Of a stretch of DNA of 64,000 bases, positions 1 to 64,000 are shown in pieces. The notes below the pieces were generated by a model. That model worked only from the letters and a program-made list of their open reading frames with translations, had not been told where the DNA came from and did not search any database. The position numbers and the translations under genes are program-made. Positions within the stretch are counted from its first letter, which is position 1. Each line of letters opens with the position of its first letter. The stretch comes from Capillimicrobium parvum (GTDB taxonomy: Bacteria; Actinomycetota; Thermoleophilia; Solirubrobacterales; Solirubrobacteraceae): positions 1,550,001 to 1,614,000 of the forward strand of contig NZ_CP087164.1 of assembly GCF_021172045.1 (NCBI RefSeq), read 5' to 3'.

Positions 1-1120
1 CCGCCTTGGTGGACGGCAGGTAGCTGTAGCCGGCGAGTCGGTCGTCACGCTCGAGTGCCTCGACGGCGTCGAGGGCGGCCTCGGGCCCCTCGACCATCGA
101 CAGGGCGACCGCACGGTTGAGCGCGACGACCGGCGACGGCCAGATGCGCAGCAGCTCGTCGTAGAGGGTGAGGATCTGCGGCCAGTCGGTCTCCTCGTAC
201 GTGGGGGCTTGAGCATGGAGCGCGGCGATCGCCGCCTGGAGGACGAACCGCGCGGGCGGCCCCGCTCGCAGCGCCGCGGTGAGCAGGCGGTCGGCCTCGG
301 CGATGGGCTCGCGGTCCCACGCGGCGCGATCCTGGTCGGCGAGGCGAACCAGCGCTCCCGCGGGATCCGTGCGGGTCGCTTGGCGCGCCTGGTGGACAAG
401 CAGCAGGGCGAGCAGTCCGGCCGTCTCGGGCTCGGCCGGCATGAGGCGATGCAGCAGCCGTGCCAGGTCGAGCGCGCGGCCGGTCAGCCCGCCACGCACG
501 AGTTCGTCGCCAGTGCGCGCCGTGTGCCCGGCGGTGTAGAGCAGGTACACGACGGTCAGCACCGCGTCGAGTCGCTCGGGCAGCGCGCCGGCCGCCGGCA
601 TCTCATACGGGATGCCGGCTGCCGCGATCTTCTTCTTGGCGCGCGTGATGCGGGCGGCCATCGTGGGTTCCGAGACGAGGAACGCGTGGGCGACGTCGGG
701 CGTCGCGACCCCGCACACGAGGCGCAGCGTGAGCGCCACCTGCGCCTGCCGGGAGAGCGCCGGATGGCAGCAGGTGAAGATCAGCCGCAGGCGGTCGTCG
801 GGGATCACGGCGGTCTCGGGGTCGGGGTCCGCTTCAGGTCCCTCGGTGCCCGCCGGCTCGACCAGCAGCGGAAGCTTGGCCTCGAGCGTGCGAATCCTCC
901 GCAGGAGGTTCAGCGCCCGCCGCCGAGCGACGGTCGTCAGCCACGCGCCCGGGTTGGCCGGCACGCCGTCGCGCGTCCAGGTCTGCAGCGCCTGGACATA
1001 GGCGTCCTGCACCGCCTCCTCGGCGGTGTCGAGGTCGCGCGTGACCCGCACCGTCGCGGCGAGCACGAACGCCCACTCGTGCCGGTGCGCGTCGGCGACG
1101 GCCTGCTCGATCCCTGTCAG
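1..1120 (-). CDS. ECF42-type RNA polymerase sigma factor (3' end outside window)
   Basis: Partial: the gene reads leftward and leaves the window at base 1, giving about 373 residues. Region 2 lies at residues ~5-75 (AEEAVQDAYVQAL, PGAWLTTVARRRAL) and region 4 at ~110-165 (LRLIFTCCHPALSR, VSEPTMAARITRAKKK). A long helical C-terminal extension follows (VYLLYTAGHTA), as in ECF42 factors with DUF6596. No ATG or GTG lies at the expected N-terminus. CTG at 1120 follows GGAGG by 4 nt and overlaps the stop of the upstream gene (CTGA), so I take it as the start. Pairing with a DGPF protein gene is the known ECF42 arrangement. It is the last gene seen of a three-gene coupled operon. Confidence 0.88.
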   Translation of the reverse strand, partial: MTGIEQAVADAHRHEWAFVLAATVRVTRDLDTAEEAVQDAYVQALQTWTRDGVPANPGAWLTTVARRRALNLLRRIRTLEAKLPLLVEPAGTEGPEADPDPETAVIPDDRLRLIFTCCHPALSRQAQVALTLRLVCGVATPDVAHAFLVSEPTMAARITRAKKKIAAAGIPYEMPAAGALPERLDAVLTVVYLLYTAGHTARTGDELVRGGLTGRALDLARLLHRLMPAEPETAGLLALLLVHQARQATRTDPAGALVRLADQDRAAWDREPIAEADRLLTAALRAGPPARFVLQAAIAALHAQAPTYEETDWPQILTLYDELLRIWPSPVVALNRAVALSMVEGPEAALDAVEALERDDRLAGYSYLPSTKA

Positions 1121-1461
1121 TCGTCCTCCAGGACCTGGAAGTCGACGAGCGCCCGGACTTCGACGCCGCCGTCCACGATGGGCGTCAGCTTCGCGAGCGC
1201 GAGCGCGTGCTCGCGGTCGCGGGCTTCGATCACGAAGACGCCGCCGAGCACCTCCTTGGTCTCGATGAACGGCCCGTCGGTCACCTCGCCGCCGCGGATC
1301 GTGCCGGCCGTCTCCGGTGGCTCGAGCGCGAGGCCGGCGACGACGCGGCCACCCGCTTGCGCGATGCGGCCGGGTAGGTCCATGTGCGCCTGCATGACCT
1401 CCGACGGCAGGTCCGCCGGGGCCACGCGCTCGAAGATCAGCACCGCGTATTGCGCCATCAC
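1117..1461 (-). CDS. YciI/DGPF-domain protein
   Basis: A 114-residue single-domain protein of the YCII (PF03795) fold. The DGPF signature is at residues 62-65 (TDGPFIETKE), and the N-terminus MAQYAVLIF is the usual first strand. Its biochemical role is not established. Family members resemble small ferredoxin-like enzymes or ligand binders and travel with ECF42 sigma factors. Two starts are possible: GTG at 1461, which overlaps the upstream stop, or ATG at 1458. AAGGTGG just upstream serves either. The gene overlaps the sigma factor start by 4 nt, so the two are probably translationally coupled. Confidence 0.88.
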   Translation of the reverse strand: MMAQYAVLIFERVAPADLPSEVMQAHMDLPGRIAQAGGRVVAGLALEPPETAGTIRGGEVTDGPFIETKEVLGGVFVIEARDREHALALAKLTPIVDGGVEVRALVDFQVLEDD

Positions 1462-2204
1462 GCCACCTTCTCATGCGCGAAGACCTCGGCGACCCAATCG
1501 CCCCACGCCCGTTCGCTGCGCGCCTGGTCGACGCCATCGGCGAACAGATGGTGCGCGATGCCGGCCGGCCAGCCCCACGCGTCGCGCCCGTAGATGCGGT
1601 ACAGGGCATCGGCGCTGCGCACGCCGAGAAACGAGCCCGCCGCGTGGTCCACCACCCCGTCGATCGACTCCATCCCGGACGGTGTCAGGCGGACGGGGTC
1701 GCCGGCCACGACGTCGTCGGCCAGACCGAGCGCCCGGCGCAGCGCGACGAACCCGCCGCCCACGGACGACTCGGGCGCGTCGACGCTCACATAGGTCGCC
1801 CGGCGACCGGCGAAGTGGCACGCGTACTGGCCCAGCGAGTGCTGGTAGAACGTCGTGTGCCGGCGACACGCGTCGAGCTGGCGATCGAAGTCGTCGGCGG
1901 GCACCTCGCAACGGTGCGTGTAGTGCAGGTAGGTGATGGCGCCGAGCGGCTCCAGGACGTAGTCGAGCTCGTTCACGCCGTCGCGCTCGGTCTCCGGCCG
2001 GGTGCGCGTGGCGAAGTGGCGCGGCGGGTCCCACGCCGTGACGGTCCCGCCCGTCGCCGTCAGCCCGCGTTCGCTACCGCCCACGCGGGGCTCGTAGTCG
2101 ATGCGCCACATGTAGCCGTCGGCATGCCGCGTGATCGCGTCCCACACCGCCTCCGGGCCTGCGGGCAGCTCGCCCTCCCAGCGCACCACGAACTCCTTGA
2201 CCAT
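1458..2204 (-). CDS. SRPBCC (polyketide cyclase/AHSA1-like) protein
   Basis: A 248-residue protein. The first ~145 residues look like an SRPBCC hydrophobic-pocket domain (VRWEGELPAGPEAVWDAIT, then DPPRHFATR and VLEPLGAITYLHYTHR). A second part of ~100 residues (SVDAPESSVGGGF to the end) is less familiar. I chose ATG 2204 because AAGGAG sits 8 nt upstream; an in-frame extension to 2273 has no ribosome site. It is first in the operon with the DGPF protein and the ECF42 factor and ends in a GTGATG overlap with the next gene. Ligand unknown. Confidence 0.75.
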   Translation of the reverse strand: MVKEFVVRWEGELPAGPEAVWDAITRHADGYMWRIDYEPRVGGSERGLTATGGTVTAWDPPRHFATRTRPETERDGVNELDYVLEPLGAITYLHYTHRCEVPADDFDRQLDACRRHTTFYQHSLGQYACHFAGRRATYVSVDAPESSVGGGFVALRRALGLADDVVAGDPVRLTPSGMESIDGVVDHAAGSFLGVRSADALYRIYGRDAWGWPAGIAHHLFADGVDQARSERAWGDWVAEVFAHEKVA

Positions 2205-2253
2205 GTCGCCGCTCCTTCGCATCGTCGTCGGGCCTGCGCGTTGCGGCCCGTGT

Positions 2254-2448
2254 ATGACGACGACAAACGGCACGCGCCGGAATCGACAGCCGGGCTACCA
2301 GACCAGCTGCGCCCGGACGGTGGTGGACGTGCTCGTCGACCAGGAGGCCTACGGCAAGGCGCTGTTGGGCGTGGAGGAGCCGATCACGCCGCTCGTGCAG
2401 CGACTGGCTCGCGGCGCGTACCTTGCAAGTACAGACACGTACCCCTAA
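2254..2448 (+). CDS. possible 64-residue protein or gene remnant
   Basis: An open frame from ATG 2254 whose second half has coding-like third positions and a protein-like sequence (VVDVLVDQEAYGKALLGVEE, then PITPLVQRLARGAY). The first 20 residues look random, there is no ribosome site, and I recognise no family. It fills the space between the divergent SRPBCC and TetR genes. It may be a real small protein, or the 3' part of a gene that lost its beginning. Its last codons overlap the inverted repeat at 2413-2458. Confidence 0.22.
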   Translation: MTTTNGTRRNRQPGYQTSCARTVVDVLVDQEAYGKALLGVEEPITPLVQRLARGAYLASTDTYP

Positions 2449-2458
2449 GGTACGCGCC
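2413..2458. promoter_or_regulatory. 10-bp perfect inverted repeat, candidate TetR operator
   Basis: GGCGCGTACC at 2413-2422 is matched by GGTACGCGCC at 2449-2458, with 26 bp between, ending directly before the GTG start of the TetR gene. The spacer contains two further GTAC tetramers. Self-binding of TetR-family regulators to such repeats is common; that this one does so is inference. Confidence 0.4.
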
Positions 2459-3100
2459 GTGGCGGTCCGCTCACTCGTCGGCGAGCATCCCGAGGTCGAG
2501 CCTCTCCTGGGCCCGCGCGCCGGCGGGCAGTCCGCACGCCTGCTCGAGGCGATGACGCGCGTCGTGGGCGAGCAGGGCTACGCGGCTGCGACGGTCGCGG
2601 ACGCGGTGAAGGCCGCGCGCGTGTCGCGCGGCACGTTCTACGCGCTGTTCGCCTCCAAGGAGGCGTGCTTCCTCGAGGCCTACCGCCACGGCGTCGACGT
2701 CCTCGTCGAGCGCATCGAGGCGGCGGTGCAGGCCGAGCCCGGGGACTGGCGGGACAAGCTGCGCGCCGCGATGCGCGCATACCTCGCCGAGCTCGACGCC
2801 GAGCCGCGCTTCGCCCGCGCGCACCTGTTCGAGATCCACGTCGCCGGCCCGGCCGCCGGCGCGGCCCGCGATGCCGCGCTGTGGCGCTTCGCCGAGCGCT
2901 ACCGGGCGACCTTCTCGGCCGCCGCCGGCGGCCCCGCGCCGAAGTCCGACGACGCGTTCTTCGCGCTCGCCGCCGGCATCGACCAGCTCGTCTGTGCGCG
3001 CCTGCGCGAGGGCGCGTCGCTGCCGTCCCTCGAAGACTCCCTTGTCAACTGCGCCGTGCAGCTAGGGGTGCCGACCGCCGCCTCCGCCGATGCAGGGTGA
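2459..3100 (+). CDS. TetR/AcrR family transcriptional regulator
   Basis: A 213-residue repressor-type protein. The N-terminal helix-turn-helix is at residues ~28-75 (VVGEQGYAAATVADAVKAA, VSRGTFYALFASKEACF) and the C-terminal half is helical ligand-binding. I chose GTG 2459 because TAAGG lies 8 nt upstream; an upstream in-frame TTG has no such site. The acyl-CoA dehydrogenase pair begins 57 bp downstream on the same strand. That position suggests control of the pair by an acyl-CoA or similar ligand, as in FadR- or KstR-type systems (inference). Confidence 0.9.
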   Translation: MAVRSLVGEHPEVEPLLGPRAGGQSARLLEAMTRVVGEQGYAAATVADAVKAARVSRGTFYALFASKEACFLEAYRHGVDVLVERIEAAVQAEPGDWRDKLRAAMRAYLAELDAEPRFARAHLFEIHVAGPAAGAARDAALWRFAERYRATFSAAAGGPAPKSDDAFFALAAGIDQLVCARLREGASLPSLEDSLVNCAVQLGVPTAASADAG

Positions 3101-3157
3101 GCTGCTGAATCCTGCGGCGGGGAGGCGGGCCCCGTCTGCTTACCAGGAGGCCCCTGA

Positions 3158-4300
3158 ATGGACCTGACGTTCAACGATGCCGAGACCGCGTTCCGCGACG
3201 AGCTGCGGGCGTGGTTCGACTCCCACGAGCCCGGCCCCGAGCCGCGCCACGACGAGGACGCCCACTGGCGCTGGCGGCGCGACTGGCAGCGCCAGCTCGG
3301 CGCCGGCGGCTGGGCGGGCGTGCACTGGCCGCAGGAGTACGGCGGCCGGGGCGCCACGCTGACGCAGTCGGCGATCTTCTTCGAGGAGCTCGGCCGCGCC
3401 GGGGCGCCGCTGCCCGCCGACGTGCTCGGCCTCCTGCTCGCCGGGCCGACGCTCATGGTGTGGGGCACCGACGCCCAGAAGGAGCGGCTGCTACCGACGA
3501 TCCTCAGCGCCGAGGAGACCTGGTGCCAGGGCTTCAGCGAGCCTGACGCCGGCTCCGATCTCGCCGCGGTGAAGACCCGGGCGGTGAAGGATGGCGACGA
3601 GTGGGTCGTCACCGGGCAGAAGGTGTGGACGAGCGGTGCGCAGTACGCGAAGTGGTGCATGCTCGTCGCGCGCACCGACCCGGACGCGCCGAAGAAGCAC
3701 CAGGGCCTGACGTACTTCGTGCTCGACATGGAGCAGGAGGGCGTCCAGGTCCGTCCGCTGCGTCAGATCACCGGCGAGTCCGAGTTCAACGAGCTCTTCC
3801 TCGAGGGAGCGCGGATCTCGGACGACAACGTCGTGGGCGGCGTCGGCAACGGCTGGAAGGTCGCGCTGACGACCCTCATGAACGAGCGCGCGGGCCTCGC
3901 GTTCTTCCTGCAGGTACGGCTCCGCCAGCAGCTCGACAAGCTCATCGACGAGGCGGCCGCGCGCGGGCTGCTCGACGATCCGGTGGTCGCCGAGAAGCTC
4001 GGCGACCTGCACGTGCGCGTCGAGGTGCTGCGCCTCACCGCGTACCGCGGGCTGACCGCCATCGAGAAGTACGGCCAGCCGGGACCGGAGGGCTCGCTGA
4101 CGAAGTGGATGTGGTCGGACACCAACCAGCAGCTCGTGCAGCTGGCGGCCGACATCCTCGGCGCCGACGCGCTGGTCGCCGACTCGCCCTGGGCCTACGA
4201 GCTGCTGCGCGCGCGCGGCAACTCGATCGAGGGCGGCACGACGGAGATCCTCAAGAACATCGTCGCCGAGCGCGTCCTCGGCCTGCCCCGGATGCGCTGA
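3158..4300 (+). CDS. acyl-CoA dehydrogenase, catalytic-type subunit
   Basis: A 380-residue flavoprotein of the FadE family, oxidising acyl-CoA to 2-enoyl-CoA. It has the N-terminal helical domain, the middle strand segment (CQGFSEPDAGSDLAAVKT, KVWTSGAQYAKW) and the C-terminal helical domain ending IEGGTTEILKNIVAERVLG, which contains the Glu-Gly-Gly-Thr motif. AGGAGG lies 6 nt before ATG 3158. A second, shorter dehydrogenase follows after 14 bp. Such adjacent actinobacterial pairs form mixed tetramers, for example on sterol side chains in mycobacteria. The substrate here is unknown. Confidence 0.92.
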   Translation: MDLTFNDAETAFRDELRAWFDSHEPGPEPRHDEDAHWRWRRDWQRQLGAGGWAGVHWPQEYGGRGATLTQSAIFFEELGRAGAPLPADVLGLLLAGPTLMVWGTDAQKERLLPTILSAEETWCQGFSEPDAGSDLAAVKTRAVKDGDEWVVTGQKVWTSGAQYAKWCMLVARTDPDAPKKHQGLTYFVLDMEQEGVQVRPLRQITGESEFNELFLEGARISDDNVVGGVGNGWKVALTTLMNERAGLAFFLQVRLRQQLDKLIDEAAARGLLDDPVVAEKLGDLHVRVEVLRLTAYRGLTAIEKYGQPGPEGSLTKWMWSDTNQQLVQLAADILGADALVADSPWAYELLRARGNSIEGGTTEILKNIVAERVLGLPRMR

Positions 4301-4314
4301 AAGGACATCGCGAC

Positions 4315-5328
4315 ATGAACTTCGACTTCACCGCGGACCAGCAGGACATCAAGCGCACCGCACACGACCTCCTCGCGTCGCGCTCGTCGCTGGACCGGGT
4401 GCGCGAGGCGGCCGAGTCCGGCACGCCCGACGCTGCGCTGTGGAACGAGCTGCGCGATCTGGGCTGGCCCGGCATCGCCGTCGCCGAGGAGCACGGCGGC
4501 CAGGGGCTCGGCACCCTGGAGCTGGCGATCCTGCTCGAGGAGCTCGGCTACGCGTGCGCGGTCACCCCGCTTCTCGGCACGGTCCTCGCGGCCGCGGCCA
4601 TCGAGCACGGCGGCTCCGACGATCAGCGGGCCCGCTGGCTGCCCGGGCTGGCGTCCGGGGAGATCACCGGCGCGCTGGGCCCGGCCGACGGGCTGATCCC
4701 GGACGCGCCCGGCGCCGGGGTCGTCGTCGCCCTGGACGCCGACGGCGGCGCCCGGCTCGTCGATCCGGCCTCGGTCGAGGCGGTCAAGACCATCGACCCG
4801 ACCCGCGCGTACGGGCGGATGCGGGCCGACGGCACCGGAGCAGGCGAGGCGCTGACCGGCGACGTGGCGGCGGGCGTGGACCGAGGCGCGATCGCGGTGT
4901 CGGCCGAGCTCGTCGGGATCAGCCAGCGCGCGCTGGAGATGACCCTCGAGTACGTCAAGGAGCGCAAGCAGTTCGGCACGCCGGTCGGTGCGTTTCAGGC
5001 GGTCTCGCACCGCTGCGCGCAGATGCTGCTGTACACGGAGTCGGCGCGGTCCGCGACGTACTTCGCGGCGTGGGCGGCGGACGCGGACGCCGATCGGCTG
5101 GCGGAGGGGGCGTCGCTGGCGAAGGCGGCCGCGTCGGAGGCGGGGCGCGAGGTGACCGCGTCGGCGATCCAGGCCCACGGCGGGATCGGCTTCACGTGGG
5201 AGGCCGACGTGCACTGGTTCTACAAGCGAGCGCAGCTCGACGCCACTCTGCTGGGCGGCACCGGGACGCATCGCGCGCGCCTGACGCGCCTCGTCGCGGG
5301 GCGCCGCGCGGGGGCCGCGACCGCATAG
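4315..5328 (+). CDS. acyl-CoA dehydrogenase, partner subunit
   Basis: A 337-residue member of the same family, shorter than usual. It keeps the helical N-domain (ADQQDIKRTAHDLLASRS), the RKQFGTPVGAFQA-type flavin segment (ERKQFGTPVGAFQAVSHR) and the C-terminal AIQAHGGIGFTWEADVHWFY motif. The C-terminal loop reads LLGGTGTHRARLTRLV, without the Glu seen at this loop in the first subunit. That fits a partner whose role is structural or flavin-sharing. Start ATG 4315 has AAAGG 11 nt upstream. Probably co-transcribed with the gene before it. Confidence 0.9.
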   Translation: MNFDFTADQQDIKRTAHDLLASRSSLDRVREAAESGTPDAALWNELRDLGWPGIAVAEEHGGQGLGTLELAILLEELGYACAVTPLLGTVLAAAAIEHGGSDDQRARWLPGLASGEITGALGPADGLIPDAPGAGVVVALDADGGARLVDPASVEAVKTIDPTRAYGRMRADGTGAGEALTGDVAAGVDRGAIAVSAELVGISQRALEMTLEYVKERKQFGTPVGAFQAVSHRCAQMLLYTESARSATYFAAWAADADADRLAEGASLAKAAASEAGREVTASAIQAHGGIGFTWEADVHWFYKRAQLDATLLGGTGTHRARLTRLVAGRRAGAATA

Positions 5329-5479
5329 GTCTGTCATCCTGGGGGAAGGCTCGGCTCGCACATCTTTAGGAAGCCCTTGGGCCTTCTTCAGATTCACGCG
5401 AAAATGTTGGAGCGCGCCCGGCGGGTGCTTCCTTCACAAGCCTCACAGCCCGCTGGGCGTCGAACTGCCCCCGGAGACG

Positions 5480-5905
5480 ATGACCAAACAGCCCGATCCC
5501 GAGCACACCCAGGTCCTCAACTCGCGTGAGCTGGACCGTTCCGCGCTGTCGGTCGAGCGCCCGCAGCCCGGCCGCTACGTGGCCGTGCGGTCGGCGAGCG
5601 GCACGACGGTGCTGCCGCTGCGCCGCGGCCGCGTCACGCGGATCGGCCGCGGCCTGAGCGTCGACGTCCATCTCGACGACGCGAGCGTCTCGCGGCGCCA
5701 TGCGCGCATCGTCGAGCGCAACGGGCGCGCCGTGGTCCTCGACGACCGCTCGCTGAACGGGACGTGGGTCAACGGGCAGCGCGTGGAGGCGGCGATCCTC
5801 TCCGACGGCGACGAGATCCTCCTCGGCCGCGTCGTGCTGCACTTCGTCGAGGTCGCCGAGGACGCCGAGGACGCCGGCGACGCCTCGGGCCGCGCCACCG
5901 GCTGA
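5480..5905 (+). CDS. FHA-domain protein
   Basis: A 141-residue protein consisting of one forkhead-associated domain at residues ~52-125. The phosphothreonine-binding residues are visible: RIGRG, SVSRRHARI and SLNGTWVNG. The first ~45 residues contain TQVLNSREL, a threonine-bearing tail like those phosphorylated by Ser/Thr kinases in GarA-type proteins. GGAG lies 4 nt before ATG 5480. Its stop codon lies inside the first unit of the 21-bp tandem repeat. No kinase gene lies nearby, so its partner is unknown. Confidence 0.88.
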   Translation: MTKQPDPEHTQVLNSRELDRSALSVERPQPGRYVAVRSASGTTVLPLRRGRVTRIGRGLSVDVHLDDASVSRRHARIVERNGRAVVLDDRSLNGTWVNGQRVEAAILSDGDEILLGRVVLHFVEVAEDAEDAGDASGRATG

Positions 5906-5985
5906 GCGGCCCGCGCCACCGGCTGAGCGGCCCGCGCCACCGGCTGAGCGGCCCGCGCCACCGGCTGAGCGGCCCGCGCGCCGGG
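5891..5985. repeat. 21-bp tandem repeat, four copies plus a partial one
   Basis: Four identical 21-bp units (5891-5911, 5912-5932, 5933-5953, 5954-5974) are followed by a partial unit. Each carries CGCCACCGGCTGAGC, and the first contains the FHA gene's TGA stop. The array lies between the convergent FHA and universal stress protein genes. It could come from slippage. Transcribed, each unit can form a small GCC/GGC hairpin, so it may affect 3' ends (inference). Confidence 0.9.
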
Positions 5986-5986
5986 C

Positions 5987-6469
5987 TCAGTCGTCGTTCT
6001 TGTCCGCGCCGCGCGCGGGCAGGACGAGCACGGGCAGCGCGGCGTGATGGACGACGCCGTTCGAGACGCTGCCGAGCAGCAGCGAGCGGACCTTCGAGTG
6101 CCCCCGGGCACCGACCACGACCAGCTCGGCTCCGGTCTCCTCGGCGGTCTCGAGGATCGTGGACCAGATGCTGCCCCGCATCTCGGCGGTCTTCGGCTGC
6201 GCGTCGAGGCCGGCCTCGCGCGCGAGCGCGGCGCCCTGGGCGGCGATCGCGTCCGCGTTCGTGCGGATCGTCTGGTTGACGCCCTCGATCTGGGACGGAT
6301 CGTACATCGGCGAGACGAGGCCGAACGGGTCGCCGGCGGGGCCCGGCGCGACGGGATCCCAGACGAAGACGACGGTGGCGGGCCGGGGGCCGAGGACGTG
6401 AGCGGCGCGTTCGATGGCCTGGCGGGCGCTCGGCGATCCGTCGAAGCCGATCAGGATGGGGGCGGGCAT
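5987..6469 (-). CDS. universal stress protein (UspA family)
   Basis: A 160-residue single-domain Usp. The N-terminal strand ILIGFDGSPSARQAIERA and the ATP-binding signature GARGHSKVRSLLLGSVS (G-X2-G-X9-G-S) are present, placing it with the nucleotide-binding members. I chose ATG 6469 (MPAPILIGFDG), the usual N-terminus; the in-frame extension to 6535 is arginine-rich and unlike the family. Cytoplasmic, probably a stress or starvation response protein. Convergent with the FHA gene across the 21-bp repeat. Confidence 0.9.
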   Translation of the reverse strand: MPAPILIGFDGSPSARQAIERAAHVLGPRPATVVFVWDPVAPGPAGDPFGLVSPMYDPSQIEGVNQTIRTNADAIAAQGAALAREAGLDAQPKTAEMRGSIWSTILETAEETGAELVVVGARGHSKVRSLLLGSVSNGVVHHAALPVLVLPARGADKNDD

Positions 6470-6555
6470 GGGCGGGCACGGTAACGCGCTTGCACGGTGA
6501 CACCGATCCGTGTCACGCTTCCCGGCGGGAAACACAGGCGTTCCCAGAGGTCACT

Positions 6556-6830
6556 CGACAGCGCGCGCGCTACGTGCCGGCGTTCGGCGGCAAGGGGCAG
6601 GCGCTGGAGTTCACGGTGCCGGACAACCTCCTGCACGCGTTCGACGGCATCGACAACGCCCAGACGAACGTCACGTCGACGATCGCAGGATCACCAAGCG
6701 GGTCAAGGGCAGGACGGTCGGCTACCTCCAGTCGGCGCAGAAGTGCCCGAAGAGCCGCAAGGTCCCGATCGAGGTGACGTTCGTGACCGAGGCCGGCCAG
6801 GCCAGGACGGTCAGCACGCAGCAGACCTGC
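6556..6830 (+). pseudogene. frameshifted fragment of a secreted-type conserved protein
   Basis: Two adjacent frames together read as one protein piece. The first is GKGQALEFTVPDNLLHAFDG followed by NAQTNVTSTI. After a frame change near 6680 comes RRITKRVKGRTVGYLQS, then CPKSRKVPIEVTFVTEAGQA and ending TQQTC. The layout (KVKGRTVGYLQS..C..., EVTFVTEAGQ, final Cys) is a pattern I associate with secreted hypothetical proteins of this bacterial group (from memory). There is no signal peptide, and no stop codon after the final Cys. It is best read as a decayed remnant, unless the frameshift is a sequencing error. Confidence 0.5.
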
Positions 6831-6908
6831 CGGCCCCGAGGGCGGCGCGCCGTGGGTGCGGGTGGCCGGCCGGATCGGCCGCCCGCGCCGTCCGGCGACG
6901 GGCGGCGC

Positions 6909-7520
6909 TCAGATCGGCGCCGCCTCGTAGGCGAGGAGCGTCAGGCCGGTCAGGACCTCGCCTCCCGTGTTGCCGTTCGTCCGGCGCCCGGCACTCTCGG
7001 TCTGCAGCTCGAGGGCGCGCTCCATCAGCCGGCCGACCGCGTCCGCGAGCTCGCCGAAGGCCTGCTCGTCGAGCGTGAGCCGGGTGAAGCTCGCATGGCG
7101 GTCCGTGCGAGCGTCGAACGTCCCGGCCTTGAAGGCCTTGGAGACGTCGTTGATGGCCTCCTCGACGGTCGCGCCCGAGATCTCTCCGCGCACGCTCGCC
7201 GGCAGCTTCTTGAACGCGCTGTGGTCGAGTCGCGCCCTCGTGATGGCCCGGTAGTAGTGCTCGATGGCGCCGCGCCGCTGGGCGGTGTCGACCAACTCGA
7301 CGCAGCGCAGCTCGAGCAGCGCCTTGACGTGGTAGCTGACGTTGCCGAGCGGCTCGCTCAGCTCGCGCGAGAGCTCGTTCGGGCTGGCCACGCGTTCGTT
7401 GAGGCGGGTGAGGATCCGTGCGCGGAGCGGGTGGGCCAGGGCCTTGGCCATCCTCGTCTCGAGGTCCTGCTCGCTTCGCGGCACCCGCGGCCCAGGCTGG
7501 GCCGTTGACACTGGAGTCAC
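6909..7520 (-). CDS. ArsR-like winged-helix transcriptional regulator
   Basis: A 203-residue regulator. The helix-turn-helix sits at residues ~22-85 (RMAKALAHPLRARILTRLN, SPNELSRELSEPLGNVSYHV), and the rest is a helical domain of unknown ligand. I took GTG 7520 as start, with GGAGA about 9 nt upstream; an internal GTG four codons later is possible. It stands alone, with a 280-bp, relatively AT-rich upstream region that probably holds its promoter. Target genes cannot be told from context. Confidence 0.82.
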   Translation of the reverse strand: MTPVSTAQPGPRVPRSEQDLETRMAKALAHPLRARILTRLNERVASPNELSRELSEPLGNVSYHVKALLELRCVELVDTAQRRGAIEHYYRAITRARLDHSAFKKLPASVRGEISGATVEEAINDVSKAFKAGTFDARTDRHASFTRLTLDEQAFGELADAVGRLMERALELQTESAGRRTNGNTGGEVLTGLTLLAYEAAPI

Positions 7521-7801
7521 GCTTGAACGTCTCCGTTCGGTTGAAAGAGTTATTCGATCAGCGCTGAAAGTGCGCCGCTCGAGCGATCGGGTCGACCGTT
7601 CAGCGGCTCCTTTCTGTCTCGCTCCGAGACGCGCTCGTGATGATGACTATAAGTATCAATCACTCAAGGGGGCAAGTGGCACTTGGTTGGGATGTGGCGC
7701 GCAGGCGCGCCGAAATGGACAAACCTTGGCCTTTGCTGAGTGGTTTGCGAGAGCGGCGGCGCTAAGACGGCGAGGGCGGCAGGGTCCGTCCCCGGACAGC
7801 G
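7521..7801. other. AT-richer intergenic region between two minus-strand genes
   Basis: No gene seen. The stretch 7640-7670 (TGATGATGACTATAAGTATC) is the most AT-rich part of the neighbourhood and is a likely promoter zone for the minus-strand regulator. I could not place a clear -35/-10 pair. A small hairpin (GTCCG-TCCC-CGGAC, 7787-7800) lies just past the DUF58 gene's stop. Confidence 0.4.
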
Positions 7802-8743
7802 TCAGCTCAGCCGGCGGCCCAGAACACGCAGCCAGTCGCCCTCGGTGGAGAGGACGACGTGCTGGCTGCGGGCGCGGCGCAACTCGTCCGCGATGGCGGC
7901 GCGGTCGGCGCTCGCCGCGGCGGCGAAACGGTCGCGCAGGCGTCGCGAGGAGGTGTCGACCTCGATCCGCGCGCCGGTCTCCGGGTCGATCAACGCCAGC
8001 GGCCCGACGGAGGGCAGGGTCTCCTCGCGCGGGTCGCGCACCTCCACCGCGAGAACGGCGTGCCGGTGCGCGAGGGCGGCCAGCGGCGGCCGCCAGTCGC
8101 GCGGGCCGCGGAAGTCGGAGACCACGACGATGAGGCCCGGGTTCGGCGTGAGCGTGCGCAGGCGCGACAGTGAGCGGGCCAGCGGCGAGGGGTGAGCCGG
8201 GTCGTGGGCGTGGGCACCGTCCACCGCCACCCCCTCGGCGAGGACGCGGCGGATCCCCGCCAGCGCGCCGCGCCCGCTGCGCGGCGGCAGCAGCCGCTCG
8301 GCCGCGGCGCCGGACGTCGCGAGCGCGATCCGCCCGCCGCGCCGCAGCGCCAGGCGCGACACCACGAGCGCCACGCCCTCGGCCACGTCGGACTTCAGGC
8401 GGTCGGCCGTGCCGAACGCCATCGACGGGGACACGTCGAGCGCGACCCACGTCGTCAGCGCCCGCTCGGGCACCTGCTGGCGCACGTGCGGGATGCCGGT
8501 GCGGGCCGTCGCCGCCGGGTCGAGCTGGCGCACGTCGTCGCCGGGCACGTACGGGCGCAGCTGCGCCAGCTCCGTGCCCTGGCCCAGGCCCGGCGCGCGG
8601 CGGTCGCCGGGCAGCACGCCGGCCGCCTTCTGGGCGACGGTGAGGTCGAGCGTGTCGACCAGGCCGCCCGGCAGCGGCCCCGGACCCTGGCGGCCCGGCG
8701 GGACGTGCAGGAACTCGGCCCCGGCAGCGGCCCGGGGGCTCAT
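7802..8743 (-). CDS. DUF58 domain protein (MoxR partner)
   Basis: A 313-residue protein with the DUF58 signature RPYVPGDDVRQLDPAATAR at ~64-82. A von Willebrand A-like fold follows with a metal-site-like VALDVSPSMAFG, and later LIVVVSDFRGPRDW. DUF58 proteins work with MoxR ATPases, probably in assembling or activating cell-envelope complexes. ATG 8743 overlaps the MoxR stop by 4 nt (ATGA), so the pair is coupled. The BatA-like VWA proteins that normally complete this system are 17 kb away at 26.2-28.2 kb. Confidence 0.88.
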   Translation of the reverse strand: MSPRAAAGAEFLHVPPGRQGPGPLPGGLVDTLDLTVAQKAAGVLPGDRRAPGLGQGTELAQLRPYVPGDDVRQLDPAATARTGIPHVRQQVPERALTTWVALDVSPSMAFGTADRLKSDVAEGVALVVSRLALRRGGRIALATSGAAAERLLPPRSGRGALAGIRRVLAEGVAVDGAHAHDPAHPSPLARSLSRLRTLTPNPGLIVVVSDFRGPRDWRPPLAALAHRHAVLAVEVRDPREETLPSVGPLALIDPETGARIEVDTSSRRLRDRFAAAASADRAAIADELRRARSQHVVLSTEGDWLRVLGRRLS

Positions 8744-9777
8744 GCCGCGTACTGGTCCCTCGCGTCGTTCGCGCGGCGCCGCTCGCCGGCGGGCAGCGGC
8801 ACGGCCTCGAGCACGCGGTCGAGGACGTCCTCGGCGGTGATCCCCTCGGCGAGGGCGTCGTAGGACATCACGAGGCGATGGCGCAGCACGTCCGGCGCGA
8901 GGTCGCGCACGTCGGCGGCGACCACGTGACGCCGCCCGCGCAGCATGGCCAGCGCGCGCGCCGCGTGGACGAGGCCGATCGGCCCACGCGGGCTGGCCCC
9001 GTACTCGACGAACGGCACCAGGTCCTCCAGGCCGTGCTCGGCCGGCCGGCGCGTGGCGTCGGCGAGCGCGACGGCGTAGCCCACCACGTCGCGATCGACG
9101 AACACCTCGGCGACCGTCCGGCGGTGCGTCTCGAGGTCGCTGAGCTCCAGGCGCTTCTCGACGACCACGGGGCCGCGCAGCGAGCGGCCGACGACCGCGG
9201 CCTCCTCGCCCGGGGTCGGGTAGCCGACGAGCAGCTTGAGCAGGAAGCGGTCGACCTGGGCCTCGGGCAGCGGGTACGTGCCCTCGGACTCGATCGGGTT
9301 CTGCGTCGCGAGGACGAGGAACGGCGTGGGCACCGGATACGTGGTCCCGCCGATCGTGACCTGCTGCTCCTGCATCACCTCGAGCAGCGCGGACTGCACC
9401 TTGGCGGGGGCGCGGTTGATCTCGTCCGCGAGGACGAGGTTGCCGAACACGGGGCCGAGCTCGACGTCGAAGCCGCCGCCGCCCGCCTTGAGCACGCGGG
9501 TGCCGACGAGGTCCGCGGGGACCAGGTCGGGCGTGAACTGCACGCGGGTGAACTTGCCGCCGACGGCCTCGGCCAGCGTCTTGACGGTGAGGGTCTTCGC
9601 GAGGCCGGGGACGCCTTCGAGGAGCACGTGGCCGCCGGCCAGCAGCGCGACGAGCAGGCGCTCGAGCATCGCGTCCTGACCGACGATCACCCGCTTGACC
9701 TCGAAGAGGACCTCCTCGAGCGCGTCGCGCGGCGAGGGCTCGGGCCGCGTCTCGCGGATGGGGTGGTCGGAGCTCAT
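8740..9777 (-). CDS. MoxR-family AAA+ ATPase
   Basis: A 345-residue AAA+ chaperone-type ATPase. Walker A is GVPGLAKT, Walker B is LVLADEINRAPAK, then sensor 1 ATQNPIESEGTYPLPEAQVD, and the C-terminal lid (YGASPRGPIGLVHAARALAM) is typical of the family. ATG 9777 (MSSDHPIRE) is the natural start. First gene of the MoxR-DUF58 operon, divergent from the response regulator gene with 90 bp between them. Likely role: nucleotide-driven maturation of metal-dependent or VWA-containing envelope complexes. Confidence 0.93.
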   Translation of the reverse strand: MSSDHPIRETRPEPSPRDALEEVLFEVKRVIVGQDAMLERLLVALLAGGHVLLEGVPGLAKTLTVKTLAEAVGGKFTRVQFTPDLVPADLVGTRVLKAGGGGFDVELGPVFGNLVLADEINRAPAKVQSALLEVMQEQQVTIGGTTYPVPTPFLVLATQNPIESEGTYPLPEAQVDRFLLKLLVGYPTPGEEAAVVGRSLRGPVVVEKRLELSDLETHRRTVAEVFVDRDVVGYAVALADATRRPAEHGLEDLVPFVEYGASPRGPIGLVHAARALAMLRGRRHVVAADVRDLAPDVLRHRLVMSYDALAEGITAEDVLDRVLEAVPLPAGERRRANDARDQYAA

Positions 9778-9829
9778 GGGTGCCAAGGTGCCATACCCCG
9801 CGTCAGGGTGCGATAAATGCCGCAGAGGT

Positions 9830-9845
9830 TTTACCCTCGGCTTAC
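9830..9845 (+). promoter_or_regulatory. TTTAC/CTTAC direct repeat, 11-bp period
   Basis: TTTAC at 9830-9834 and CTTAC at 9841-9845 are exactly one 11-bp step apart, 23 bp before the response regulator's ATG. OmpR-class regulators bind such direct repeats, so autoregulation is plausible. Only two units, so tentative. Confidence 0.35.
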
Positions 9846-9867
9846 AGCCCGCTCGGACCATCTTCCC

Positions 9868-10524
9868 ATGCGCGTACTGGTCGCCGAGGACGAGCACCGG
9901 GTCGCGGACGCGGTCGCGCGCGGCCTGCGCCGCGAGGGGGTGGCCGTCGACATCGCGCCCGACGGCGCCGCCGCCCTGTTCAAGGCGCGCGTCATCGACT
10001 ACGACGTCGTGGTGCTCGACCGCGACCTGCCCGAGGTCCACGGCGACGACGTCTGCCGCGCGCTCGCGGCCGAGCAGCCCGACACGAAGGTCCTCATGCT
10101 GACGGCCTCGGGGACCCTCGACGACCTCGTCGACGGCCTCGCGCTCGGCGCCGACGACTACCTGCCCAAGCCGTTCGCCTTCGCCGAGCTGGTCGCCCGG
10201 GTCCACGCCCTGGCCCGCCGCAACGGCCAGGCCCGCCCGCCCGTCCTGCGCGCCGGCGAGGTCGAGCTCGACCCCGCCCGCCGCGAGGTCCGCCGCGCCG
10301 GCGTGCCCGTCGAGCTCACGCCGAAGGAGTTCGGCGTGCTCGAGGCCCTCATGGCCGCCGACGGCGCGACGGTCTCCGTCGAGGAGCTGCTCGAGCGCGT
10401 CTGGGACGAGCACGCCGACCCCTTCACGAACACGGTGCGCATGACGGTCATGACGCTGCGCCGCAAGCTCGGCGACCCGCCGGTGGTGGACACCGTCGTG
10501 GGCGCCGGCTACCGCGTCCGGTGA
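9868..10524 (+). CDS. OmpR-family response regulator
   Basis: A 218-residue two-domain regulator. The receiver (1-115) has acidic residues EDE at 7-9, phosphoacceptor Asp51 (VVVLDRDLPEVHG) and Lys101 (DYLPKPF). The winged-helix DNA-binding domain (~125-218) contains VELTPKEFGVLEAL and TVRMTVMTLRRKLG. ATG 9868 starts the family's standard MRVLVAEDE; no clear ribosome site precedes it. The stop overlaps the kinase start by 3 nt (GTGA), so the pair is translated together. Signal unknown. Confidence 0.94.
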   Translation: MRVLVAEDEHRVADAVARGLRREGVAVDIAPDGAAALFKARVIDYDVVVLDRDLPEVHGDDVCRALAAEQPDTKVLMLTASGTLDDLVDGLALGADDYLPKPFAFAELVARVHALARRNGQARPPVLRAGEVELDPARREVRRAGVPVELTPKEFGVLEALMAADGATVSVEELLERVWDEHADPFTNTVRMTVMTLRRKLGDPPVVDTVVGAGYRVR

Positions 10525-11690
10525 CGGCACCCATGCGCTCGCTGCCGATCTCGATCCGGGCCCGCCTCACCGCCCTGTACGCAGCGCTGTTCCTCGCCGC
10601 GGGCGCAGTGCTGCTCGGCATCTCCTACTGGCTCGTCTCGCGTCACTTCGACCGCACGCTGCCCGACGACGCGGCGGCGAGCGCCCTCGCCGACCTGCGC
10701 GGCCAGTACCTGCTCGCGCTGGCCGGCACGACGCTCGTGTCGGTCGCGCTCGGGTGGGTCATGGCCGGGCGGGTCCTACGGCCGCTGTCGGAGATCACCG
10801 CGACGGCCCGGCGCGTCTCGCAGGACCGCCTCGAGGACGAGCGCATCGCGCTCGGCGGCCCGCAGGACGAGCTGCGCGAGCTCGCGGACACCTTCGACGC
10901 CATGCTCGACCGACTGGCCGCCGCCTTCTCCAGCCAGCGCCGGTTCGTCGCCAACGCGTCGCACGAGCTGCGCACGCCGCTGACCGTGCTGCGCGCCGAG
11001 GTCGAGGTCACGCTCGCCGATCCGGACGCCCGGATGACCGACCTGCGCGGGATGGGCGAGACCGTGCGCGACGCCGTCGTCGAGTGCGAGGCGCTGCTCG
11101 ACGGCCTGCTGGTGCTGGCGCGCTCGGACGCCGGCCTGGAGCGCCGCGAGCCCGTCGACCTGGCGGCCGCGGCGTGGCGCGCGGCCGGGCGCACGGACGA
11201 CGGCCTCGCCGTCGAGCTGACCGTGTCGGCGCCCGAGCCCGTCGTCATCGAGGGCGATCCCGCGCTGCTGGCCCGCATGGTGGCCAACCTCGTCGAGAAC
11301 GCCGTGCGCCACAACGTGCCCGGCGGCTGGGCGACCGTCGACGTGCACGTGCGCGCCGGCGGCGCGGAGGTCGTCGTCGCCAACAGTGGCGCGCCCGTGC
11401 CCGTCGCGTCCGCGGCGCGGCTGCTCGAGCCGTTCCAGCGCCTGGCGCGCCGCGGCGACGGCCCGCCCGGGGCCGGGCTGGGCCTGTCGATCGTGCGCTC
11501 CGTGGCCGAGGCGCACGGCGGTGCGGTGGAGCTCGAGCCGCGCCCGGGCGGCGGACTGCGGGTGACGGTGCGGCTGCCGGCTACGTGGTCGGAAGCGACG
11601 CCGGGGCCGGCGCCGGCTGCCAACGCGGCTGATCCTGCTGGGCGGCGTCCGGACGGTGACACGCTCCCGGTCGCCGCTGCTCGAAGCTGA
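10521..11690 (+). CDS. sensor histidine kinase
   Basis: A 389-residue membrane kinase, partner of the preceding regulator. It has two membrane segments (~17-40 and ~64-83) enclosing only a short external loop, then HAMP (~84-136). The H-box is FVANASHELRTPLTVLRAEV with His148. The N-box is NLVENAVRHN and the G-box GAGLGLSIV. GTG 10521 overlaps the regulator's stop; ATG 10533 is an alternative. The last ~35 residues after VTVRLPATW are low-complexity. They are encoded where a minus-strand membrane gene overlaps, so the tail is probably unconstrained. Confidence 0.93.
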   Translation: MTAPMRSLPISIRARLTALYAALFLAAGAVLLGISYWLVSRHFDRTLPDDAAASALADLRGQYLLALAGTTLVSVALGWVMAGRVLRPLSEITATARRVSQDRLEDERIALGGPQDELRELADTFDAMLDRLAAAFSSQRRFVANASHELRTPLTVLRAEVEVTLADPDARMTDLRGMGETVRDAVVECEALLDGLLVLARSDAGLERREPVDLAAAAWRAAGRTDDGLAVELTVSAPEPVVIEGDPALLARMVANLVENAVRHNVPGGWATVDVHVRAGGAEVVVANSGAPVPVASAARLLEPFQRLARRGDGPPGAGLGLSIVRSVAEAHGGAVELEPRPGGGLRVTVRLPATWSEATPGPAPAANAADPAGRRPDGDTLPVAAARS

Positions 11691-11856
11691 CCCGGTGGTC
11701 GCGGACGGCCGGCCGCTGCGGCTGCTGGCTGGCGGCGCGCAGGTCGGAGTCCAGCGAGGCGATGCCGGCCAGCGAGATGCCGAGCAGCGCGAGCCCGGCA
11801 CCCAGAGCGCCCGCGACGCCCGCACGGCGGATCGCGTTGACGGAGGGCCGGGACAT
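11581..11856 (-). CDS. small exported or membrane-anchored protein
   Basis: 91 residues. An N-terminal hydrophobic segment at ~11-33 (AGVAGALGAGLALLGISLAG) is followed by SLDSDLRAASQQ and a glutamine-, arginine- and proline-rich tail. The hydrophobic segment works as either a signal or an anchor. ATG 11856 has GGAG close upstream. The 3' third overlaps the end of the convergent histidine kinase by 110 bp. I recognise no family. Convergence with a two-component system is suggestive but not proof of a link. Confidence 0.5.
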   Translation of the reverse strand: MSRPSVNAIRRAGVAGALGAGLALLGISLAGIASLDSDLRAASQQPQRPAVRDHRVSFEQRRPGACHRPDAAQQDQPRWQPAPAPASLPTT

Positions 11857-11915
11857 CGCTCCACAGAGAAGCGCGCTTCCCTCAAGCGAGGATCAAGGCC
11901 GGCGGCGCGGGGGCG

Positions 11916-12575
11916 TCAGGGGGACTCGCAGCCGTGCGCCTCGCCCGGCTCGGCCGGGACCGCGGCGGCGCCGCGTCGTGAGCGGCGGGCGCGCACGTGG
12001 CGGACGACCTCGATCACCCCGGCGAGCAGCAGCGCGAGGCCCAGGCCGAGGGCCAGCCCCTTGATCGGGTCCTCCTCGAAGGCGTGGCCGCCGATGTAGC
12101 CGATGGCGGCGGAGTACAGCGCCCACGAGAACGCGGCGACCGCGTCGAACAGCGTGAACGAGCGCAGCGGGTAGCCGACCGTGCCCATCGTCAGCGTCGC
12201 CGCCGTGCGGCCGCCTGGGATGTAGCGGGCGATGATGAGGATGATCCCTCCGCGCTCGAAGAGCGCGCCGCCGGCCCAGTCGAACGCCGCCCGGCTCCGC
12301 GAGCCGGGCTTGGCTCTTCGGACGAGCCGCGTGCCGGCGGTGCGCCCGATGTAGAACGACAGGTGGTCGCCGACCATGGCGCCGAGACCCGCCGCGACCA
12401 CGACGAGCGGTAGCGACGGGTCGCCGGACGCCGCGAACACGCCCGCGGTTATGACGAGGCTCTCGCTCGGCACCATCGGGATGATCGCGTCGATCGCCGC
12501 GAACGCGAACAGGGCCACGTAGCCCCACGGCGAGGTGAGGGCGTCCTGGGCGACGTCGACGAGGGTGTCGAGCAC
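11916..12575 (-). CDS. DedA-family membrane protein
   Basis: A 219-residue membrane protein of the DedA/SNARE-associated family, now understood as lipid transporters or flippases linked to envelope integrity. Visible marks are the re-entrant motif FAAIDAIIPMVPSESLVITA near the N-terminus and FERGGIILIIARYIPGGRTA in the middle, with ARYIPGGR being the family's key arginine-containing loop. Four to five hydrophobic segments are present. GTG 12575 (VLDTLVDVAQDAL) gives the usual length; extension upstream would be proline- and arginine-rich. Monocistronic. Confidence 0.92.
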   Translation of the reverse strand: MLDTLVDVAQDALTSPWGYVALFAFAAIDAIIPMVPSESLVITAGVFAASGDPSLPLVVVAAGLGAMVGDHLSFYIGRTAGTRLVRRAKPGSRSRAAFDWAGGALFERGGIILIIARYIPGGRTAATLTMGTVGYPLRSFTLFDAVAAFSWALYSAAIGYIGGHAFEEDPIKGLALGLGLALLLAGVIEVVRHVRARRSRRGAAAVPAEPGEAHGCESP

Positions 12576-12660
12576 GCCCGGAACCCTAGGCGCGTCTCCG
12601 CGTGCACGGAAGGGGGGAGGCCCGCGCGCCCGGGTGGGGTTGCCCGTACCCTGCGCCCTC

Positions 12661-13602
12661 GTGCCGCTGTCCGTCCAGCTCGGCGTCGTCCTGGCGCTCG
12701 TCACCGCGCTCATGTCGATCGTGGGGTTCCTGCTCAAGCACCGCGGTGCGGTGGCGGCGCCCGACGTGCAGTGGCGCCGCCCGCTGCGTTCGACCGTCGA
12801 CCTGTTCCGGTCGCCGATCTACGTCGTCGGCTGCGTCGTGGCGACGACGTCGTGGGGCTTCCACGTCGGGGCGCTCGCGCTGGCGCCGATCTCGATCGTG
12901 CAGTCGGTCATCGCGGGCGGACTCGTCCTGCTGACCGTCGTCGCCGACCGTTTCTTCGGCCAGTCGGTCACCCGGCGGGAGTGGATCGGGGTGGCGCTGA
13001 CCGCCGCGGGCCTGGCGTTCCTGGCCGCCACGCTCGGCGACACCGGCGACTCCGCCCACGCCGACTACGAGCTCGGGACGCTCGCCGGCTACGTCGGGCT
13101 GGCGACGGTCGCCGGCCTCGTGCTCGTGCCGCTCGCGCGCCTGCGCCCACGCGACGGCATCTTCCTCGCGGTGGCCGCCGGCCTGCTGTGGGGCGGCTCC
13201 GACGTGACGATCAAGGCGCTGTCGGGCCACACCGACCTCGGGATCGCCGTGATCGTGCATCCGTTCGCGTTCGTGATCCTGATCCTGTCGCTCGTCGGGC
13301 TGCTCGTCTCCGCCCGCTCGCTGCAGCTGGGCCCGGTCGTGCCGGTGATCACGGTGACGAGCGCGACGGCGAACATCTTCACGATCGCGGCCGGGCCGAT
13401 CGTCTTCGGCGAGCCGATGCCCGACGACGCGCTCGGCGTGGCGCTGCGGCTGCTGGCGTTCGCCCTGGTGATCGGTGCGGCCGCGCTGACGCCGCCGCCC
13501 GTGCCGGAGACGCTGACGCCGGCCCCGGCCCCGGCCCCGGCCCCGGCCGCGGCCGCGTCCCCGGCCGCGGCCGCGGCCCCGGCCCGCGAGCCCGCGGCGT
13601 GA
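12661..13602 (+). CDS. DMT/EamA-like multispanning transporter
   Basis: A 313-residue protein with about nine membrane helices and the duplicated arrangement of drug/metabolite-type transporters. Helices include VQLGVVLALVTALMSIVGF, ISIVQSVIAGGLVLLTVVAD and VIVHPFAFVILILSLVGLL. The order also resembles NIPA-like magnesium carriers. The C-terminal ~35 residues are an alanine/proline run from a GGCCCC microsatellite. GTG 12661 is the first start before the first helix. The stop overlaps the thioesterase start (GTGA). Substrate unknown. Confidence 0.8.
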   Translation: MPLSVQLGVVLALVTALMSIVGFLLKHRGAVAAPDVQWRRPLRSTVDLFRSPIYVVGCVVATTSWGFHVGALALAPISIVQSVIAGGLVLLTVVADRFFGQSVTRREWIGVALTAAGLAFLAATLGDTGDSAHADYELGTLAGYVGLATVAGLVLVPLARLRPRDGIFLAVAAGLLWGGSDVTIKALSGHTDLGIAVIVHPFAFVILILSLVGLLVSARSLQLGPVVPVITVTSATANIFTIAAGPIVFGEPMPDDALGVALRLLAFALVIGAAALTPPPVPETLTPAPAPAPAPAAAASPAAAAAPAREPAA

Positions 13603-14396
13603 ACGTGCTGTACGAGCCGGTCGACGGCGCGCCCGACCGCGTCCGCGCGACGCCGCTGAGCCGCGGGCCGTGGGACCCGCAGGCCCAGCACGGCGGCGCG
13701 CCCGCCGCGCTCCTCGGCCGCGCGATCGAACGGGTCGAGCCGGGCACGGACATGCGGGTCGCCCGCCTCACCTTCGAGTTGCTGCGCCCCGTCCCGGTCG
13801 CCGAGCTCCGCGTCGAGGCGGAGCTGGTGCGCCCCGGCCGCCGCGTCCAGCTCGTGGCCGCGCGGCTCTTCGCGGGCGAGCAGCTCGTCATGCAGGCGCT
13901 CGCCCTGCGGATGCGGCGCGCGCCGGGCGCCGCCCCGGTCGTCGCGGCCGACGCGGCACCGGTGCCGGCGCTCCCCGGTCCCGAGGCCCAGCAGACCCTG
14001 GCGACCGAGGACGGCGGACCGAGCTTCGCCAACGGCGGGGTGGAGCTGCGCTTCGCCGCGGGCGGCTACCGCGAGCGCGGCCGCGCCGTCGTCTGGATCC
14101 GCCTGCGCGTGCCGGTGCTGCCCGGCGAGGAGCCGAGCGCCCTGTGCCGCACGCTCGCCGCCGCGGACTTCGGCAACGGCGCGTCCGCCGTGCTCGACTG
14201 GCACGAGCACGTGTTCATCAACCCGGATCTCACGGTGCACCTGGAGCGCGAGCCGGCCGGCGAATGGATCGCCCTCGACGCCGAGACGACGATCTCCGGC
14301 GACGGCACCGGTCTGGCCGTCGCGGCGCTGCACGACGAGCGCGGCCGCATCGGCGTCGCGCTGCAGTCGCTGTTCGTGGACCGCCGCTCGGCCTGA
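13599..14396 (+). CDS. acyl-CoA thioesterase-like (TesB-fold) protein
   Basis: A 265-residue double-hotdog protein. The first half has SRGPWDPQAQHGGAPAALLG and LTFELLRPVPVAELRVEAEL; the second half has DFGNGASAVLDWHEHVFINP and ALDAETTISGDGTGLAVAAL, whose DAET segment matches the second hotdog active region. The probable reaction is hydrolysis of an acyl-CoA. GTG 13599 overlaps the transporter's stop, so the two are coupled; the functional link is unclear. Confidence 0.82.
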   Translation: MNVLYEPVDGAPDRVRATPLSRGPWDPQAQHGGAPAALLGRAIERVEPGTDMRVARLTFELLRPVPVAELRVEAELVRPGRRVQLVAARLFAGEQLVMQALALRMRRAPGAAPVVAADAAPVPALPGPEAQQTLATEDGGPSFANGGVELRFAAGGYRERGRAVVWIRLRVPVLPGEEPSALCRTLAAADFGNGASAVLDWHEHVFINPDLTVHLEREPAGEWIALDAETTISGDGTGLAVAALHDERGRIGVALQSLFVDRRSA

Positions 14397-14661
14397 GCCG
14401 CGCGGCGGCGGCCCGAGCCGCCCGGGCGCACCGGGCCCGCCCGAGCGTGTCGCGTTGACGGCGCCATCCGCCGTGAACGCGACAGAATCGCGCGCGAACC
14501 ACCCCCGGACCCACGCCCCTTCGCCGTCCATGCCCTCCCGGGAACGCGCCGCCCCGCAACCCGCGCCTGGTGGAGGCCGCCGCGCGCCTGCGCCGCCGTT
14601 CCGTCCGGGCGCCCTGGTGCGATTACAACGCGTCGTCGGCGATTCCCGGAGGACGGACCGC
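14397..14661. other. intergenic region, nothing recognised
   Basis: 265 bp without a supportable gene. It opens with GC-rich inverted elements (CGGCGGCCCGAGCCGCC) after the thioesterase that could act as a weak 3' hairpin. It holds two copies of a near-identical CGCGTTGACGGC / CGTGAACGCGAC motif in opposite orientation around 14452-14483. Confidence 0.3.
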
Positions 14662-14856
14662 ATGGCCAGCATCCGCACGCAGCCCACCGTGGAGCAGGAG
14701 CGCGCCGCCGCGCTGCTGACGCTCGGCTTCAACACGACGCAGGCGTTCCTCCTGGCCGCCACCCGGCCGGGCGGCAACCACGTCGAGACCGCCGAGGTCC
14801 AGCGCATGCTCGAGGCCGGCTGCTCGCACGAGATGGCGGTGCGGATCCTGCTCTAG
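14662..14856 (+). CDS. conserved-looking small protein (64 residues)
   Basis: MASIRTQPTVEQERAAALL begins a compact, soluble helical protein that ends CSHEMAVRILL. It reads like a short helix-turn-helix or UBA-like fold (LTLGFNTTQAFLLAATR), but I cannot name a family. ATG 14662 has GGAGG 10 nt upstream, a good ribosome site. Its TAG stop is part of the CTAG that marks the left edge of the IS481-family insertion. Before insertion the gene would have abutted the convergent TMEM175 gene, sharing that CTAG. Confidence 0.65.
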   Translation: MASIRTQPTVEQERAAALLTLGFNTTQAFLLAATRPGGNHVETAEVQRMLEAGCSHEMAVRILL

Positions 14857-15911
14857 CTGACGTGCCCAGGGACGTTCCGAACGCCGTGAAGTAGGTCCGG
14901 GCCTGCCGAGAGGGTGTGGGTGTCGAAGCTCACACGTCTCAAGGAGGCCCGGATGGCGCACCATAGAGCCCGGTTCACCGCGCGTGGACGCGAGGTTGTC
15001 GTTCGTCGTGTTGTTGACGACGGCGAGACGTTCGCCCAGGCGGCCGCCTGGGCGAACGTCTCGAAGTCGACCGTGTGGGAGTGGGTGCATCGCTGGCGCC
15101 AAGCCACGCCGGACGAGCAAACATCGCTGGCGTGTCTGACCGAGCGCTCCAGCCGCCCGCACCGCTCACCGCGACAGGTGCCAGCCGAGGAGGCCCAGCG
15201 GATCTGCGAGCTGCGCAAGCGGACCGGATGGAGCCCACGGAGGCTCGCCGACGAGCCCGAGATCGCGCGGTCGCACTCGACCGTCCACCGAGTCCTGCAA
15301 CGCGCCGGCGTGTCCCGGCGCCCCGCCCCTGAGCGGCCGGCGGTCGTCCGCTATGAGTGGCCGTGCCCCGGCAACCTGCTGCACATGGACGTCAAGCGCT
15401 TCGGCAAGTTCACCGAGCCCGGCCACGCCGTCACCGGCGACCGCACCAGGCGCTCACGGCGGGTCGGTTGGGAGTACTGCCACTCGATCGTCGACGATTG
15501 CAGCCGCCTGGCCTACAGCGAGATCCACGACGACGAGAAGGCCGCCACGGTCACCGCGTTTACCCGTCGCGCGCTGGACTTCTTCCTCGAGCACGGCATC
15601 GTCGCCGAGCGACTGATGACCGACAACGCGTTCGCCTACGTCCACAACAAGACGCTCAAGGCACTGCTGCACGCCAGGGCGATGAATCACCTCCGCACGC
15701 GGCCCTACACGCCGCGCACCAACGGCAAAGTGGAGCGCTACCAGCAGACGCTGCAGCGTGAGTGGGCCTACGCGCTCGAATACGCCTCAAGCGAGGCCCG
15801 TCGAGCTTCGCTGCCACACTGGGTGCGCCACTACAACGAGCGGCGCACCCACAGCGCCCTCGGCAACCGACCCCCACTCGACCGCGTTCGGCAGGTCACC
15901 GGGCTCGACAG
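14857..15911 (+). mobile_element. IS481-family insertion sequence, complete
   Basis: A 1055-bp element with 30-bp imperfect terminal inverted repeats, 14857-14886 and 15882-15911, matching at 23 of 30 positions (both begin CTG and end GAACGCCG or GAACGCGG). It is flanked on both sides by CTAG (14853-14856 and 15912-15915), read as a 4-bp target duplication. Bordetella IS481 is known to insert at NCTAGN. One intact transposase gene fills it. It looks recent: ends and gene are intact. Confidence 0.88.
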
Positions 15912-15915
15912 CTAG
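14953..15915 (+). CDS. IS481-family transposase
   Basis: A 320-residue DDE transposase. The N-terminal helix-turn-helix pair is at ~20-110 (GETFAQAAAWANVSKSTVWE, TGWSPRRLADEPEI). The integrase core from ~130 has catalytic Asp in LLHMDVKRFGKF, Asp in ERLMTDNAFAY and Glu in TNGKVERYQQTLQREW. ATG 14953 follows AAGGAGG. The TAG stop (15913-15915) is not inside the element but is supplied by the duplicated CTAG target, so the element borrows its stop codon from the host site. Confidence 0.95.
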   Translation: MAHHRARFTARGREVVVRRVVDDGETFAQAAAWANVSKSTVWEWVHRWRQATPDEQTSLACLTERSSRPHRSPRQVPAEEAQRICELRKRTGWSPRRLADEPEIARSHSTVHRVLQRAGVSRRPAPERPAVVRYEWPCPGNLLHMDVKRFGKFTEPGHAVTGDRTRRSRRVGWEYCHSIVDDCSRLAYSEIHDDEKAATVTAFTRRALDFFLEHGIVAERLMTDNAFAYVHNKTLKALLHARAMNHLRTRPYTPRTNGKVERYQQTLQREWAYALEYASSEARRASLPHWVRHYNERRTHSALGNRPPLDRVRQVTGLDS

Positions 15916-16571
15916 CCCTGGGCGGGCAGGTCGCCCTCGCGGACCATCACGCGGGCCACGAGCCACTGGCCGACGAAGGCCAGGAACCAGGTGTCCTTGG
16001 CCAGGTTCGTCGAGACGAAGAACGCCAGCGGGATCGACACGAGGAACACGGTCGGGATGACCATGCGCAGGACCAGCTCGTAGCGCCGCTGGCTCGGCGT
16101 GAGCGTCTCGCCGAGCATGTCGCGGCGCACGCAGTACCACCACATGACGATGAACGCGACGGCCTCGAACGTGATGTTCAGCGCATACACCGTGACGGCG
16201 ACGGGGGTTTGGCCGTAGCGGCCGAGGATCTCCGTCGAGAACGGCATCAGCACGATGAACGCGAGCGCGGCGAGGTTGAGGACGAGCGCCATCGTGTCGA
16301 GCTGGCGCACGCGCGAGAACAGGCGGTGGTGGCGCAGCCAGAGCAGGCCGATCACGGCGAAGGAGAGAAAGAAGGTGCCCAGCCGCGGCCAGATGTCCGA
16401 GAGCGCCTCCCAGAGCTGGTGGTTGAGGTCGCCGCCCGACAGCGACGGGACGTCGAGCGTCGTCACGAGCAGCGTGATCGCGAACGCGAAGACGCCGTCG
16501 CTGAACGCGAGCGCGCGGCTGAACTCGACCTCGCGCTCCTCCCGGTCGAACTGCGACGGGCGGATGCTCAC
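15912..16571 (-). CDS. TMEM175-family (DUF1211) membrane protein
   Basis: A protein of about 219 residues, six predicted membrane helices. The family signature RALAFSDGVFAFAITLLV opens the first helix; the FSD motif lines the pore in bacterial TMEM175 potassium channels. I prefer GTG 16571 (VSIRPSQFDREE). The alternative ATG 16610 would leave 8 bp to the divergent acetyltransferase gene. The last codons and stop (TAG via CTAG at 15912-15915) touch the right end of the insertion sequence, which has not altered the protein. Confidence 0.88.
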   Translation of the reverse strand: MSIRPSQFDREEREVEFSRALAFSDGVFAFAITLLVTTLDVPSLSGGDLNHQLWEALSDIWPRLGTFFLSFAVIGLLWLRHHRLFSRVRQLDTMALVLNLAALAFIVLMPFSTEILGRYGQTPVAVTVYALNITFEAVAFIVMWWYCVRRDMLGETLTPSQRRYELVLRMVIPTVFLVSIPLAFFVSTNLAKDTWFLAFVGQWLVARVMVREGDLPAQG

Positions 16572-16618
16572 GTCGTGCGACGCTATCGCAGGCGCCCGCG
16601 CTCCTAGCATCCGCGCGC

Positions 16619-17215
16619 ATGGTCTTCTCCGTCACCGGCCCGACGCTCTCGCTGCGCCTGCCGGACGAGGACGACGCGCCGGCGCTCTTTCGCCTCGCGT
16701 CCGACCCCGAGGTCACGCGCTGGTTCTCGTGGGGGCCGTACACCGAGGAACGTCAGGCCCGGGCCTACCTCGCGAGCCTGCCCGCCCAGCGCGAGCAGGG
16801 CGACCAGCTCGACCTCCTCGTCGTGCATCGCGAGGACGGGCCGATCGGCATCACCCACCTGTCGGAGATCAGCCGCCGCGACCGCCGGGCCGTCGTCGGC
16901 ACCTGGCTCGGCCGCAGCCACTGGGGGACCGGCGCCAACGCGGAGGCCAAGGCGCTCGTCGCGCACCTCGCCTTCCGCGACCTCGGCTTCGAGCGGCTGG
17001 GCGCCTACACGGACGTCGAGCACGGGCGCTCGCAGGCCGCGCTCGCCGGGCTCGGCTTCCGCCGCGAGGGCGTCCTGCGCCGCTTCCATCGCCACGGCGA
17101 CGTCTTCCACGACGTGGTCGTCTGGTCGCTGCTGCGGGAGGAATGGGCGCGGTCGCCGCTCGCCCGCACGCCCGCGACCACCGCGGGCACCCCGCCCTGG
17201 TGGCCCGTCTCGTAA
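16619..17215 (+). CDS. GNAT acetyltransferase (RimJ/RimL type)
   Basis: A 198-residue N-acetyltransferase fold protein. Strands and the acetyl-CoA site read GPTLSLRLPDEDDAPALFRL, VVGTWLGRSHWGTGANAEAK (pyrophosphate-binding loop) and QAALAGLGFRREGVLRR. The resemblance is to ribosomal-protein or antibiotic acetyltransferases of the RimJ/RimL group; the substrate is unknown. The last ~25 residues are proline- and threonine-rich. Its TAA stop is inside the 14-bp hairpin that follows. Confidence 0.88.
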   Translation: MVFSVTGPTLSLRLPDEDDAPALFRLASDPEVTRWFSWGPYTEERQARAYLASLPAQREQGDQLDLLVVHREDGPIGITHLSEISRRDRRAVVGTWLGRSHWGTGANAEAKALVAHLAFRDLGFERLGAYTDVEHGRSQAALAGLGFRREGVLRRFHRHGDVFHDVVVWSLLREEWARSPLARTPATTAGTPPWWPVS

Positions 17216-17238
17216 CTCTCGACCCGAGAGTTACGAGA
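17208..17238. terminator. perfect 14-bp hairpin between convergent genes
   Basis: TCTCGTAACTCTCG (17208-17221) and its exact complement (17225-17238) flank a 3-nt ACC loop. It overlaps the acetyltransferase stop and ends 8 bp before the ABC permease stop, so it can serve both strands. No T-run follows on either strand. Confidence 0.75.
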
Positions 17239-17246
17239 TGAACCAC

Positions 17247-17996
17247 TTAGCTGCGGCGCGCCTCCCACGAGAAGCCGCGGATGGCGAAGACGATGCCGAA
17301 CACCGTCCACACCGCGAGTACGGCGAGTGCGCCGCCGTGGTCCGAGAGCCCCGCGCCGGTGACCATCGCTCCGGAGAGCCCGTCGATGAGATGCGTGAGC
17401 GGCAGGATCTCGGCGATCTGGCGCAGGAACCCGGGCGCGTCGTTGGAGTCGTAGAAGACGCCGGAGATGAAGATGACCGGTAGGAACACCGCGTTGACGT
17501 AGGCCGGCGCGGACTCCGCGTTCGGGATGACGTGCGAGAACGCGACGCCCAGCGAGGCGAAGCAGACGACGCCGAGCGCCAGGAACACCACGAGCTCGAC
17601 GGGTTCCTTGAGCCCGTTGACGTCGAAGAGCACCTTGCCGGCGATCAGCACGATCGCCACCTGCACGACCGTGTTGACGATCGCGTGGGCGGCGAGCCCG
17701 CCGAGGTACGCGCCCGGGGGCAGCGGCGTGCCGCGCATCCGCTTGAGCACGCCGAGCTCGCGCAGCGCGACCATGTTGTGGGCGAGCGCGGTGAACGTCG
17801 CCGAGAGCACGCACATGCCGGCGATGCCCGGCACGATCACGTTGAGCTGCTTCTGGTCGCCGTGGAAGATCGCGCCGAAGAACGCGAGGAACAGCAGCGG
17901 CAGCCCCATGTTGAAGAACGCCGCACTCGGGTTGCGCCAGAACAGGCGGCGCTCGAGGCGGAACTGCCGCCAGGTCAACCGTAGCGCGTCAGACAT
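17247..17996 (-). CDS. ABC-2 type exporter permease
   Basis: A 249-residue membrane protein with six helices in the ABC-2 pattern. It has RLERRLFWRNPSAAFFNMGL at the N-terminus, helix GMCVLSATFTALAHNMVAL, cytoplasmic ELGVLKRMRGTPLPPGAYL, and the late motif NAVFLPVIFISGVFYDS. It overlaps the ATPase gene upstream by 8 nt, forming a two-gene exporter (drug, lipid or antibiotic type). Substrate not predictable. Confidence 0.92.
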   Translation of the reverse strand: MSDALRLTWRQFRLERRLFWRNPSAAFFNMGLPLLFLAFFGAIFHGDQKQLNVIVPGIAGMCVLSATFTALAHNMVALRELGVLKRMRGTPLPPGAYLGGLAAHAIVNTVVQVAIVLIAGKVLFDVNGLKEPVELVVFLALGVVCFASLGVAFSHVIPNAESAPAYVNAVFLPVIFISGVFYDSNDAPGFLRQIAEILPLTHLIDGLSGAMVTGAGLSDHGGALAVLAVWTVFGIVFAIRGFSWEARRS

Positions 17997-18846
17997 CGGC
18001 CGTCAGCTCCAGGTAGACCTCTTCGAGCGTCGGCCGGCTGACCTCGAGGTCGTCGAGCTGCTCGCCGCGCGCGAGCGCCTCGCCGGTCAGCTCGTGCAGC
18101 AGGCCGGTCGGGTCGTCGGTGATGTGCTCGACCTGCTCGCCGAGCGCGTTGCGATACGTCACCCGCACGCGCGCGCCGTGGCCGACGCCGAGCTCCCGCG
18201 GGGCACCCTCCGCCAGGATCGTGCCGCCCTTGACGATCGCGACGCGGTCGGCCAGCTCCTGCGCCTCGTCGAGGTAGTGCGTCGTCAGCAGGACCGTCTT
18301 GCCGAGGTCGCGCAGCGAGCGGATCGTCTGCCAGGCCGTACGGCGCGCGGCGGGGTCGAAGCCGGTGGTCGGCTCGTCGAGGAAGATCAGCTCCGGGTCG
18401 CCGATGAGCGCGAGCGCGAGGTCCAGCCGGCGCATCTGCCCGCCCGACAGCGTGCGCGCCCGTGCGTCCTGCTTGCCGGCGAGGCCCACCAGGTCGATCA
18501 CCTCGTCGGGGTCGCGCGGCGACGGGTAGAACCCGGCGAAGTGCACGAGCGCCTCGCGCACCCCGATGTTGCGGTAGATGCCGGTCTGCTGGAGGACGAT
18601 GCCGACGCGCTCGCGCAGCTCGCGCGTGCGCCGGCCCGGATCGAAGCCGAGCACGGCGACGTCGCCGGCGGTCCGCTCGCGGTAGCCCTCGAGGATCTCG
18701 ACGGTGGTCGTCTTGCCGGCGCCGTTGGGCCCGAGGAGGCCGAAGACCTCGCCGCGGGCGACGTCGAAGGAGATGCCGCGAACCGCCTCCAGCTCGCCAT
18801 AGGACTTGCGGAGGTCTCGCACACGGATCGCGGGTTGGCCCATCAC
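17989..18846 (-). CDS. ABC exporter ATP-binding protein
   Basis: A 285-residue ATPase. Walker A is GPNGAGKTT, the signature is LSGGQMRRLDLALALIGDP and Walker B is LIFLDEPTTGFD, followed by the H-loop TTHYLDEAQELADR. The C-terminal ~70 residues form the small extra domain common in DrrA/CcmA-type exporters. It pairs with the downstream permease. Its start lies 56 bp from the divergent ppx start, so both promoters must fit in that gap. Confidence 0.94.
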   Translation of the reverse strand: MMGQPAIRVRDLRKSYGELEAVRGISFDVARGEVFGLLGPNGAGKTTTVEILEGYRERTAGDVAVLGFDPGRRTRELRERVGIVLQQTGIYRNIGVREALVHFAGFYPSPRDPDEVIDLVGLAGKQDARARTLSGGQMRRLDLALALIGDPELIFLDEPTTGFDPAARRTAWQTIRSLRDLGKTVLLTTHYLDEAQELADRVAIVKGGTILAEGAPRELGVGHGARVRVTYRNALGEQVEHITDDPTGLLHELTGEALARGEQLDDLEVSRPTLEEVYLELTADV

Positions 18847-18902
18847 CCGCTGATCATGACAACATCGGCCCGGCAGCTCCCCCCGGAAGCGGGGCTGCGT
18901 CC

Positions 18903-19796
18903 ATGGTCTGCGCGTGCATCGACATCGGCACGAACACCACGCGGCTGCTCGTGGCCGAGCCGGACGCCCGTGGCCTGAGCGAGCTGCTGACGCAGCGCGT
19001 GTTCACGCGCGTCCGCCGCGCGCAGGCGCCGGACGGCACGATCGCGCCCGCGAAGCTGCTCGAGCTCGTCGACGTCGTGACCGCGCAGGCGCGCGCGGCC
19101 CGGGCGCTCGGAGCCGTGCGCATCGTCGCCGTCGCCACCGCGGCGATCCGCGCCGCGCCGAATCGCGGCGACCTGGTCACCGCGGTGCGGCGCACGGCGG
19201 GCGTCGAGCTGCGGATCCTCGAAGGCAGGCAGGAGGCGCGGCTGGCCTTCGAGGGCGCCACGCGCACGCTCCCGGACTGCCCGGCCGGGCCGGTCGGCGT
19301 CATCGACCTGGGCGGCGGCTCGACCGAGCTGGCGGTCGGGACGATCGCGGAGGGCGTGCGCTGGTGGCGCTCGGTGCCGGTCGGCTCGGGGACGCTCGTG
19401 GACCATCACCTGCGCGGCGACCCGCCGGCGCCGGCCGAGCTCGCCGCCCTGTGCGAGCACGCGGCGGGCGCGTTCGCCGACCTCGCGCCGCCGGCCGTGG
19501 AGCTCGCGCTCGCCGTCGGCGGCAGCGCGACGTCGCTGCACCGGCTCTGCGGCGACCGGCTCGATCCGGCGGCACTGGGCGCCGCGATGCGCACCGTGAC
19601 CGCCGCGGACTGCGAGCGCACCGCCGCCGAGCACGGCCTGGCGCCTGAGCGGGTCCGGCTGCTCCCGGGCGCGCTCGCGGTGCTCGAGCAGGCGGCCGCC
19701 GCGTTCGGCGCGCCACTGAAAGTTGCACGCGGCGGTCTCAGAGAAGGCATCATCCTGTCGGCGATGGACGAACGGAACGCGGATGGCGAAGGCTGA
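18903..19796 (+). CDS. ppx: exopolyphosphatase (Ppx/GppA family, short form)
   Basis: A 297-residue ASKHA-fold phosphatase that releases phosphate from polyphosphate ends. It shows IDIGTNTTRLLVAE (first phosphate loop), AVATAAIRAAPN, the catalytic-loop EGRQEARLAFEGA with its Glu, and VIDLGGGSTELAVG (second loop). It lacks the C-terminal HD domain of the E. coli enzyme, as is usual for short actinobacterial forms. First gene of a ppx-CHAD-CHAD-ppk operon; it overlaps the next gene by 14 nt. Cytoplasmic. Confidence 0.92.
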   Translation: MVCACIDIGTNTTRLLVAEPDARGLSELLTQRVFTRVRRAQAPDGTIAPAKLLELVDVVTAQARAARALGAVRIVAVATAAIRAAPNRGDLVTAVRRTAGVELRILEGRQEARLAFEGATRTLPDCPAGPVGVIDLGGGSTELAVGTIAEGVRWWRSVPVGSGTLVDHHLRGDPPAPAELAALCEHAAGAFADLAPPAVELALAVGGSATSLHRLCGDRLDPAALGAAMRTVTAADCERTAAEHGLAPERVRLLPGALAVLEQAAAAFGAPLKVARGGLREGIILSAMDERNADGEG

Positions 19797-20373
19797 CGAG
19801 GTCGAAGGGCTCGAGGCGGGCGACCGCTTCGACGTGGCGGCCCGCAAGGTCGTCGCCGTGCGTGCGCGCGAGCTGTTCGACCACGCCGACGGCGTTCTGG
19901 ACACGAGCGACATCGAGCGCGTGCACGACATGCGCGTCGCGAGCCGCCGGCTGCGCGCCGTGCTCGAGATCTTCTCCGCCGCCTTCGACGACCGCGAGCT
20001 CAAGCCGGTCATCCGCGACGTCAAGGCGCTGGCCGACGCGCTCGGAGCCCGCCGGGACCCGGACGTCCAGATCGCCCACTTCGAGTCGCTGCGGGCCGCG
20101 CTGCCGGAGGCCGACCACGCCGGGCTCGACGTCATCCTCGAACGTCTGCGCGCCGAGCAGGCCGAGGGCAACGACGTGCTGGCCGCCGCGCTCGACGACG
20201 CACAGGCCGCAGACCTCGCCGGCCGGCTGCGCGCGCTGGCGGGCGAGGAGGCGGTGGAGGAGGCTGGCGAGCCGCAGCCGCAGCCGCCGCCACCACCGCC
20301 ACCCGAGCCGCCGCCCGTCCCGCCGCCGGACCCGTTCGTCGCCACCCACTCCGAGCACGGCGAGTCCACATGA
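19783..20373 (+). CDS. CHAD domain, N-terminal half
   Basis: A 196-residue all-helical protein carrying the first CHAD motif, VHDMRVASRRLRAVLEIF, at ~46-63. CHAD domains bind polyphosphate through such basic helices and normally contain two motifs in one chain. Here only the first is present. After residue ~155 comes an acidic linker and a proline-rich tail with seven prolines in a row (QPPPPPPPEPPPVPPPDP). ATG 19783 lies inside ppx. The stop overlaps the next gene (ATGA). Confidence 0.85.
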   Translation: MAKADEVEGLEAGDRFDVAARKVVAVRARELFDHADGVLDTSDIERVHDMRVASRRLRAVLEIFSAAFDDRELKPVIRDVKALADALGARRDPDVQIAHFESLRAALPEADHAGLDVILERLRAEQAEGNDVLAAALDDAQAADLAGRLRALAGEEAVEEAGEPQPQPPPPPPPEPPPVPPPDPFVATHSEHGEST

Positions 20374-20951
20374 GGGCCCGGCGCGTGAAGGGCCTCAAGC
20401 GCGGCGAGCGCATGGACGGCGCCGTCGAGCGCATCGTCGAGGTCCGCCTCGATGAGCTCCTCGGCTTCATGCCGAAGGCCGCCGATCCCGCGCAGGTCGC
20501 CGCGCTCCACGACATGCGCATCGCGGCCAAGCGCCTGCGCTACGTGCTCGAGCTGACGTCGTTCAGCTTCGGCCCGTACGCCGAGCGGGCGGCCAAGCGG
20601 GCGAAGGACCTCCAGGACCTCATCGGCGAGATCCACGACTGCGATGTCACGCTGCCCCGCATCGAGGCGATGCGCGAGGAGCTCATGGCCGCCGACGCCG
20701 CCGAGCTCGTCCGCCGCGCGGGCGAGGACGACGACCTCGACCCGTCGCTGGCCGGCGGCGCGCCGCACGCCGAGGCGTGGCGGGGCCTGGAGACGGTGAT
20801 CGTCCACCTGGCGGCCCGGCGCGACCTCCTGCACCAGCGCTTCCTCGAGCTGTGGCGCAAGCTGGAGCGCGAGGGGTTCGCCGCCCGGTTGCGCTACGCG
20901 ATCACCGAACGTGCACAACCGGCGGATAGCATCGCCGCGGAGGACGGATGA
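20370..20951 (+). CDS. CHAD domain, C-terminal half
   Basis: A 193-residue helical protein that carries the second CHAD motif, LHDMRIAAKRLRYVLEL, at ~49-65, with further basic helices (YAERAAKRAKDLQDLIGE). Together with the preceding gene it makes up one standard two-motif CHAD domain split over two chains, in a -1 relative frame, joined by ATGA. Its own stop overlaps the ppk start by 4 nt. The likely role is binding polyphosphate or tethering the kinase and phosphatase to granules (inference from family and operon). Confidence 0.87.
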   Translation: MRARRVKGLKRGERMDGAVERIVEVRLDELLGFMPKAADPAQVAALHDMRIAAKRLRYVLELTSFSFGPYAERAAKRAKDLQDLIGEIHDCDVTLPRIEAMREELMAADAAELVRRAGEDDDLDPSLAGGAPHAEAWRGLETVIVHLAARRDLLHQRFLELWRKLEREGFAARLRYAITERAQPADSIAAEDG

Positions 20952-23119
20952 CCAGCCCAGATCCCGTGAGCGAGCAGAACCCGATCTCCGCCGTCTCGAC
21001 CGCGGAGTTCGACATCGAGGCGCTGGTCCCGTCCAAGCCGGCGGCGGTCCTCGACGACCCCACGCTGTTCTTCAACCGCGAGCTGTCGTGGGTGGAGTTC
21101 AACGAGCGCGTGCTGACGCTCGCGGAGGACCCGGACGTGCCGCTCATGGAGCGGCTGAAGTTCGCGGCGATCTACGCCTCGAACCTCGACGAGTTCTTCA
21201 TGATCCGCGTCGCCGGCCTGCACGACCAGGTCGACGCGGGAATCGCCGACCCGCTCGCCGACGGCAAGACGCCCGCCGAGACCCTGGACGCGCTGCGCGA
21301 GCGCCTCGAGGCGCTCGAGCGGCGCCACATGCGCTGCGTCGGACAGGACCTGCTGCCCGCGCTGGCCGAGCACGGCATCCGGATCGTCGACTACGACGCG
21401 GTCAACGGCACGCAGCGCGAGGCGCTGGCCGAGCGCTACCGGCGCCAGATCTTCCCGGTCCTCACGCCGCTCGCCGTCGGCCTCGGCCGGCCGTTCCCGT
21501 ACATCTCCAACCTCTCGCTGAGCCTCGCGGTGCTCGTGCGCGACCCCGTCACCGGCCATCGCACGTTCGCCCGCGTAAAGGTGCCCAAGGAGATGCTTCC
21601 GCGCTTCGTCGAGCTCGACGGCGACGAGCTGGCGTTCGTCCCGCTCGAGCAGGTCATCGCGGCGCAGCTCGACTCGCTGTTCCCGGGCATGGAGATCGTC
21701 GACCATGGCATCTTCCGGGTCACCCGTGACGCCGACTTCGAGGTGTCCGACGAGGCCGACGACCTGCTGCGCGCCGTCGAGGCCGAGCTGCGCCGCCGCC
21801 GCTTCGGCGAGGTCGTCCGCGTCGAGGTCGCCGCCGGCATGGACCCCGAGCTGCGGGCCTACCTGACCGAGGCCCTGGAGGTCGAGGAGCGCCAGGTCTA
21901 CGACATCGAGGGCCTGCTCGACTGCCAGGACCTGTGGCAGATCGTCGGGTTGCCGGGCCTCCTCGAGCTGCGCGACCCGCCGTGGACCCCGGTCACCCAG
22001 CCGCGCCTGCAGGACGACGAGGGCCAGCCGCCCGACGCGTTCGCGGTGCTGCGCGCCGGCGACGTGCTCGTCCACCACCCCTACGACTCGTTCACGACGT
22101 CGGTCGAGCGGTTCGTCAACCAGGCCGTCGAGGACCCCGACGTCCTGGCGATCAAGATGACCGTGTACCGCACCAGCGACGACACGCCGCTGATGCCCGC
22201 GCTCATCCGCGCGTCCGAGCGCGGCAAGCAGGCGGTCTGCCTCGTGGAGCTCAAGGCGCGCTTCGACGAGCGGGCGAACATCGGCTGGGCGCGCGCGCTA
22301 GAGCAGGCCGGGGTGCACGTCGTGTACGGCCACCCGGCGCTGAAGACCCACGCCAAGTCGATCCTCGTCGTCCGCCGGGAGGGCGACGGGGTGCGCCACT
22401 ACGTGCACGTCGGCACGGGCAACTACCACCCGACGACCGCCCGGCTGTACACCGACTTCGGGCTGTTCACGACGGACCCCGAGATCGGCGCGGACGTCGC
22501 CGACATGTTCAACTACCTCACCGGCTACGCGCGCCCACGGCGCTTTCGCAAGGTGCTGCTCGCACCCGCCCACCTGCGCGACGGGATCCTCGAGGAGATC
22601 GACCGCACGATCGACGCCCTCGAGCGCGGCGAGCACGCGCGGATCCGAATGAAGATGAACTCGCTCGTGGACCGGCGCTGCATCCGCGCGCTGTACCGCG
22701 CGTCCCAGGCCGGGGTCCCGGTGGAGCTCAACATCCGCGGGATCTGCTGCCTGCGTCCCGGCCTGCAGGACGTCAGCGAGAACATCCGGGTCGTGTCGGT
22801 CGTCGGGCGCTTCCTCGAGCACTCGCGCGTGTTCGCGTTCGAGCGCGGCGACGAGCAGCGGGTGCTCATCGGCTCCGCCGACCTCATGCCGCGCAACCTC
22901 GACACGCGCGTCGAGCTCGTCGCGCCCGTGGACGACCCGCGGCTGCGCGACGACCTGCTCGACACGCTCGACCGGTGCCTGGCCGACGACTCCAATGCGT
23001 GGGACCTCGACTCCGACGGAACCTGGACCCGGCGCGAACCGCAGGGGCCCGAACCCCGCAGCGTGCAGCGCGAGCTGATGCTCGGGCACGCCGCGCGCGC
23101 GGCCGAAGAGCGTTCCTAG
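20948..23119 (+). CDS. ppk: polyphosphate kinase 1
   Basis: A 723-residue enzyme making polyphosphate reversibly from ATP. Domains run N (FFNRELSWVEFNERVL), head (TPLAVGLGRPFPYISNLS), C1 and C2. The autophosphorylated His is in ALKTHAKS (about residue 468). The phosphate-site GTGNYHPTTARLYTDFGLF and the second conserved His in FLEHSRVFAFERGD are present. Slightly longer than the E. coli enzyme. Last gene of the operon with ppx and the two CHAD halves, so synthesis, degradation and binding of polyphosphate are expressed together. Confidence 0.97.
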   Translation: MTSPDPVSEQNPISAVSTAEFDIEALVPSKPAAVLDDPTLFFNRELSWVEFNERVLTLAEDPDVPLMERLKFAAIYASNLDEFFMIRVAGLHDQVDAGIADPLADGKTPAETLDALRERLEALERRHMRCVGQDLLPALAEHGIRIVDYDAVNGTQREALAERYRRQIFPVLTPLAVGLGRPFPYISNLSLSLAVLVRDPVTGHRTFARVKVPKEMLPRFVELDGDELAFVPLEQVIAAQLDSLFPGMEIVDHGIFRVTRDADFEVSDEADDLLRAVEAELRRRRFGEVVRVEVAAGMDPELRAYLTEALEVEERQVYDIEGLLDCQDLWQIVGLPGLLELRDPPWTPVTQPRLQDDEGQPPDAFAVLRAGDVLVHHPYDSFTTSVERFVNQAVEDPDVLAIKMTVYRTSDDTPLMPALIRASERGKQAVCLVELKARFDERANIGWARALEQAGVHVVYGHPALKTHAKSILVVRREGDGVRHYVHVGTGNYHPTTARLYTDFGLFTTDPEIGADVADMFNYLTGYARPRRFRKVLLAPAHLRDGILEEIDRTIDALERGEHARIRMKMNSLVDRRCIRALYRASQAGVPVELNIRGICCLRPGLQDVSENIRVVSVVGRFLEHSRVFAFERGDEQRVLIGSADLMPRNLDTRVELVAPVDDPRLRDDLLDTLDRCLADDSNAWDLDSDGTWTRREPQGPEPRSVQRELMLGHAARAAEERS

Positions 23120-23157
23120 CACCGCTAGACCGCCGCCGAAATGGGAAGGTTCGCTCT

Positions 23158-24666
23158 ATGAGCGCCAACCTCGCCGGCATCCTCACCGACAGCGCCGCCC
23201 GTGACGCTGATCGCATCGCCCTCAAGCTCGACGACGCGGAGGTCAGCTACGGGGTCCTCGACGAGGGCAGCGCGCGCGTGGCCGGGATGCTGCGCGAACG
23301 CGGGGTGCAGCCGGGCGACCGGGTCGGGATCATGCTTCCGAACGTCCCGTACTTCGCGGTCGTCTACTACGGCATCCTGCGCCTCGGCGCCGTCGTGGTG
23401 CCGATGAACGTGCTGCTCAAGGGCCGCGAGGTCGCGTTCTACTGCAAGGACCCGGGGTCGAAGGTCCTGTTCGCGTGGCACGGCTTCGCCGAGGCGGCCG
23501 AGCACGGCGCTCAGGAGGCCGGCGTCGCCGACGTCGTGATCGTGGCGCCGGGCGAGTTCGAGAAGCTCGTCGCGGCCGCCGAGCCCGTGCGCGACGTGGC
23601 CGATCGCGACGCGTCGGACACCGCGGTGATCCTCTACACGTCGGGCACCACCGGCACTCCGAAGGGCGCGGAGCTGACCCACGACAACCTCCGCCGCAAC
23701 GCGGACTGCTCGCGGGACCTGTTCGACGCGGGCCCCGGCGACGTCGTGCTGGGCGCGCTGCCGCTCTTTCACTCGTTCGGCCAGACGTGCGGGCTGAACG
23801 CCTCGATCGCCGGCGGCGCGATGCTGACGCTGATCCCGCGCTTCGACCCCGGCAAGGCGCTCGAGATCATGCAGCGCGACGCGGTGACGATCTTCGAGGG
23901 CGTGCCGACGATGTACGGCGCGCTGCTCCACCACCCGGAGCGCGACCGGTTCGACCTGTCGAGCCTGCGCGTGTGCGCCTCCGGCGGCGCGGCGATGCCG
24001 GTCGAGGTGATGCGCGGGTTCGAGGAGGCGTTCGGCTGCCAGGTACTCGAGGGCTACGGCCTGAGCGAGACCTCGCCGGTCGCCTCGTTCAACCACCCCG
24101 ACCGGCCGAGCAAGCCCGGCTCGATCGGCACGCCGATCGAGGGGGTGGACATGAAGGTCGTCGACGACGACGGCAGGGAGCTGCCCGCCGGCGAGGTCGG
24201 CGAGATCGTCATCCGCGGCCACAACCTGATGAAGGGCTACTGGAACCGCCCCGACGCGACGGCCGAGGCGATCCGCGACGGCTGGTTTCACACCGGCGAC
24301 ATGGCCAGGGTCGACGAGGACGGCTACTTCTTCATCGTCGACCGCAAGAAGGACCTGATCATCCGCGGCGGCTACAACGTCTACCCGCGGGAGGTCGAGG
24401 AGGTCCTCTACGAGCACCCGGCCGTCCGGGAGGTTGCGGTCGTCGGGATGCCGCACGACGAGTGGGGCGAGGAGGTCGGCGCCGCGGTCGCGCTGAAGGA
24501 CGGCGAGAACGTCAGCGCCGACGAGCTGCGGGCGTACGTCAAGGAGAACGTCGCCAGCTACAAGTACCCCCGTGAGATCTGGTTCGTCGACGAGCTGCCC
24601 AAGGGTCCGACCGGGAAGATCCTCAAGCGGGAGATCTCCATGCCGCAGCGGGTTGCGGACGAGTGA
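23158..24666 (+). CDS. AMP-forming acyl-CoA synthetase (long-chain type)
   Basis: A 502-residue ANL-superfamily ligase that activates a carboxylate to acyl-AMP and then acyl-CoA. Motifs: ILYTSGTTGTPKGAELTH (P-loop), EGYGLSETSPV, GWFHTGDMARVDEDGYFFIV (A7), DRKKDLIIRGGYNVYP (hinge), and the catalytic Lys in GPTGKILKRE. Start ATG 23158 has GGGAAGG ~9 nt upstream. 38 bp after ppk but probably a separate unit. Could feed fatty acids to the acyl-CoA dehydrogenase and reductase enzymes of the window (inference). Confidence 0.93.
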   Translation: MSANLAGILTDSAARDADRIALKLDDAEVSYGVLDEGSARVAGMLRERGVQPGDRVGIMLPNVPYFAVVYYGILRLGAVVVPMNVLLKGREVAFYCKDPGSKVLFAWHGFAEAAEHGAQEAGVADVVIVAPGEFEKLVAAAEPVRDVADRDASDTAVILYTSGTTGTPKGAELTHDNLRRNADCSRDLFDAGPGDVVLGALPLFHSFGQTCGLNASIAGGAMLTLIPRFDPGKALEIMQRDAVTIFEGVPTMYGALLHHPERDRFDLSSLRVCASGGAAMPVEVMRGFEEAFGCQVLEGYGLSETSPVASFNHPDRPSKPGSIGTPIEGVDMKVVDDDGRELPAGEVGEIVIRGHNLMKGYWNRPDATAEAIRDGWFHTGDMARVDEDGYFFIVDRKKDLIIRGGYNVYPREVEEVLYEHPAVREVAVVGMPHDEWGEEVGAAVALKDGENVSADELRAYVKENVASYKYPREIWFVDELPKGPTGKILKREISMPQRVADE

Positions 24667-24720
24667 TCGACGTGCGGCTTATGAGGATCTGACAGGACCA
24701 TCCCTACCTTCGGGGGACCG

Positions 24721-26205
24721 ATGAGCGATTCGCGACTGTGGAGCACGCCGGAGCCTGAGCCACAGCTCGAGGGATGGCGCCCGGAGCGGCCGGATGGCCC
24801 GCGCAGCGCCGCGGCGCCCGAGCCTCCGGCCGAGCCCGACGTCCCGCGGCGCCCGCCGCCCCCGCAGGCGCCGGCCGACGAGCAGTCGGTCGACGTGGCG
24901 GTGGCCGCTGACCGCGTGCGGCGGTTCCGCGAGGGCGAGCGCTCGTCGACCCCCGCCGAGGCGGCCGAGCGGCTGCGCGGCGCCACGGCGCCCGTCGACC
25001 CGTCGACGGCGCCGACCCGCGTGCTGCGTCGCGAGGAGGGATCGCCCGACATCTCGGCTGCGGCCGAGCGCATCCGCGCCCGCGAGCAGAGCGCCGCCGC
25101 CGGTCCCGGCTTCCACGGCTCCGGCTTCGACGCCCGCCGCCGGCCCGTGCCGGCGATGCCGGGCGAGCGGCCGCCGCGCCGCTGGCTGGCGCCGGTCCTC
25201 TCCGCGGTCGTCGGGGCGCTGATCGTGGTCGTCGCCTTCCTCCTGCTGACCGGCGGAGACGGCGTGGGCGGCGAGAACGCCCAAGCGCCGCTGCCCGCGA
25301 CGAAGGGCGCGGGCGGACCGAACGCCGACGCGCGCACGATCTACGCCCGGGCCAGTGCCTCGGTCGTCTCGGTGATCGCGCAGATGCCGAGCGGGCGCGC
25401 AACCGGCACCGGCTTCCTGGCCCAGAACTCCACGACGATCGTGACGAACGCCCACGTCGTCGGCACCGCCACGACCGTCGAGGTCCGCTTCGGCGACAAC
25501 GGTCGCGCCATCACCGCCAAGGTCCTCGGCCGCGACGTCTCCAGCGACCTCGCCGTGCTGCACATCCCGAACAAGTCGACGACCGCGCCCGCGCTGCCCC
25601 TCGCCGACTCCAACGACGTCCGCGTCGGTGACGGCGTGGTCGCCATCGGCAACCCCTTCGGCCTCTCGCGCACGGCGACCGCGGGCATCGTCTCCGCCGT
25701 CGGCCGCCACATCACCGCGCCCAACGGCTTCGACATCGACAACGTCATCCAGACGGACGCCCCGATCAACCCGGGCAACTCGGGCGGTCCGCTGATCGAC
25801 GCGCGCGGCCGGGTCATCGGCGTCAACTCGCAGATCGCCACGGCCAGCGGCGGCGGCGGGAACGTCGGCATCGGCTTCGCCGTCCCCGCCAACACGCTGC
25901 GCGACGTGGTCCCGCGGCTGCAGAAGGGCAAGAAGATCAACCGGCCGTTCCTGGGCGTGTCGACGACGAGCGACGCGCGCGGCGCCCGTGTCGTGGTCGT
26001 CGTGCCCAGCGGTCCCGCGGATGCCGCGGGCATCCGCGTCGGCGACGTCATCGTCGCCGTGGACGGCAAGCCGATCAAGGTCCCCGACGAGGTCGCGACG
26101 GCGATCGCGGACTCGAAGACCGGCGACACCGTCGAGATCGAGATCATCCGCGGCGGCGTGCACCAGTCGATCGACGTGCGGCTCGGCGCGAGACCCGGCG
26201 GCTGA
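24721..26205 (+). CDS. HtrA/DegP-like membrane-anchored serine protease with PDZ domain
   Basis: 494 residues. A cytoplasmic proline- and alanine-rich N-tail (1-150) precedes one membrane helix at ~158-180 (VLSAVVGALIVVVAFLLL). The trypsin-like domain has the triad His245 (VTNAHVVGTA), Asp276 (SSDLAVLH) and Ser354 (NPGNSGGPLID). The PDZ domain is at ~400-490 (AGIRVGDVIVAVDGKPI). It acts outside the membrane in protein quality control. It precedes the two VWA genes by 7 bp, which suggests joint expression. Confidence 0.93.
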   Translation: MSDSRLWSTPEPEPQLEGWRPERPDGPRSAAAPEPPAEPDVPRRPPPPQAPADEQSVDVAVAADRVRRFREGERSSTPAEAAERLRGATAPVDPSTAPTRVLRREEGSPDISAAAERIRAREQSAAAGPGFHGSGFDARRRPVPAMPGERPPRRWLAPVLSAVVGALIVVVAFLLLTGGDGVGGENAQAPLPATKGAGGPNADARTIYARASASVVSVIAQMPSGRATGTGFLAQNSTTIVTNAHVVGTATTVEVRFGDNGRAITAKVLGRDVSSDLAVLHIPNKSTTAPALPLADSNDVRVGDGVVAIGNPFGLSRTATAGIVSAVGRHITAPNGFDIDNVIQTDAPINPGNSGGPLIDARGRVIGVNSQIATASGGGGNVGIGFAVPANTLRDVVPRLQKGKKINRPFLGVSTTSDARGARVVVVVPSGPADAAGIRVGDVIVAVDGKPIKVPDEVATAIADSKTGDTVEIEIIRGGVHQSIDVRLGARPGG

Positions 26206-26212
26206 GAGACCC

Positions 26213-27178
26213 ATGCACTTCGCCACCCCGCTGGTGCTGCTGGCGCTGATCGCGCTCGGCGCCGGGATCGTCGCCTACGTCATCGTGATGCGCCGCCGGC
26301 GCCGGACGGCGGCCCAGTTCGCCAACCCGGCGCTGATGCCGTCCGTCGCGCCGCGGGGCCCACGCTGGCGCCGGCACGTGCCGCTGCTGTTCTACGCGAT
26401 CGCGCTGGCGGTGCTCGTGGTGGCGGCGGCCAAGCCCGAGAAGACGGTGGCGGTGCCGGACGAGCGCGCCTCGATCATGCTCGTCACGGACGTGTCGGGC
26501 TCGATGACCGCGACCGACGTGGCGCCGAACCGCCTGAGCGCGGCGCGCGTGGCCGCCGAGCGGTTCCTGGACGAGGTGCCCAAGCGCATCAAGGTCGGCG
26601 CGATGGCGTTCAACAACCGCCCGCGCACCCTCCAGCGCCCGACGCGCGACCGCGCCGCCGTGCGCGACGCCCTGCGCCGGCTGGAGCCGAGCGGCGGCAC
26701 CGCGACCGGCGAGGCGATCAAGGCGGCTCTGCAGCTGCTGCGCCCGCCGCTGAAGCTCGGCGAGAAGGCCGCGCCCGCGGCGATCGTGCTGCTCTCCGAC
26801 GGCAAGTCGGTGACGGGCCGCGAGCCGGTGGACGTCGCGAAGGAGGCCGCGAAGGCCAAGGTGCCGATCTACACGGTCGCCCTGGGCACGCCGGCGGGCA
26901 CGATCGAGGTGCCGCGCGGCGGCGGGCGCAGCGGGACGGTGACCGAGCGCGTGCCGCCGGACCCCGAGACGCTGCGCGCGGTGGCGCGGATCTCCGGCGG
27001 GCGCTCGTACGCCGCCGGTGACGCCGACCAGCTGTCGGCCGTCTACGACCGCCTCGGCTCCCAGCTTGGCAAGAAGAAGGAGAACCGCGACATCGGCTAC
27101 CTCTTCGTGGGCGGCGCGCTCATCGCGCTGGGCCTCGGTGCGGCGAGCTCCCTGACGTTCTTCGGACGGGTGGTGTGA
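26213..27178 (+). CDS. BatA-like VWA-domain membrane protein 1
   Basis: 321 residues. Two N-terminal membrane helices (~4-24 and ~60-78) flank a basic loop. A von Willebrand A domain follows with the metal site DVSGSMTATD at ~92-101 and Thr/Asp positions in PSGGTATGEAI and VLLSDGKSVTGRE. A last membrane helix is at ~297-315 (YLFVGGALIALGLGAASSL). Family members work with MoxR ATPases. The metal site looks intact. A near-identical junction repeat connects it to the next gene, a paralogue. Confidence 0.92.
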   Translation: MHFATPLVLLALIALGAGIVAYVIVMRRRRRTAAQFANPALMPSVAPRGPRWRRHVPLLFYAIALAVLVVAAAKPEKTVAVPDERASIMLVTDVSGSMTATDVAPNRLSAARVAAERFLDEVPKRIKVGAMAFNNRPRTLQRPTRDRAAVRDALRRLEPSGGTATGEAIKAALQLLRPPLKLGEKAAPAAIVLLSDGKSVTGREPVDVAKEAAKAKVPIYTVALGTPAGTIEVPRGGGRSGTVTERVPPDPETLRAVARISGGRSYAAGDADQLSAVYDRLGSQLGKKKENRDIGYLFVGGALIALGLGAASSLTFFGRVV

Positions 27179-27257
27179 CGCGTGAGCCTCAGCGACGGGC
27201 GCGGCGAGCTCCCTGACCTTCTTCGGACGAGTGGTGTGACGCGATGAGCCTCAGCGA
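27140..27257 (+). repeat. tandem duplication of the VWA1/VWA2 gene junction
   Basis: 27140-27195 (56 bp) and 27201-27257 (57 bp) match at all but three positions, 61 bp apart. Each copy holds the last codons and stop of the first VWA gene and the first codons (MSLSD) of the second. The differences are a G/C, a G/A and one inserted A. The inserted A turns GTG into the real ATG start in copy 2. Confidence 0.93.
27182..27247 (+). CDS. 21-residue leader-like mini-ORF between the VWA genes
   Basis: GTG 27182 in the first copy of the duplicated junction opens a frame beginning MSLSDGRGELPDLLRT and ending at TGA 27245-27247, which overlaps the ATG of the second VWA gene (ATGA). It arose by the duplication, because its first five codons copy the start of VWA2. 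It may pass ribosomes to VWA2. No protein function is implied. Confidence 0.35.
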   Translation: MSLSDGRGELPDLLRTSGVTR

Positions 27258-28194
27258 TCCGATCTGGCTCCTGCTGCTGCTGGCGATCCCGCTCGTGATC
27301 GCGCTGCAGGTGCTGCTGGCGCGCCGGCGGCGCCGGTACTCCGTGCGCTTCCCGGCCCTGACGACCCTGGTCGCCGCCTCGGGCGGCGGCTCGCCGCCGT
27401 GGCGGCGGTGGGTGCCGGCGATCCTGCTGTTCGCGGCGCTCGGCGGCCTGGCGGTGGCGATGACGCGGCCGGAGCGGACCGTCGCGGTGCCGATCGAGAA
27501 GGCGTCGGTGATGCTCGTCACCGACACGTCGAACTCGATGATCGCCGACGACGTGGACCCCGACCGCCTGAGCGCGGCGCAGAGCGCGGCGCGGACGTTC
27601 ATCGACGCCGTGCCGAAGGGCCTGGCGCTCGGCGCGGTCGCCTACTCGACCGGCCCGTACAACGTGCTGCCGCCGACCGAGGACAAGAACGAGGTGCGCG
27701 ACGTCATCAACTCGCTGCAGGCCGACGGCGCCACCGCGACCGGCGACGCGCTGCAGGCCGCGCTGGACTCCCTCAAGCAGCAGCGCGGGAGCGACGGGCG
27801 TCAGGCGCCGGCCGCGATCATCCTGCTCTCCGACGGCCAGACCACGGCCGGCCGCGACCCGATCGGCGTCGCGCGCCTGGCGAAGAAGCAGCGGGTGCCG
27901 GTCTACACGGTCGCGCTGGGCACCGACCAGGGGACGATCCCCGGGCCGGGCGGCTCGACGGTTCCGGTGCCGCCCGACCCGGAGACGCTGAAGCGCATCG
28001 CGGAGATCACCGGCGGGCAGGCGTTCACCGTCGATGACGCGTCGGCGCTCGAGGGCGTCTACCAGCGCCTCGGGTCGCGGATCGGCAGCAAGACCGAGCA
28101 GCACGAGATGACCGCCGGATTCGCGGCGATCGGCGCCGTCCTGCTGGCTGCCGCGCTCATCGCCGGCGTGCGCTTCGGCACGCGGTTCCCGTAG
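27244..28194 (+). CDS. BatA-like VWA-domain membrane protein 2
   Basis: 316 residues, clearly a paralogue of the preceding gene. N-terminal helices are IWLLLLLAIPLVIALQVLL and WVPAILLFAALGGLAVAM. The metal site is DTSNSMIADD at ~98-107, followed by ADGATATGDALQAALD and ILLSDGQTTAGRDP. The C-terminal helix is at ~291-311. ATG 27244 is the start in the second copy of the duplicated junction. The two VWA proteins probably sit together in the membrane, facing the adjacent HtrA-like protease. Confidence 0.93.
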   Translation: MSLSDPIWLLLLLAIPLVIALQVLLARRRRRYSVRFPALTTLVAASGGGSPPWRRWVPAILLFAALGGLAVAMTRPERTVAVPIEKASVMLVTDTSNSMIADDVDPDRLSAAQSAARTFIDAVPKGLALGAVAYSTGPYNVLPPTEDKNEVRDVINSLQADGATATGDALQAALDSLKQQRGSDGRQAPAAIILLSDGQTTAGRDPIGVARLAKKQRVPVYTVALGTDQGTIPGPGGSTVPVPPDPETLKRIAEITGGQAFTVDDASALEGVYQRLGSRIGSKTEQHEMTAGFAAIGAVLLAAALIAGVRFGTRFP

Positions 28195-28280
28195 AGCACG
28201 GGCGCCGCGCCCGCCCGGCCGCCCGCCTGCCGGCCGGCCGGCTGCCTGCCCGCTCGGCGCCCGCCCGCCCGGCGCCCCCC

Positions 28281-28507
28281 GCCTGCCCGCTCGCCGCATC
28301 GAGCGTCGAGTTCCTCCGCCTGACGCGGAGAAAGTCAACGCTCGGTGCGGGCACCCCGGTGCCCGTGTGCTGCCGGCCCGGCGCCCGCCCGCCCGCCCGC
28401 CCGTCCGGCCGCCTGCCCGCTCGCCGCATCGAGCGTCGAGATTCTCCGCCTGACGCGGAGAAAGTCAACGCTCGGTGCGGACCACCACGGTGCCCGTGTG
28501 CTGCCGG
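28281..28507. repeat. ~97-bp direct repeat, two copies 130 bp apart, with nested hairpin
   Basis: Copies at 28281-28376 and 28411-28507 in a 379-bp gene-free stretch (28195-28573) rich in GCCC runs. Each copy contains CTCCGC-CTGAC-GCGGAG inside a wider CGAGCGT...ACGCTCG pair, so a two-step stem-loop of about 45 nt can form. Mismatches between copies fall in the loops and the GC-rich edges while the stems are kept. It may be an intergenic mobile or regulatory element, or a structured RNA. No open frame in it looks like protein. Confidence 0.75.
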
Positions 28508-28573
28508 CTCGGCGGCGAGGCCGCCCGCGGTGCCGCAGGTCAGCGCTGCGGGCTCGGCGGGCCGTGACGCACG

Positions 28574-28801
28574 TCAGCCGTCGTCGGGCCCGAGGTTGCG
28601 CACGACCGCATCCGCGGCCGCCCGGGCCTCCGCGTCGGTGAGAGGCACGTGGCGCAGGGCGTCGGCGACCGCCGCGGCGGCCTGGTCCAGGCGGCGCTCC
28701 CGGGCGCGCCGGGCGGCGCTGACGCGGCTGCGCTGCAGCACCAGCTCGCTGACCGCCCGGTCGTTCTCCCAGTGGCGCGACGCTGTCCGGCTTCGTCCCA
28801 T
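28574..28801 (-). CDS. small helical hypothetical protein
   Basis: 75 residues, soluble, arginine- and alanine-rich: RSRTASRHWENDRAVSELVL, then RRARERRLDQAAAAVADAL, ending NLGPDDG. I recognise no family. ATG 28801 lies one base after the stop of the upstream membrane-protein gene (TGACATG), so it is translated with it. An in-frame extension to 28927 would run through that gene in another frame and is rejected. Confidence 0.6.
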   Translation of the reverse strand: MGRSRTASRHWENDRAVSELVLQRSRVSAARRARERRLDQAAAAVADALRHVPLTDAEARAAADAVVRNLGPDDG

Positions 28802-28802
28802 G

Positions 28803-29012
28803 TCAGTGCCTGCGCAGCGGGTCGCGGGACGGAAAGCGGCCGTCGACGACCTCCAGCAGCAGGCCGCTCGTCCCCATCCCGATCCCGCCGCCGATGAGAA
28901 GCGAGCCGAGCACATGAGCGCCGGCACCGTCGCCCTGAAGAACGACCAGCACGCCGAGACCGGTCAGCGACAGCGTGGCGATGCCACGCACGACGCTCAG
29001 CAACGTCTGCAT
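28803..29012 (-). CDS. small two-helix membrane protein
   Basis: 69 residues: MQTLLSVVRGIATLSLTGLG begins a first membrane helix, VLGSLLIGGGIGMGTSGLLL forms a glycine-rich second one, and a short charged tail ends DPLRRH. AGGAGG stands 7 nt before ATG 29012, one of the best ribosome sites in the window. Not a family I know. It forms a two-gene unit with the 75-residue protein. Confidence 0.7.
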   Translation of the reverse strand: MQTLLSVVRGIATLSLTGLGVLVVLQGDGAGAHVLGSLLIGGGIGMGTSGLLLEVVDGRFPSRDPLRRH

Positions 29013-29519
29013 TTCAACTCCTCCTGTGAGGTAGGGAACGTCTGCGGTGAGAGAGGCGAAGGCGCCGCCTCCCTCCGTCACACGACCATGCCGGAACGTC
29101 CGCGCCGCGGCCATGGGGTCCAAGCCCCGTCTGGCCTCGGCCGAACTGTGCAATCGAGCGATGGATGAGTGTCGTACGAGCGCGGAATGCACGTTTATCC
29201 CCATCGAGCGCGGTCCCGCCCAAGCCCGGCGGTGTCCTCCATGCCGGCCCGGACCCGTTGATCGAGGGCTCGGTCTCGATGAAGACGGCGATGACCGACG
29301 CCTCGCGCCTGCGGCGCATCGCCGCGCGGCCGACGGTCCACGGCTCGCTGCAGCGACGCACGGACAGCGCGTCGTGGGAGACGCCGCCCCGGCGCGGCGA
29401 TCCGCAGCGCCATCGTCACGGAGACGATTGACCATGCAGTCATCGTGGACGTCCGGCGCGACGCGGGCGATGGGGCCTGATGACCATCTCGCGCCGCGCG
29501 ATCCGCGACGGGACGGCCG
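29013..29519. other. 507-bp gene-poor region, no gene recognised
   Basis: Promoter region of the small two-gene unit on one side and the downstream flank of the reductase-like gene on the other. Open frames exist on both strands, for example one ending 29431 that contains MTDASRLRRIAARPTVHG. None has a ribosome site or a family resemblance. GAGGCGAAGGCGCCGCCTC at 29053-29071 is a possible hairpin. I see no RNA gene. Confidence 0.3.
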
Positions 29520-31508
29520 CTACCAGTGCACCCCGCGCATGAGGTTCGCCATCGCGATCTGCTCGACCGAGGCCTTCTCGTTCGGGTCCTTCTCGCCCTT
29601 GGCCGCCGCCGAGTCCGGGAACACCTTGTAGGCCGTGTGCAGGATCTGGTCGACCGCCTTGGGCGCCAGCGCGTAGGCGACCTCGCCGAACGTGCCGAGC
29701 CGCGTGTTGATCGTCTTCGGCTTCGAGCGGATCGCCTCGCAGACGAGGTCCCCCGCCTCGTCGGGCGTGATCGTCGGGAACGCGTCGTACATCTTCGTCG
29801 GCGCGATCATCTTCGTGCGCACGAGCGGCATGTGGATCGTCGTGAACGTGACGTTGTCGCCGATGACCTCGGAGCTGACCACCCGCGTCCACGCGTCGAG
29901 CGCCGCCTTGGAGGCGACGTAGGCGCTGAAGCGCGGCGGGTTCGTCTGCGCCCCGATCGACGAGACGTTGACCACGTGCCCGAACCGGCGCCCGCGCATG
30001 TGCGGCAGCAGGCACATGACCATCTTGATCGCGCCGAAGTAGTTCAGCTGCATGGTGCGCTCGTAGTCGTGGAAGCGGTCGAGGCTGAGCGTGACCGAGC
30101 GGCGGATCGAGCGTCCGGCGTTGTTGACGAGCATGTCGATCGCGGCATGCTCGGCGAGCATCTTGTCCACGGTCGCCTGGATCGCATCCATGTCGGTGAG
30201 GTCGGTCGGGTAGACGTACGCCGTCCCGCCGGCGGCCTCGATCTCCTCCCTGACGTCCTCGAGCTTGTCCTGGGAGCGCGCGAGCAGCAGCGGGATGCCG
30301 CCGGCCGCCGCGATCTTCAGCGCGGCCGACCGGCCGATGCCCGTCGAGGCGCCCGTGATCACGACCGTGCGCCCGTTGACCGCGTGCTCGAACGAGCGGT
30401 CGCGGAACAGGTCCGGGTCGAGGTTGCGCTCCCAGTAGTCCCAGACGCGGTCGGCGTAGGACTCGAGCGCGGGGACGGCGATGCCGGTGCCGGCCAGCGC
30501 GCGCTCCGTGTCGCGCGTGTCGAACTGGGCGGTCAGGCCGACGTACTCGACGACCTCCTCGGGGATGTGCAGGTCGTCGAGGATCGCCTTGCGCACGCCC
30601 TTGAGAGCCGGCAGCTGCATGAGCAGGGAGCCGACGCCCTTCGGCAGCGCGTCGGTGACCTTCTTGTCGATGCGCAGCGCCATCTGCGGCGCGTGCCCGG
30701 CCCGGGCGAACGTGTTGAGCACCTCGCCGGAGCGCATCCCCCCGCGGGTGTCGGTGAGGTGGAACGCCTGGCCGTCGAGGTCGGGCAGGTGGGCGATGTG
30801 GTCCATCGCCTGCGCGACGTAGTCGACGGGGACGATGTTCGTCCAGCCGAGCTCCGGACCCGCCAGCGGCACCCACTCCGGCACGTAGTGGCGGAGCTTC
30901 TGGATGAGCTTGAAGAAGTAGTACGGCCCGTCGATCTTGTCCATCTCGCCGGTCTGCGAGCTGCCGATGACGATCGCCGGCCGGTAGACCCGCCACGGCA
31001 CCATCGACTCCTCGCGCGCGATGCGCTCGGACTCGAACTTCGTGCGGTGGTAGGCCGAGGGCAGGCTCTGGCCCTGGTCGAAGTAGTCCTCGCGGAACAG
31101 GCCCTTGAACAGGCCGGCGACCGCGATCGAGCTGACGTGATGCAGGTGCCCGGCCCCGAGCTCGTTGGCGAGCTCGACCGCGTGGCGCGTGCCGCCGACG
31201 TTGAGCTGCTCGTTGCGCTCGTCGTCGGCGGTCATGTCGTAGATCGCCGCGAGATGGAAGAAGTGCTCGATGCCTGCCTCCCGCAGCGCCGGCATGTCCT
31301 CGTCGCGGATGCCGAGACGGGGGAGCGACAGGTCTCCGACCACCGGCTTGACCCGCTCGGGCCGGCCCCAGCGCGCGATGAGCTCCTCCAGGCGTCCGGT
31401 CGATCCCTCGCGGACCAGGACGTACACGTCGCCCTCGCGCCGCTCGAGGAGCACCTCGACGAGATGTCGGCCGATGAACCCGGTTGCGCCGGTGACGAAG
31501 TACGCCAT
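29520..31508 (-). CDS. two-domain SDR, fatty acyl-CoA reductase-like
   Basis: 662 residues in two Rossmann domains. The N-domain (1-~360) is of the extended, male-sterility type: VTGATGFIGRHLVEVLL for cofactor, and the YHRTK active-site pair in LPSAYHRTKFESERI. The C-domain (~370-662) is a classical SDR: VVITGASTGIGRSAALKI, NNAGRSIRRS and YVASK in FSAYVASKAALDAW. Length and domain order match alcohol-forming fatty acyl-CoA reductases of Marinobacter and mycobacterial AcrA1. The likely reaction is acyl-CoA to aldehyde or alcohol with NADPH. AGGAG lies just upstream of ATG 31508. Confidence 0.87.
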   Translation of the reverse strand: MAYFVTGATGFIGRHLVEVLLERREGDVYVLVREGSTGRLEELIARWGRPERVKPVVGDLSLPRLGIRDEDMPALREAGIEHFFHLAAIYDMTADDERNEQLNVGGTRHAVELANELGAGHLHHVSSIAVAGLFKGLFREDYFDQGQSLPSAYHRTKFESERIAREESMVPWRVYRPAIVIGSSQTGEMDKIDGPYYFFKLIQKLRHYVPEWVPLAGPELGWTNIVPVDYVAQAMDHIAHLPDLDGQAFHLTDTRGGMRSGEVLNTFARAGHAPQMALRIDKKVTDALPKGVGSLLMQLPALKGVRKAILDDLHIPEEVVEYVGLTAQFDTRDTERALAGTGIAVPALESYADRVWDYWERNLDPDLFRDRSFEHAVNGRTVVITGASTGIGRSAALKIAAAGGIPLLLARSQDKLEDVREEIEAAGGTAYVYPTDLTDMDAIQATVDKMLAEHAAIDMLVNNAGRSIRRSVTLSLDRFHDYERTMQLNYFGAIKMVMCLLPHMRGRRFGHVVNVSSIGAQTNPPRFSAYVASKAALDAWTRVVSSEVIGDNVTFTTIHMPLVRTKMIAPTKMYDAFPTITPDEAGDLVCEAIRSKPKTINTRLGTFGEVAYALAPKAVDQILHTAYKVFPDSAAAKGEKDPNEKASVEQIAMANLMRGVHW

Positions 31509-31566
31509 TCGCTCCTCTTCCCTCCGGTGACTGGCGCCGGAGCCTATACCCGCGATGCCGGCTGGG

Positions 31567-31830
31567 TTACCAGCCGCCGGACCAGTCGGCGCTGAGCTTC
31601 TTCGTGAGCTTCTTGCGCCGGTCCTTGCGCTTGTCGAGCCGCCACATGATGAGCGACAGGACCAGGATCAGCAGCGGGAAGAAGGCGATGACCATGAAGC
31701 CCGCGTTCGTGACGACCTTGTCGTTGGCCACGCCGTAGGTGCCCTCGCCGTGGTCCGCGGCGAGCGCGAGCGGGGCCGCGACCAGCAGCCCGATGGCGAA
31801 GACGGTGAAGGTGGCGACGAGACTGCGCAT
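31567..31830 (-). CDS. small exported membrane protein with basic tail
   Basis: 87 residues. A signal peptide-like segment (VATFTVFAIGLLVAAPLALA) is followed by ADHGEGTYGVANDKV, a second membrane helix (AFFPLLILVLSLIMWRL) and a very basic tail (DKRKDRRKKLTKKL). The central part is probably outside the cell and the tail inside. Family unknown to me. ATG 31830 is only 21 bp from the divergent crotonase start. A TATACT on this strand ~10 nt upstream would make the transcript nearly leaderless. Confidence 0.7.
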   Translation of the reverse strand: MRSLVATFTVFAIGLLVAAPLALAADHGEGTYGVANDKVVTNAGFMVIAFFPLLILVLSLIMWRLDKRKDRRKKLTKKLSADWSGGW

Positions 31831-31851
31831 CAGTCGTGGAGTATACGAAGC

Positions 31852-32577
31852 ATGGCGACGAAAAGCGTGCTGCGCGAACGGGTGGGCGACGGGGTCGACG
31901 TGCTGCGGCTGGACCGTCCGCAGGCGCGCAACGCGCTCGACTCGGCGACCATCGACCAGCTGCTCGCGGCGCTGGACGACCTGGCCGCCGACGGCGACGT
32001 GCGCGTGCTCGTCCTGTCGACCACCAGCGAGCGGGCCTTCTGCGCCGGAGCGGACCTGGCCGAGCGGCTCGACCGCGCCGGCGGCGTGGCGCGCATGGAG
32101 GCGTTCGCCCGGCTGTACGCGGCGGTCGAGGCCTTCCCGGCGCCGACGGTCTGCGTCTGCGTGGGCAACTGCGTCGGTGCCGGGGCGGAGATCGCCGCCG
32201 GCTGCGACCTGCGGGTCGGCGGCGACAACCTCAGGCTCTCGTGGCCGGGCGCCCGCCTCGGCGTGCCGATCGGCCCGGCCCGGCTGGTGCCGCTCGTCGG
32301 GCTCGCCGTGGCCAAGGAGCTGATCTTCACCGGCCGGACGATCGGGATGGAGGAGGCGCGCGAGCTGCGGCTGCTGGCGCGCTGCGCCCCGGCGGCCGAG
32401 GCGGAGGCGCAGGCGCTGGACCTGGCCGCCGGGATCGCCGCGCACCCGAGCGCCGGGCTGCGCCGGCTGAAGGCGATGTTCCGCGAGTACGAGGACCTCG
32501 CCGCCCGCGTGGCCGACGAGAACGGTCGCCTCGTCGCGTTCCAGCGCGACGATGCCGGGCTGCCGATGCGCGCGTAG
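31852..32577 (+). CDS. enoyl-CoA hydratase/isomerase (crotonase) family protein
   Basis: 241 residues. The oxyanion-hole segments are AFCAGADLAERLDRAGG and CVGNCVGAGAEIAAGCDLRV, the second normally ending in the catalytic region. The usual Glu/Glu hydratase pair is not obvious, because GCDLRVGGDNLRLSWPGARL replaces the common EF-type stretch, so the exact reaction is open. GGAG lies 11 nt before ATG 31852. A role in beta-oxidation or acyl-CoA metabolism fits the window's dehydrogenases and ligase. Confidence 0.86.
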   Translation: MATKSVLRERVGDGVDVLRLDRPQARNALDSATIDQLLAALDDLAADGDVRVLVLSTTSERAFCAGADLAERLDRAGGVARMEAFARLYAAVEAFPAPTVCVCVGNCVGAGAEIAAGCDLRVGGDNLRLSWPGARLGVPIGPARLVPLVGLAVAKELIFTGRTIGMEEARELRLLARCAPAAEAEAQALDLAAGIAAHPSAGLRRLKAMFREYEDLAARVADENGRLVAFQRDDAGLPMRA

Positions 32578-32617
32578 GCGCCCACCGGCCCCGACCCGCG
32601 CTCCTACCATCGAGGGC

Positions 32618-34513
32618 ATGGCCGTGCTCATCGCCTCCGACCTGCGCAAGGACATCGCCGGCGCGCCGCTGCTGCGGGGCGTCTCGTTCAAGCTGGAGCG
32701 CCGGGAGCGGCTGACGATCGCGGGCCGCAACGGCGCCGGCAAGACGACGCTTCTGCGCATGCTCTCCGGGGAGACGTCGGTCGACGGCGGCGAGCTCGTC
32801 TTCGAGAAGAACGCGAAGGTCGCGCTGCACGACCAGCGCCCGCCGCGTGAGCGCGGGCTGACGCTGCGCGACTACGTGCTGTCGGGCGCGGCGGAGCTCG
32901 TGGCGATCGAGCAGGATCTGGCGCGCCTCGAGGGCGCCATGGCCGGCGGCGCGGTGGACGACGCCACGCTGGGCGCGTACTCCCGGGCGCAGGCCGCGCT
33001 GGAGGCGGCCGGCGGCTACACGTGGCGCGAGCAGGCGATGGGCACCATCCGCGGCCTCGGCTTCGACGAGGACGACCTCGACCGGTCGCTGCAGACCTTC
33101 TCGGGCGGCGAGCTGACACGAGGGTCGCTGGCCCGGGCGCTCGTCGCCCACCCGGACCTCCTGCTGCTCGACGAGCCCACGAACCACCTCGACATCGCGT
33201 CGCTCGAGTGGCTCGAGCAGCAGCTCGTCGGCATGGACACCGCGGTGGTGCTGGTCGCCCACGACCGCTGGTTCCTCGAGGCGGTCGGCACGGCGGTGCT
33301 CGAGCTCGAGGCCGGCCGCTCGCGCTTCTTCGCCGGGCCGTGGCACGCCTGGCGGCGCGAACAGGCGGCGCGCGAGCTGGCGCTCGGCCGGGCGATCGAC
33401 AAGCAGCAGAAGGAGATCGCGCGGATGGAGCGCTTCGTCGAGCGCTTCCGGGCGAAGGCGACGAAGGCGCGCCAGGCGCAGTCACGGGTCAAGGCACTGG
33501 ACAAGATCGAGAGGATCGAGCGCGATCCGCGCGACGAGCGCGAGCTGGCGTTCTCGTTCAAGCCGCCGGCGCGGTCGGGCCGGGTCGTGTTCGAGATGAC
33601 CGGCGGCCGCATCGCCGTGGGCGACGATGCGCCGCGGGTCCTGTTGGACGACGCCGACCTCTGGCTGGAGCGCGGCGAGCACGTGTCGATGGTCGGTGCG
33701 AACGGCAGCGGCAAGTCGACGCTGCTGCACGCGCTCGTCGGCCGGCGTCCGCTGGACGGCGGGAAGCTGAGCGTCGGCCACAACGTGCAGCTCGGCTTCC
33801 TCGCCCAGCACGCCGAGACGCTCGACGAGACCGCGAAGGTCGTCGAGGCCTGCCAGCGGGCGACGGGCCTGACGCCGAACAAGGCCCGGGCCCTCCTCGG
33901 CCGGTTCCTGTTCAGCGGGGAGGAGGCCGAGAAGCCCGTCAGCGGCCTGTCGGGCGGTGAGCGCCAGCGGCTGTCCCTGGCGATCCTCGTGCAGTCCGGC
34001 GCGAACGTCCTCATCCTCGACGAGCCGACCAACCACCTCGACATCGAGAGCCGCGAGGCGCTCGAGGATGCGCTCGGCGAGTTCCCGGGCTCGCTGCTGC
34101 TCGTGTCCCATGACCGGGCCCTGCTCGACGCAGTGGGGTCGCGGACCATCGCGGTCGAGGACGGGACGCTGCACTCCTACGTCGGCGGCTGGGCCGAGTA
34201 CGTCGCGAGCAAGAAGGCGGCCGACGAGGCGCCGAAGGCGGCGGCGGCCCGCAACGGCAGGGCGGCGAAGGACGGGGCCAGGCCGAAGCCCAGGCCGAAG
34301 CCGGAGCGGTCGAAGAACGCCGTGCGCCGCCAGGCCGATCTGGAGCGCGAGATCGAGCGCGCCGAGAAGGAGCTCCAGGTGCTGGAGGACGAGCTCGCCG
34401 ATCCGTCCGCGTGGGCGTCGCCGAGCGGGGCGGAGCGGTCGACGAAGCGCCATGCCGAGGCCAAGCGCCGGGTCGCGAAGCTGATGGCCGAGTGGGAGGC
34501 CGTCGCGTCGTAG
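32618..34513 (+). CDS. ABC-F family ATPase
   Basis: 631 residues with two ABC ATPase domains and no membrane part. Walker A motifs are GRNGAGKTT and GANGSGKST. Signatures are FSGGELTRGSLARALVAHPD and LSGGERQRLSLAIL, and Walker B/D-loops are LLLLDEPTNHLD and VLILDEPTNHLD. The inter-domain linker (~250-320) is long and basic, and the C-terminal ~90 residues form a lysine-rich coiled coil. ABC-F proteins act on the ribosome, in translation rescue or antibiotic protection. Start ATG 32618. Confidence 0.94.
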   Translation: MAVLIASDLRKDIAGAPLLRGVSFKLERRERLTIAGRNGAGKTTLLRMLSGETSVDGGELVFEKNAKVALHDQRPPRERGLTLRDYVLSGAAELVAIEQDLARLEGAMAGGAVDDATLGAYSRAQAALEAAGGYTWREQAMGTIRGLGFDEDDLDRSLQTFSGGELTRGSLARALVAHPDLLLLDEPTNHLDIASLEWLEQQLVGMDTAVVLVAHDRWFLEAVGTAVLELEAGRSRFFAGPWHAWRREQAARELALGRAIDKQQKEIARMERFVERFRAKATKARQAQSRVKALDKIERIERDPRDERELAFSFKPPARSGRVVFEMTGGRIAVGDDAPRVLLDDADLWLERGEHVSMVGANGSGKSTLLHALVGRRPLDGGKLSVGHNVQLGFLAQHAETLDETAKVVEACQRATGLTPNKARALLGRFLFSGEEAEKPVSGLSGGERQRLSLAILVQSGANVLILDEPTNHLDIESREALEDALGEFPGSLLLVSHDRALLDAVGSRTIAVEDGTLHSYVGGWAEYVASKKAADEAPKAAAARNGRAAKDGARPKPRPKPERSKNAVRRQADLEREIERAEKELQVLEDELADPSAWASPSGAERSTKRHAEAKRRVAKLMAEWEAVAS

Positions 34514-34564
34514 GCTTCACCGCCTCTTCACCGGAACTCCCTGCACACGGACCACTCTGGCTCC

Positions 34565-35464
34565 ATGCAAGGAGATCCGAAGATCGATGAGCGGCTCGGG
34601 CTGAACGTCCCTCGTGAGACGTGGCCGACCCCGCCGCTCCTGAAGGCCTACGAAGCAGCCGGCTTCGCCTGGGTCCAGGTCCACACCCCGCCGATCGCGA
34701 TGCTGGCCGATCGCGAGCGCGCCCGCCAGCACGCCCGCGCGCTGCGGGCGGCGCTCGACACGACCGGCCTGCGGCTGCTGATCCACGGCCCCGACGACCT
34801 CAGCGCGGGCACGGAGCTGCACGACCGGGCGTTCGGCGGCCTGCTCGACTACGCGGCCGAGGCGCGGGCCGAGCTGATCGTCTACCACGGGCTGAACTTC
34901 CGCAGCGCGGAGGACGCGCCGTCCGCGCGGGCGCTGGCCGACCGCGTCGAGCTCGAGGAGGCGTCGCTGCGCCGCCGCGCGACGGTCGCGCAGCGGCTCG
35001 GCGTGCGCCTGTGCGTCGAGAACCTCGCGCCGGTGTACCCCGGGCCGCCCCGCGTCTGCCACGACCCGGCCGCGGTCAGCGCCCTCGTGCGGCGCATCGC
35101 GATGCCGAGCGTCGCGATGCTGTTCGACGTCGGCCACGGGCACATCGCCGCCGCGCTGCGTCGCGACGACCTGCCGAGCCTGCTCGCGCCCGTGCTCGGC
35201 GACGTCGGCCTGTTCCACCTGCACGACAACCTCGGGGCGCGGCGCCACGACGTGCAGGCGCCGGGCGTCGACCCGCTGCGCCTCGACCTGCACCTGCCGC
35301 TGGGCGCCGGGACGCTGCCGTGGATTCGGGTGGCCGCCACGCTGCGCGACCACGACGCGCCCCTGATGCTGGAGATCGGCGCCGGCGTCCGCCAGGAGCC
35401 GCTGGTGCTCGGCCGGTCCGCGCGGGCGGCGTTCGGCGAGGCCAGGGCCTCGGTGCCGGCGTAG
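34565..35464 (+). CDS. TIM-barrel protein, sugar phosphate isomerase/epimerase family
   Basis: 299 residues of the xylose isomerase-like/AP endonuclease 2 fold (PF01261). Barrel strands and metal-site residues are visible: LIVYHGLNFRS (His), RLCVENLAPVYPGPPR (Glu), SVAMLFDVGHGHIAAALRR (Asp, His), VGLFHLHDNLG (His, Asp) and APLMLEIGAG (Glu). The metal centre thus looks complete. Substrate unknown. Ends at the perfect hairpin 35487-35518. Confidence 0.85.
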   Translation: MQGDPKIDERLGLNVPRETWPTPPLLKAYEAAGFAWVQVHTPPIAMLADRERARQHARALRAALDTTGLRLLIHGPDDLSAGTELHDRAFGGLLDYAAEARAELIVYHGLNFRSAEDAPSARALADRVELEEASLRRRATVAQRLGVRLCVENLAPVYPGPPRVCHDPAAVSALVRRIAMPSVAMLFDVGHGHIAAALRRDDLPSLLAPVLGDVGLFHLHDNLGARRHDVQAPGVDPLRLDLHLPLGAGTLPWIRVAATLRDHDAPLMLEIGAGVRQEPLVLGRSARAAFGEARASVPA

Positions 35465-35486
35465 CGGCGTGCCCACGGCCGAAGCC

Positions 35487-35518
35487 GGCGGCGTTCCGGA
35501 GCGATCCGGAACGCCGCC
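35487..35518. terminator. perfect 14-bp hairpin between convergent genes
   Basis: GGCGGCGTTCCGGA (35487-35500) and its exact complement (35505-35518) around a GCGA tetraloop, which is of the stable GNRA type. It sits between the ends of the TIM-barrel gene and the minus-strand secreted protein. No T-run follows in either direction. Confidence 0.8.
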
Positions 35519-35534
35519 AGCCGGGCGGCCGGCG

Positions 35535-36155
35535 TCAGCTGCGCCGGTGCTTGACCTTCTTCGTGACCTTCTTCGCGGTCCCGCGGCTGCTCGAGCAGCC
35601 CTGGACGCGGCTCATCGTGAATGGCCCGGCGGTGTTCGTCGTGACGGTCGGGACGCCGCCCGAGAGCTTCGGCGTGCCGTCCGGGTTCGTGGCGTACGTC
35701 GCGTAGGTGACGACGAAGTAGGCACCCTTGATGCTGCACGGCGACCCGCTCTGGAGGTTCACGTGTCCGGGCAGCAGGTTCAGGTTCCCGCCGTACGTCC
35801 CCACGCAGTTGATGCCGAAGCCGGGGAGGTCCCCGTTGCAGGAGAACGAGTCGGTCGGGACGACGTTCCCGGTCGCCTTGTCGATCCCGAAGACCTCGGT
35901 CTCGATGCTGTCGATCGAGCGGCCCGGGACGATGAGCGAGTAGCTCGTGATGTAGTTCGTGCAGGCGATGGTGTAGTTCAGCGGGTTCTCGAAGTCGACG
36001 GACTTCTCGCCCACCTTCAGCGTGCCCTTGCACACCGTGTTGTCGGTGAAGGCGGCGTGGGCGGCGTTCGGGATCGCCAGACCCCCGGCGAGCAGCGCCA
36101 GGAGCGCGGCGGCCAGCGCGATTCGCCCACGCAGGGGCATGACGGTGATGTTCAA
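35535..36155 (-). CDS. secreted protein in the phosphate-starvation island
   Basis: 206 residues. The signal peptide has hydrophobic core IALAAALLALLAGGLAI and a likely cut after AAHA. The mature part holds five or six cysteines (TVCKG, IACTNY, FSCNGDLPGFGINCVGTY, SPCSIKG, QGCSSS), so it is disulfide-bonded and extracellular. The last residues are very basic (KKVTKKVKHRRS). I chose TTG 36155, which follows GGAGGT by ~4 nt; ATG at 36167 and ATG at 36140 are alternatives. A PHO-like box (36229-36266) lies upstream. Family unknown. Confidence 0.75.
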   Translation of the reverse strand: MNITVMPLRGRIALAAALLALLAGGLAIPNAAHAAFTDNTVCKGTLKVGEKSVDFENPLNYTIACTNYITSYSLIVPGRSIDSIETEVFGIDKATGNVVPTDSFSCNGDLPGFGINCVGTYGGNLNLLPGHVNLQSGSPCSIKGAYFVVTYATYATNPDGTPKLSGGVPTVTTNTAGPFTMSRVQGCSSSRGTAKKVTKKVKHRRS

Positions 36156-36228
36156 CGGGACCTCCATGTGGATGGGACGACCTGCGTCACAGCGACCGGG
36201 ATCCTCCGGGGCCGCCACCGCCCCTCCG

Positions 36229-36266
36229 GTTACGAACTCGTTTCGCTGCCGTGAACGTCTTGTGAC
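36229..36266 (-). promoter_or_regulatory. PHO-like box, four 11-bp units (minus strand)
   Basis: Read on the minus strand the units are GTCAC, TTCAC, GAAAC and GTAAC, each exactly 11 bp after the last (forward positions 36262, 36251, 36240, 36229). It overlaps the stop of the zinc-ribbon/phosphoesterase-like gene and lies 74 bp upstream of the secreted protein's start. Same layout as the boxes at 43.9 and 44.4 kb. Confidence 0.55.
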
Positions 36267-37612
36267 CAGGCCGTCCACAACGTGTCGTCGTATGCGGCGG
36301 CGTCGGCCGAGCGCCCGAGCGTCGGCAGGCCGAACGCATCCTGGAGGGTGCGCAGCAGCGAGAAGGCGTCCGACGCCGCGTCGACCTGGGTGCCGGGCGC
36401 GACGTCCGTGGAGAGGACGAGCGCGCCGTCGGCGAGGGTGACGACGACGAGGCCGCCGTCCGCGTACGCGGCGCTGTCGGTGAGCTCGGCGACGGTGGCG
36501 GCCAGCCACGGGTCGGCGGAGGCGGGGTCGATCTTCGCGAGGCCGGGGAGGACGAGGGAGAGCGCGGGGGCGTCGCCGGCCGACTGCAGGTCGGCGGCGA
36601 GCTGGGACAGCGGCACGCAGTCGGTGGCGTCCGCGAGCGAGGCGAACGCGCCGAACGGGTCGCCCGGCGTGGGCGGCAGAGCGGCGCAGCCCGCGGGCCC
36701 GAGGTGGTCCTCGACGTACGCGCGCCAGGTGCGGTCGGTGTCGGTGAGCTGGCCGAGGACGGTCTCGACCTCCGGGCCGAACGCGCACGGCTGGGCCTGG
36801 TCCGCGCAGGCGTCCTGTCCGCTGAGCAGGCCGGCGACGTCCTGGAGGCCGCCGTCGCCGAGCGGGCGGTAGCCGGCCAGCCAGCCGCCCTGCGTGCGGA
36901 GCGCCGCGAGCGATGGGAGCTGGTCGGCACGCTCGGCGAGACGCACGATCCACACGTGGGCGATGGGCGGGACGGTGGCGGCGGGCGGAGCCTCGGGCGT
37001 GGTCTCGCCGGAGGTGTCGTCGCCCGAGTCGCCCGAGTCGCCCGAGCCGCTCGAGCCGCTCGAGTCGTCGCCCTGGCCGGTGCCGCTCGCCGCGGGCGGC
37101 GGCGCCGGCTCGGCCGGCGGCTGCACGGGCGCCGCCGACGCGACCGCCGCGTCCGGTGCGGCCGCTCCGGCATCGGCGGGAGGGGCGGCGTCCACGGGCG
37201 CGGCGTCGCCGGCGGGAGCGGGCTCGTCGACGGCGGGCGCATCGGCCGTGGGGGCGACCGGTGCGGCCGGCACGGGCGCCGGCGCCGGCACGTCGATCAC
37301 GATCGGCGCGCGCGCCGAGGCCGGCGTCGCGTTCGCCGGCGGGCTCGCCTCGGTCGCGGCGAACACGCCGGCGCCGATCATCACCGCGACCACGGCGCCC
37401 GCCAACGCCGGCGAGGGCATCGCGAAAGGCGGGCGCGCGGACGGCGCGCCCACGGGCGGCCGCGTGGCCGGCGGCCCGACGGGCGCGACGGGCTCTGAAC
37501 CGGGCGCCAACCCGAGCAGCTCGGGCAGCGGCGCACCCGCGCGGGCCCCGCACACGAGGCAGTAGCGCTGGCCGGGCGCCAGCGCGCCGGCGCACTCCGG
37601 GCAGCGGGTCAT
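36230..37612 (-). CDS. zinc-ribbon membrane protein with degenerate phosphoesterase-like domain
   Basis: 460 residues. An N-terminal zinc ribbon (RCPECAGALAPGQRYCLVCG) is followed by a membrane helix at ~68-88 and a linker of ~130 residues rich in Ala, Pro, Asp and Ser. The C-terminal domain follows the PF04185 phosphoesterase (acid phosphatase/phospholipase C) layout: RTWRAYVEDHLGP, DPFGAFASLADATDCVPLSQ, LSLVLPGLAKIDPASADPWL and GGLVVVTLAD. The Asn/Asp/His metal residues expected there (such as the DEG after the ITW strand) are missing. So it is probably a binding or sensor domain, not an enzyme. Divergent from pstS. Confidence 0.75.
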   Translation of the reverse strand: MTRCPECAGALAPGQRYCLVCGARAGAPLPELLGLAPGSEPVAPVGPPATRPPVGAPSARPPFAMPSPALAGAVVAVMIGAGVFAATEASPPANATPASARAPIVIDVPAPAPVPAAPVAPTADAPAVDEPAPAGDAAPVDAAPPADAGAAAPDAAVASAAPVQPPAEPAPPPAASGTGQGDDSSGSSGSGDSGDSGDDTSGETTPEAPPAATVPPIAHVWIVRLAERADQLPSLAALRTQGGWLAGYRPLGDGGLQDVAGLLSGQDACADQAQPCAFGPEVETVLGQLTDTDRTWRAYVEDHLGPAGCAALPPTPGDPFGAFASLADATDCVPLSQLAADLQSAGDAPALSLVLPGLAKIDPASADPWLAATVAELTDSAAYADGGLVVVTLADGALVLSTDVAPGTQVDAASDAFSLLRTLQDAFGLPTLGRSADAAAYDDTLWTAWSQDVHGSETSS

Positions 37613-37653
37613 CCCGGCGATCCTGCCCGGGTGCGCCGCGCCGGTGGGGCGGC

Positions 37654-37692
37654 CTTCACGACATCTTCACGGGTCGGGCACGGGAACTTCAC
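37654..37692 (+). promoter_or_regulatory. PHO box, four 11-bp units
   Basis: CTTCAC at 37654, CTTCAC at 37665, GGGCAC at 37676 and CTTCAC at 37687, all in one 11-bp register. It lies between the divergent zinc-ribbon gene (start 37612) and pstS (start 37761), so may control both. Direct TTCAC-type repeats at 11 bp are what PhoB-class regulators bind. Confidence 0.8.
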
Positions 37693-37760
37693 ATGCCGCG
37701 CGGCCGGCGGCCGGAGGATCCCGCCGCCTAGAAGGAATCCCTCGAAAGGAGTCACCTGAC

Positions 37761-38573
37761 ATGACCCGTCGCACGCGCCGTCTCGGCGTCTGCGTCCTGG
37801 CCACGGTCGCACTCACGGCGTCCGGTGCGGCGGCGGCGCAGGCCGCCACCGTCATCACGATGAGCGGCTCGACCTCGGTCGCCCCGCTCGCGGCGCTGCT
37901 GGCCAAGCAGTACGTCAAGACGCACAAGAACGTGAAGTTCAAGCTGGCGCAGGGTGGCTCCGACGTCGGCGTCGCGGACGTCGCCGCCGGGCGCGTCACG
38001 ATCGGCAACTCGTCGCGCGATCCGAAGGCCACCGACCCGGGCGGCATCTTCTTCAACAAGGTCGCCAAGGACGCGATCTGCATCGTCACCAACTCGAAGA
38101 ACACGGTCGGCGACCTCAGCCAGCAGACGATCCAGGGTATCTTCTCCGGCAAGATCGCGAGCTGGAGCGACGTCCCCGGCGCGAGCGCGAGCGGCCCGAT
38201 CAACCTGGTCGTCCGTACCGCGGCCTCGGGCACGCAGGACGCCTTCCAGAAGATCTTCATGGGCGATGCGAAGGTCGCCTCGAGCGCTTCCCAGAAGGCC
38301 TCCAACGGGCTCGTCCAGCAGTCGGTCCAGTCGGACCCGAACGCGGTCGGCTACGTGTCGCTGGACTTCATCAACGGCACGCACGTCGCGTCCTACAAGG
38401 GCGTGGCCTGCAACCTGCGCAACGCCAAGTCCGGCGAGTACGGCGGCGTGCGCAACTTCTGGATGGTGACCCGCGGGCGCGCCACCGGCGCCACGAGCTC
38501 GTTCATCTCATGGGTGCAGAACTCCAGCGCCGCGCAGAAGATCGTCGGCCTGCACTGGGTGCCGCTCAAGTAG
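37761..38573 (+). CDS. pstS: phosphate-binding protein PstS (first copy)
   Basis: 270 residues. The signal peptide (GVCVLATVALTASGAAAAQA) has no lipobox Cys, so the protein is secreted or held by the wall rather than lipid-anchored. Phosphate-site motifs are MSGSTSVAPL, GNSSRDPK and RTAASGTQDAF. It is a short-form PstS, related only distantly to the second copy. AAAGGAG stands 9 nt before ATG 37761. First gene of pstS-C-A-B plus three accessory genes, under the box at 37654-37692. Confidence 0.94.
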   Translation: MTRRTRRLGVCVLATVALTASGAAAAQAATVITMSGSTSVAPLAALLAKQYVKTHKNVKFKLAQGGSDVGVADVAAGRVTIGNSSRDPKATDPGGIFFNKVAKDAICIVTNSKNTVGDLSQQTIQGIFSGKIASWSDVPGASASGPINLVVRTAASGTQDAFQKIFMGDAKVASSASQKASNGLVQQSVQSDPNAVGYVSLDFINGTHVASYKGVACNLRNAKSGEYGGVRNFWMVTRGRATGATSSFISWVQNSSAAQKIVGLHWVPLK

Positions 38574-38579
38574 CACCCC

Positions 38580-39563
38580 GTGCTGCACCGCTTCCGTCAA
38601 CCCTGGAGCGACCGGCGCGCCGAGCGAGTGCTCGGCGCGCTGTCGTCGCTGCTGCTCGTGCTGATCGGCGCCATGGTCGTCTTCGTGATGGTCAAGGCGT
38701 GGCCGTCGTTCGCGCACAACGGCCTCGGCTGGTTCGGCTCGGGCGGCAGCGTCGACGACCAGCTCACCCAGATCTTCAACTCGCCGGCCGACCCGGCGAA
38801 GTGGGACTACACGATCCGCGCGTGGCCGCTGCTGTACGCCACGCTGCTGACCACCGGCCTCGCCGTGATCTTCGGGATGATCATCGCGGTCCTCGCCGCG
38901 GCGTTCATCGTCGAGTTCGCGCCCGAGCCCGTCCGCCGGGTGCTCGAGCCGGTCGTCCGGCTGCTCGCCGCCGTGCCGTCGGTCATCTACGGCCTGATCG
39001 GGATCCTCGTGATCGTCCCGTGGGTCGGCAACCACCTGATCTCGACCGAGCGCAAGGAGTCGGTCGCCGGGATCATCCAGCTCAACGGCACGAGCCTCGC
39101 CGTCGCGGTCCTGATCCTGACGATCATGATCGTGCCGATCATGATCGCGATCGTGGTCGACGCGCTGCGCGCGGTGCCGCGCGGCTGGCGCGAGGGCGCG
39201 GTCGCGCTCGGCGTCAACCGCTGGCGCGCGCTGTGGACGGTCTCGCTGCGCGCCTCGCGTCCGGCCCTCGTCGCCGCGGCGGTGCTGGCCACCGCCCGCG
39301 CGCTCGGCGAGGCGATCATGCTCTCGATGGTGTCGGGCTCGGTCGGCTGGGGGCCCAACCCGCTCGACGGCATGACGTTCTGGTTCGAGCCGCTGCGCCC
39401 GCTCGCGGCGACGATCGTCGACAACGCCGAGGGCCTGTCGGTGAAGCCGTTCGGCCAGACGATCTACGCGTTCGCGGCGGTCCTGCTCGTGTCGAGCTTC
39501 TTCCTGTCGCTCGCCGGATCGGCGGCCAAGCAGCCGCTGAAGAAGTACGGGGTGCGTGTCTGA
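38580..39563 (+). CDS. pstC: phosphate ABC transporter permease PstC (first copy)
   Basis: 327 residues with six membrane helices. The first is VLGALSSLLLVLIGAMVVFV. The periplasmic loop after it has the large domain seen in PstC. The ATPase-contact EAA loop is EGAVALGVNRWRALWTVSL. GTG 38580 begins 6 bp after pstS. The stop overlaps pstA by one base (TGATG). Confidence 0.95.
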   Translation: MLHRFRQPWSDRRAERVLGALSSLLLVLIGAMVVFVMVKAWPSFAHNGLGWFGSGGSVDDQLTQIFNSPADPAKWDYTIRAWPLLYATLLTTGLAVIFGMIIAVLAAAFIVEFAPEPVRRVLEPVVRLLAAVPSVIYGLIGILVIVPWVGNHLISTERKESVAGIIQLNGTSLAVAVLILTIMIVPIMIAIVVDALRAVPRGWREGAVALGVNRWRALWTVSLRASRPALVAAAVLATARALGEAIMLSMVSGSVGWGPNPLDGMTFWFEPLRPLAATIVDNAEGLSVKPFGQTIYAFAAVLLVSSFFLSLAGSAAKQPLKKYGVRV

Positions 39564-40525
39564 TGGCCGTCGCGGCCCCCGTCAAGCGCCCGCGCGGCGA
39601 GTCGCTGCGCCACTACCGCTGGAGCGATCGCCTCGCCTTCTTCGCGTGCTGGGCGACGGGTCTCGGGCTGTGCCTCGTCGCGGCGGCGATCGTGCTCTAC
39701 ATGCTCTACCGGGGCCTGCAGAACGTGTCGCTGGACATGATCTTCAGCCGGCCGCAGGCGAGTGCGGACCAGCGCGGCGCCGGCGGCTTCTTCGACCCGC
39801 TGATCGGCACGCTGATGCTCACGACGATCGGCGTCGTGCTCGCCGTGCCGCTCGCGGTCGGCGCCGCCGTCTGGTACGTGGAGTACGGGCGGCCGACGTG
39901 GCTGGCGCGCGCGGTCGAGTCCGCGATCGAGGTGGTCGCGGGCACCCCGTCGATCGTCCTGGCGATCTTCGGCCTGCTGATCTTCCAGAACACGATCTTC
40001 GGCTGGATGTCGTTCACCGCGCAGGGCGGCGCGGTGTTCGGCCGCTCGTTCCTCACGGCGGGCGCGATGATGAGCCTCATCGCGCTGCCGCTCGTGTTCG
40101 GCGCGACCCGCGAGGGGCTGCAGGGCATCCCGCAGCACGTCCGCGAGGCGTCCTACGGGCTCGGCAAGACGAAGATCGCCACGATCCGCCGGGTCCTGCT
40201 GCCGGCGGTGCGGACGAACATCGGCACCGGCGCCACCCTCGGCATGGGCCGCATCGCGGGGGACACGGCGATCGTCGTGATCCTGCTCGGCGCCACCCTG
40301 CAGCTCTCGCAGGAGGGGTCGATCCCGCTCGTCAACCAGCTGCGCGGCACCGGCAGCACGCTGACGAGCTACGTCTACAACAACTCGCCCGCGGGCGAGG
40401 GCAACGCGCCGGGCAAGGCATACGCCGCGGCGTTCGTCCTGCTGATGATCGTCATCGCGCTGAACTTCGTCGTCACGTTCATCGCTCGCCGCGGGTCGCG
40501 CTACGGCTACGGAGGAGCTCGCTGA
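39563..40525 (+). CDS. pstA: phosphate ABC transporter permease PstA (first copy)
   Basis: 320 residues with six membrane helices (FFACWATGLGLCLVAAAIVL first). PstA-type VVAGTPSIVLAIFGLLIFQN and the EAA loop REASYGLGKTKIATIRRVLL are present. ATG 39563 is coupled to pstC; pstB follows 2 bp after the stop. Forms the channel with PstC in the inner membrane. Confidence 0.95.
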   Translation: MAVAAPVKRPRGESLRHYRWSDRLAFFACWATGLGLCLVAAAIVLYMLYRGLQNVSLDMIFSRPQASADQRGAGGFFDPLIGTLMLTTIGVVLAVPLAVGAAVWYVEYGRPTWLARAVESAIEVVAGTPSIVLAIFGLLIFQNTIFGWMSFTAQGGAVFGRSFLTAGAMMSLIALPLVFGATREGLQGIPQHVREASYGLGKTKIATIRRVLLPAVRTNIGTGATLGMGRIAGDTAIVVILLGATLQLSQEGSIPLVNQLRGTGSTLTSYVYNNSPAGEGNAPGKAYAAAFVLLMIVIALNFVVTFIARRGSRYGYGGAR

Positions 40526-40527
40526 GC

Positions 40528-41415
40528 ATGCTTGACATCACGGAAGCGGAGACCCTTCTCCCACCGATCCGCAAGATCGCGCTCGATGCGCCGCCGACGG
40601 TGGCGATGCCGTCGATCGACGTCGACCACGGCCCGCGCCGGCACCGCACGACGACACCGGGACCCGAGCGCATGACGCTCGAGGAGCTGACCGTCGCCTA
40701 CAGCGGCAAGGAGGCGGTCAAGCGCGTGTCGCTGCCGATCCGCCAGGGCGAGGTGCTCGCGCTCATCGGCCCCTCCGGGTGCGGCAAGACGACGCTGCTG
40801 CGCACGCTCAACCGGCTCACCGAGCTCACCGCGACCGCGAGCCGCTCAGGCCGGATCCTGCTCGACGGCCAGGACGTCGACCACCTCGAGATCACGCAGC
40901 TGCGGCGGAAGGTCTCGATGGTCTTCCAGCAGCCGAACCCGTTTCCCATGTCGATCTTCGACAACGTCGCCTACGCGATCCGCGAACAGGCGATGCGGAG
41001 GCCAGGCAAGAAGGAGATCGCCCCCAAGGTCGAGGACGCGCTGCGCCGCGCCGGCCTCTGGGATGAGGTCAAGGACGACCTCGCGCGCCCCGCTCTTCGG
41101 CTCTCGGGCGGCCAGCAGCAGCGCCTGTGCATCGCGCGGGCGCTCGCCGTGCGGCCCGAGGTCATGCTCATGGACGAGCCGTGCTCGGCGCTGGACCCGA
41201 AGTCGAGCGCGGTGATCGAGGAGCTCATCGTCGAGCTCAAGCGCGACATCGCGATCGTCATCGTCACGCACAACCTGCAGCAGGCGCACCGCGTCGGCGA
41301 CCAGGTGGCGTTCATGTACCTCGGCGACCTCGTCGAGTACGGGCCGACCGACGACGTGTTCGGCGCCCCGCGCGCCCAGCGCACGCGCGACTACGTCGCG
41401 GGGGCGTTCGGCTGA
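40528..41415 (+). CDS. pstB: phosphate ABC transporter ATPase PstB (first copy)
   Basis: 295 residues. Walker A is GPSGCGKTT, the signature [17 protein letters not shown], Walker B VMLMDEPCSALDP and the H-loop VTHNLQQAHR. The D-loop reads DEPCSALDP where most PstB have DEPTSALDP. About 48 residues precede the ATPase domain. ATG 40528 has GGAGGAG 11 nt upstream, while a start at the internal MTLEELTVAY would give the usual length. The stop overlaps the lipoprotein gene. Confidence 0.95.
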   Translation: MLDITEAETLLPPIRKIALDAPPTVAMPSIDVDHGPRRHRTTTPGPERMTLEELTVAYSGKEAVKRVSLPIRQGEVLALIGPSGCGKTTLLRTLNRLTELTATASRSGRILLDGQDVDHLEITQLRRKVSMVFQQPNPFPMSIFDNVAYAIREQAMRRPGKKEIAPKVEDALRRAGLWDEVKDDLARPALRLSGGQQQRLCIARALAVRPEVMLMDEPCSALDPKSSAVIEELIVELKRDIAIVIVTHNLQQAHRVGDQVAFMYLGDLVEYGPTDDVFGAPRAQRTRDYVAGAFG

Positions 41416-42146
41416 TGCGAGCCGGGGTGCTCGCGCTGGTGGCATTGGTCTCGCCGGCCCTGCTCGCGGGCTGCTCGTCGACGCAGGACAAGGCGGCCCG
41501 CAAGCGGGCCGAGGCGAAGACGATCGTGCAGCAGAAGGGCCTGGAGGTCGCCCGCACCAACCCGGGCGTGAAGGTGCTCGGATCGCAGGTCCTGCACGAC
41601 GAGTACGGCACCGCCGCGGTCGTCGAGCTCCGCAACCGGACGAAGGCCGACATGGTCGCCGTGCCGGTCGCGATCGACGTCGCCGACGCCGACGGCAAGA
41701 GCGTGTTCCGCAACGACGCGCCGGGCCTCGAGCCGTCGCTCGTGTCGGCCGCGCTGCTGCCCGCGCGCGAGCGGGTCGTCTGGGTCAACAACCAGGTCGC
41801 CGCCGCGGGCAAGCCGGTGTCGCTCACCGTCAGGGTGGGGAAGGCGAAGCGCCGCGCGCCCCGACGCGTGCCCCGCATCGAGGTCAGCGGCCTGCGCGCC
41901 CACCGCGACCGGGACGGACCCTCCGTCACCGGGGTGATCCGCAACCGCTCGAAGATCGCCCAGAAGCGGCTGACCGTCTACGGCGTGGCGCGTCGCGGCG
42001 ATCGCGTCGTCGCCGCGGGACGCGCCGTCATCGACCGTCTCGACCCCGACCCCACCCCCAAGCCCGTGCACTTCACGATCTACTTCATCGGTGACCCGAC
42101 CGGCGCGCAGCTCGACGTCTTCGCGCCCCCGGTGACGCTGTCATGA
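41415..42146 (+). CDS. lipoprotein encoded in the pst operon
   Basis: 243 residues. The lipobox ALLAGC ends the signal peptide (VLALVALVSPALLAGC). The mature part has KVLGSQVLHDEYGTAAVVEL, RNRTKADMVAVPVAIDVADA and a second repeat-like half (GVIRNRSKIAQKRLTVYGVA). These are two immunoglobulin-like FxxxN-type modules resembling exported domains that carry no enzyme activity. It overlaps pstB and the zinc-ribbon gene, so it is expressed with the transporter. It may help hold or present phosphate outside the membrane (inference). Family not recognised. Confidence 0.8.
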   Translation: MRAGVLALVALVSPALLAGCSSTQDKAARKRAEAKTIVQQKGLEVARTNPGVKVLGSQVLHDEYGTAAVVELRNRTKADMVAVPVAIDVADADGKSVFRNDAPGLEPSLVSAALLPARERVVWVNNQVAAAGKPVSLTVRVGKAKRRAPRRVPRIEVSGLRAHRDRDGPSVTGVIRNRSKIAQKRLTVYGVARRGDRVVAAGRAVIDRLDPDPTPKPVHFTIYFIGDPTGAQLDVFAPPVTLS

Positions 42147-42790
42147 GCGCCGAGCCCTGCCCCGGGTGCGGCGCCCTCATGGCGGACGACCAGCGCTACT
42201 GCCTCGAGTGCGGGACGCGGCGCGGCGATCCGCGCATCGACTACGGGCGATATCTCCGCGACCGGGAGGCCGCGCCGGCCGGCGGGCCGCCTGCGACCCC
42301 CCGGTCCGACCGCGGGGCGTCGTGGAACCTCACCACGGGGCTGGCGACGATCGCGTGTCTGCTGATCGCGATGGGGGTCGGCGTGCTGATCGGCCGCTCG
42401 GGCGACGTCGGCGGCAAGGTGCAGGCGGCGGCGCCGGCGCAGGTGATCCGCGTGAACGCCGCCGTGCCCGCCACGACGGCGACCACCGCGGCGCCCGCAC
42501 CGGCGGCGACCACGGCCGCGGCCGACGGCAGGACGGCCGCGGCCAGGAAGGCGAAGGCGAAGGCGAAGGCGAAGGCGAAGGCGAAGGCGAAGGCGAAGGC
42601 CAGGGCCAAGGCCGACGCCGCGCCCACCAAGGCCACGAGCGACGCCGTCAAGCAGCTCGACTCCGCGTCCCCGGACGACTACCAGAAGCAGTCGGAGAAG
42701 CTGCCCAAGGAGCTCGGCACGGGCGGCGAGGCGCCGCCGAAGGACGACAAGCCGGCCGCGGGCGGCGGCGGCTTCGAGACGATCGGATGA
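42143..42790 (+). CDS. zinc-ribbon membrane protein with Lys-Ala repeat
   Basis: 215 residues. The N-terminal zinc ribbon is PCPGCGALMADDQRYCLECG, very like that of the protein at 36230-37612. A membrane helix at ~66-86 (LATIACLLIAMGVGVLIG) and a low-complexity external part follow. The latter includes a Lys-Ala repeat (~133-155) built from nine AAGGCG copies. The C-terminus contains QLDSASPDDYQKQSEKLPKE. ATG 42143 overlaps the lipoprotein stop. The basic repeat could bind polyanions such as polyphosphate or teichoic-type polymers (speculation). Confidence 0.8.
   Translation: MSAEPCPGCGALMADDQRYCLECGTRRGDPRIDYGRYLRDREAAPAGGPPATPRSDRGASWNLTTGLATIACLLIAMGVGVLIGRSGDVGGKVQAAAPAQVIRVNAAVPATTATTAAPAPAATTAAADGRTAAARKAKAKAKAKAKAKAKAKARAKADAAPTKATSDAVKQLDSASPDDYQKQSEKLPKELGTGGEAPPKDDKPAAGGGGFETIG
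42548..42601 (+). repeat. AAGGCG hexanucleotide repeat, about nine copies
   Basis: An in-frame microsatellite encoding the Lys-Ala run of the zinc-ribbon membrane protein. Copy-number change would lengthen or shorten the run by two residues without a frameshift. Confidence 0.9.
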
Positions 42791-43104
42791 CGATGAGCGA
42801 CGACGACCTGCACGCCCGCCGCGACGCGCTCGCCGCACGCGTGGCCGACCTCACCTGGGACCTCGGCGGCCTGGCCTACGAGATGGCGATCCGCGACCAC
42901 TTCCGCCTCGACGTCCTCGTCAAGCGCGCGGCGATCCTCCAGGAGGCCGACGCGGAGCTCGGCGAGGTCGAGCGTCTCCTGCACATGCAGGAGACGGGGA
43001 CGACCGGCGCGTGCCGGTCCTGCGGCGCCGTGCACAGCCGCGGTGCGGTGTTCTGCTGGCAGTGCGGCGCGGGGCTGATGGAGGTCCAGCCGGCCGCGCC
43101 GTGA
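42787..43104 (+). CDS. small coiled-coil protein with C-terminal zinc ribbon
   Basis: 105 residues, soluble. Helices ~5-65 (DALAARVADLTWDLGGLAYE, AAILQEADAELGEVERLL) are followed by the zinc ribbon CRSCGAVHSRGAVFCWQCG at ~77-95. ATG 42787 overlaps the preceding gene's stop (ATGA), which makes it the seventh gene of the pstS-led operon. The mirror-image placing of the ribbon relative to the two membrane proteins suggests an intracellular partner (inference). Confidence 0.8.
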   Translation: MTMSDDDLHARRDALAARVADLTWDLGGLAYEMAIRDHFRLDVLVKRAAILQEADAELGEVERLLHMQETGTTGACRSCGAVHSRGAVFCWQCGAGLMEVQPAAP

Positions 43105-43267
43105 ACGGCTCGCCGACGAGGATCTGCATGCCCGCACCCCTCGACTGCGTGGTCCTGTCCGCGTTGCGCGGCCTCGTCCGGGGCAGTGGCGTGTCGGCGG
43201 CTCGTCACGCGCGGCGCACGGCTCGACGGGCCACGACGCGACGACCGCCCTGCGCTTGAGACGGCCG

Positions 43268-43915
43268 TCAGCGGCGCGTGCCCGCGCGGCGCTTGAGGGA
43301 GATGCCCTCGAGCACGTGGGCCACCCGCTCGCACGCGTCGACCGCGCACTCGAGCGAGTCGAAGACGTCCTTCCAGCGGATCACGACCATCGGGTCGACG
43401 CCGTCGGCGAACAGAGACGCGACCGCCCCGCGAGAGATCCGGTCGCCCTCGTTCTCGAGCCGGTGGATCTCGATGAGGTACGGACCCATGTCGGTGTCCG
43501 CACGCAGCGCGGTGAGCGCATTCGCGACCTGGGCGGCGCCGTCGACGAGCACGTCGGCCATCGCCACCGCCTGCTCCATGGGCGCCTCGACGCCGTAGAG
43601 GCCGAGCCGGTCCGCGGTCTCCTCCGCGTAGTCGACGATGTCGTCGAGGGCGGTCGCGAGCGCGTGGCCGTCGTTGGAGTCGATCGGCGCCCGGCCCTGG
43701 GACGCGCCGTTGAGCCGGTGGATCACGTCGTGCGCGATCCGGTCGCCCTCGTGCTCGAGCTCGCGCAGATCGCCGGCCAGATCGGCGCGCTCCGGGTAGT
43801 CCGTGACGAGGTCGCGCAGCACCAGCGCGGTGCGGTGGACGTTGGCGCCCGATTCCTCCAGCAGCTCCAACGGACCTTCGTCGATGGGCGGGCGGCGGCG
43901 CAGCAACGGTCGCAT
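43268..43915 (-). CDS. DUF47 (PhoU-like, Pit accessory) protein
   Basis: 215 residues, a PhoU-like helical bundle of the DUF47/PF01865 group: DLRELEHEGDRIAHDVIHRL and IHRLENEGDRISRGAVASL are the two metal-binding E-x3-D helices. Members usually sit next to Pit phosphate transporters and affect their activity. No pit gene is in this window. I chose ATG 43915 (MRPLLRRRPPIDEG). It is divergent from the receiverless PhoB-like gene, with the 11-bp repeat box between. Confidence 0.88.
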   Translation of the reverse strand: MRPLLRRRPPIDEGPLELLEESGANVHRTALVLRDLVTDYPERADLAGDLRELEHEGDRIAHDVIHRLNGASQGRAPIDSNDGHALATALDDIVDYAEETADRLGLYGVEAPMEQAVAMADVLVDGAAQVANALTALRADTDMGPYLIEIHRLENEGDRISRGAVASLFADGVDPMVVIRWKDVFDSLECAVDACERVAHVLEGISLKRRAGTRR

Positions 43916-43945
43916 GCAGGGCAAACGTAGACCGTCGCGGGGGCG

Positions 43946-43985
43946 GTTCACGATTTCTTCACAGAAGCTTCACCGGCGGGTAACT
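43946..43985. promoter_or_regulatory. PHO box, four 11-bp units
   Basis: TTCAC at 43947, 43958 and 43969 and GTAAC at 43980, in one 11-bp register. It lies 31 bp from the DUF47 start (minus) and 35 bp before the receiverless PhoB-like start (plus), so may act on both. Confidence 0.8.
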
Positions 43986-44019
43986 GAGATGTCGGCTTCC
44001 GCACGCGAGGGTGCCCGGC

Positions 44020-44337
44020 ATGGAGGCGACATCCGACGTCATCCGCTCCGGCGAGATCGAGATCCGCACCTCGGACGGCCTCGTGCTGGCGGGTGGTCGC
44101 GTGGTGTCCATGTCGGTGCGGGAGTTCCGGCTGCTGTGCGCGCTGGTGGCCCGCGAGGGCCGCATCGTCGCGCGCGAGGACCTGTACCGCGCGGCGTGGG
44201 AGGCCCCGCTGCGCGACGGCGACCGCTCGGTCGACGTATACGTGCACAAGCTGCGCGTGAAGCTCGAGAACGCGCTGCCGGGCCAGGCGTTCATCCACAC
44301 GCACTTCGGGTTCGGCTACCGGTTCGCCCCGCGATGA
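44020..44337 (+). CDS. PhoB-like DNA-binding protein without receiver domain
   Basis: 105 residues: only the OmpR/PhoB winged-helix domain. SVREFRLLCALVAREGRIV, SVDVYVHKLRVKLENALPG and IHTHFGFGYRFAPR are present, and the last two segments are close to those of the full regulator at 49151-49993. No receiver precedes it: the upstream 104 bp is promoter with the PHO box. It is a complete gene, not a truncation (ATG 44020, GAGG 9 nt upstream). It may compete with or assist the full regulator on the same boxes. Confidence 0.85.
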   Translation: MEATSDVIRSGEIEIRTSDGLVLAGGRVVSMSVREFRLLCALVAREGRIVAREDLYRAAWEAPLRDGDRSVDVYVHKLRVKLENALPGQAFIHTHFGFGYRFAPR

Positions 44338-44364
44338 TCGACGTCGTGGGACCGCTCATCTCGC

Positions 44365-44403
44365 CTTCACCGGCTTTTCACAACTCGGTGACAGCCCGAT
44401 AAC
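44365..44403 (+). promoter_or_regulatory. PHO box, four 11-bp units
   Basis: CTTCAC at 44365, TTTCAC at 44376, GGTGAC at 44387 and GATAAC at 44398, one 11-bp register, 63 bp upstream of the second pstS start. The first two units match the consensus well; the last two drift like those at 43.98 and 36.2 kb. Confidence 0.75.
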
Positions 44404-44465
44404 AGGCTTGCGCTCGTGCGTTGCGAGCCTCGGGCCTCAATGGGAATGACCAGGAAAGGAACCCC

Positions 44466-45590
44466 GTGAGGCATCGCAAGCTTCTCGCCGTCGCGTGCAC
44501 CGGTGCGGTGGCGCTCGGCGTCGCCGCGTGCGGCAGCGACAGCAACTCCAGCACCTCGGCCAGCACCGGTTCGAGCGGCAGCACCGCAGCGAGCACCGAG
44601 CTCGGCGGCACCATCAACGGCGCGGGCGCCACGTTCCCGCAGCCCGTCTACAGCGAGTGGGCCAACCGCTTCAAGAAGTCGGCCGGGACCACGGTCAACT
44701 ACCAGGGCATCGGCTCGGGCGGTGGCATCGCCCAGTTCACCGAGGGGACCGTCGACTTCGGCGCGACCGACGCGCCGATGACCGACGAGGAGGAGACCGC
44801 CGCCAAGAAGAAGGGCGAGCCGGTCCACGTCCCGACGGTGCTCGGCGCCGTCACCGTCGCCTACAACGTGCCGGGGGTCGACAAGGGCCTCAAGCTCGAC
44901 GGCGCGACGGTCGCCAACATCTTCCTCGGCAAGGTCAAGAAGTGGAACGACCCGGCGATCGCCGGCCTCAACGACGGGGTCGACCTGCCGGACACCGCGA
45001 TCACCGTCTGCCACCGCTCCGACGAGTCGGGCACCACGAAGAACTTCACCCAGTTCCTTGCGGACTACTCGCCCGAGTGGGAGAGCGGCCCCGGCGTTGA
45101 CAAGTCGGTGCAGTGGCCGACCGGCACCGGCGCGAAGGGCAACGACGGCGTCGCGGGCTGCGTGAAGCAGACCGAGGGGTCGGTGGGGTACGTCGAGCAG
45201 GCCTACGCCCTGCAGAACAACTTCAGCACCGCCGCGATCAAGAACAAGGACGGCCAGTTCGTCGAGCCCACCCTGGAGGCAACCTCGGCCGCCGGTCAGG
45301 GCGCGTCGCCGCCGGCCGACCTGCGCTTCACCACGATCAACGCCCCGGGCGCGACGACCTACCCGATCACCGCCGTCACGTTCCTCCTGGTCTACCAGGA
45401 CATGTGCAAGGCCGGCATGAGCAAGGACAACGCGGCTCGCGTCAAGGCGTGGCTGGACTACGCGCTCGGCGACGGCCAGCAGGTCGCGCCGGAGCTCGAG
45501 TACGCGCCGCTCCCCGACCCGATCAAGAAGTCCGCGCAGCAGCAGGTGGACGGCCTGCAGTGCAACGGGAGCGCGATCGCGACCTCCTGA
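44466..45590 (+). CDS. pstS: phosphate-binding lipoprotein PstS (second copy)
   Basis: 374 residues. The lipobox GVAAC comes after a short signal peptide (LLAVACTGAVALGVAAC) and is followed by a Ser/Thr linker. The phosphate site shows GAGATFPQPVYSEWANRFKK, GSGGGIAQFTEGTVDFGATD and RSDESGTTKNFTQFL. This is the classical long PstS, unlike the short first copy. GTG 44466 follows AAAGGA. Starts pstS-C-A-B-phoU, five genes with overlaps or at most a single-base gap, driven from the box at 44365-44403. Confidence 0.96.
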   Translation: MRHRKLLAVACTGAVALGVAACGSDSNSSTSASTGSSGSTAASTELGGTINGAGATFPQPVYSEWANRFKKSAGTTVNYQGIGSGGGIAQFTEGTVDFGATDAPMTDEEETAAKKKGEPVHVPTVLGAVTVAYNVPGVDKGLKLDGATVANIFLGKVKKWNDPAIAGLNDGVDLPDTAITVCHRSDESGTTKNFTQFLADYSPEWESGPGVDKSVQWPTGTGAKGNDGVAGCVKQTEGSVGYVEQAYALQNNFSTAAIKNKDGQFVEPTLEATSAAGQGASPPADLRFTTINAPGATTYPITAVTFLLVYQDMCKAGMSKDNAARVKAWLDYALGDGQQVAPELEYAPLPDPIKKSAQQQVDGLQCNGSAIATS

Positions 45591-46594
45591 TGGCCTCCGC
45601 CCCCGGCACCGTCGAGACCCCCCGCGGCAGCTCTCTGCAGCGGCCGCGGGGGGGTCGGCTTCCCGACCAGCTCCTGAAGTGGGGACTGACGATCCTGTCG
45701 ATCGGGGTCATCGTCCTCATCGCCTACTTCTTCCTGCGGCTCATCGACGAGTCGCGCCCAGTCTTCGCGGAGACGGGGTTCTTCGGCTTCGTCTTCGACA
45801 ACGCCTGGGTGCCGTCCAAGAACCTCTACGGAGCGCTGCCGCTCGTCGTCGGCACGCTCATCACGTCGGCCATCGCGCTGGTGATCGGCGTGCCGATCGC
45901 GGTCGCCACCGCGCTGTTCATCACCGAGCTCTGCCCGGCCCGCGTGAAGGGGCCGCTGACGGTCCTCGTCGAGATGCTCGCTGCGGTGCCGTCGGTCGTC
46001 TACGGCCTGTGGGGCTTCTTCTTCCTCATCCCGAAGCTCCGCCCGGCCGAGCAGTGGTTCTCCGACACCTTCTCGTTCCTGCCGTTCGTCGGCGGGACCG
46101 TGTCCGGCCCCAACTACTTCATCGCCGGGCTGATCCTGGCGATCATGATCATCCCGATCGTCTCGGCGATCTCGCGCGAGGTCATGGCGACCGTGCCCAG
46201 CGAGAACAAGGAGGCGGCGCTCGCGCTCGGCGCGACGCGCTGGGAGATGATCCGCATGGCCGTGCTGCCGTACTCGCGCGGCGGGATCACCGGCGGGGCC
46301 ATGCTCGGCCTCGGCCGGGCGATCGGCGAGACCATCGCCGTGACGATCGTCATCGGCAACGCGCCGGTCATCGGCGACACGATCTTCTCCCAGGGCTACT
46401 CGCTGGCGGCCGTGATCGCCAACGAGTTCGGCGAGGCGGCCTCCGATCCCGTGCACCGCGCGGCGCTCATCGCGGCCGGACTCGTCCTGTTCCTGCTGAC
46501 GCTGTTCGTCAACGCCGGCGCGCGGTGGCTCGTGACGCGGGCCGAGCGCGGGCAGCGGGCGGCGCGCAAGCCGGCGGCCGGGATGGCCGGTTGA
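45590..46594 (+). CDS. pstC: phosphate ABC transporter permease PstC (second copy)
   Basis: 334 residues with six membrane helices (LLKWGLTILSIGVIVLIAYF first). PstC-type MLAAVPSVVYGLWGFFFLIP and the EAA loop EAALALGATRWEMIRMAVLP are present. ATG 45590 overlaps the pstS stop by one base. pstA follows after one base. Confidence 0.96.
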   Translation: MASAPGTVETPRGSSLQRPRGGRLPDQLLKWGLTILSIGVIVLIAYFFLRLIDESRPVFAETGFFGFVFDNAWVPSKNLYGALPLVVGTLITSAIALVIGVPIAVATALFITELCPARVKGPLTVLVEMLAAVPSVVYGLWGFFFLIPKLRPAEQWFSDTFSFLPFVGGTVSGPNYFIAGLILAIMIIPIVSAISREVMATVPSENKEAALALGATRWEMIRMAVLPYSRGGITGGAMLGLGRAIGETIAVTIVIGNAPVIGDTIFSQGYSLAAVIANEFGEAASDPVHRAALIAAGLVLFLLTLFVNAGARWLVTRAERGQRAARKPAAGMAG

Positions 46595-46595
46595 G

Positions 46596-47474
46596 ATGGC
46601 GGTGAGCTCGCTCGTCCTCCCGCCCGTCAGCGGCCGCCGCCGGCGCGCCGACAAGGCCGCCCGCGTGCTCGTCGGCGCCGGCACCGTGGCCGCGCTCGTG
46701 CCGCTCGTCCTGATCCTCTACTACCTGATCAAGGAGGGGCTCGGCGCCTGGAGCTGGGACTTCTTCACGACCGACCCGACCGGCTCGTTCCTCGGCGACC
46801 CCGGCGGCATCAAGAGCGCGATCATCGGCACGGTCCTGATGGTGGCGCTGGCCGCCGCGGTGGCGGTGCCGATCGGCGTGGGCGTCGCGGTGTGGCTCGT
46901 CGAGTTCGGCCGCGAGTCCAAGCTCGCGCTCGCCGTCCGGTACTTCATCGACGTGATGACCGGCGTGCCGTCGGTCGTCTTCGGCCTGTTCGTCTACATC
47001 ACGCTCGTCGTGGGCGGGTTCGGCGGCACGTCGTTCGCCGGCTGGAAGGGCTCGATCGCCCTGGCGCTGCTGATGCTTCCGGTCGTCACGCGCTCGGCGG
47101 AGGTCGTCCTGATGCTCGTGCCGAACACGCTGCGCGAGGCGGCCTACGCGCTCGGCGCGCCACGCTGGAAGGTCGTCTTCCGGATCGTCCTGCCGACCGC
47201 GCTGCCGGGCATGGTCACCGGCGTGCTGCTCGCCGTCGCCCGTGCGGCGGGGGAGACGGCGCCCCTGCTGTTCACGGCGACCATCGTCAACGCGACGACG
47301 TTCAACATGAACGACCGCATGAACTCGCTGCCCGCCCTGATCTTCCAGGACGTCGGGCAGGCGCAGGACCGTCTCGTGGAGATCGCATGGGGCGCCGCGC
47401 TGACGCTCGTGGCGATGGTCCTGATCCTCACCGTCATCGCCCGCCTCGTGCAGAGAAGGAGCCGTCTGTCATGA
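46596..47474 (+). CDS. pstA: phosphate ABC transporter permease PstA (second copy)
   Basis: 292 residues, six membrane helices ([20 protein letters not shown] first). Typical [20 protein letters not shown] and the EAA loop [20 protein letters not shown] are present, with [14 protein letters not shown] near the end. The stop overlaps the pstB start (ATGA). Confidence 0.96.
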
Positions 47475-48349
47475 ACCCCGACATCCCCACTCCGGTGACC
47501 GACGAACCAACGACCGAACCGAGCCGGCCGTCGCGCCCCGTGGCGCCCTCCCTGGCGGCGGCCGCGACCCATGAGGCCCCGGCCCGGGCGATCGAGCGCG
47601 AGGCTCACGCGATCGAGCTGCGAAGCCTGAACGCCTGGTACGGCGCGATGCACTCGATCAAGGACCTCTCGCTCACGTTCCCGGCGAACAAGGCGACGGC
47701 TCTGATCGGCCCGTCCGGATCGGGCAAGTCGACGGTGGTGCGCTGCATCAACCGCATGCACGAGGAGATCCCGGGCGCGCGGGCCGAGGGCGAGGTCATG
47801 CTCGACGCCATCGACGTCTACGACCCCAAGGTCGACGTGGTGGCCGTGCGCCGGGCGATCGGCATGGTCTTCCAGAAGCCGAACCCGTTCCCGACGATGT
47901 CCATCTACGACAACGTCGCGTCCGGCCTGCGGCTCACAGCGCGCAAGGTGCACCACGACCAGGTCGAGAGCGCGCTGCACGGGGCCGGTCTGTGGGAGGA
48001 GGTCAAGGACCGGTTGCGCGAGCCGGGCATCGGGCTGTCGGGCGGTCAGCAGCAGCGGCTGTGCATCGCGCGGGCGCTCGCGGTCGAGCCGGCGGTCATA
48101 CTCATGGACGAGCCGGCCTCGGCGCTCGACCCGATCTCGACCCTGAAGATCGAGCAGCTCGTCGAGGAGCTCAAGTACCGCGTGACCATCGTGATCGTGA
48201 CCCACAACATGCAGCAGGCCGCGCGCGTGGCGGACCAGACCGCGTTCATGCTCGACGGTGAGCTGGTCGAGGTGGGCCCGACGGAGAAGATCTTCACGAA
48301 CCCCGGCGACTCGCGCACGGAGGAGTACGTGACCGGGAAGTTCGGATGA
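47471..48349 (+). CDS. pstB: phosphate ABC transporter ATPase PstB (second copy)
   Basis: 292 residues. Walker A is GPSGSGKST, the signature [17 protein letters not shown], Walker [14 protein letters not shown] and the H-loop [11 protein letters not shown] 45-residue proline- and threonine-rich N-tail precedes the domain ([12 protein letters not shown] begins it). ATG 47471. The stop overlaps phoU (ATGA). Confidence 0.96.
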
Positions 48350-49044
48350 GCGGCGCGGCGGGCGATACGCGGATGCACTTCCGCGAGGCGCTCGTCGAGC
48401 TGGAAGCCCAGGCGCTGGGCGGCATCGACATGGTCGTGCAGCAGCTCGACCGGGCCATGGAGTCGGCGGCACACCAGGACGTCGAGCTGGCGAGCTTCGT
48501 CATCGCCGACGACGACCGGCTCGACGGGCGCTACCTCGAGGTCAACCAGGGGATCCTGTCGCTGATGGCGCTGCAGGCGCCGGTCGCGGGCGACCTGCGG
48601 GTGCTGGCGGCGCTGCTGCACGTCATCAAGCATGTCGAGCGGATGGGCGACCAGTGCGTGAACATCGCCAAGCTCGTGCCGCTCGCCGGCCACGAGCCCC
48701 CGGTTCGGGCCGAGGTGATCGACCGGATCGTCCGGATGGGCCAGTTCGCGCGGTCCGAGGCGCTCCAGTGCAAGACGGCGTTCGCGACCCGCGACGTCGA
48801 GCTGGCCCGCGACCTCGTGCGCCAGGACCGCGAGATCAACCGCCTGAACCGCGAGATCTTCCAGGTGGCGATCGCGATCGGCGACGACCCGGACACGCGC
48901 GAGTGGGCGATGCACATGGTGCTCGTGGCGCGCGCGCTGGAGCGCATCGGCGACAACGCCGTGGACATCGGCGAGCAGACGGCGTTCGTCGTGACGGGGC
49001 TGTTCCGGGAGTTCTCGGATGCCTCGCAGCTCAACGGCACGTGA
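48346..49044 (+). CDS. phoU: PhoU phosphate-signalling protein
   Basis: 232 residues forming two three-helix bundles. The metal-site motifs E/D-x3-D are [19 protein letters not shown] and [20 protein letters not shown]. PhoU links the Pst transporter to the PhoB/PhoR-type system and keeps it off when phosphate is plentiful. It ends the second pst operon; the PhoB-like regulator starts 106 bp later. No kinase gene is in the cluster. Confidence 0.96.
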
Positions 49045-49081
49045 GGATTGCCGCAGTCGGCGGCGGCGCTGCGCGACGCGG

Positions 49082-49097
49082 TGTGAAGATCCTGTGA
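49082..49097 (+). promoter_or_regulatory. TGTGA direct repeat at 11-bp spacing
   Basis: TGTGA at 49082-49086 and again at 49093-49097, one 11-bp step, 54 bp before the PhoB-like regulator's start. Only two units, and they match the GGTGAC variant rather than CTTCAC, so autoregulation is a weak suggestion. Confidence 0.3.
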
Positions 49098-49150
49098 CTC
49101 TTCGGGCCTTCCGGTCGGTTGCCGGGTGGGCTGAGGACTAAGCTTGCGCC

Positions 49151-49993
49151 ATGGTCGAAGTGATGCATGACGGGGGGCCCGGCGCACCGCTGCGCCTGGC
49201 GGTGATCGATCGGGACACCGGCTTCCTGCAGGTCCTGGGCAAGCGTCTGGACCGTCTCGGCTGGGAGCACCGCGTGCTCGCCAGCGCCGTCTCGCCCGAT
49301 GCGCTCGTCGCGATGCGGCTGAGCGCGGTCGTCGTCGACCTGGCGATCCTCGGCCCGCAGGCGTGGGAATGGCTCGAGCGCACGTGCGCGACGCTGCCCG
49401 GCCTCGGCGTCGTCGTGTGCACCGGCCAGTCGACGGTCGCCCAGCGCGTCCGCGGCCTGCGGTTCGGCGCCGACGACTGGGTGACGAAGCCCTGCCATCC
49501 GGAGGAGGTCATCGCCCGGGTGGAGTCGGTGGTCCGTCGCCGGCGCCGGGCGGAGGCGCGCGTGGACGCCGAGCCGGTGCACGCCGGCGAGATCGAGATC
49601 CGCGCCGACCAGTTCCAGGCGTTCGTCGCCGAGTGCTCGGTGGACCTGACACGCCGCGAGTTCGAGCTGATCGACCTCCTGGCGAGCGCCCAGGGCCGGG
49701 TGCTCGAGCGCGAGGAGATCTACCAGCGGGTCTGGGGCTACGCGATGGCCCGCGGCGACCGCTCGGTGGACGTCTTCGTGCGCAAGCTGCGTCAGAAGCT
49801 CGAGAAGGCCTCGCCCGAGTGGCGCTACATCCACACGCACTTCGGCATCGGATACCGGTTCGCGCCGGAGCCGATGGAGGGCGTGGAGGTCGTGACGCCG
49901 GCTGCGGAGGCGGTCGTGCGGGAGGCCGCGGCGGCGGCGGAGGCCGCTGTGGCGGTCGAGGCGCTCGCGGTCGACGAGCAGCCGGCGCTCTGA
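49151..49993 (+). CDS. PhoB/PhoP-like response regulator
   Basis: 280 residues. The receiver (~14-130) has acidic VIDRD, phosphoacceptor Asp in AVVVDLAILGP and Lys in DDWVTKPCHPEE, so phosphorylation seems possible. The winged-helix domain (~145-240) has CSVDLTRREFELIDLLASAQ, DRSVDVFVRKLRQKLEKA and YIHTHFGIGYRFAPEP. An alanine/valine/glutamate tail of ~35 residues follows. Placed after phoU, it is the likely regulator of the PHO boxes in this island. Start ATG 49151. Confidence 0.92.
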   Translation: MVEVMHDGGPGAPLRLAVIDRDTGFLQVLGKRLDRLGWEHRVLASAVSPDALVAMRLSAVVVDLAILGPQAWEWLERTCATLPGLGVVVCTGQSTVAQRVRGLRFGADDWVTKPCHPEEVIARVESVVRRRRRAEARVDAEPVHAGEIEIRADQFQAFVAECSVDLTRREFELIDLLASAQGRVLEREEIYQRVWGYAMARGDRSVDVFVRKLRQKLEKASPEWRYIHTHFGIGYRFAPEPMEGVEVVTPAAEAVVREAAAAAEAAVAVEALAVDEQPAL

Positions 49994-50012
49994 CGCGGGG
50001 CCGGCGGGGGCC

Positions 50013-50120
50013 GGGCGCTCCTGCGGTGCGGCCCACGCGCGCGGCGCGGCCGCGCGCTCCGGCCCACGCGCGCGGCGCGGCCGGGCGCTCCGGCGGTGCG
50101 GCCCACGGGCGCGGCGCGGG
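50013..50120. repeat. three GC-rich direct repeats of 31-39 bp
   Basis: Units start at 50013, 50052 and 50083 and share GGGCGCTCC or GCGCGCTCC, then GGCCCACG and GCGCGGCGCGG. They fill the gap between the regulator gene and the small membrane protein. The units differ by small deletions, typical of slippage. No gene or promoter recognised inside. Confidence 0.75.
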
Positions 50121-50138
50121 CGCGTATCGTGTGACGCC

Positions 50139-50489
50139 GTGAAGCACGTCCGCAACTTCGGGATCGTGGCGCTCCTCGCGCTCGGCGTGTGGGCGCTGCC
50201 GGGCGGGAACACGGCGGCGAACCTCTTCGGCGCCGCGCTCTTCGTGGTCGTCACGGTGGGGATCGGGCTCCTGGGCGCGCGGTTCTACATCGAGCGGCGC
50301 TCGGACCTGTACGCGCTCGGCGACTGGTGGCGGCTGCTGCTCTACGGCGCCGTCGGCGTGATCGTGCTCGACATGGCGGCCACGCCCAAGCTGTTCGACA
50401 GCGGCGGCGGGACGATCCTGTGGATCGTGCTGCTGGCGGCGTCGCTCTTCGCGCTGCTGCAGGTGTTCCGGCACTCGCGCGAGTACTGA
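50139..50489 (+). CDS. small membrane protein, four hydrophobic segments
   Basis: 116 residues. It has a first segment (FGIVALLALGVWAL), then FGAALFVVVTVGIGLLGARF, a loop ERRSDLYALGDWWRLL leading into LLYGAVGVIVLDMAA, and TILWIVLLAASLFALLQVF, ending in HSREY. No family recognised. GTG 50139 comes straight after the repeat block. Stands between the PHO island and the Tad-like genes; membership in either is unclear. Confidence 0.75.
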   Translation: MKHVRNFGIVALLALGVWALPGGNTAANLFGAALFVVVTVGIGLLGARFYIERRSDLYALGDWWRLLLYGAVGVIVLDMAATPKLFDSGGGTILWIVLLAASLFALLQVFRHSREY

Positions 50490-50548
50490 CGCACTTTCGT
50501 AACGAACTCGTGTAGCGCTGTGACAGGCGTCCCGGCGAGGGTCCTGCC

Positions 50549-50890
50549 ATGGACCCATCCGGTGAACGCGGCCAGGCATCGGTGGAGCTCGTGGCGGTGC
50601 TGCCGCTGGTGGTTCTGCTCGGACTGCTGTGCTGGCAGGCGGTGGTCGCGGGCCAGGCCGTGTGGCTGTCGGGCGCCGCCGCTCGCGCCGCCGCGCGCGC
50701 GGACGCGCTGGGCGACGACCCGCGCGCCGCCGCGCGGCGGGTGCTGCCGGGCGCGCTGGCCGCCGGGGTCCGGGCGAAGGGCGACGGGGGTGGATCGGTG
50801 ACGGTCCGCGTCGCTATTCCGGCCGTCGTCGGCGGGATCGAGCTGACCGCGGTCACCGCGAAGGCGCACTTCGCGTCGCAGACGGGCTGA
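50549..50890 (+). CDS. TadE-like pilin-type protein 1
   Basis: 113 residues. The TadE signature ERGQASVELVAVLPLVVLLG at ~6-25 is the hydrophobic N-terminal helix preceded by a short charged leader (cleavage type G/QASVE). The remainder is a small alpha/beta domain (RVAIPAVVGGIELTAVTAKA). TadE-like proteins are minor pilins of Flp/Tad pili. The stop overlaps the next gene (TGATG). No tad ATPase or Flp gene is in the window. Confidence 0.85.
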   Translation: MDPSGERGQASVELVAVLPLVVLLGLLCWQAVVAGQAVWLSGAAARAAARADALGDDPRAAARRVLPGALAAGVRAKGDGGGSVTVRVAIPAVVGGIELTAVTAKAHFASQTG

Positions 50891-51288
50891 TGCGGGTGGG
50901 CCGGGGATGGGGCGCGGTGGGGGCCTGGGTGGGAGCGAGGCGATCGCTTCGGCGCCTCGCGGGCGCGCGAGGCCAATCGACCGTCGAGATCGTGGGGCTG
51001 CTGCCCGTCCTGCTCGCGGTCGCGCTCGGCGCGGCCCAGCTGCTGGCGGCGGGGGTGGCGCACGAGGCGGCCGACCATGCCGCCGAGGCCGGAGCGTTGG
51101 CGATCCTGCAGGGTGGCGACCCCGCCGATGCCGCGCGCGACGCGGTTCCGGGCTGGGCGCGCGACCGCGTCGCCGTCGACGTCGCCGGCCGGCGGGTCTC
51201 CGTCGCGGTCGAGCCGCCGTCGCCGTTCCCGGGGCTGGCCGACCGCCTGACCGCGCACGCGTCGGCGCATGCGGGACCGACGTCGTGA
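50890..51288 (+). CDS. TadE-like pilin-type protein 2
   Basis: 132 residues. A longer basic leader (~28 residues) is followed by ARGQSTVEIVGLLPVLLAVA, the second copy of the same pilin helix. The mature part continues QLLAAGVAHEAADHAAEAGA and ends with a small domain (DVAGRRVSVAVEPPSPFPGL). It overlaps the genes on both sides, so it is part of a four-gene unit. Confidence 0.83.
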   Translation: MRVGRGWGAVGAWVGARRSLRRLAGARGQSTVEIVGLLPVLLAVALGAAQLLAAGVAHEAADHAAEAGALAILQGGDPADAARDAVPGWARDRVAVDVAGRRVSVAVEPPSPFPGLADRLTAHASAHAGPTS

Positions 51289-52046
51289 GCGCGGCCTGGT
51301 CGCGCCTGGTGTCGGCGTTCGTCCGGCCGGCGTCGCCGGTCGGCGGGCTCGACGGCGTGGATCCGGCGGTGGGTGCGCTGGAGAGCGGGGCCGAGGCGCG
51401 ACCGTGGGTGCCGCCGGTGGCGCCGGTGGCGGGAGACGCGGCGCCGGCCCCTGCCCGGCGCGGCCGGAGGCATGCCGCGGCCCGGGTGCCCGAACCGTGC
51501 GCCTTCGCCGTCCTCGCGCCGGGGCCGGCGGCCCGCGCCCTGGGCGCGGCGGCCGCGCTGAGCGGCGGCGCAGGCGCGGCGCTGGTCGCGTGCTGGGGCG
51601 TCGCCGGATCGCCGGGCGGCGCCGCCGCCCCGGTGTCGCGCACCGCCCGCCGCCTCGCCGCGTCGCTGACGGACCGCGGCTTCGCGGTTCGAGCGGCCGG
51701 CCGGCTGGTCGAGCTGCGGCTGCCCGACGACGAGGACGAGGCGATCGACGCGCTGCACCGCGCGGAGAGCGCCGCCGCTGCGGCCGGCGCGGTCAGCGTG
51801 GTCGTCCTGGCCGCGCCGCGCGGCGACGCCTGGGACGGCGTCCTCGCGACCCGCGACGCGGTCCTCCTGCACGGCGGCGACGCGACGGTCCTCGAGCTCG
51901 CCGCGGAGCGCCTCACGGGGATCGGCGCACCGGCGCACCGCCTGGAGCGTGCGCCGTCCCGCCTCGCTCTGACCTTCGCCGTGGCGGGCGTGACGCCGTG
52001 GGGCGGCGCCGGGCCGGTCCGCGCCGCGCTGGAGGCCCCGGGATGA
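51285..52046 (+). CDS. hypothetical protein in the Tad-like operon
   Basis: 253 residues, soluble, very alanine-rich. The first ~65 residues are low complexity. Then come AVLAPGPAARALGAAAALSG and ALVACWGVAGSPGGAAAP, followed by SRTARRLAASLTDRGFAVRA and SAAAAAGAVSVVVLAAPRGD. The strand/turn pattern recalls a Rossmann-like or TadZ-like fold without a visible P-loop. GTG 51285 overlaps the upstream stop; ATGA joins it to the next gene. Function unknown. Confidence 0.7.
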   Translation: MSAAWSRLVSAFVRPASPVGGLDGVDPAVGALESGAEARPWVPPVAPVAGDAAPAPARRGRRHAAARVPEPCAFAVLAPGPAARALGAAAALSGGAGAALVACWGVAGSPGGAAAPVSRTARRLAASLTDRGFAVRAAGRLVELRLPDDEDEAIDALHRAESAAAAAGAVSVVVLAAPRGDAWDGVLATRDAVLLHGGDATVLELAAERLTGIGAPAHRLERAPSRLALTFAVAGVTPWGGAGPVRAALEAPG

Positions 52047-53452
52047 TCGCCATGCCCCGGCCTGTGCGCCGGACCACGCCCAGCCGCGCAGAGCACTCCG
52101 ACGCGGCGACCAGCCGAGCCTGCCCCGCGCGCCCGGCACGCCTCGGCGGCGACGCCGGCCAGGCGGCCGTCCTGCTCGTCGGCATCCTCTGCGCCGTGCT
52201 GTTCGGCGCGGCGGTGCTCGGACTGCTGGCGGGCGGGATCGGGGCGCACGGCCGGCAGCAGCGGGCGGCGGACCTCGGCGCGCTCGCGGCGGCGAGGACC
52301 ATGCACGGCCTCTACGCGCGGCTGTTCGAGCCCGCGGTCATCGACGGGGCGCCGAACCCGCGGCACCTCGAGCGCGATGCCTACCTCGCCGAGGCCCGTC
52401 GCAGCGGCGAGCGGACCGCACGCGCCAACGGGGCCGAGGCGGTCGACGTGAGCTTCCCCGGCGCCGACCCCGTCGCTCCCGCGCTGGTCCGCGTCGCGGT
52501 CGGCGAGCGGGTCTCGGTCACCGCAGCCGGCGCGCACCGGTCGATCGACGTGCGCGCCACCGCCGACGCCACGCTCGTACCGGTGGCCTCCACCGCCTCG
52601 GCCGCATGGGGCGACGAGTACGACGGCCCGCTCGCGATGCGCCAGGGCAAGCCGATGCGGCCTGACGTCGCCCGCGCCTTCGACCGCATGACGGCGGCCG
52701 CCGCCGCGGACGGCGTCCAGTTGATGGTCGTCTCCGGGTTTCGCACGAACGCCGAGCAGGCGGTCCTGTTCGCCCAGCACCCGGATCCGAAGTGGGTCGC
52801 GCCGCCGGGCACGTCGCTGCACCGGCTCGCCACCGAGCTCGACCTGGGCCCCGAGAGCGCATACGCATGGCTCGCGGCCAACGCCGGCCGCTTCCACTTC
52901 GTCCAGCGGTACTCGTGGGAGCCGTGGCACTACGGCTACGTCCTCAACCCGGCGAGCTCGAAGGCGCTGGCTCGGCGCCGCGACAGCGGCGGTGACGGCG
53001 AGGCCGGCTCGAGCCTGCCGTCGTTCGTGCCCGAGCGGTACGCGCCGGCGCTCACGCGGGCCGCGCAGCGCTACAACGTCTCGGCGACGCTGCTGGCCGC
53101 GCAGATCCAACAGGAGTCCGGGTTCAACCCGTTCGCGGTCTCGCCGGCCGGAGCGCGCGGGATCGCGCAGTTCATGCCGGGCACCGCGGCCGGCTACGGC
53201 CTGCACGACTCCTTCGACGCGGAGGCCTCGATCGACGCGCAGGCGCGGCTCATGCGCGACCTGCTGCGGCAGTTCGGCTCCGTGCCGCTGGCGCTGGCCG
53301 CCTACAACGCCGGCCCGCAGCGGGTCGCGGCGTGCGGCTGCGTGCCGCCGATCCCCGAGACGACGGCCTACGTCGCCGCGATCCTCGGCCTCATGGGCGG
53401 CGCCGGCGACGCGTCGGGGTTCGGCGGGCTCGAGATCCGGCTGGTGCGATGA
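52043..53452 (+). CDS. TadG-like anchor fused to VanY peptidase and lytic transglycosylase
   Basis: 469 residues, three parts. First (~38-180) is a Tad-type helix, GQAAVLLVGILCAVLFGAAV, followed by RQQRAADLGALAAARTM as in TadG/TadE-like proteins. Second (~190-300) is a VanY-type D,D-carboxypeptidase with VVSGFRTNAEQAVLF, zinc ligands in SLHRLATELDL and EPWHYGY (~292). Third (~318-455) is an SLT transglycosylase with catalytic Glu in QIQQESGFNPFAVSPAGARG (~356) and LALAAYNAGP. All key residues are present, so it should cut both peptide and glycan of peptidoglycan. ATG 52043 is coupled to the gene before. Confidence 0.9.
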   Translation: MIAMPRPVRRTTPSRAEHSDAATSRACPARPARLGGDAGQAAVLLVGILCAVLFGAAVLGLLAGGIGAHGRQQRAADLGALAAARTMHGLYARLFEPAVIDGAPNPRHLERDAYLAEARRSGERTARANGAEAVDVSFPGADPVAPALVRVAVGERVSVTAAGAHRSIDVRATADATLVPVASTASAAWGDEYDGPLAMRQGKPMRPDVARAFDRMTAAAAADGVQLMVVSGFRTNAEQAVLFAQHPDPKWVAPPGTSLHRLATELDLGPESAYAWLAANAGRFHFVQRYSWEPWHYGYVLNPASSKALARRRDSGGDGEAGSSLPSFVPERYAPALTRAAQRYNVSATLLAAQIQQESGFNPFAVSPAGARGIAQFMPGTAAGYGLHDSFDAEASIDAQARLMRDLLRQFGSVPLALAAYNAGPQRVAACGCVPPIPETTAYVAAILGLMGGAGDASGFGGLEIRLVR

Positions 53453-53481
53453 ACCAGGCCGACCCGAGCCCCGGCGCCCAC

Positions 53482-53504
53482 CCTGCCCGCGGTCTGCGGG
53501 CAGG
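53482..53504 (+). terminator. 9-bp perfect hairpin after the Tad-like operon
   Basis: CCTGCCCGC (53482-53490), loop GGTCT, GCGGGCAGG (53496-53504), 30 bp past the stop of the fused hydrolase gene. No T-run follows. Confidence 0.6.
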
Positions 53505-53533
53505 TCCGCCGAACCCGCGGCTATGGTCTCGCC

Positions 53534-54022
53534 GTGGTCGCTCCGGTCGCCGAATGGACGGACGTGTACGTCGCCAGCGCGGGCGCTGCCGCGGCGCTCG
53601 CGGGGCTCGTGTTCGTGGCGGTCTCGATCAACGTCGAGCGCATCCTGGCGTTCCGTGGGCTGCCGGAGCGCGGGCTCGTGACGGTGCTGCTGCTCCTGGG
53701 CGCCGTCGTCGCGTCGCTGTTCGGCCTGCATCCCGACCAGAGCGACGAGACCCTCGGCTGGGAGATCCTCATCGGCGGCTGCGTGCTCAGCGCCATCGTG
53801 ATCTGGTTGCTGCTGAAGTCGCGACCTCGCGAGGACGAGGAGTCGCACATGGCGTCGGCACTCGGCCTCGCAGCGGTCGGCACGCTGCCGTACATCGTCG
53901 CCGGGATCCTGCTCGTCAGCGGCTCCGACGCGGGCCTCGACTGGCTGTTCTCCGGGATCGTCGGCGCGATCGTCGCCGGCGTGATCAACGGCTGGGTGCT
54001 GCTGGTCGAGATCCTGCGCTGA
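53534..54022 (+). CDS. membrane protein, four hydrophobic segments
   Basis: 162 residues. Segments: AAALAGLVFVAVSINVERIL, LVTVLLLLGAVVASLFGL, LIGGCVLSAIVIWLLLKS and LGLAAVGTLPYIVAGILLVS, with a last one at the C-terminus (IVGAIVAGVINGWVLLVEIL). It resembles small hypothetical membrane proteins found in many actinobacteria; function unknown. GTG 53534 is the first start before the first helix. Confidence 0.75.
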   Translation: MVAPVAEWTDVYVASAGAAAALAGLVFVAVSINVERILAFRGLPERGLVTVLLLLGAVVASLFGLHPDQSDETLGWEILIGGCVLSAIVIWLLLKSRPREDEESHMASALGLAAVGTLPYIVAGILLVSGSDAGLDWLFSGIVGAIVAGVINGWVLLVEILR

Positions 54023-54097
54023 GCGTGCGGCGGCGGGCGACCGAGGCAAGCCGCGGGACCTGCATCGCGCAGCGCCATCTCTGGGTAGAGTCCACCC

Positions 54098-54232
54098 ATG
54101 GCAAGCGCAGCCATGATGGCCGGAGCCGTCCAGACGTACGCGACCATCGCCGTCGCGATCGCCGCGATCGGGCTGCCGCTCTACCAGCTGCGGCGCGACG
54201 GGTTCCTGCCGCGCCTGCGCCGGCGCGACTGA
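54098..54232 (+). CDS. 44-residue single-helix membrane protein
   Basis: MASAAMMAGAVQTYATIAVA begins a helix that continues IAAIGLPLYQLRRDG and ends with a basic tail RLRRRD (positive-inside pattern). Third-position GC and the membrane-anchor layout support coding, but no clear ribosome site precedes ATG 54098 and nothing is known of it. Lies between two larger genes and ends 8 bp before the convergent oxidoreductase's stop. Confidence 0.4.
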   Translation: MASAAMMAGAVQTYATIAVAIAAIGLPLYQLRRDGFLPRLRRRD

Positions 54233-54240
54233 CGGGCGGG

Positions 54241-56577
54241 TCAGCCCGCGGGTTGCGCCGGGACCCCGGCGCCCACGCCCACACCCTCGCTTCGGCCGGC
54301 CCGGCTCGCGCCGCCGCCGTCGGCTCCGCTCTCGGCAGCCAGCACCTCGACCGGGATCCCGTTGAGCACCGCGTTGCCCGACACCGCGTCGAGCAGCAGC
54401 TCGTCCGACAGGACGTTCGAGTTCGCGCCCGCGTGCTCGGCCGCGACCGACCAGCCCACGCCGTCGACGGCGTGCCCCCAGCCGTGGGGGATCGACACCA
54501 CGCCGGGCATGATCCCGTCCGTGACCTCGACCGGCAGCGCGATGCTGCCGACCCGCGACCGCACGGTCGCGACGCCGCCGTCGACCAGCCCGAGCCGAGC
54601 GGCGTCGGACGGATGCACCTGCATCGTGCACCGCGCCGGTCCGCGGACCAGCAGCGGCAGGTTGTGCATCCACGAGTTGTTCGAGCGCAGCTGGCGCCGG
54701 CCGACGAGCAGCATCGCGCTCGGCTCTCTCGCCGCGTCGAGCGCGTCCGCCAGCCGCGGCACGTCCGCCACGATCTCCGGCGGCGCGAGCTCGATCATGC
54801 CGCTCGGCGTGCGCAGCGCCGCCGGCAGCCGCGGCTGCAGCGGGCCGAGGTCGACGCCGTGCGGGTTGGACTCGAGCACCGCGAGCGACAGCCCATCCGG
54901 CCGTGCGCCGAACCCGTCGCCGTACGGTCCGCAGCGCAGCATCACGTCGAGCAGCCGCTCCGGCCCGCGTCGCGGAGCCAGCTCGGCCAGCAGCTTCTCC
55001 GGCTTGCGCCGCGACACCGGCGAGCCCGGGGTCTCCGCCTCGCGGCGCAGCATGTCGAGCGCGAACAGGTCGTCGAGCCGGTCGACGTCCATGCGCCCGT
55101 GGCCGGCCGCGATCGCCGTCAGCCGCAGCAGCGTGCGCCACTCGTCCTGCGTCCCCTCCGGCACGGGCAGCACGGGCGGCGAGTAGTTCGCGACGTTGCG
55201 CACGGCGAAGCCGTACAGCGCGAGGTCGTAGTGCGAGCGCTCCAGCGGGGACGGCGCGGGCAGGATCACGTCGGCGTGCCGGGACGTCTCGGTGACGTAG
55301 ACGTCCAGGCACACCATGAGATCCAGCGCCGCAAGCGCACGCGACAGTCGGCCCGCGTTCGGCGTCGAGACCGCGGGGTTGCCGGCGAGCGTGATGAGCG
55401 CCCGGACCTGGTCGTCGCCCGGCGTGTCGATCTCCTCGGCCAGGCACGCCGCGGGCATCTCGCCGAGCACCTCGGGCAGCCCGCGCACCCGGCTCGTCCA
55501 GCGCCCGAAGCGGACGCCGCGGCCCCGGCCCGGCTCGCCGCGGCTGTTGGGCCCGCCCGTCGCCGGGAGTGGGAACATCGCGCCGCCCGCCCGGTCGAGG
55601 TTGCCGGTCAGCGTGTTGAGCACGTCGACGAGCCACGACGCGACCGTGCCGAACGCCTGCGTCGTCGTGCCCATCCGGCCGTAGACGACGCCGCGGTCCG
55701 CCGCCGCGAGGTCGTGTGCCAGCCGCCGCACGACCTCCGCGGGCACGCCCGTCGGCCGGGCCACGCGCTCCGGGGTGAACGGCGCGGCCAGCGCCCGGAC
55801 CTCGTCGACGCCCGCGCACAGGCGCTCGAGGCGGCCGATCCGCACGAGCCCCTCCGAGAACAGCTGCGCGACCATCCCCATCAGCAGCAGCGCATCCGTC
55901 CCAGGCCGGATGAAGACGTGCTCATCGGCCACGCTCTGCGCGGTGCGCGACCGCCGCGGGTCCACCACGACGACCCGTCCGCCGCGCGACCGCACCGCCT
56001 GCAGCCGCCCGCGTACGTCGGGCGCCGTCATGAGCGAGCCGTTGGACGAGACCGGATCGGCGCCGAGGATCATCACGTGCTGCGCCCGGTCGAGGTCCGG
56101 AACCGCGACCGTCGTGGCCGTCCCGAACATCAACCCGGAGGCGAGCTGCTTGGGGTATTGATCGACGGTGCTCGCGGTGAAGACGTTGCGCGTGCCCAGC
56201 GCCTTGACGAGCGGCTTGGCGTAGAGCAGCGACGACAGGTTGTGCGCGTTCGGGTTGCCGAGGTACAGCGCCACCGCGTTGCGCCCGCCCGCGGAGACGA
56301 CGTCGCGCAGCCCCGCTTCGACCAGCGCGAACGCCTCGTCCCACGAGCATGCCTCGAACGATCCGTCCGCGAGGCGGCGCTGCGGCGCGCGCAGCCGGTC
56401 CGGGTCCTCGTGCAGCTCCTTCAGCGCCACGCCCTTCGGGCACAGGAAGCCGTGCGAGAACACGTCGTCGGCGTCGCCGCGGACGCGCGAGACGCCGGTG
56501 CCCTGCTCGTCGAGCGTCAGCTCGAGCCCGCAGGTCGCCTCGCACAACGGGCACGTCCGGAACGCCGTCTGCGCCAC
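54241..56577 (-). CDS. molybdopterin-dependent oxidoreductase, catalytic subunit
   Basis: About 778 residues of the DMSO reductase superfamily. The N-terminal [4Fe-4S] motif is TCPLCEATCGLELTL and, after ~28 residues, FLCPKGVAL. Cofactor domains include NAHNLSSLLYAKPLVKALG, VMILGADPVSSNGSLM and VVDPRRSRTAQSVADEHVFI. The C-terminal beta-barrel has RSNNSWMHNLPLLVRG and SIPHGWGH. No Cys or Sec at the usual molybdenum-ligand spot: it reads STVDQYPKQLAS, pointing to an unusual ligand. I prefer GTG 56577 (VAQTAFRTCPLC); GTG 56613 is also possible. Substrate unknown; no partner electron-transfer subunits are adjacent. Confidence 0.88.
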   Translation of the reverse strand: MAQTAFRTCPLCEATCGLELTLDEQGTGVSRVRGDADDVFSHGFLCPKGVALKELHEDPDRLRAPQRRLADGSFEACSWDEAFALVEAGLRDVVSAGGRNAVALYLGNPNAHNLSSLLYAKPLVKALGTRNVFTASTVDQYPKQLASGLMFGTATTVAVPDLDRAQHVMILGADPVSSNGSLMTAPDVRGRLQAVRSRGGRVVVVDPRRSRTAQSVADEHVFIRPGTDALLLMGMVAQLFSEGLVRIGRLERLCAGVDEVRALAAPFTPERVARPTGVPAEVVRRLAHDLAAADRGVVYGRMGTTTQAFGTVASWLVDVLNTLTGNLDRAGGAMFPLPATGGPNSRGEPGRGRGVRFGRWTSRVRGLPEVLGEMPAACLAEEIDTPGDDQVRALITLAGNPAVSTPNAGRLSRALAALDLMVCLDVYVTETSRHADVILPAPSPLERSHYDLALYGFAVRNVANYSPPVLPVPEGTQDEWRTLLRLTAIAAGHGRMDVDRLDDLFALDMLRREAETPGSPVSRRKPEKLLAELAPRRGPERLLDVMLRCGPYGDGFGARPDGLSLAVLESNPHGVDLGPLQPRLPAALRTPSGMIELAPPEIVADVPRLADALDAAREPSAMLLVGRRQLRSNNSWMHNLPLLVRGPARCTMQVHPSDAARLGLVDGGVATVRSRVGSIALPVEVTDGIMPGVVSIPHGWGHAVDGVGWSVAAEHAGANSNVLSDELLLDAVSGNAVLNGIPVEVLAAESGADGGGASRAGRSEGVGVGAGVPAQPAG

Positions 56578-57583
56578 GCGGGCGAGCCTACTCCTCCATC
56601 CGTCCAGGCGCACGAGGCCGCCTCAAGACCGGCTCGCGCCGACCGAACCACTCGAGAGCCATGGAGGCACATCTGCGCGCAATGGATGGCGTGCGGTGGC
56701 GCGACGCCGTCGATCCCGAGATCGAGGACCGTCTCGCCGCCGCGGTCGACGAGCTGGCCCTGCTGCCGGTGCTCGACGCCACGGTCGCGCGGATCGTGGC
56801 CGCGGTCGAGGACCCCGACGCCGCCTCGGCGGACCTCGTCGCCGTGCTGGAGGGCGATCCCGCGTTCGCCCGCCGCCTCATCGACCGCCTCGACGACCCC
56901 GGCCGTCCGCCGCCCCTGCGGGTGCGGACGATCCGGCAGGCCGTCCTGGGCACCGGCCGCCCGGCGCTGCACCGCCTCGCGCTCGAGGTCGCCGTCCACC
57001 GCTTCCTCGCCGAGACGCCGGCCGCCGGGGCGGCCCGCGCGCGCCTGCGCCACAACGCCTCCGTCGCGGCCGCCGCCGCGGTCACCATCGCCGCGCGCAC
57101 CGGGACCCCGCCGGCCGTCCCGCACCTCGCCGCGCTCCTGCACGACGCCGGCGAGCTCGTCCTGGCACTCGCCTTCACGCCGTCCACCTGCGCCGCCCTC
57201 GCCCTCGAGCACCCGAACCCCACCGACCGGGCCCGCGCGCAGCGCACCCGGCTGGGCGTCGACCACGCCGTGGCCGGCGCGATGCTCGCCGAGCGTTGGA
57301 ACCTCGACGAGGGGGTGCCCGAGGCGATCGCCCTGCACCACGGCGGCGCGACCGGCACGGCCTCGCCGACCACGGAGATCGCCGTCGTCCAGCTCGCCGT
57401 CCAGGTCCCGCACCTCGCGTCCGGCGGCGAGCCCGACCACGCGGTGCTGTGGGCGGCGCTCGAGCGCTGTCGCGCGCCCGCCGCCCTCCTCGACGAGCTG
57501 CTCGCGGACCCCGCCGTCGCGGCACCGCCGCGGCCCGCCGACCGCGCGCGGCCCGGGGTCGCGGCGTCCGGCCGGCCGGGCGC

Positions 57584-59197
<1,614 letters not shown>

Positions 59198-59250
59198 CCG
59201 GCGCACGTTATCCGGACCCCTCCGCGACCAAACTAGCCTCGGAAGCACAG

Positions 59251-61116
59251 ATGGCCAGCACGACCGCCCGCGTCCACGATCAGCGCCGCCACCTGCCCGA
59301 CGGTCCGGGCGTCTACCTGTTCCATGACGACAAGGGCAAGGTCATCTACGTCGGCAAGGCGAAGTCGCTGCGCAAGCGGGTCGCCAGCCACTTCTCCAAC
59401 CCGGTGACACGTGGCGCGTACGAGATGACGACGTCGATCGACACCGTCGAGTACCTGCTCGTCTCCAGCGAGTCCGAGGCGCTTCTCGTCGAGCAGAACT
59501 TCATCAAGCAGTACCAGCCGCGCTTCAACATCCGGCTGCGCGACGACAAGTCCTACCCGTTCATCGCGATCTCGATGGAGGAGGAGTTCCCGCGCGTCTA
59601 CTTCACGCGCGAGCGCCATCGCCGCAACCGCCTCTACTTCGGGCCCTACTCGAACGCCAAGCGCGTCCGCGGCACGCTCGACCTGCTCGGCAAGGTGTTC
59701 CAGTTCCGGTCCTGCCAGGGCCCGGAGCCGGGGCGCCGCTCCGGTTCGCCGTGCCTCGACTACTACATCAAGCGCTGCGGGGCGCCGTGTGTCGGCTACG
59801 TCACCCGCGAGGGCTACATGGAGGCGGTCGACGGCGTGATCGCGTTCCTGTCGGGCCGCTACCGCGAGATCGAGCGCGATCTCGAGGACCGGATGCAGCA
59901 GGCGGCGGCCGCGCAGGAGTACGAGCAGGCCGCGCTCGAGCGCAACCGCCTGAACGCCGTGCGCTCGCTGCTGGAACGCCAGCGGGTGGCGAACGAGGCG
60001 GTCGGCACCCTCGACGCGATCGCCGTCGCCGTCCACGGCACCGACGCCAACGCACAGGTCTTCCAGGTCCGCGACGGCGTCCTCTCCGACCGCCAGTCGT
60101 TCTACCTCGCCAACGAGGGCGAGGCCGAACTGGCCGACGTCGTCGAGGAGTTCCTCCTGCAGTACTACGCCGAGGCGATGTCGATCCCGGCGCAGCTGCT
60201 CGTCCAGGTGCCGGTCGACCCGAGTCTCGGCGACGCGCTCGCCGAGCGCCGCGGCGGCCGGGTCGAGCTGCGCGTGCCCGAGCGCGGCGACAAGCGCCGG
60301 ATCCTCGACCTCGCCGAGCGCAACGCGAAGCTGGCGCTCGATCAGGAGAAGCTGAAGTCCGAGCGCCGCCGTCAGCAGCGCGTCGAGGCGCTCGACGGCC
60401 TGCAGGCCGCGCTGAACCTCGACGCCCTGCCGCTGCGCGTCGAGTGCTACGACATCTCCAACCTCATGGGCACCCACCAGGTCGCCTCGATGGTGGTCTT
60501 CGAAGGCGGGGCGCCGAAGAAGAGCGACTACCGCCGCTTCCGCATCCGCGGCAACGAGGAGGGCGTCCCCGACGACTTCGCCGCGATGGCCGAGGTGCTG
60601 GGCCGGCGCCTCGCCCGCTGGGAGCGCCAGGCCGACCTCTCGCCGCACGACCCGGAGTTCGACGCCTCGTTCGCGGCCCTGCCGAACCTCATCGTGATCG
60701 ACGGCGGCCCCGGGCAGCTCGCGGCCGGGCTGCGCGTGCTGCAGGGCTTCCGCGAGCGCGGCGTGGCGGTCATCTCGCTGGCCAAGCGGATCGAGGAGGT
60801 GTTCCGGCCCGGGATCCCGCAGCCGCTGCTCCTCGGCCACGACACGCCGGAGCTCCAGCTGCTGCAGCGCGTGCGCGACGAGGCGCACCGCTTCGCGATC
60901 ACCCATCACCGCGGCCGGCGCGACCGCGCGATGACCGCCTCGGTGCTCGACGAGCTGCCCGGCGTCGGGCCGGCGCGCAAGCGCGCGATCCTCAATCACT
61001 TCGGCTCCCCCGAGGCGTTCCTGGCCGCTTCGCGCGAGGAGCTCGAGGCGGTGCCCGGGCTTCCGGGGAAGATCGCGCGCGAGCTCTGGGGCTCGCTGCA
61101 CAAGACCGGGGTGTGA
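59251..61116 (+). CDS. uvrC: excinuclease ABC subunit C
   Basis: 621 residues. The GIY-YIG nuclease domain is at ~12-100 (LPDGPGVYLFHDDKGKVIYV, GKAKSLRKRVASHF). A Cys-containing segment follows (SPCLDYYIKRCGAPCVGYV). The UVR motif AQEYEQAALERNRLNAVRSL binds UvrB. The C-terminal RNase H-like endonuclease has YDISNLMGTHQVASMVVFEG and VIDGGPGQLAAGL. A helix-hairpin-helix pair closes it (LPGVGPARKRAILNHFGSP). ATG 59251. Nucleotide excision repair. Confidence 0.97.
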   Translation: MASTTARVHDQRRHLPDGPGVYLFHDDKGKVIYVGKAKSLRKRVASHFSNPVTRGAYEMTTSIDTVEYLLVSSESEALLVEQNFIKQYQPRFNIRLRDDKSYPFIAISMEEEFPRVYFTRERHRRNRLYFGPYSNAKRVRGTLDLLGKVFQFRSCQGPEPGRRSGSPCLDYYIKRCGAPCVGYVTREGYMEAVDGVIAFLSGRYREIERDLEDRMQQAAAAQEYEQAALERNRLNAVRSLLERQRVANEAVGTLDAIAVAVHGTDANAQVFQVRDGVLSDRQSFYLANEGEAELADVVEEFLLQYYAEAMSIPAQLLVQVPVDPSLGDALAERRGGRVELRVPERGDKRRILDLAERNAKLALDQEKLKSERRRQQRVEALDGLQAALNLDALPLRVECYDISNLMGTHQVASMVVFEGGAPKKSDYRRFRIRGNEEGVPDDFAAMAEVLGRRLARWERQADLSPHDPEFDASFAALPNLIVIDGGPGQLAAGLRVLQGFRERGVAVISLAKRIEEVFRPGIPQPLLLGHDTPELQLLQRVRDEAHRFAITHHRGRRDRAMTASVLDELPGVGPARKRAILNHFGSPEAFLAASREELEAVPGLPGKIARELWGSLHKTGV

Positions 61117-61169
61117 ACGTCCTGCGCGGTGGTGGAGGCGTCATCTGCGCCACCCGCCACAATGCGGCC

Positions 61170-62093
61170 ATGGCCACGACGCACGCAGGCGAACGGAGTG
61201 CCCGCCCGTTCGCGGGCTCGCATGTCGAGGATCTCGTCGTCATCACCGGCTTCTCCGGTGCCGGGAAGTCGACGGCGATGCAGGTCTTCGAGGACGCCGG
61301 CTACTTCTGCGTCGACAACCTGCCGCCGGAGATGATCCGCGGGCTCATGGAGCTGTTCGTCCACGAGGGCTCCAAGGTCGAGCGCGCGGCGGTGGTCTCC
61401 GACGTCCGCGGGGGTGCGTACTTCGAGACGCTGCTCGCGGTGCTCGAGGACCTGCAGGCGCTCGGCCTCAGCCACCGGGTCCTCTTCCTCGATGCCGACG
61501 AGCAGACGCTCATGACGCGCTACAAGGAGACGCGCCGCCGCCATCCGCTGTCGCCGGAGGGCAGCGTGGCCACGGGTATCGCGGACGAGCGCGCGCTGCT
61601 CGCCGGGCTGCGCGACCAGGCCGACGTCGTGATCGACACGACCGGCCTGACCGGCGCGATGCTGCGCCGGCGGATCGCCGACGAGTTCCTGCCGCGCCAG
61701 GCGACCTCGCGCATGGCGGTCACGTTCGGCAGCTTCGGCTTCAAGCACGGTCCGGCGCGCGACGCCGACCTCGTGTTCGACGTGCGCTTCCTGCCGAACC
61801 CGCACTACGTGCCGGAGCTGCGCCCGCTGACCGGCCACGACGACCGGATCGTGGACTACGTCGGCCGGGAGGGGAAGCTCGAGGCGTTCTACGCCCTGCT
61901 CGAGCCGCTGCTGGACTTCCTCATCCCGCAGTACGTCGCCGAGGGCAAGGCGCACCTGATGGTGGCGATCGGCTGCACGGGCGGGCGCCATCGCTCGGTG
62001 GCGATCACCGAGCACCTCGGCCGGCGCTACCGCGACCACGACGACGTTTGGATCGAGGTCACCCACCGCGACGTGGACCGGTCGCCGAAGTGA
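61170..62093 (+). CDS. rapZ: RapZ/YvcJ-family nucleotide-binding protein
   Basis: 307 residues. Walker A is VVITGFSGAGKSTAMQVFED, then DNLPPEMIRGLMELFV and a Walker B-like VLFLDADEQTLMTRYKETRR. The conserved C-terminal domain has SFGFKHGPARDADLVFDVRF, LPNPHYVPELRPLTG and IGCTGGRHRSVAI. I chose ATG 61170; GTG 61113 overlaps the uvrC stop and is in frame. In actinobacteria the gene is normally followed by yvcK and whiA; here a glyoxalase-like and a uvrA-like gene follow instead. Confidence 0.94.
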   Translation: MATTHAGERSARPFAGSHVEDLVVITGFSGAGKSTAMQVFEDAGYFCVDNLPPEMIRGLMELFVHEGSKVERAAVVSDVRGGAYFETLLAVLEDLQALGLSHRVLFLDADEQTLMTRYKETRRRHPLSPEGSVATGIADERALLAGLRDQADVVIDTTGLTGAMLRRRIADEFLPRQATSRMAVTFGSFGFKHGPARDADLVFDVRFLPNPHYVPELRPLTGHDDRIVDYVGREGKLEAFYALLEPLLDFLIPQYVAEGKAHLMVAIGCTGGRHRSVAITEHLGRRYRDHDDVWIEVTHRDVDRSPK

Positions 62094-62130
62094 ACGGCCG
62101 CCGCGCGGCGTCCGCCGCGGATCCGGCTCG

Positions 62131-62499
62131 GTGATCGCGCACATCGGGTTCGAGGTCTCCGATCTCGAGCGCTCCGCCCGCTTCTACGACGCAGTGTTCT
62201 TCGCCCTCGGCGTCCGGCGGCTGCACGAGGCGCCCGCGGCGATCGCCTACGGCGTGATGGAGCCGGCGTTCTGGATCGTCAACCGCGCGCGCCCGCCCGC
62301 GCCCGGCTACGGCCACGTCGCGCTGCGGGCGAGCGGCCGCGCGGCCGTGGACGCGGCGTTCGGCGCCGGGGTGGCCGCGGGCGGACGCAGCGACGGCCCG
62401 CCCGGCCCGCGGCCGCAGTACGGGCCGCGCACCTACGCGGCCTACCTGCTCGACCCCGACGGCCTGCGCGTCGAGCTCGTCGCCGGGGCGGACGGCTGA
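62131..62499 (+). CDS. VOC (glyoxalase/bleomycin resistance-fold) protein
   Basis: 122 residues: [20 protein letters not shown] is the standard first strand with His, [13 protein letters not shown] the next, [20 protein letters not shown] carries the second His, and [16 protein letters not shown] the final Glu. So a metal site is intact. Substrate unknown. GTG 62131 starts the family's typical sequence. Confidence 0.88.
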
Positions 62500-62568
62500 G
62501 CGGAGGCGGCGCCAGGCCGATCAGGAATCGAGAAGCGCCCTCCGGGAGGCCCTCCTAGAGTGCCCGCC

Positions 62569-64000
<1,432 letters not shown>

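What the first reader, a model, noticed from the sequence alone, without database searches (positions are those of the whole stretch)
44020..44337. PhoB-like DNA-binding domain without receiver next to a full PhoB-like regulator
The 105-residue protein is a complete gene with its own promoter box and ribosome site. Its recognition helix region nearly matches that of the full regulator (DRSVDVYVHKLRVKLE against DRSVDVFVRKLRQKLE). A phosphorylation-independent protein reading the same boxes could damp or prolong the response.
Basis: partly seen in the sequence, partly recalled or inferred. Interest (0 to 1): 0.6.

Follow-up and report, generated by a model that had tools for sequence, protein, structure and literature searches.

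The report
Receiver-less PhoB relative beside phosphate genes
A soil-type actinobacterium of the order Solirubrobacterales, and about three quarters of the genomes sampled from its family, carry a small stand-alone copy of the DNA-binding half of their phosphate regulator, placed behind the same DNA boxes, while the full-size regulator has itself lost part of the usual phosphorylation pocket and has no nearby kinase, so phosphate control here may not follow the textbook kinase route.

Summary
Confirmed: 44020-44337 encodes a complete 105-aa PhoB-type winged helix without a receiver. It is a real, old gene: 74 of 101 sampled family genomes have a match of at least 54% identity, almost always beside pstS or phoU, under purifying selection. 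41 of 49 copies have four 11-bp PHO-box repeats upstream (shuffled: 0/49). The full regulator's gene has none (0/54), so the short gene looks like a Pho-regulon member.

The full regulator's receiver lacks the second acidic-pocket residue in all 48 sequences aligned, and no kinase gene is near it. All 17 other OmpR-type regulators of this genome keep that residue and 16 have a kinase gene nearby. Orthologues in sister orders are canonical; in one family a kinase sits beside phoU-pst.

Best reading: a PHO-box-controlled feedback modulator working with a receiver-degenerate PhoB in a rewired Pho circuit. Most DNA-contact residues are shared; the loop matching PhoB's sigma-contact loop differs consistently. 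I favour damping by site competition, but the sign is undetermined. A RegX3-like two-component pair elsewhere in the genome is an unexcluded rival controller.

The parts
44020..44337 (+). SHORT: 105-aa stand-alone PhoB-type winged-helix DNA-binding protein
   Evidence: Trans_reg_C 70.2 bits, no receiver; model pLDDT 91 matching PhoB/RstA/PhoP DNA-binding domains
43946..43989 (+). Four-unit 11-bp PHO-box array before SHORT
   Evidence: 18/20 core matches, 0/200 shuffles; 41 of 49 SHORT loci have one of 16/20 or more
44365..44408 (+). PHO-box array before pstS, just after the SHORT stop codon
   Evidence: exact core at 44366-44381; sequence
44466..45590 (+). pstS (second pst cluster)
   Evidence: TIGR00975 368 bits, above its cut-off
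45590..48349 (+). pstC, pstA, pstB
   Evidence: ORFs; conserved order in relatives
48346..49044 (+). phoU, the only PhoU gene found in the genome
   Evidence: PF01895 125 bits; genome search finds only this protein's two repeats
49151..49993 (+). Full-length PhoB-like regulator with atypical receiver
   Evidence: Trans_reg_C 83.3 bits, Response_reg 29.6 bits below cut-off 30.2; second acidic residue lost
43268..43915 (-). Divergent PhoU_div/DUF47 gene
   Evidence: PF01865 69.5 bits; divergent from SHORT in many relatives
37654..37670 (+). PHO-box core before the first pst cluster (pstS1 starts about 37761)
   Evidence: exact core TTCACGACATCTTCAC at 37655-37670
34515..34531 (+). PHO-box core before the ORF 34565-35464
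   Evidence: exact core TTCACCGCCTCTTCAC at 34516-34531

Best explanation
SHORT is an old paralogue of the DNA-binding half of the clade's Pho regulator. Shown: it is a conserved gene under purifying selection, sits beside pst/phoU, has a PHO-box array in front of it, and keeps most DNA-contact residues of the regulator. Inferred: its transcription rises with the Pho regulon through that array, and the protein then binds the same 11-bp TTCAC repeats at pst and at its own promoter without any phosphorylation step, having no receiver. Inferred and less sure: because the loop matching PhoB's sigma-contact loop is changed, it occupies repeats without recruiting polymerase in the same way and so limits output (negative feedback by site competition). 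The full regulator is not behind a box and has a degenerate receiver without a nearby kinase, so in this clade phosphate status probably reaches it by something other than a linked PhoR; the single, linked PhoU is the first candidate.
For: Conservation and linkage to pst, phoU and the full regulator. PHO arrays before SHORT 41/49 and pstS 30/38 but full regulator 0/54, shuffles 0. One clade (100/100) with the full regulators, apart from the other regulators of the genome. Shared contact residues R193, V197, R203, mostly K201 and S194, and wing T217-H218; loop residues Y186 and M188 invariant in full regulators and not found in SHORT, with R189 in 47 of 52 SHORT. The sister-order orthologues with the same DNA-binding signature have the same TTCAC motif before pstS, 3 of 3. 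Receiver decay and lack of a linked kinase; published link of second-acid loss with phosphorylation-independent receivers (PMC4395418).
Against: No binding, expression or genetic data. Recognition-helix positions 198 and 200 and wing position 219 differ between SHORT and the full regulator, so affinity or site preference may differ. W184 and mostly G185 are kept in SHORT, so activation is not excluded. Asp63, Thr91 and Lys113 of the full regulator's receiver are still present, so some phosphorylation is not excluded. A RegX3-like two-component pair exists elsewhere.
Confidence: 0.45

Rival explanations
1. SHORT is a co-activator: once induced it binds PHO boxes without needing phosphate and sustains pst expression (positive feedback), standing in for a phosphorylated PhoB.
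For: In E. coli the unphosphorylated receiver silences PhoB's output domain (Ellison and McCleary 2000, title seen in the reference list of PMC3264566), so a free domain can be active; W184 and mostly G185 are kept in SHORT; the array stands before SHORT in the same orientation as before pstS.
Against: The Y186/M188 loop signature, invariant in full regulators and their canonical orthologues, is not found in SHORT; without a receiver it cannot use receiver-driven dimerisation.
Confidence: 0.33
2. The PHO boxes are worked mainly by a canonical RegX3-like two-component pair elsewhere in the genome (5905134-5907255); SHORT and the pst-linked regulator are side players or have other targets.
For: That regulator is the closest tested one to M. 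tuberculosis RegX3 (224 bits), keeps the acidic pair and has a kinase next to it.
Against: It is not linked to pst or phoU, whereas SHORT and/or the full regulator are linked in nearly all relatives mapped; in sister family f9 it is the orthologue of the pst-linked regulator, not of this one, that sits with kinase and pst, as the tree shows.
Confidence: 0.15
3. SHORT is a decaying fragment of a duplicated regulator without function.
For: It lacks a receiver; one same-genus draft genome shows no match at the threshold used.
Against: 74 of 101 family genomes with matches of 54% identity or more and open frames, dN/dS 0.05-0.33, fixed place and promoter array.
Confidence: 0.02

Closest known systems
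PhoB/PhoP/RegX3 regulators of the Pho regulon (OmpR/PhoB family)
   Same: Winged-helix fold and extent (PhoB effector domain 30% identity, TM 0.8), 11-bp direct-repeat PHO boxes before pst genes, linkage to pst and phoU
   Different: SHORT has no receiver; the linked full regulator has an altered pocket and no linked kinase, and neither comes near NCBI's PhoB model cut-off (50 and 104 bits against 296)
Isolated PhoB output domain (E. coli laboratory fragment, PDB 1GXP/1GXQ)
   Same: About 100 residues, receiver-free, same fold
   Different: A laboratory construct; SHORT is a natural, separately encoded, conserved gene behind a PHO box
Atypical OmpR/PhoB-type regulators such as RitR, HP1043, ChxR (PMC4395418, PMC3960148)
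   Same: Like the full regulator here, RitR and HP1043 have a basic residue at the second acidic position; ChxR and HP1043 bind DNA without phosphorylation
   Different: The window regulator keeps the phospho-acceptor Asp, so it is not an aspartate-less receiver by definition; none of these was found described with a receiver-less partner gene or in a Pho regulon

Membership tests
OmpR/PhoB response regulator (for SHORT) | C-terminal winged-helix Trans_reg_C domain | tested here: met
   70.2 bits, cut-off 26.2
OmpR/PhoB response regulator (for SHORT) | N-terminal receiver domain | tested here: not met
   No Response_reg match; start codon and promoter array directly before the winged helix
Canonical PhoB (for the full regulator) | Receiver with two acids after strand 1, phospho-Asp, Thr/Ser and Lys | tested here: not met
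   Asp63, Thr91, Lys113 present, but the second acid is Arg21; no acid there in any of 48 aligned Solirubrobacterales sequences; some f2 and f4 members do keep it
Canonical PhoB (for the full regulator) | Cognate PhoR-type kinase | tested here: inconclusive
   No HisKA or HATPase_c match nearer than about 38 kb, but kinases elsewhere without a neighbouring OmpR-type regulator could act in trans
Canonical PhoB (for the full regulator) | NCBIfam TIGR02154 PhoB cut-off | tested here: not met
   103.8 bits against 296.2
Aspartate-less receiver (ALR) | Phospho-acceptor Asp missing | tested here: not met
   Asp63 present in the window protein; replaced by Asn in L087, L182, L183
ToxR/CadC-type one-component regulator | Winged helix fused to a transmembrane or sensor part | tested here: not met
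   105 aa, winged helix only
PHO-box binding protein | Binds 11-bp TTCAC direct repeats | not testable with these tools
   Only inferred from linked boxes and shared contact residues

The most novel reading that the evidence does not exclude
Solirubrobacterales run their Pho regulon without a PhoR-PhoB phosphorelay: PhoU (or Pst-PhoU) signals directly to a receiver-degenerate PhoB, and a separately encoded receiver-less PhoB domain, itself behind PHO boxes, sets gain or duration.
Probability: 0.3. Interest if true: 0.75.

Novelty: new variant of a known kind. Interest (0 to 1): 0.5.

Why it matters
Phosphate-starvation control by PhoR-PhoB is a textbook two-component system. Here an order of soil actinobacteria seems to have eroded the phosphorylation pocket and lost the linked kinase while keeping the DNA-binding code and PhoU, and it has a stand-alone DNA-binding copy behind the same boxes. 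Orthologues in sister orders remain canonical, so the change can be placed on the tree and tested directly.

Tried and rejected
Pseudogene or recent truncation: rejected by conservation, dN/dS, position and promoter. Derivation of SHORT from the clade's own full regulator: the tree gives one joint clade, but SHORT falls outside the full regulators, canonical ones included (100/99), so the split looks old; few columns and uneven rates make this uncertain. Kinase near the cluster in relatives: the one hit (L099) is an opposite-strand pair whose regulator resembles the one at 4735855 of the own genome (73%), not part of the cluster. The SHxFHN C-terminal tail of SHORT in many relatives: probably not a protein motif but the pstS PHO box running into the 3' end of the gene (seen by eye, not tested separately). 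Two literature searches for receiver-less PhoB-type regulators and one for phosphate regulation in Solirubrobacter gave nothing relevant; the library is open-access only. The AlphaFold model of the full regulator is only moderate (pLDDT 76.5, pTM 0.49), so nothing was drawn from its domain arrangement.

Full report
What is there. The window lies at 1550001-1614000 of a 5.95-Mb single-contig genome. Named relatives place it in Solirubrobacterales. The ORF at 44020-44337 (here SHORT) is a complete 105-aa gene with a Trans_reg_C winged helix (70.2 bits) and no receiver. Its predicted structure is confident (pLDDT 91) and matches the DNA-binding domains of RstA, PhoB, PrrA and PhoP. Gene order in the window: a first pst cluster (37.7-41.4 kb), a DUF47/PhoU_div gene on the minus strand, SHORT, pstS-pstC-pstA-pstB, phoU, full regulator.

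It is a real, conserved gene. Of 101 sampled family genomes, 74 have a match of 54% identity or more (my count of the rows); full regulators reach at most 52%. Matches of 45-59% identity also occur in sister families f2 and f3 of the same order. In 53 of the 54 mapped loci that hold it (L066-L120), SHORT sits beside the pst genes or phoU; in L080 it follows the full regulator. Where no pst cluster follows SHORT (L096, L099, L102, L120), SHORT, phoU and the full regulator still stay together. Frames carry no stops and dN/dS is 0.05-0.33 in five pairs.

The promoter. Four 11-bp units lie 74 to 31 bp before the ATG. Across non-duplicate Solirubrobacterales loci, 41 of 49 SHORT genes have an array of at least 16/20 (shuffled sequence: 0 of 49) and 30 of 38 pstS genes have one of at least 14/20. 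None of 54 full-regulator genes and none of the pstA, pstB, pstC or DUF47 genes reach 14/20; phoU does in 4 of 60. So SHORT looks like a Pho-regulon member and the full regulator does not. Genome-wide there are only seven exact TTCAC-N6-TTCAC cores, five of them in this window. A near-match triplet precedes a DUF47-PiT operon at 3345835-3345861. The 11-bp direct-repeat form is the established PHO-box form in E. coli, Streptomyces and others (PMC4415409; PMC7866108).

The full regulator is not an ordinary PhoB. Its receiver scores just below Pfam's cut-off (29.6 against 30.2). Where canonical receivers have two acids after strand 1, it has Asp20-Arg21. In the 48-row alignment of Solirubrobacterales receivers the first Asp is invariant and the second position carries no acid in any row (R, S, T, A, N, V, G or L); the MPxxDG-type segment is gone and the usual Tyr/Phe is Trp. 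All 17 other OmpR-type regulators of the same genome keep the second acid. Combining positions, 16 of those 17 have a kinase domain within about 2 kb, while the Pho regulator's nearest is about 38 kb away. PMC4395418 reports that in many aspartate-less receivers (RitR, HP1043) this second acid is replaced by a basic residue and that the position is crucial for coordinating metal and phospho-Asp. The phospho-acceptor Asp63 is still present in the window protein, so 'cannot be phosphorylated' is inference.

When it changed. Orthologues in other orders of the class share the DNA-binding signature (GDRSVDVFVR; THYG or THHG wing) but have canonical receivers (EDD, LMLP-DG, Tyr/Phe), and in family f9 one sits beside a kinase, phoU and pst (L170-L172), with the same box motif before pstS. 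Within Solirubrobacterales the pocket decays in different ways: second acid lost in f1; acids kept but Asp replaced by Asn in f4 (L182, L183); some f2 members still have both acids. This suggests a relaxed need for phosphorylation. The tree joins SHORT, a further stand-alone type, the full regulators and their canonical orthologues in one clade (100/100) that excludes the other regulators.

How SHORT may work. Mapped on E. coli PhoB (alignment row), R193, D196, V197 and R203 are identical in all SHORT and full-regulator domains, S194 and K201 nearly so, and wing residues T217-H218 are shared by both classes. SHORT differs at 198 (Tyr for Phe, fixed), 200 (His/Ser/Arg for Arg) and 219. In the loop that in PhoB-type regulators faces sigma region 4 (PMC4660055), Tyr186 and Met188 are invariant in full regulators, canonical ones included; SHORT has no Tyr at 186 among its six commonest residues, mostly Leu at 188 (Met in 8 of 52), and Arg189 in 47 of 52. 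This is what one expects of a protein that reads largely the same DNA but touches polymerase differently. I therefore favour a starvation-induced competitor that damps output, with a co-activator as the close rival. None of this has been measured.

Limits. A RegX3-like regulator with an adjacent kinase exists at 5905134-5907255 and could bind the boxes; linkage and phylogeny speak against it being the main Pho regulator but do not exclude it. Several kinases lack a neighbouring OmpR-type regulator and could act in trans. Many relatives are draft or metagenome assemblies, so absences are soft. The dN/dS values come from a few pairs.

Verdict. Observation confirmed; interpretation partly supported. 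The finding grows from 'a short protein beside a normal PhoB' to 'a Pho circuit whose PhoB has an eroded receiver and which has a receiver-less partner'.

Noticed in passing
L075:6917-7231, L076:6898-7200, L087:9465-9749, L088:4972-5319, L098:19046-19333, L101:9914-10207: A second kind of stand-alone PhoB-like DNA-binding domain (VFVRKVR helix), near the DUF47 gene in several relatives and absent from this genome; it groups at the base of the full regulators in the tree.
   Followed up: partly
own genome 3344055-3345861 (L125): A DUF47-PiT phosphate transporter operon preceded by a near-match PHO-box triplet, a likely further Pho-regulon member outside the window.
   Followed up: partly
window 49083-49098 (-): A one-mismatch PHO core on the minus strand between phoU and the full regulator; relatives show no conserved array there.
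   Followed up: partly
window 49490-49510 (receiver residues 113-119, KPCHPEE): Canonical receivers have KPF here; this clade has a strongly conserved KPCHPEE with Cys, near another conserved Cys90. A metal, redox or PhoU contact is conceivable, but some f2 and f3 members have Ala or Ser in place of the Cys.
   Followed up: no
L066-L079, 3' end of SHORT: The pstS PHO box appears to run into the last codons of SHORT in many relatives, giving a conserved-looking SHxFHN tail.
   Followed up: no
L076 (CAMCUD010000002.1): A contig labelled Bifidobacterium breve carries this Solirubrobacterales cluster almost like Svornostia; the species label is probably wrong.
   Followed up: no
window 20948-23119: The ORF resembles a polyphosphate kinase by its N-terminus (recognised from memory, not searched), another phosphate gene in the same region.
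   Followed up: no
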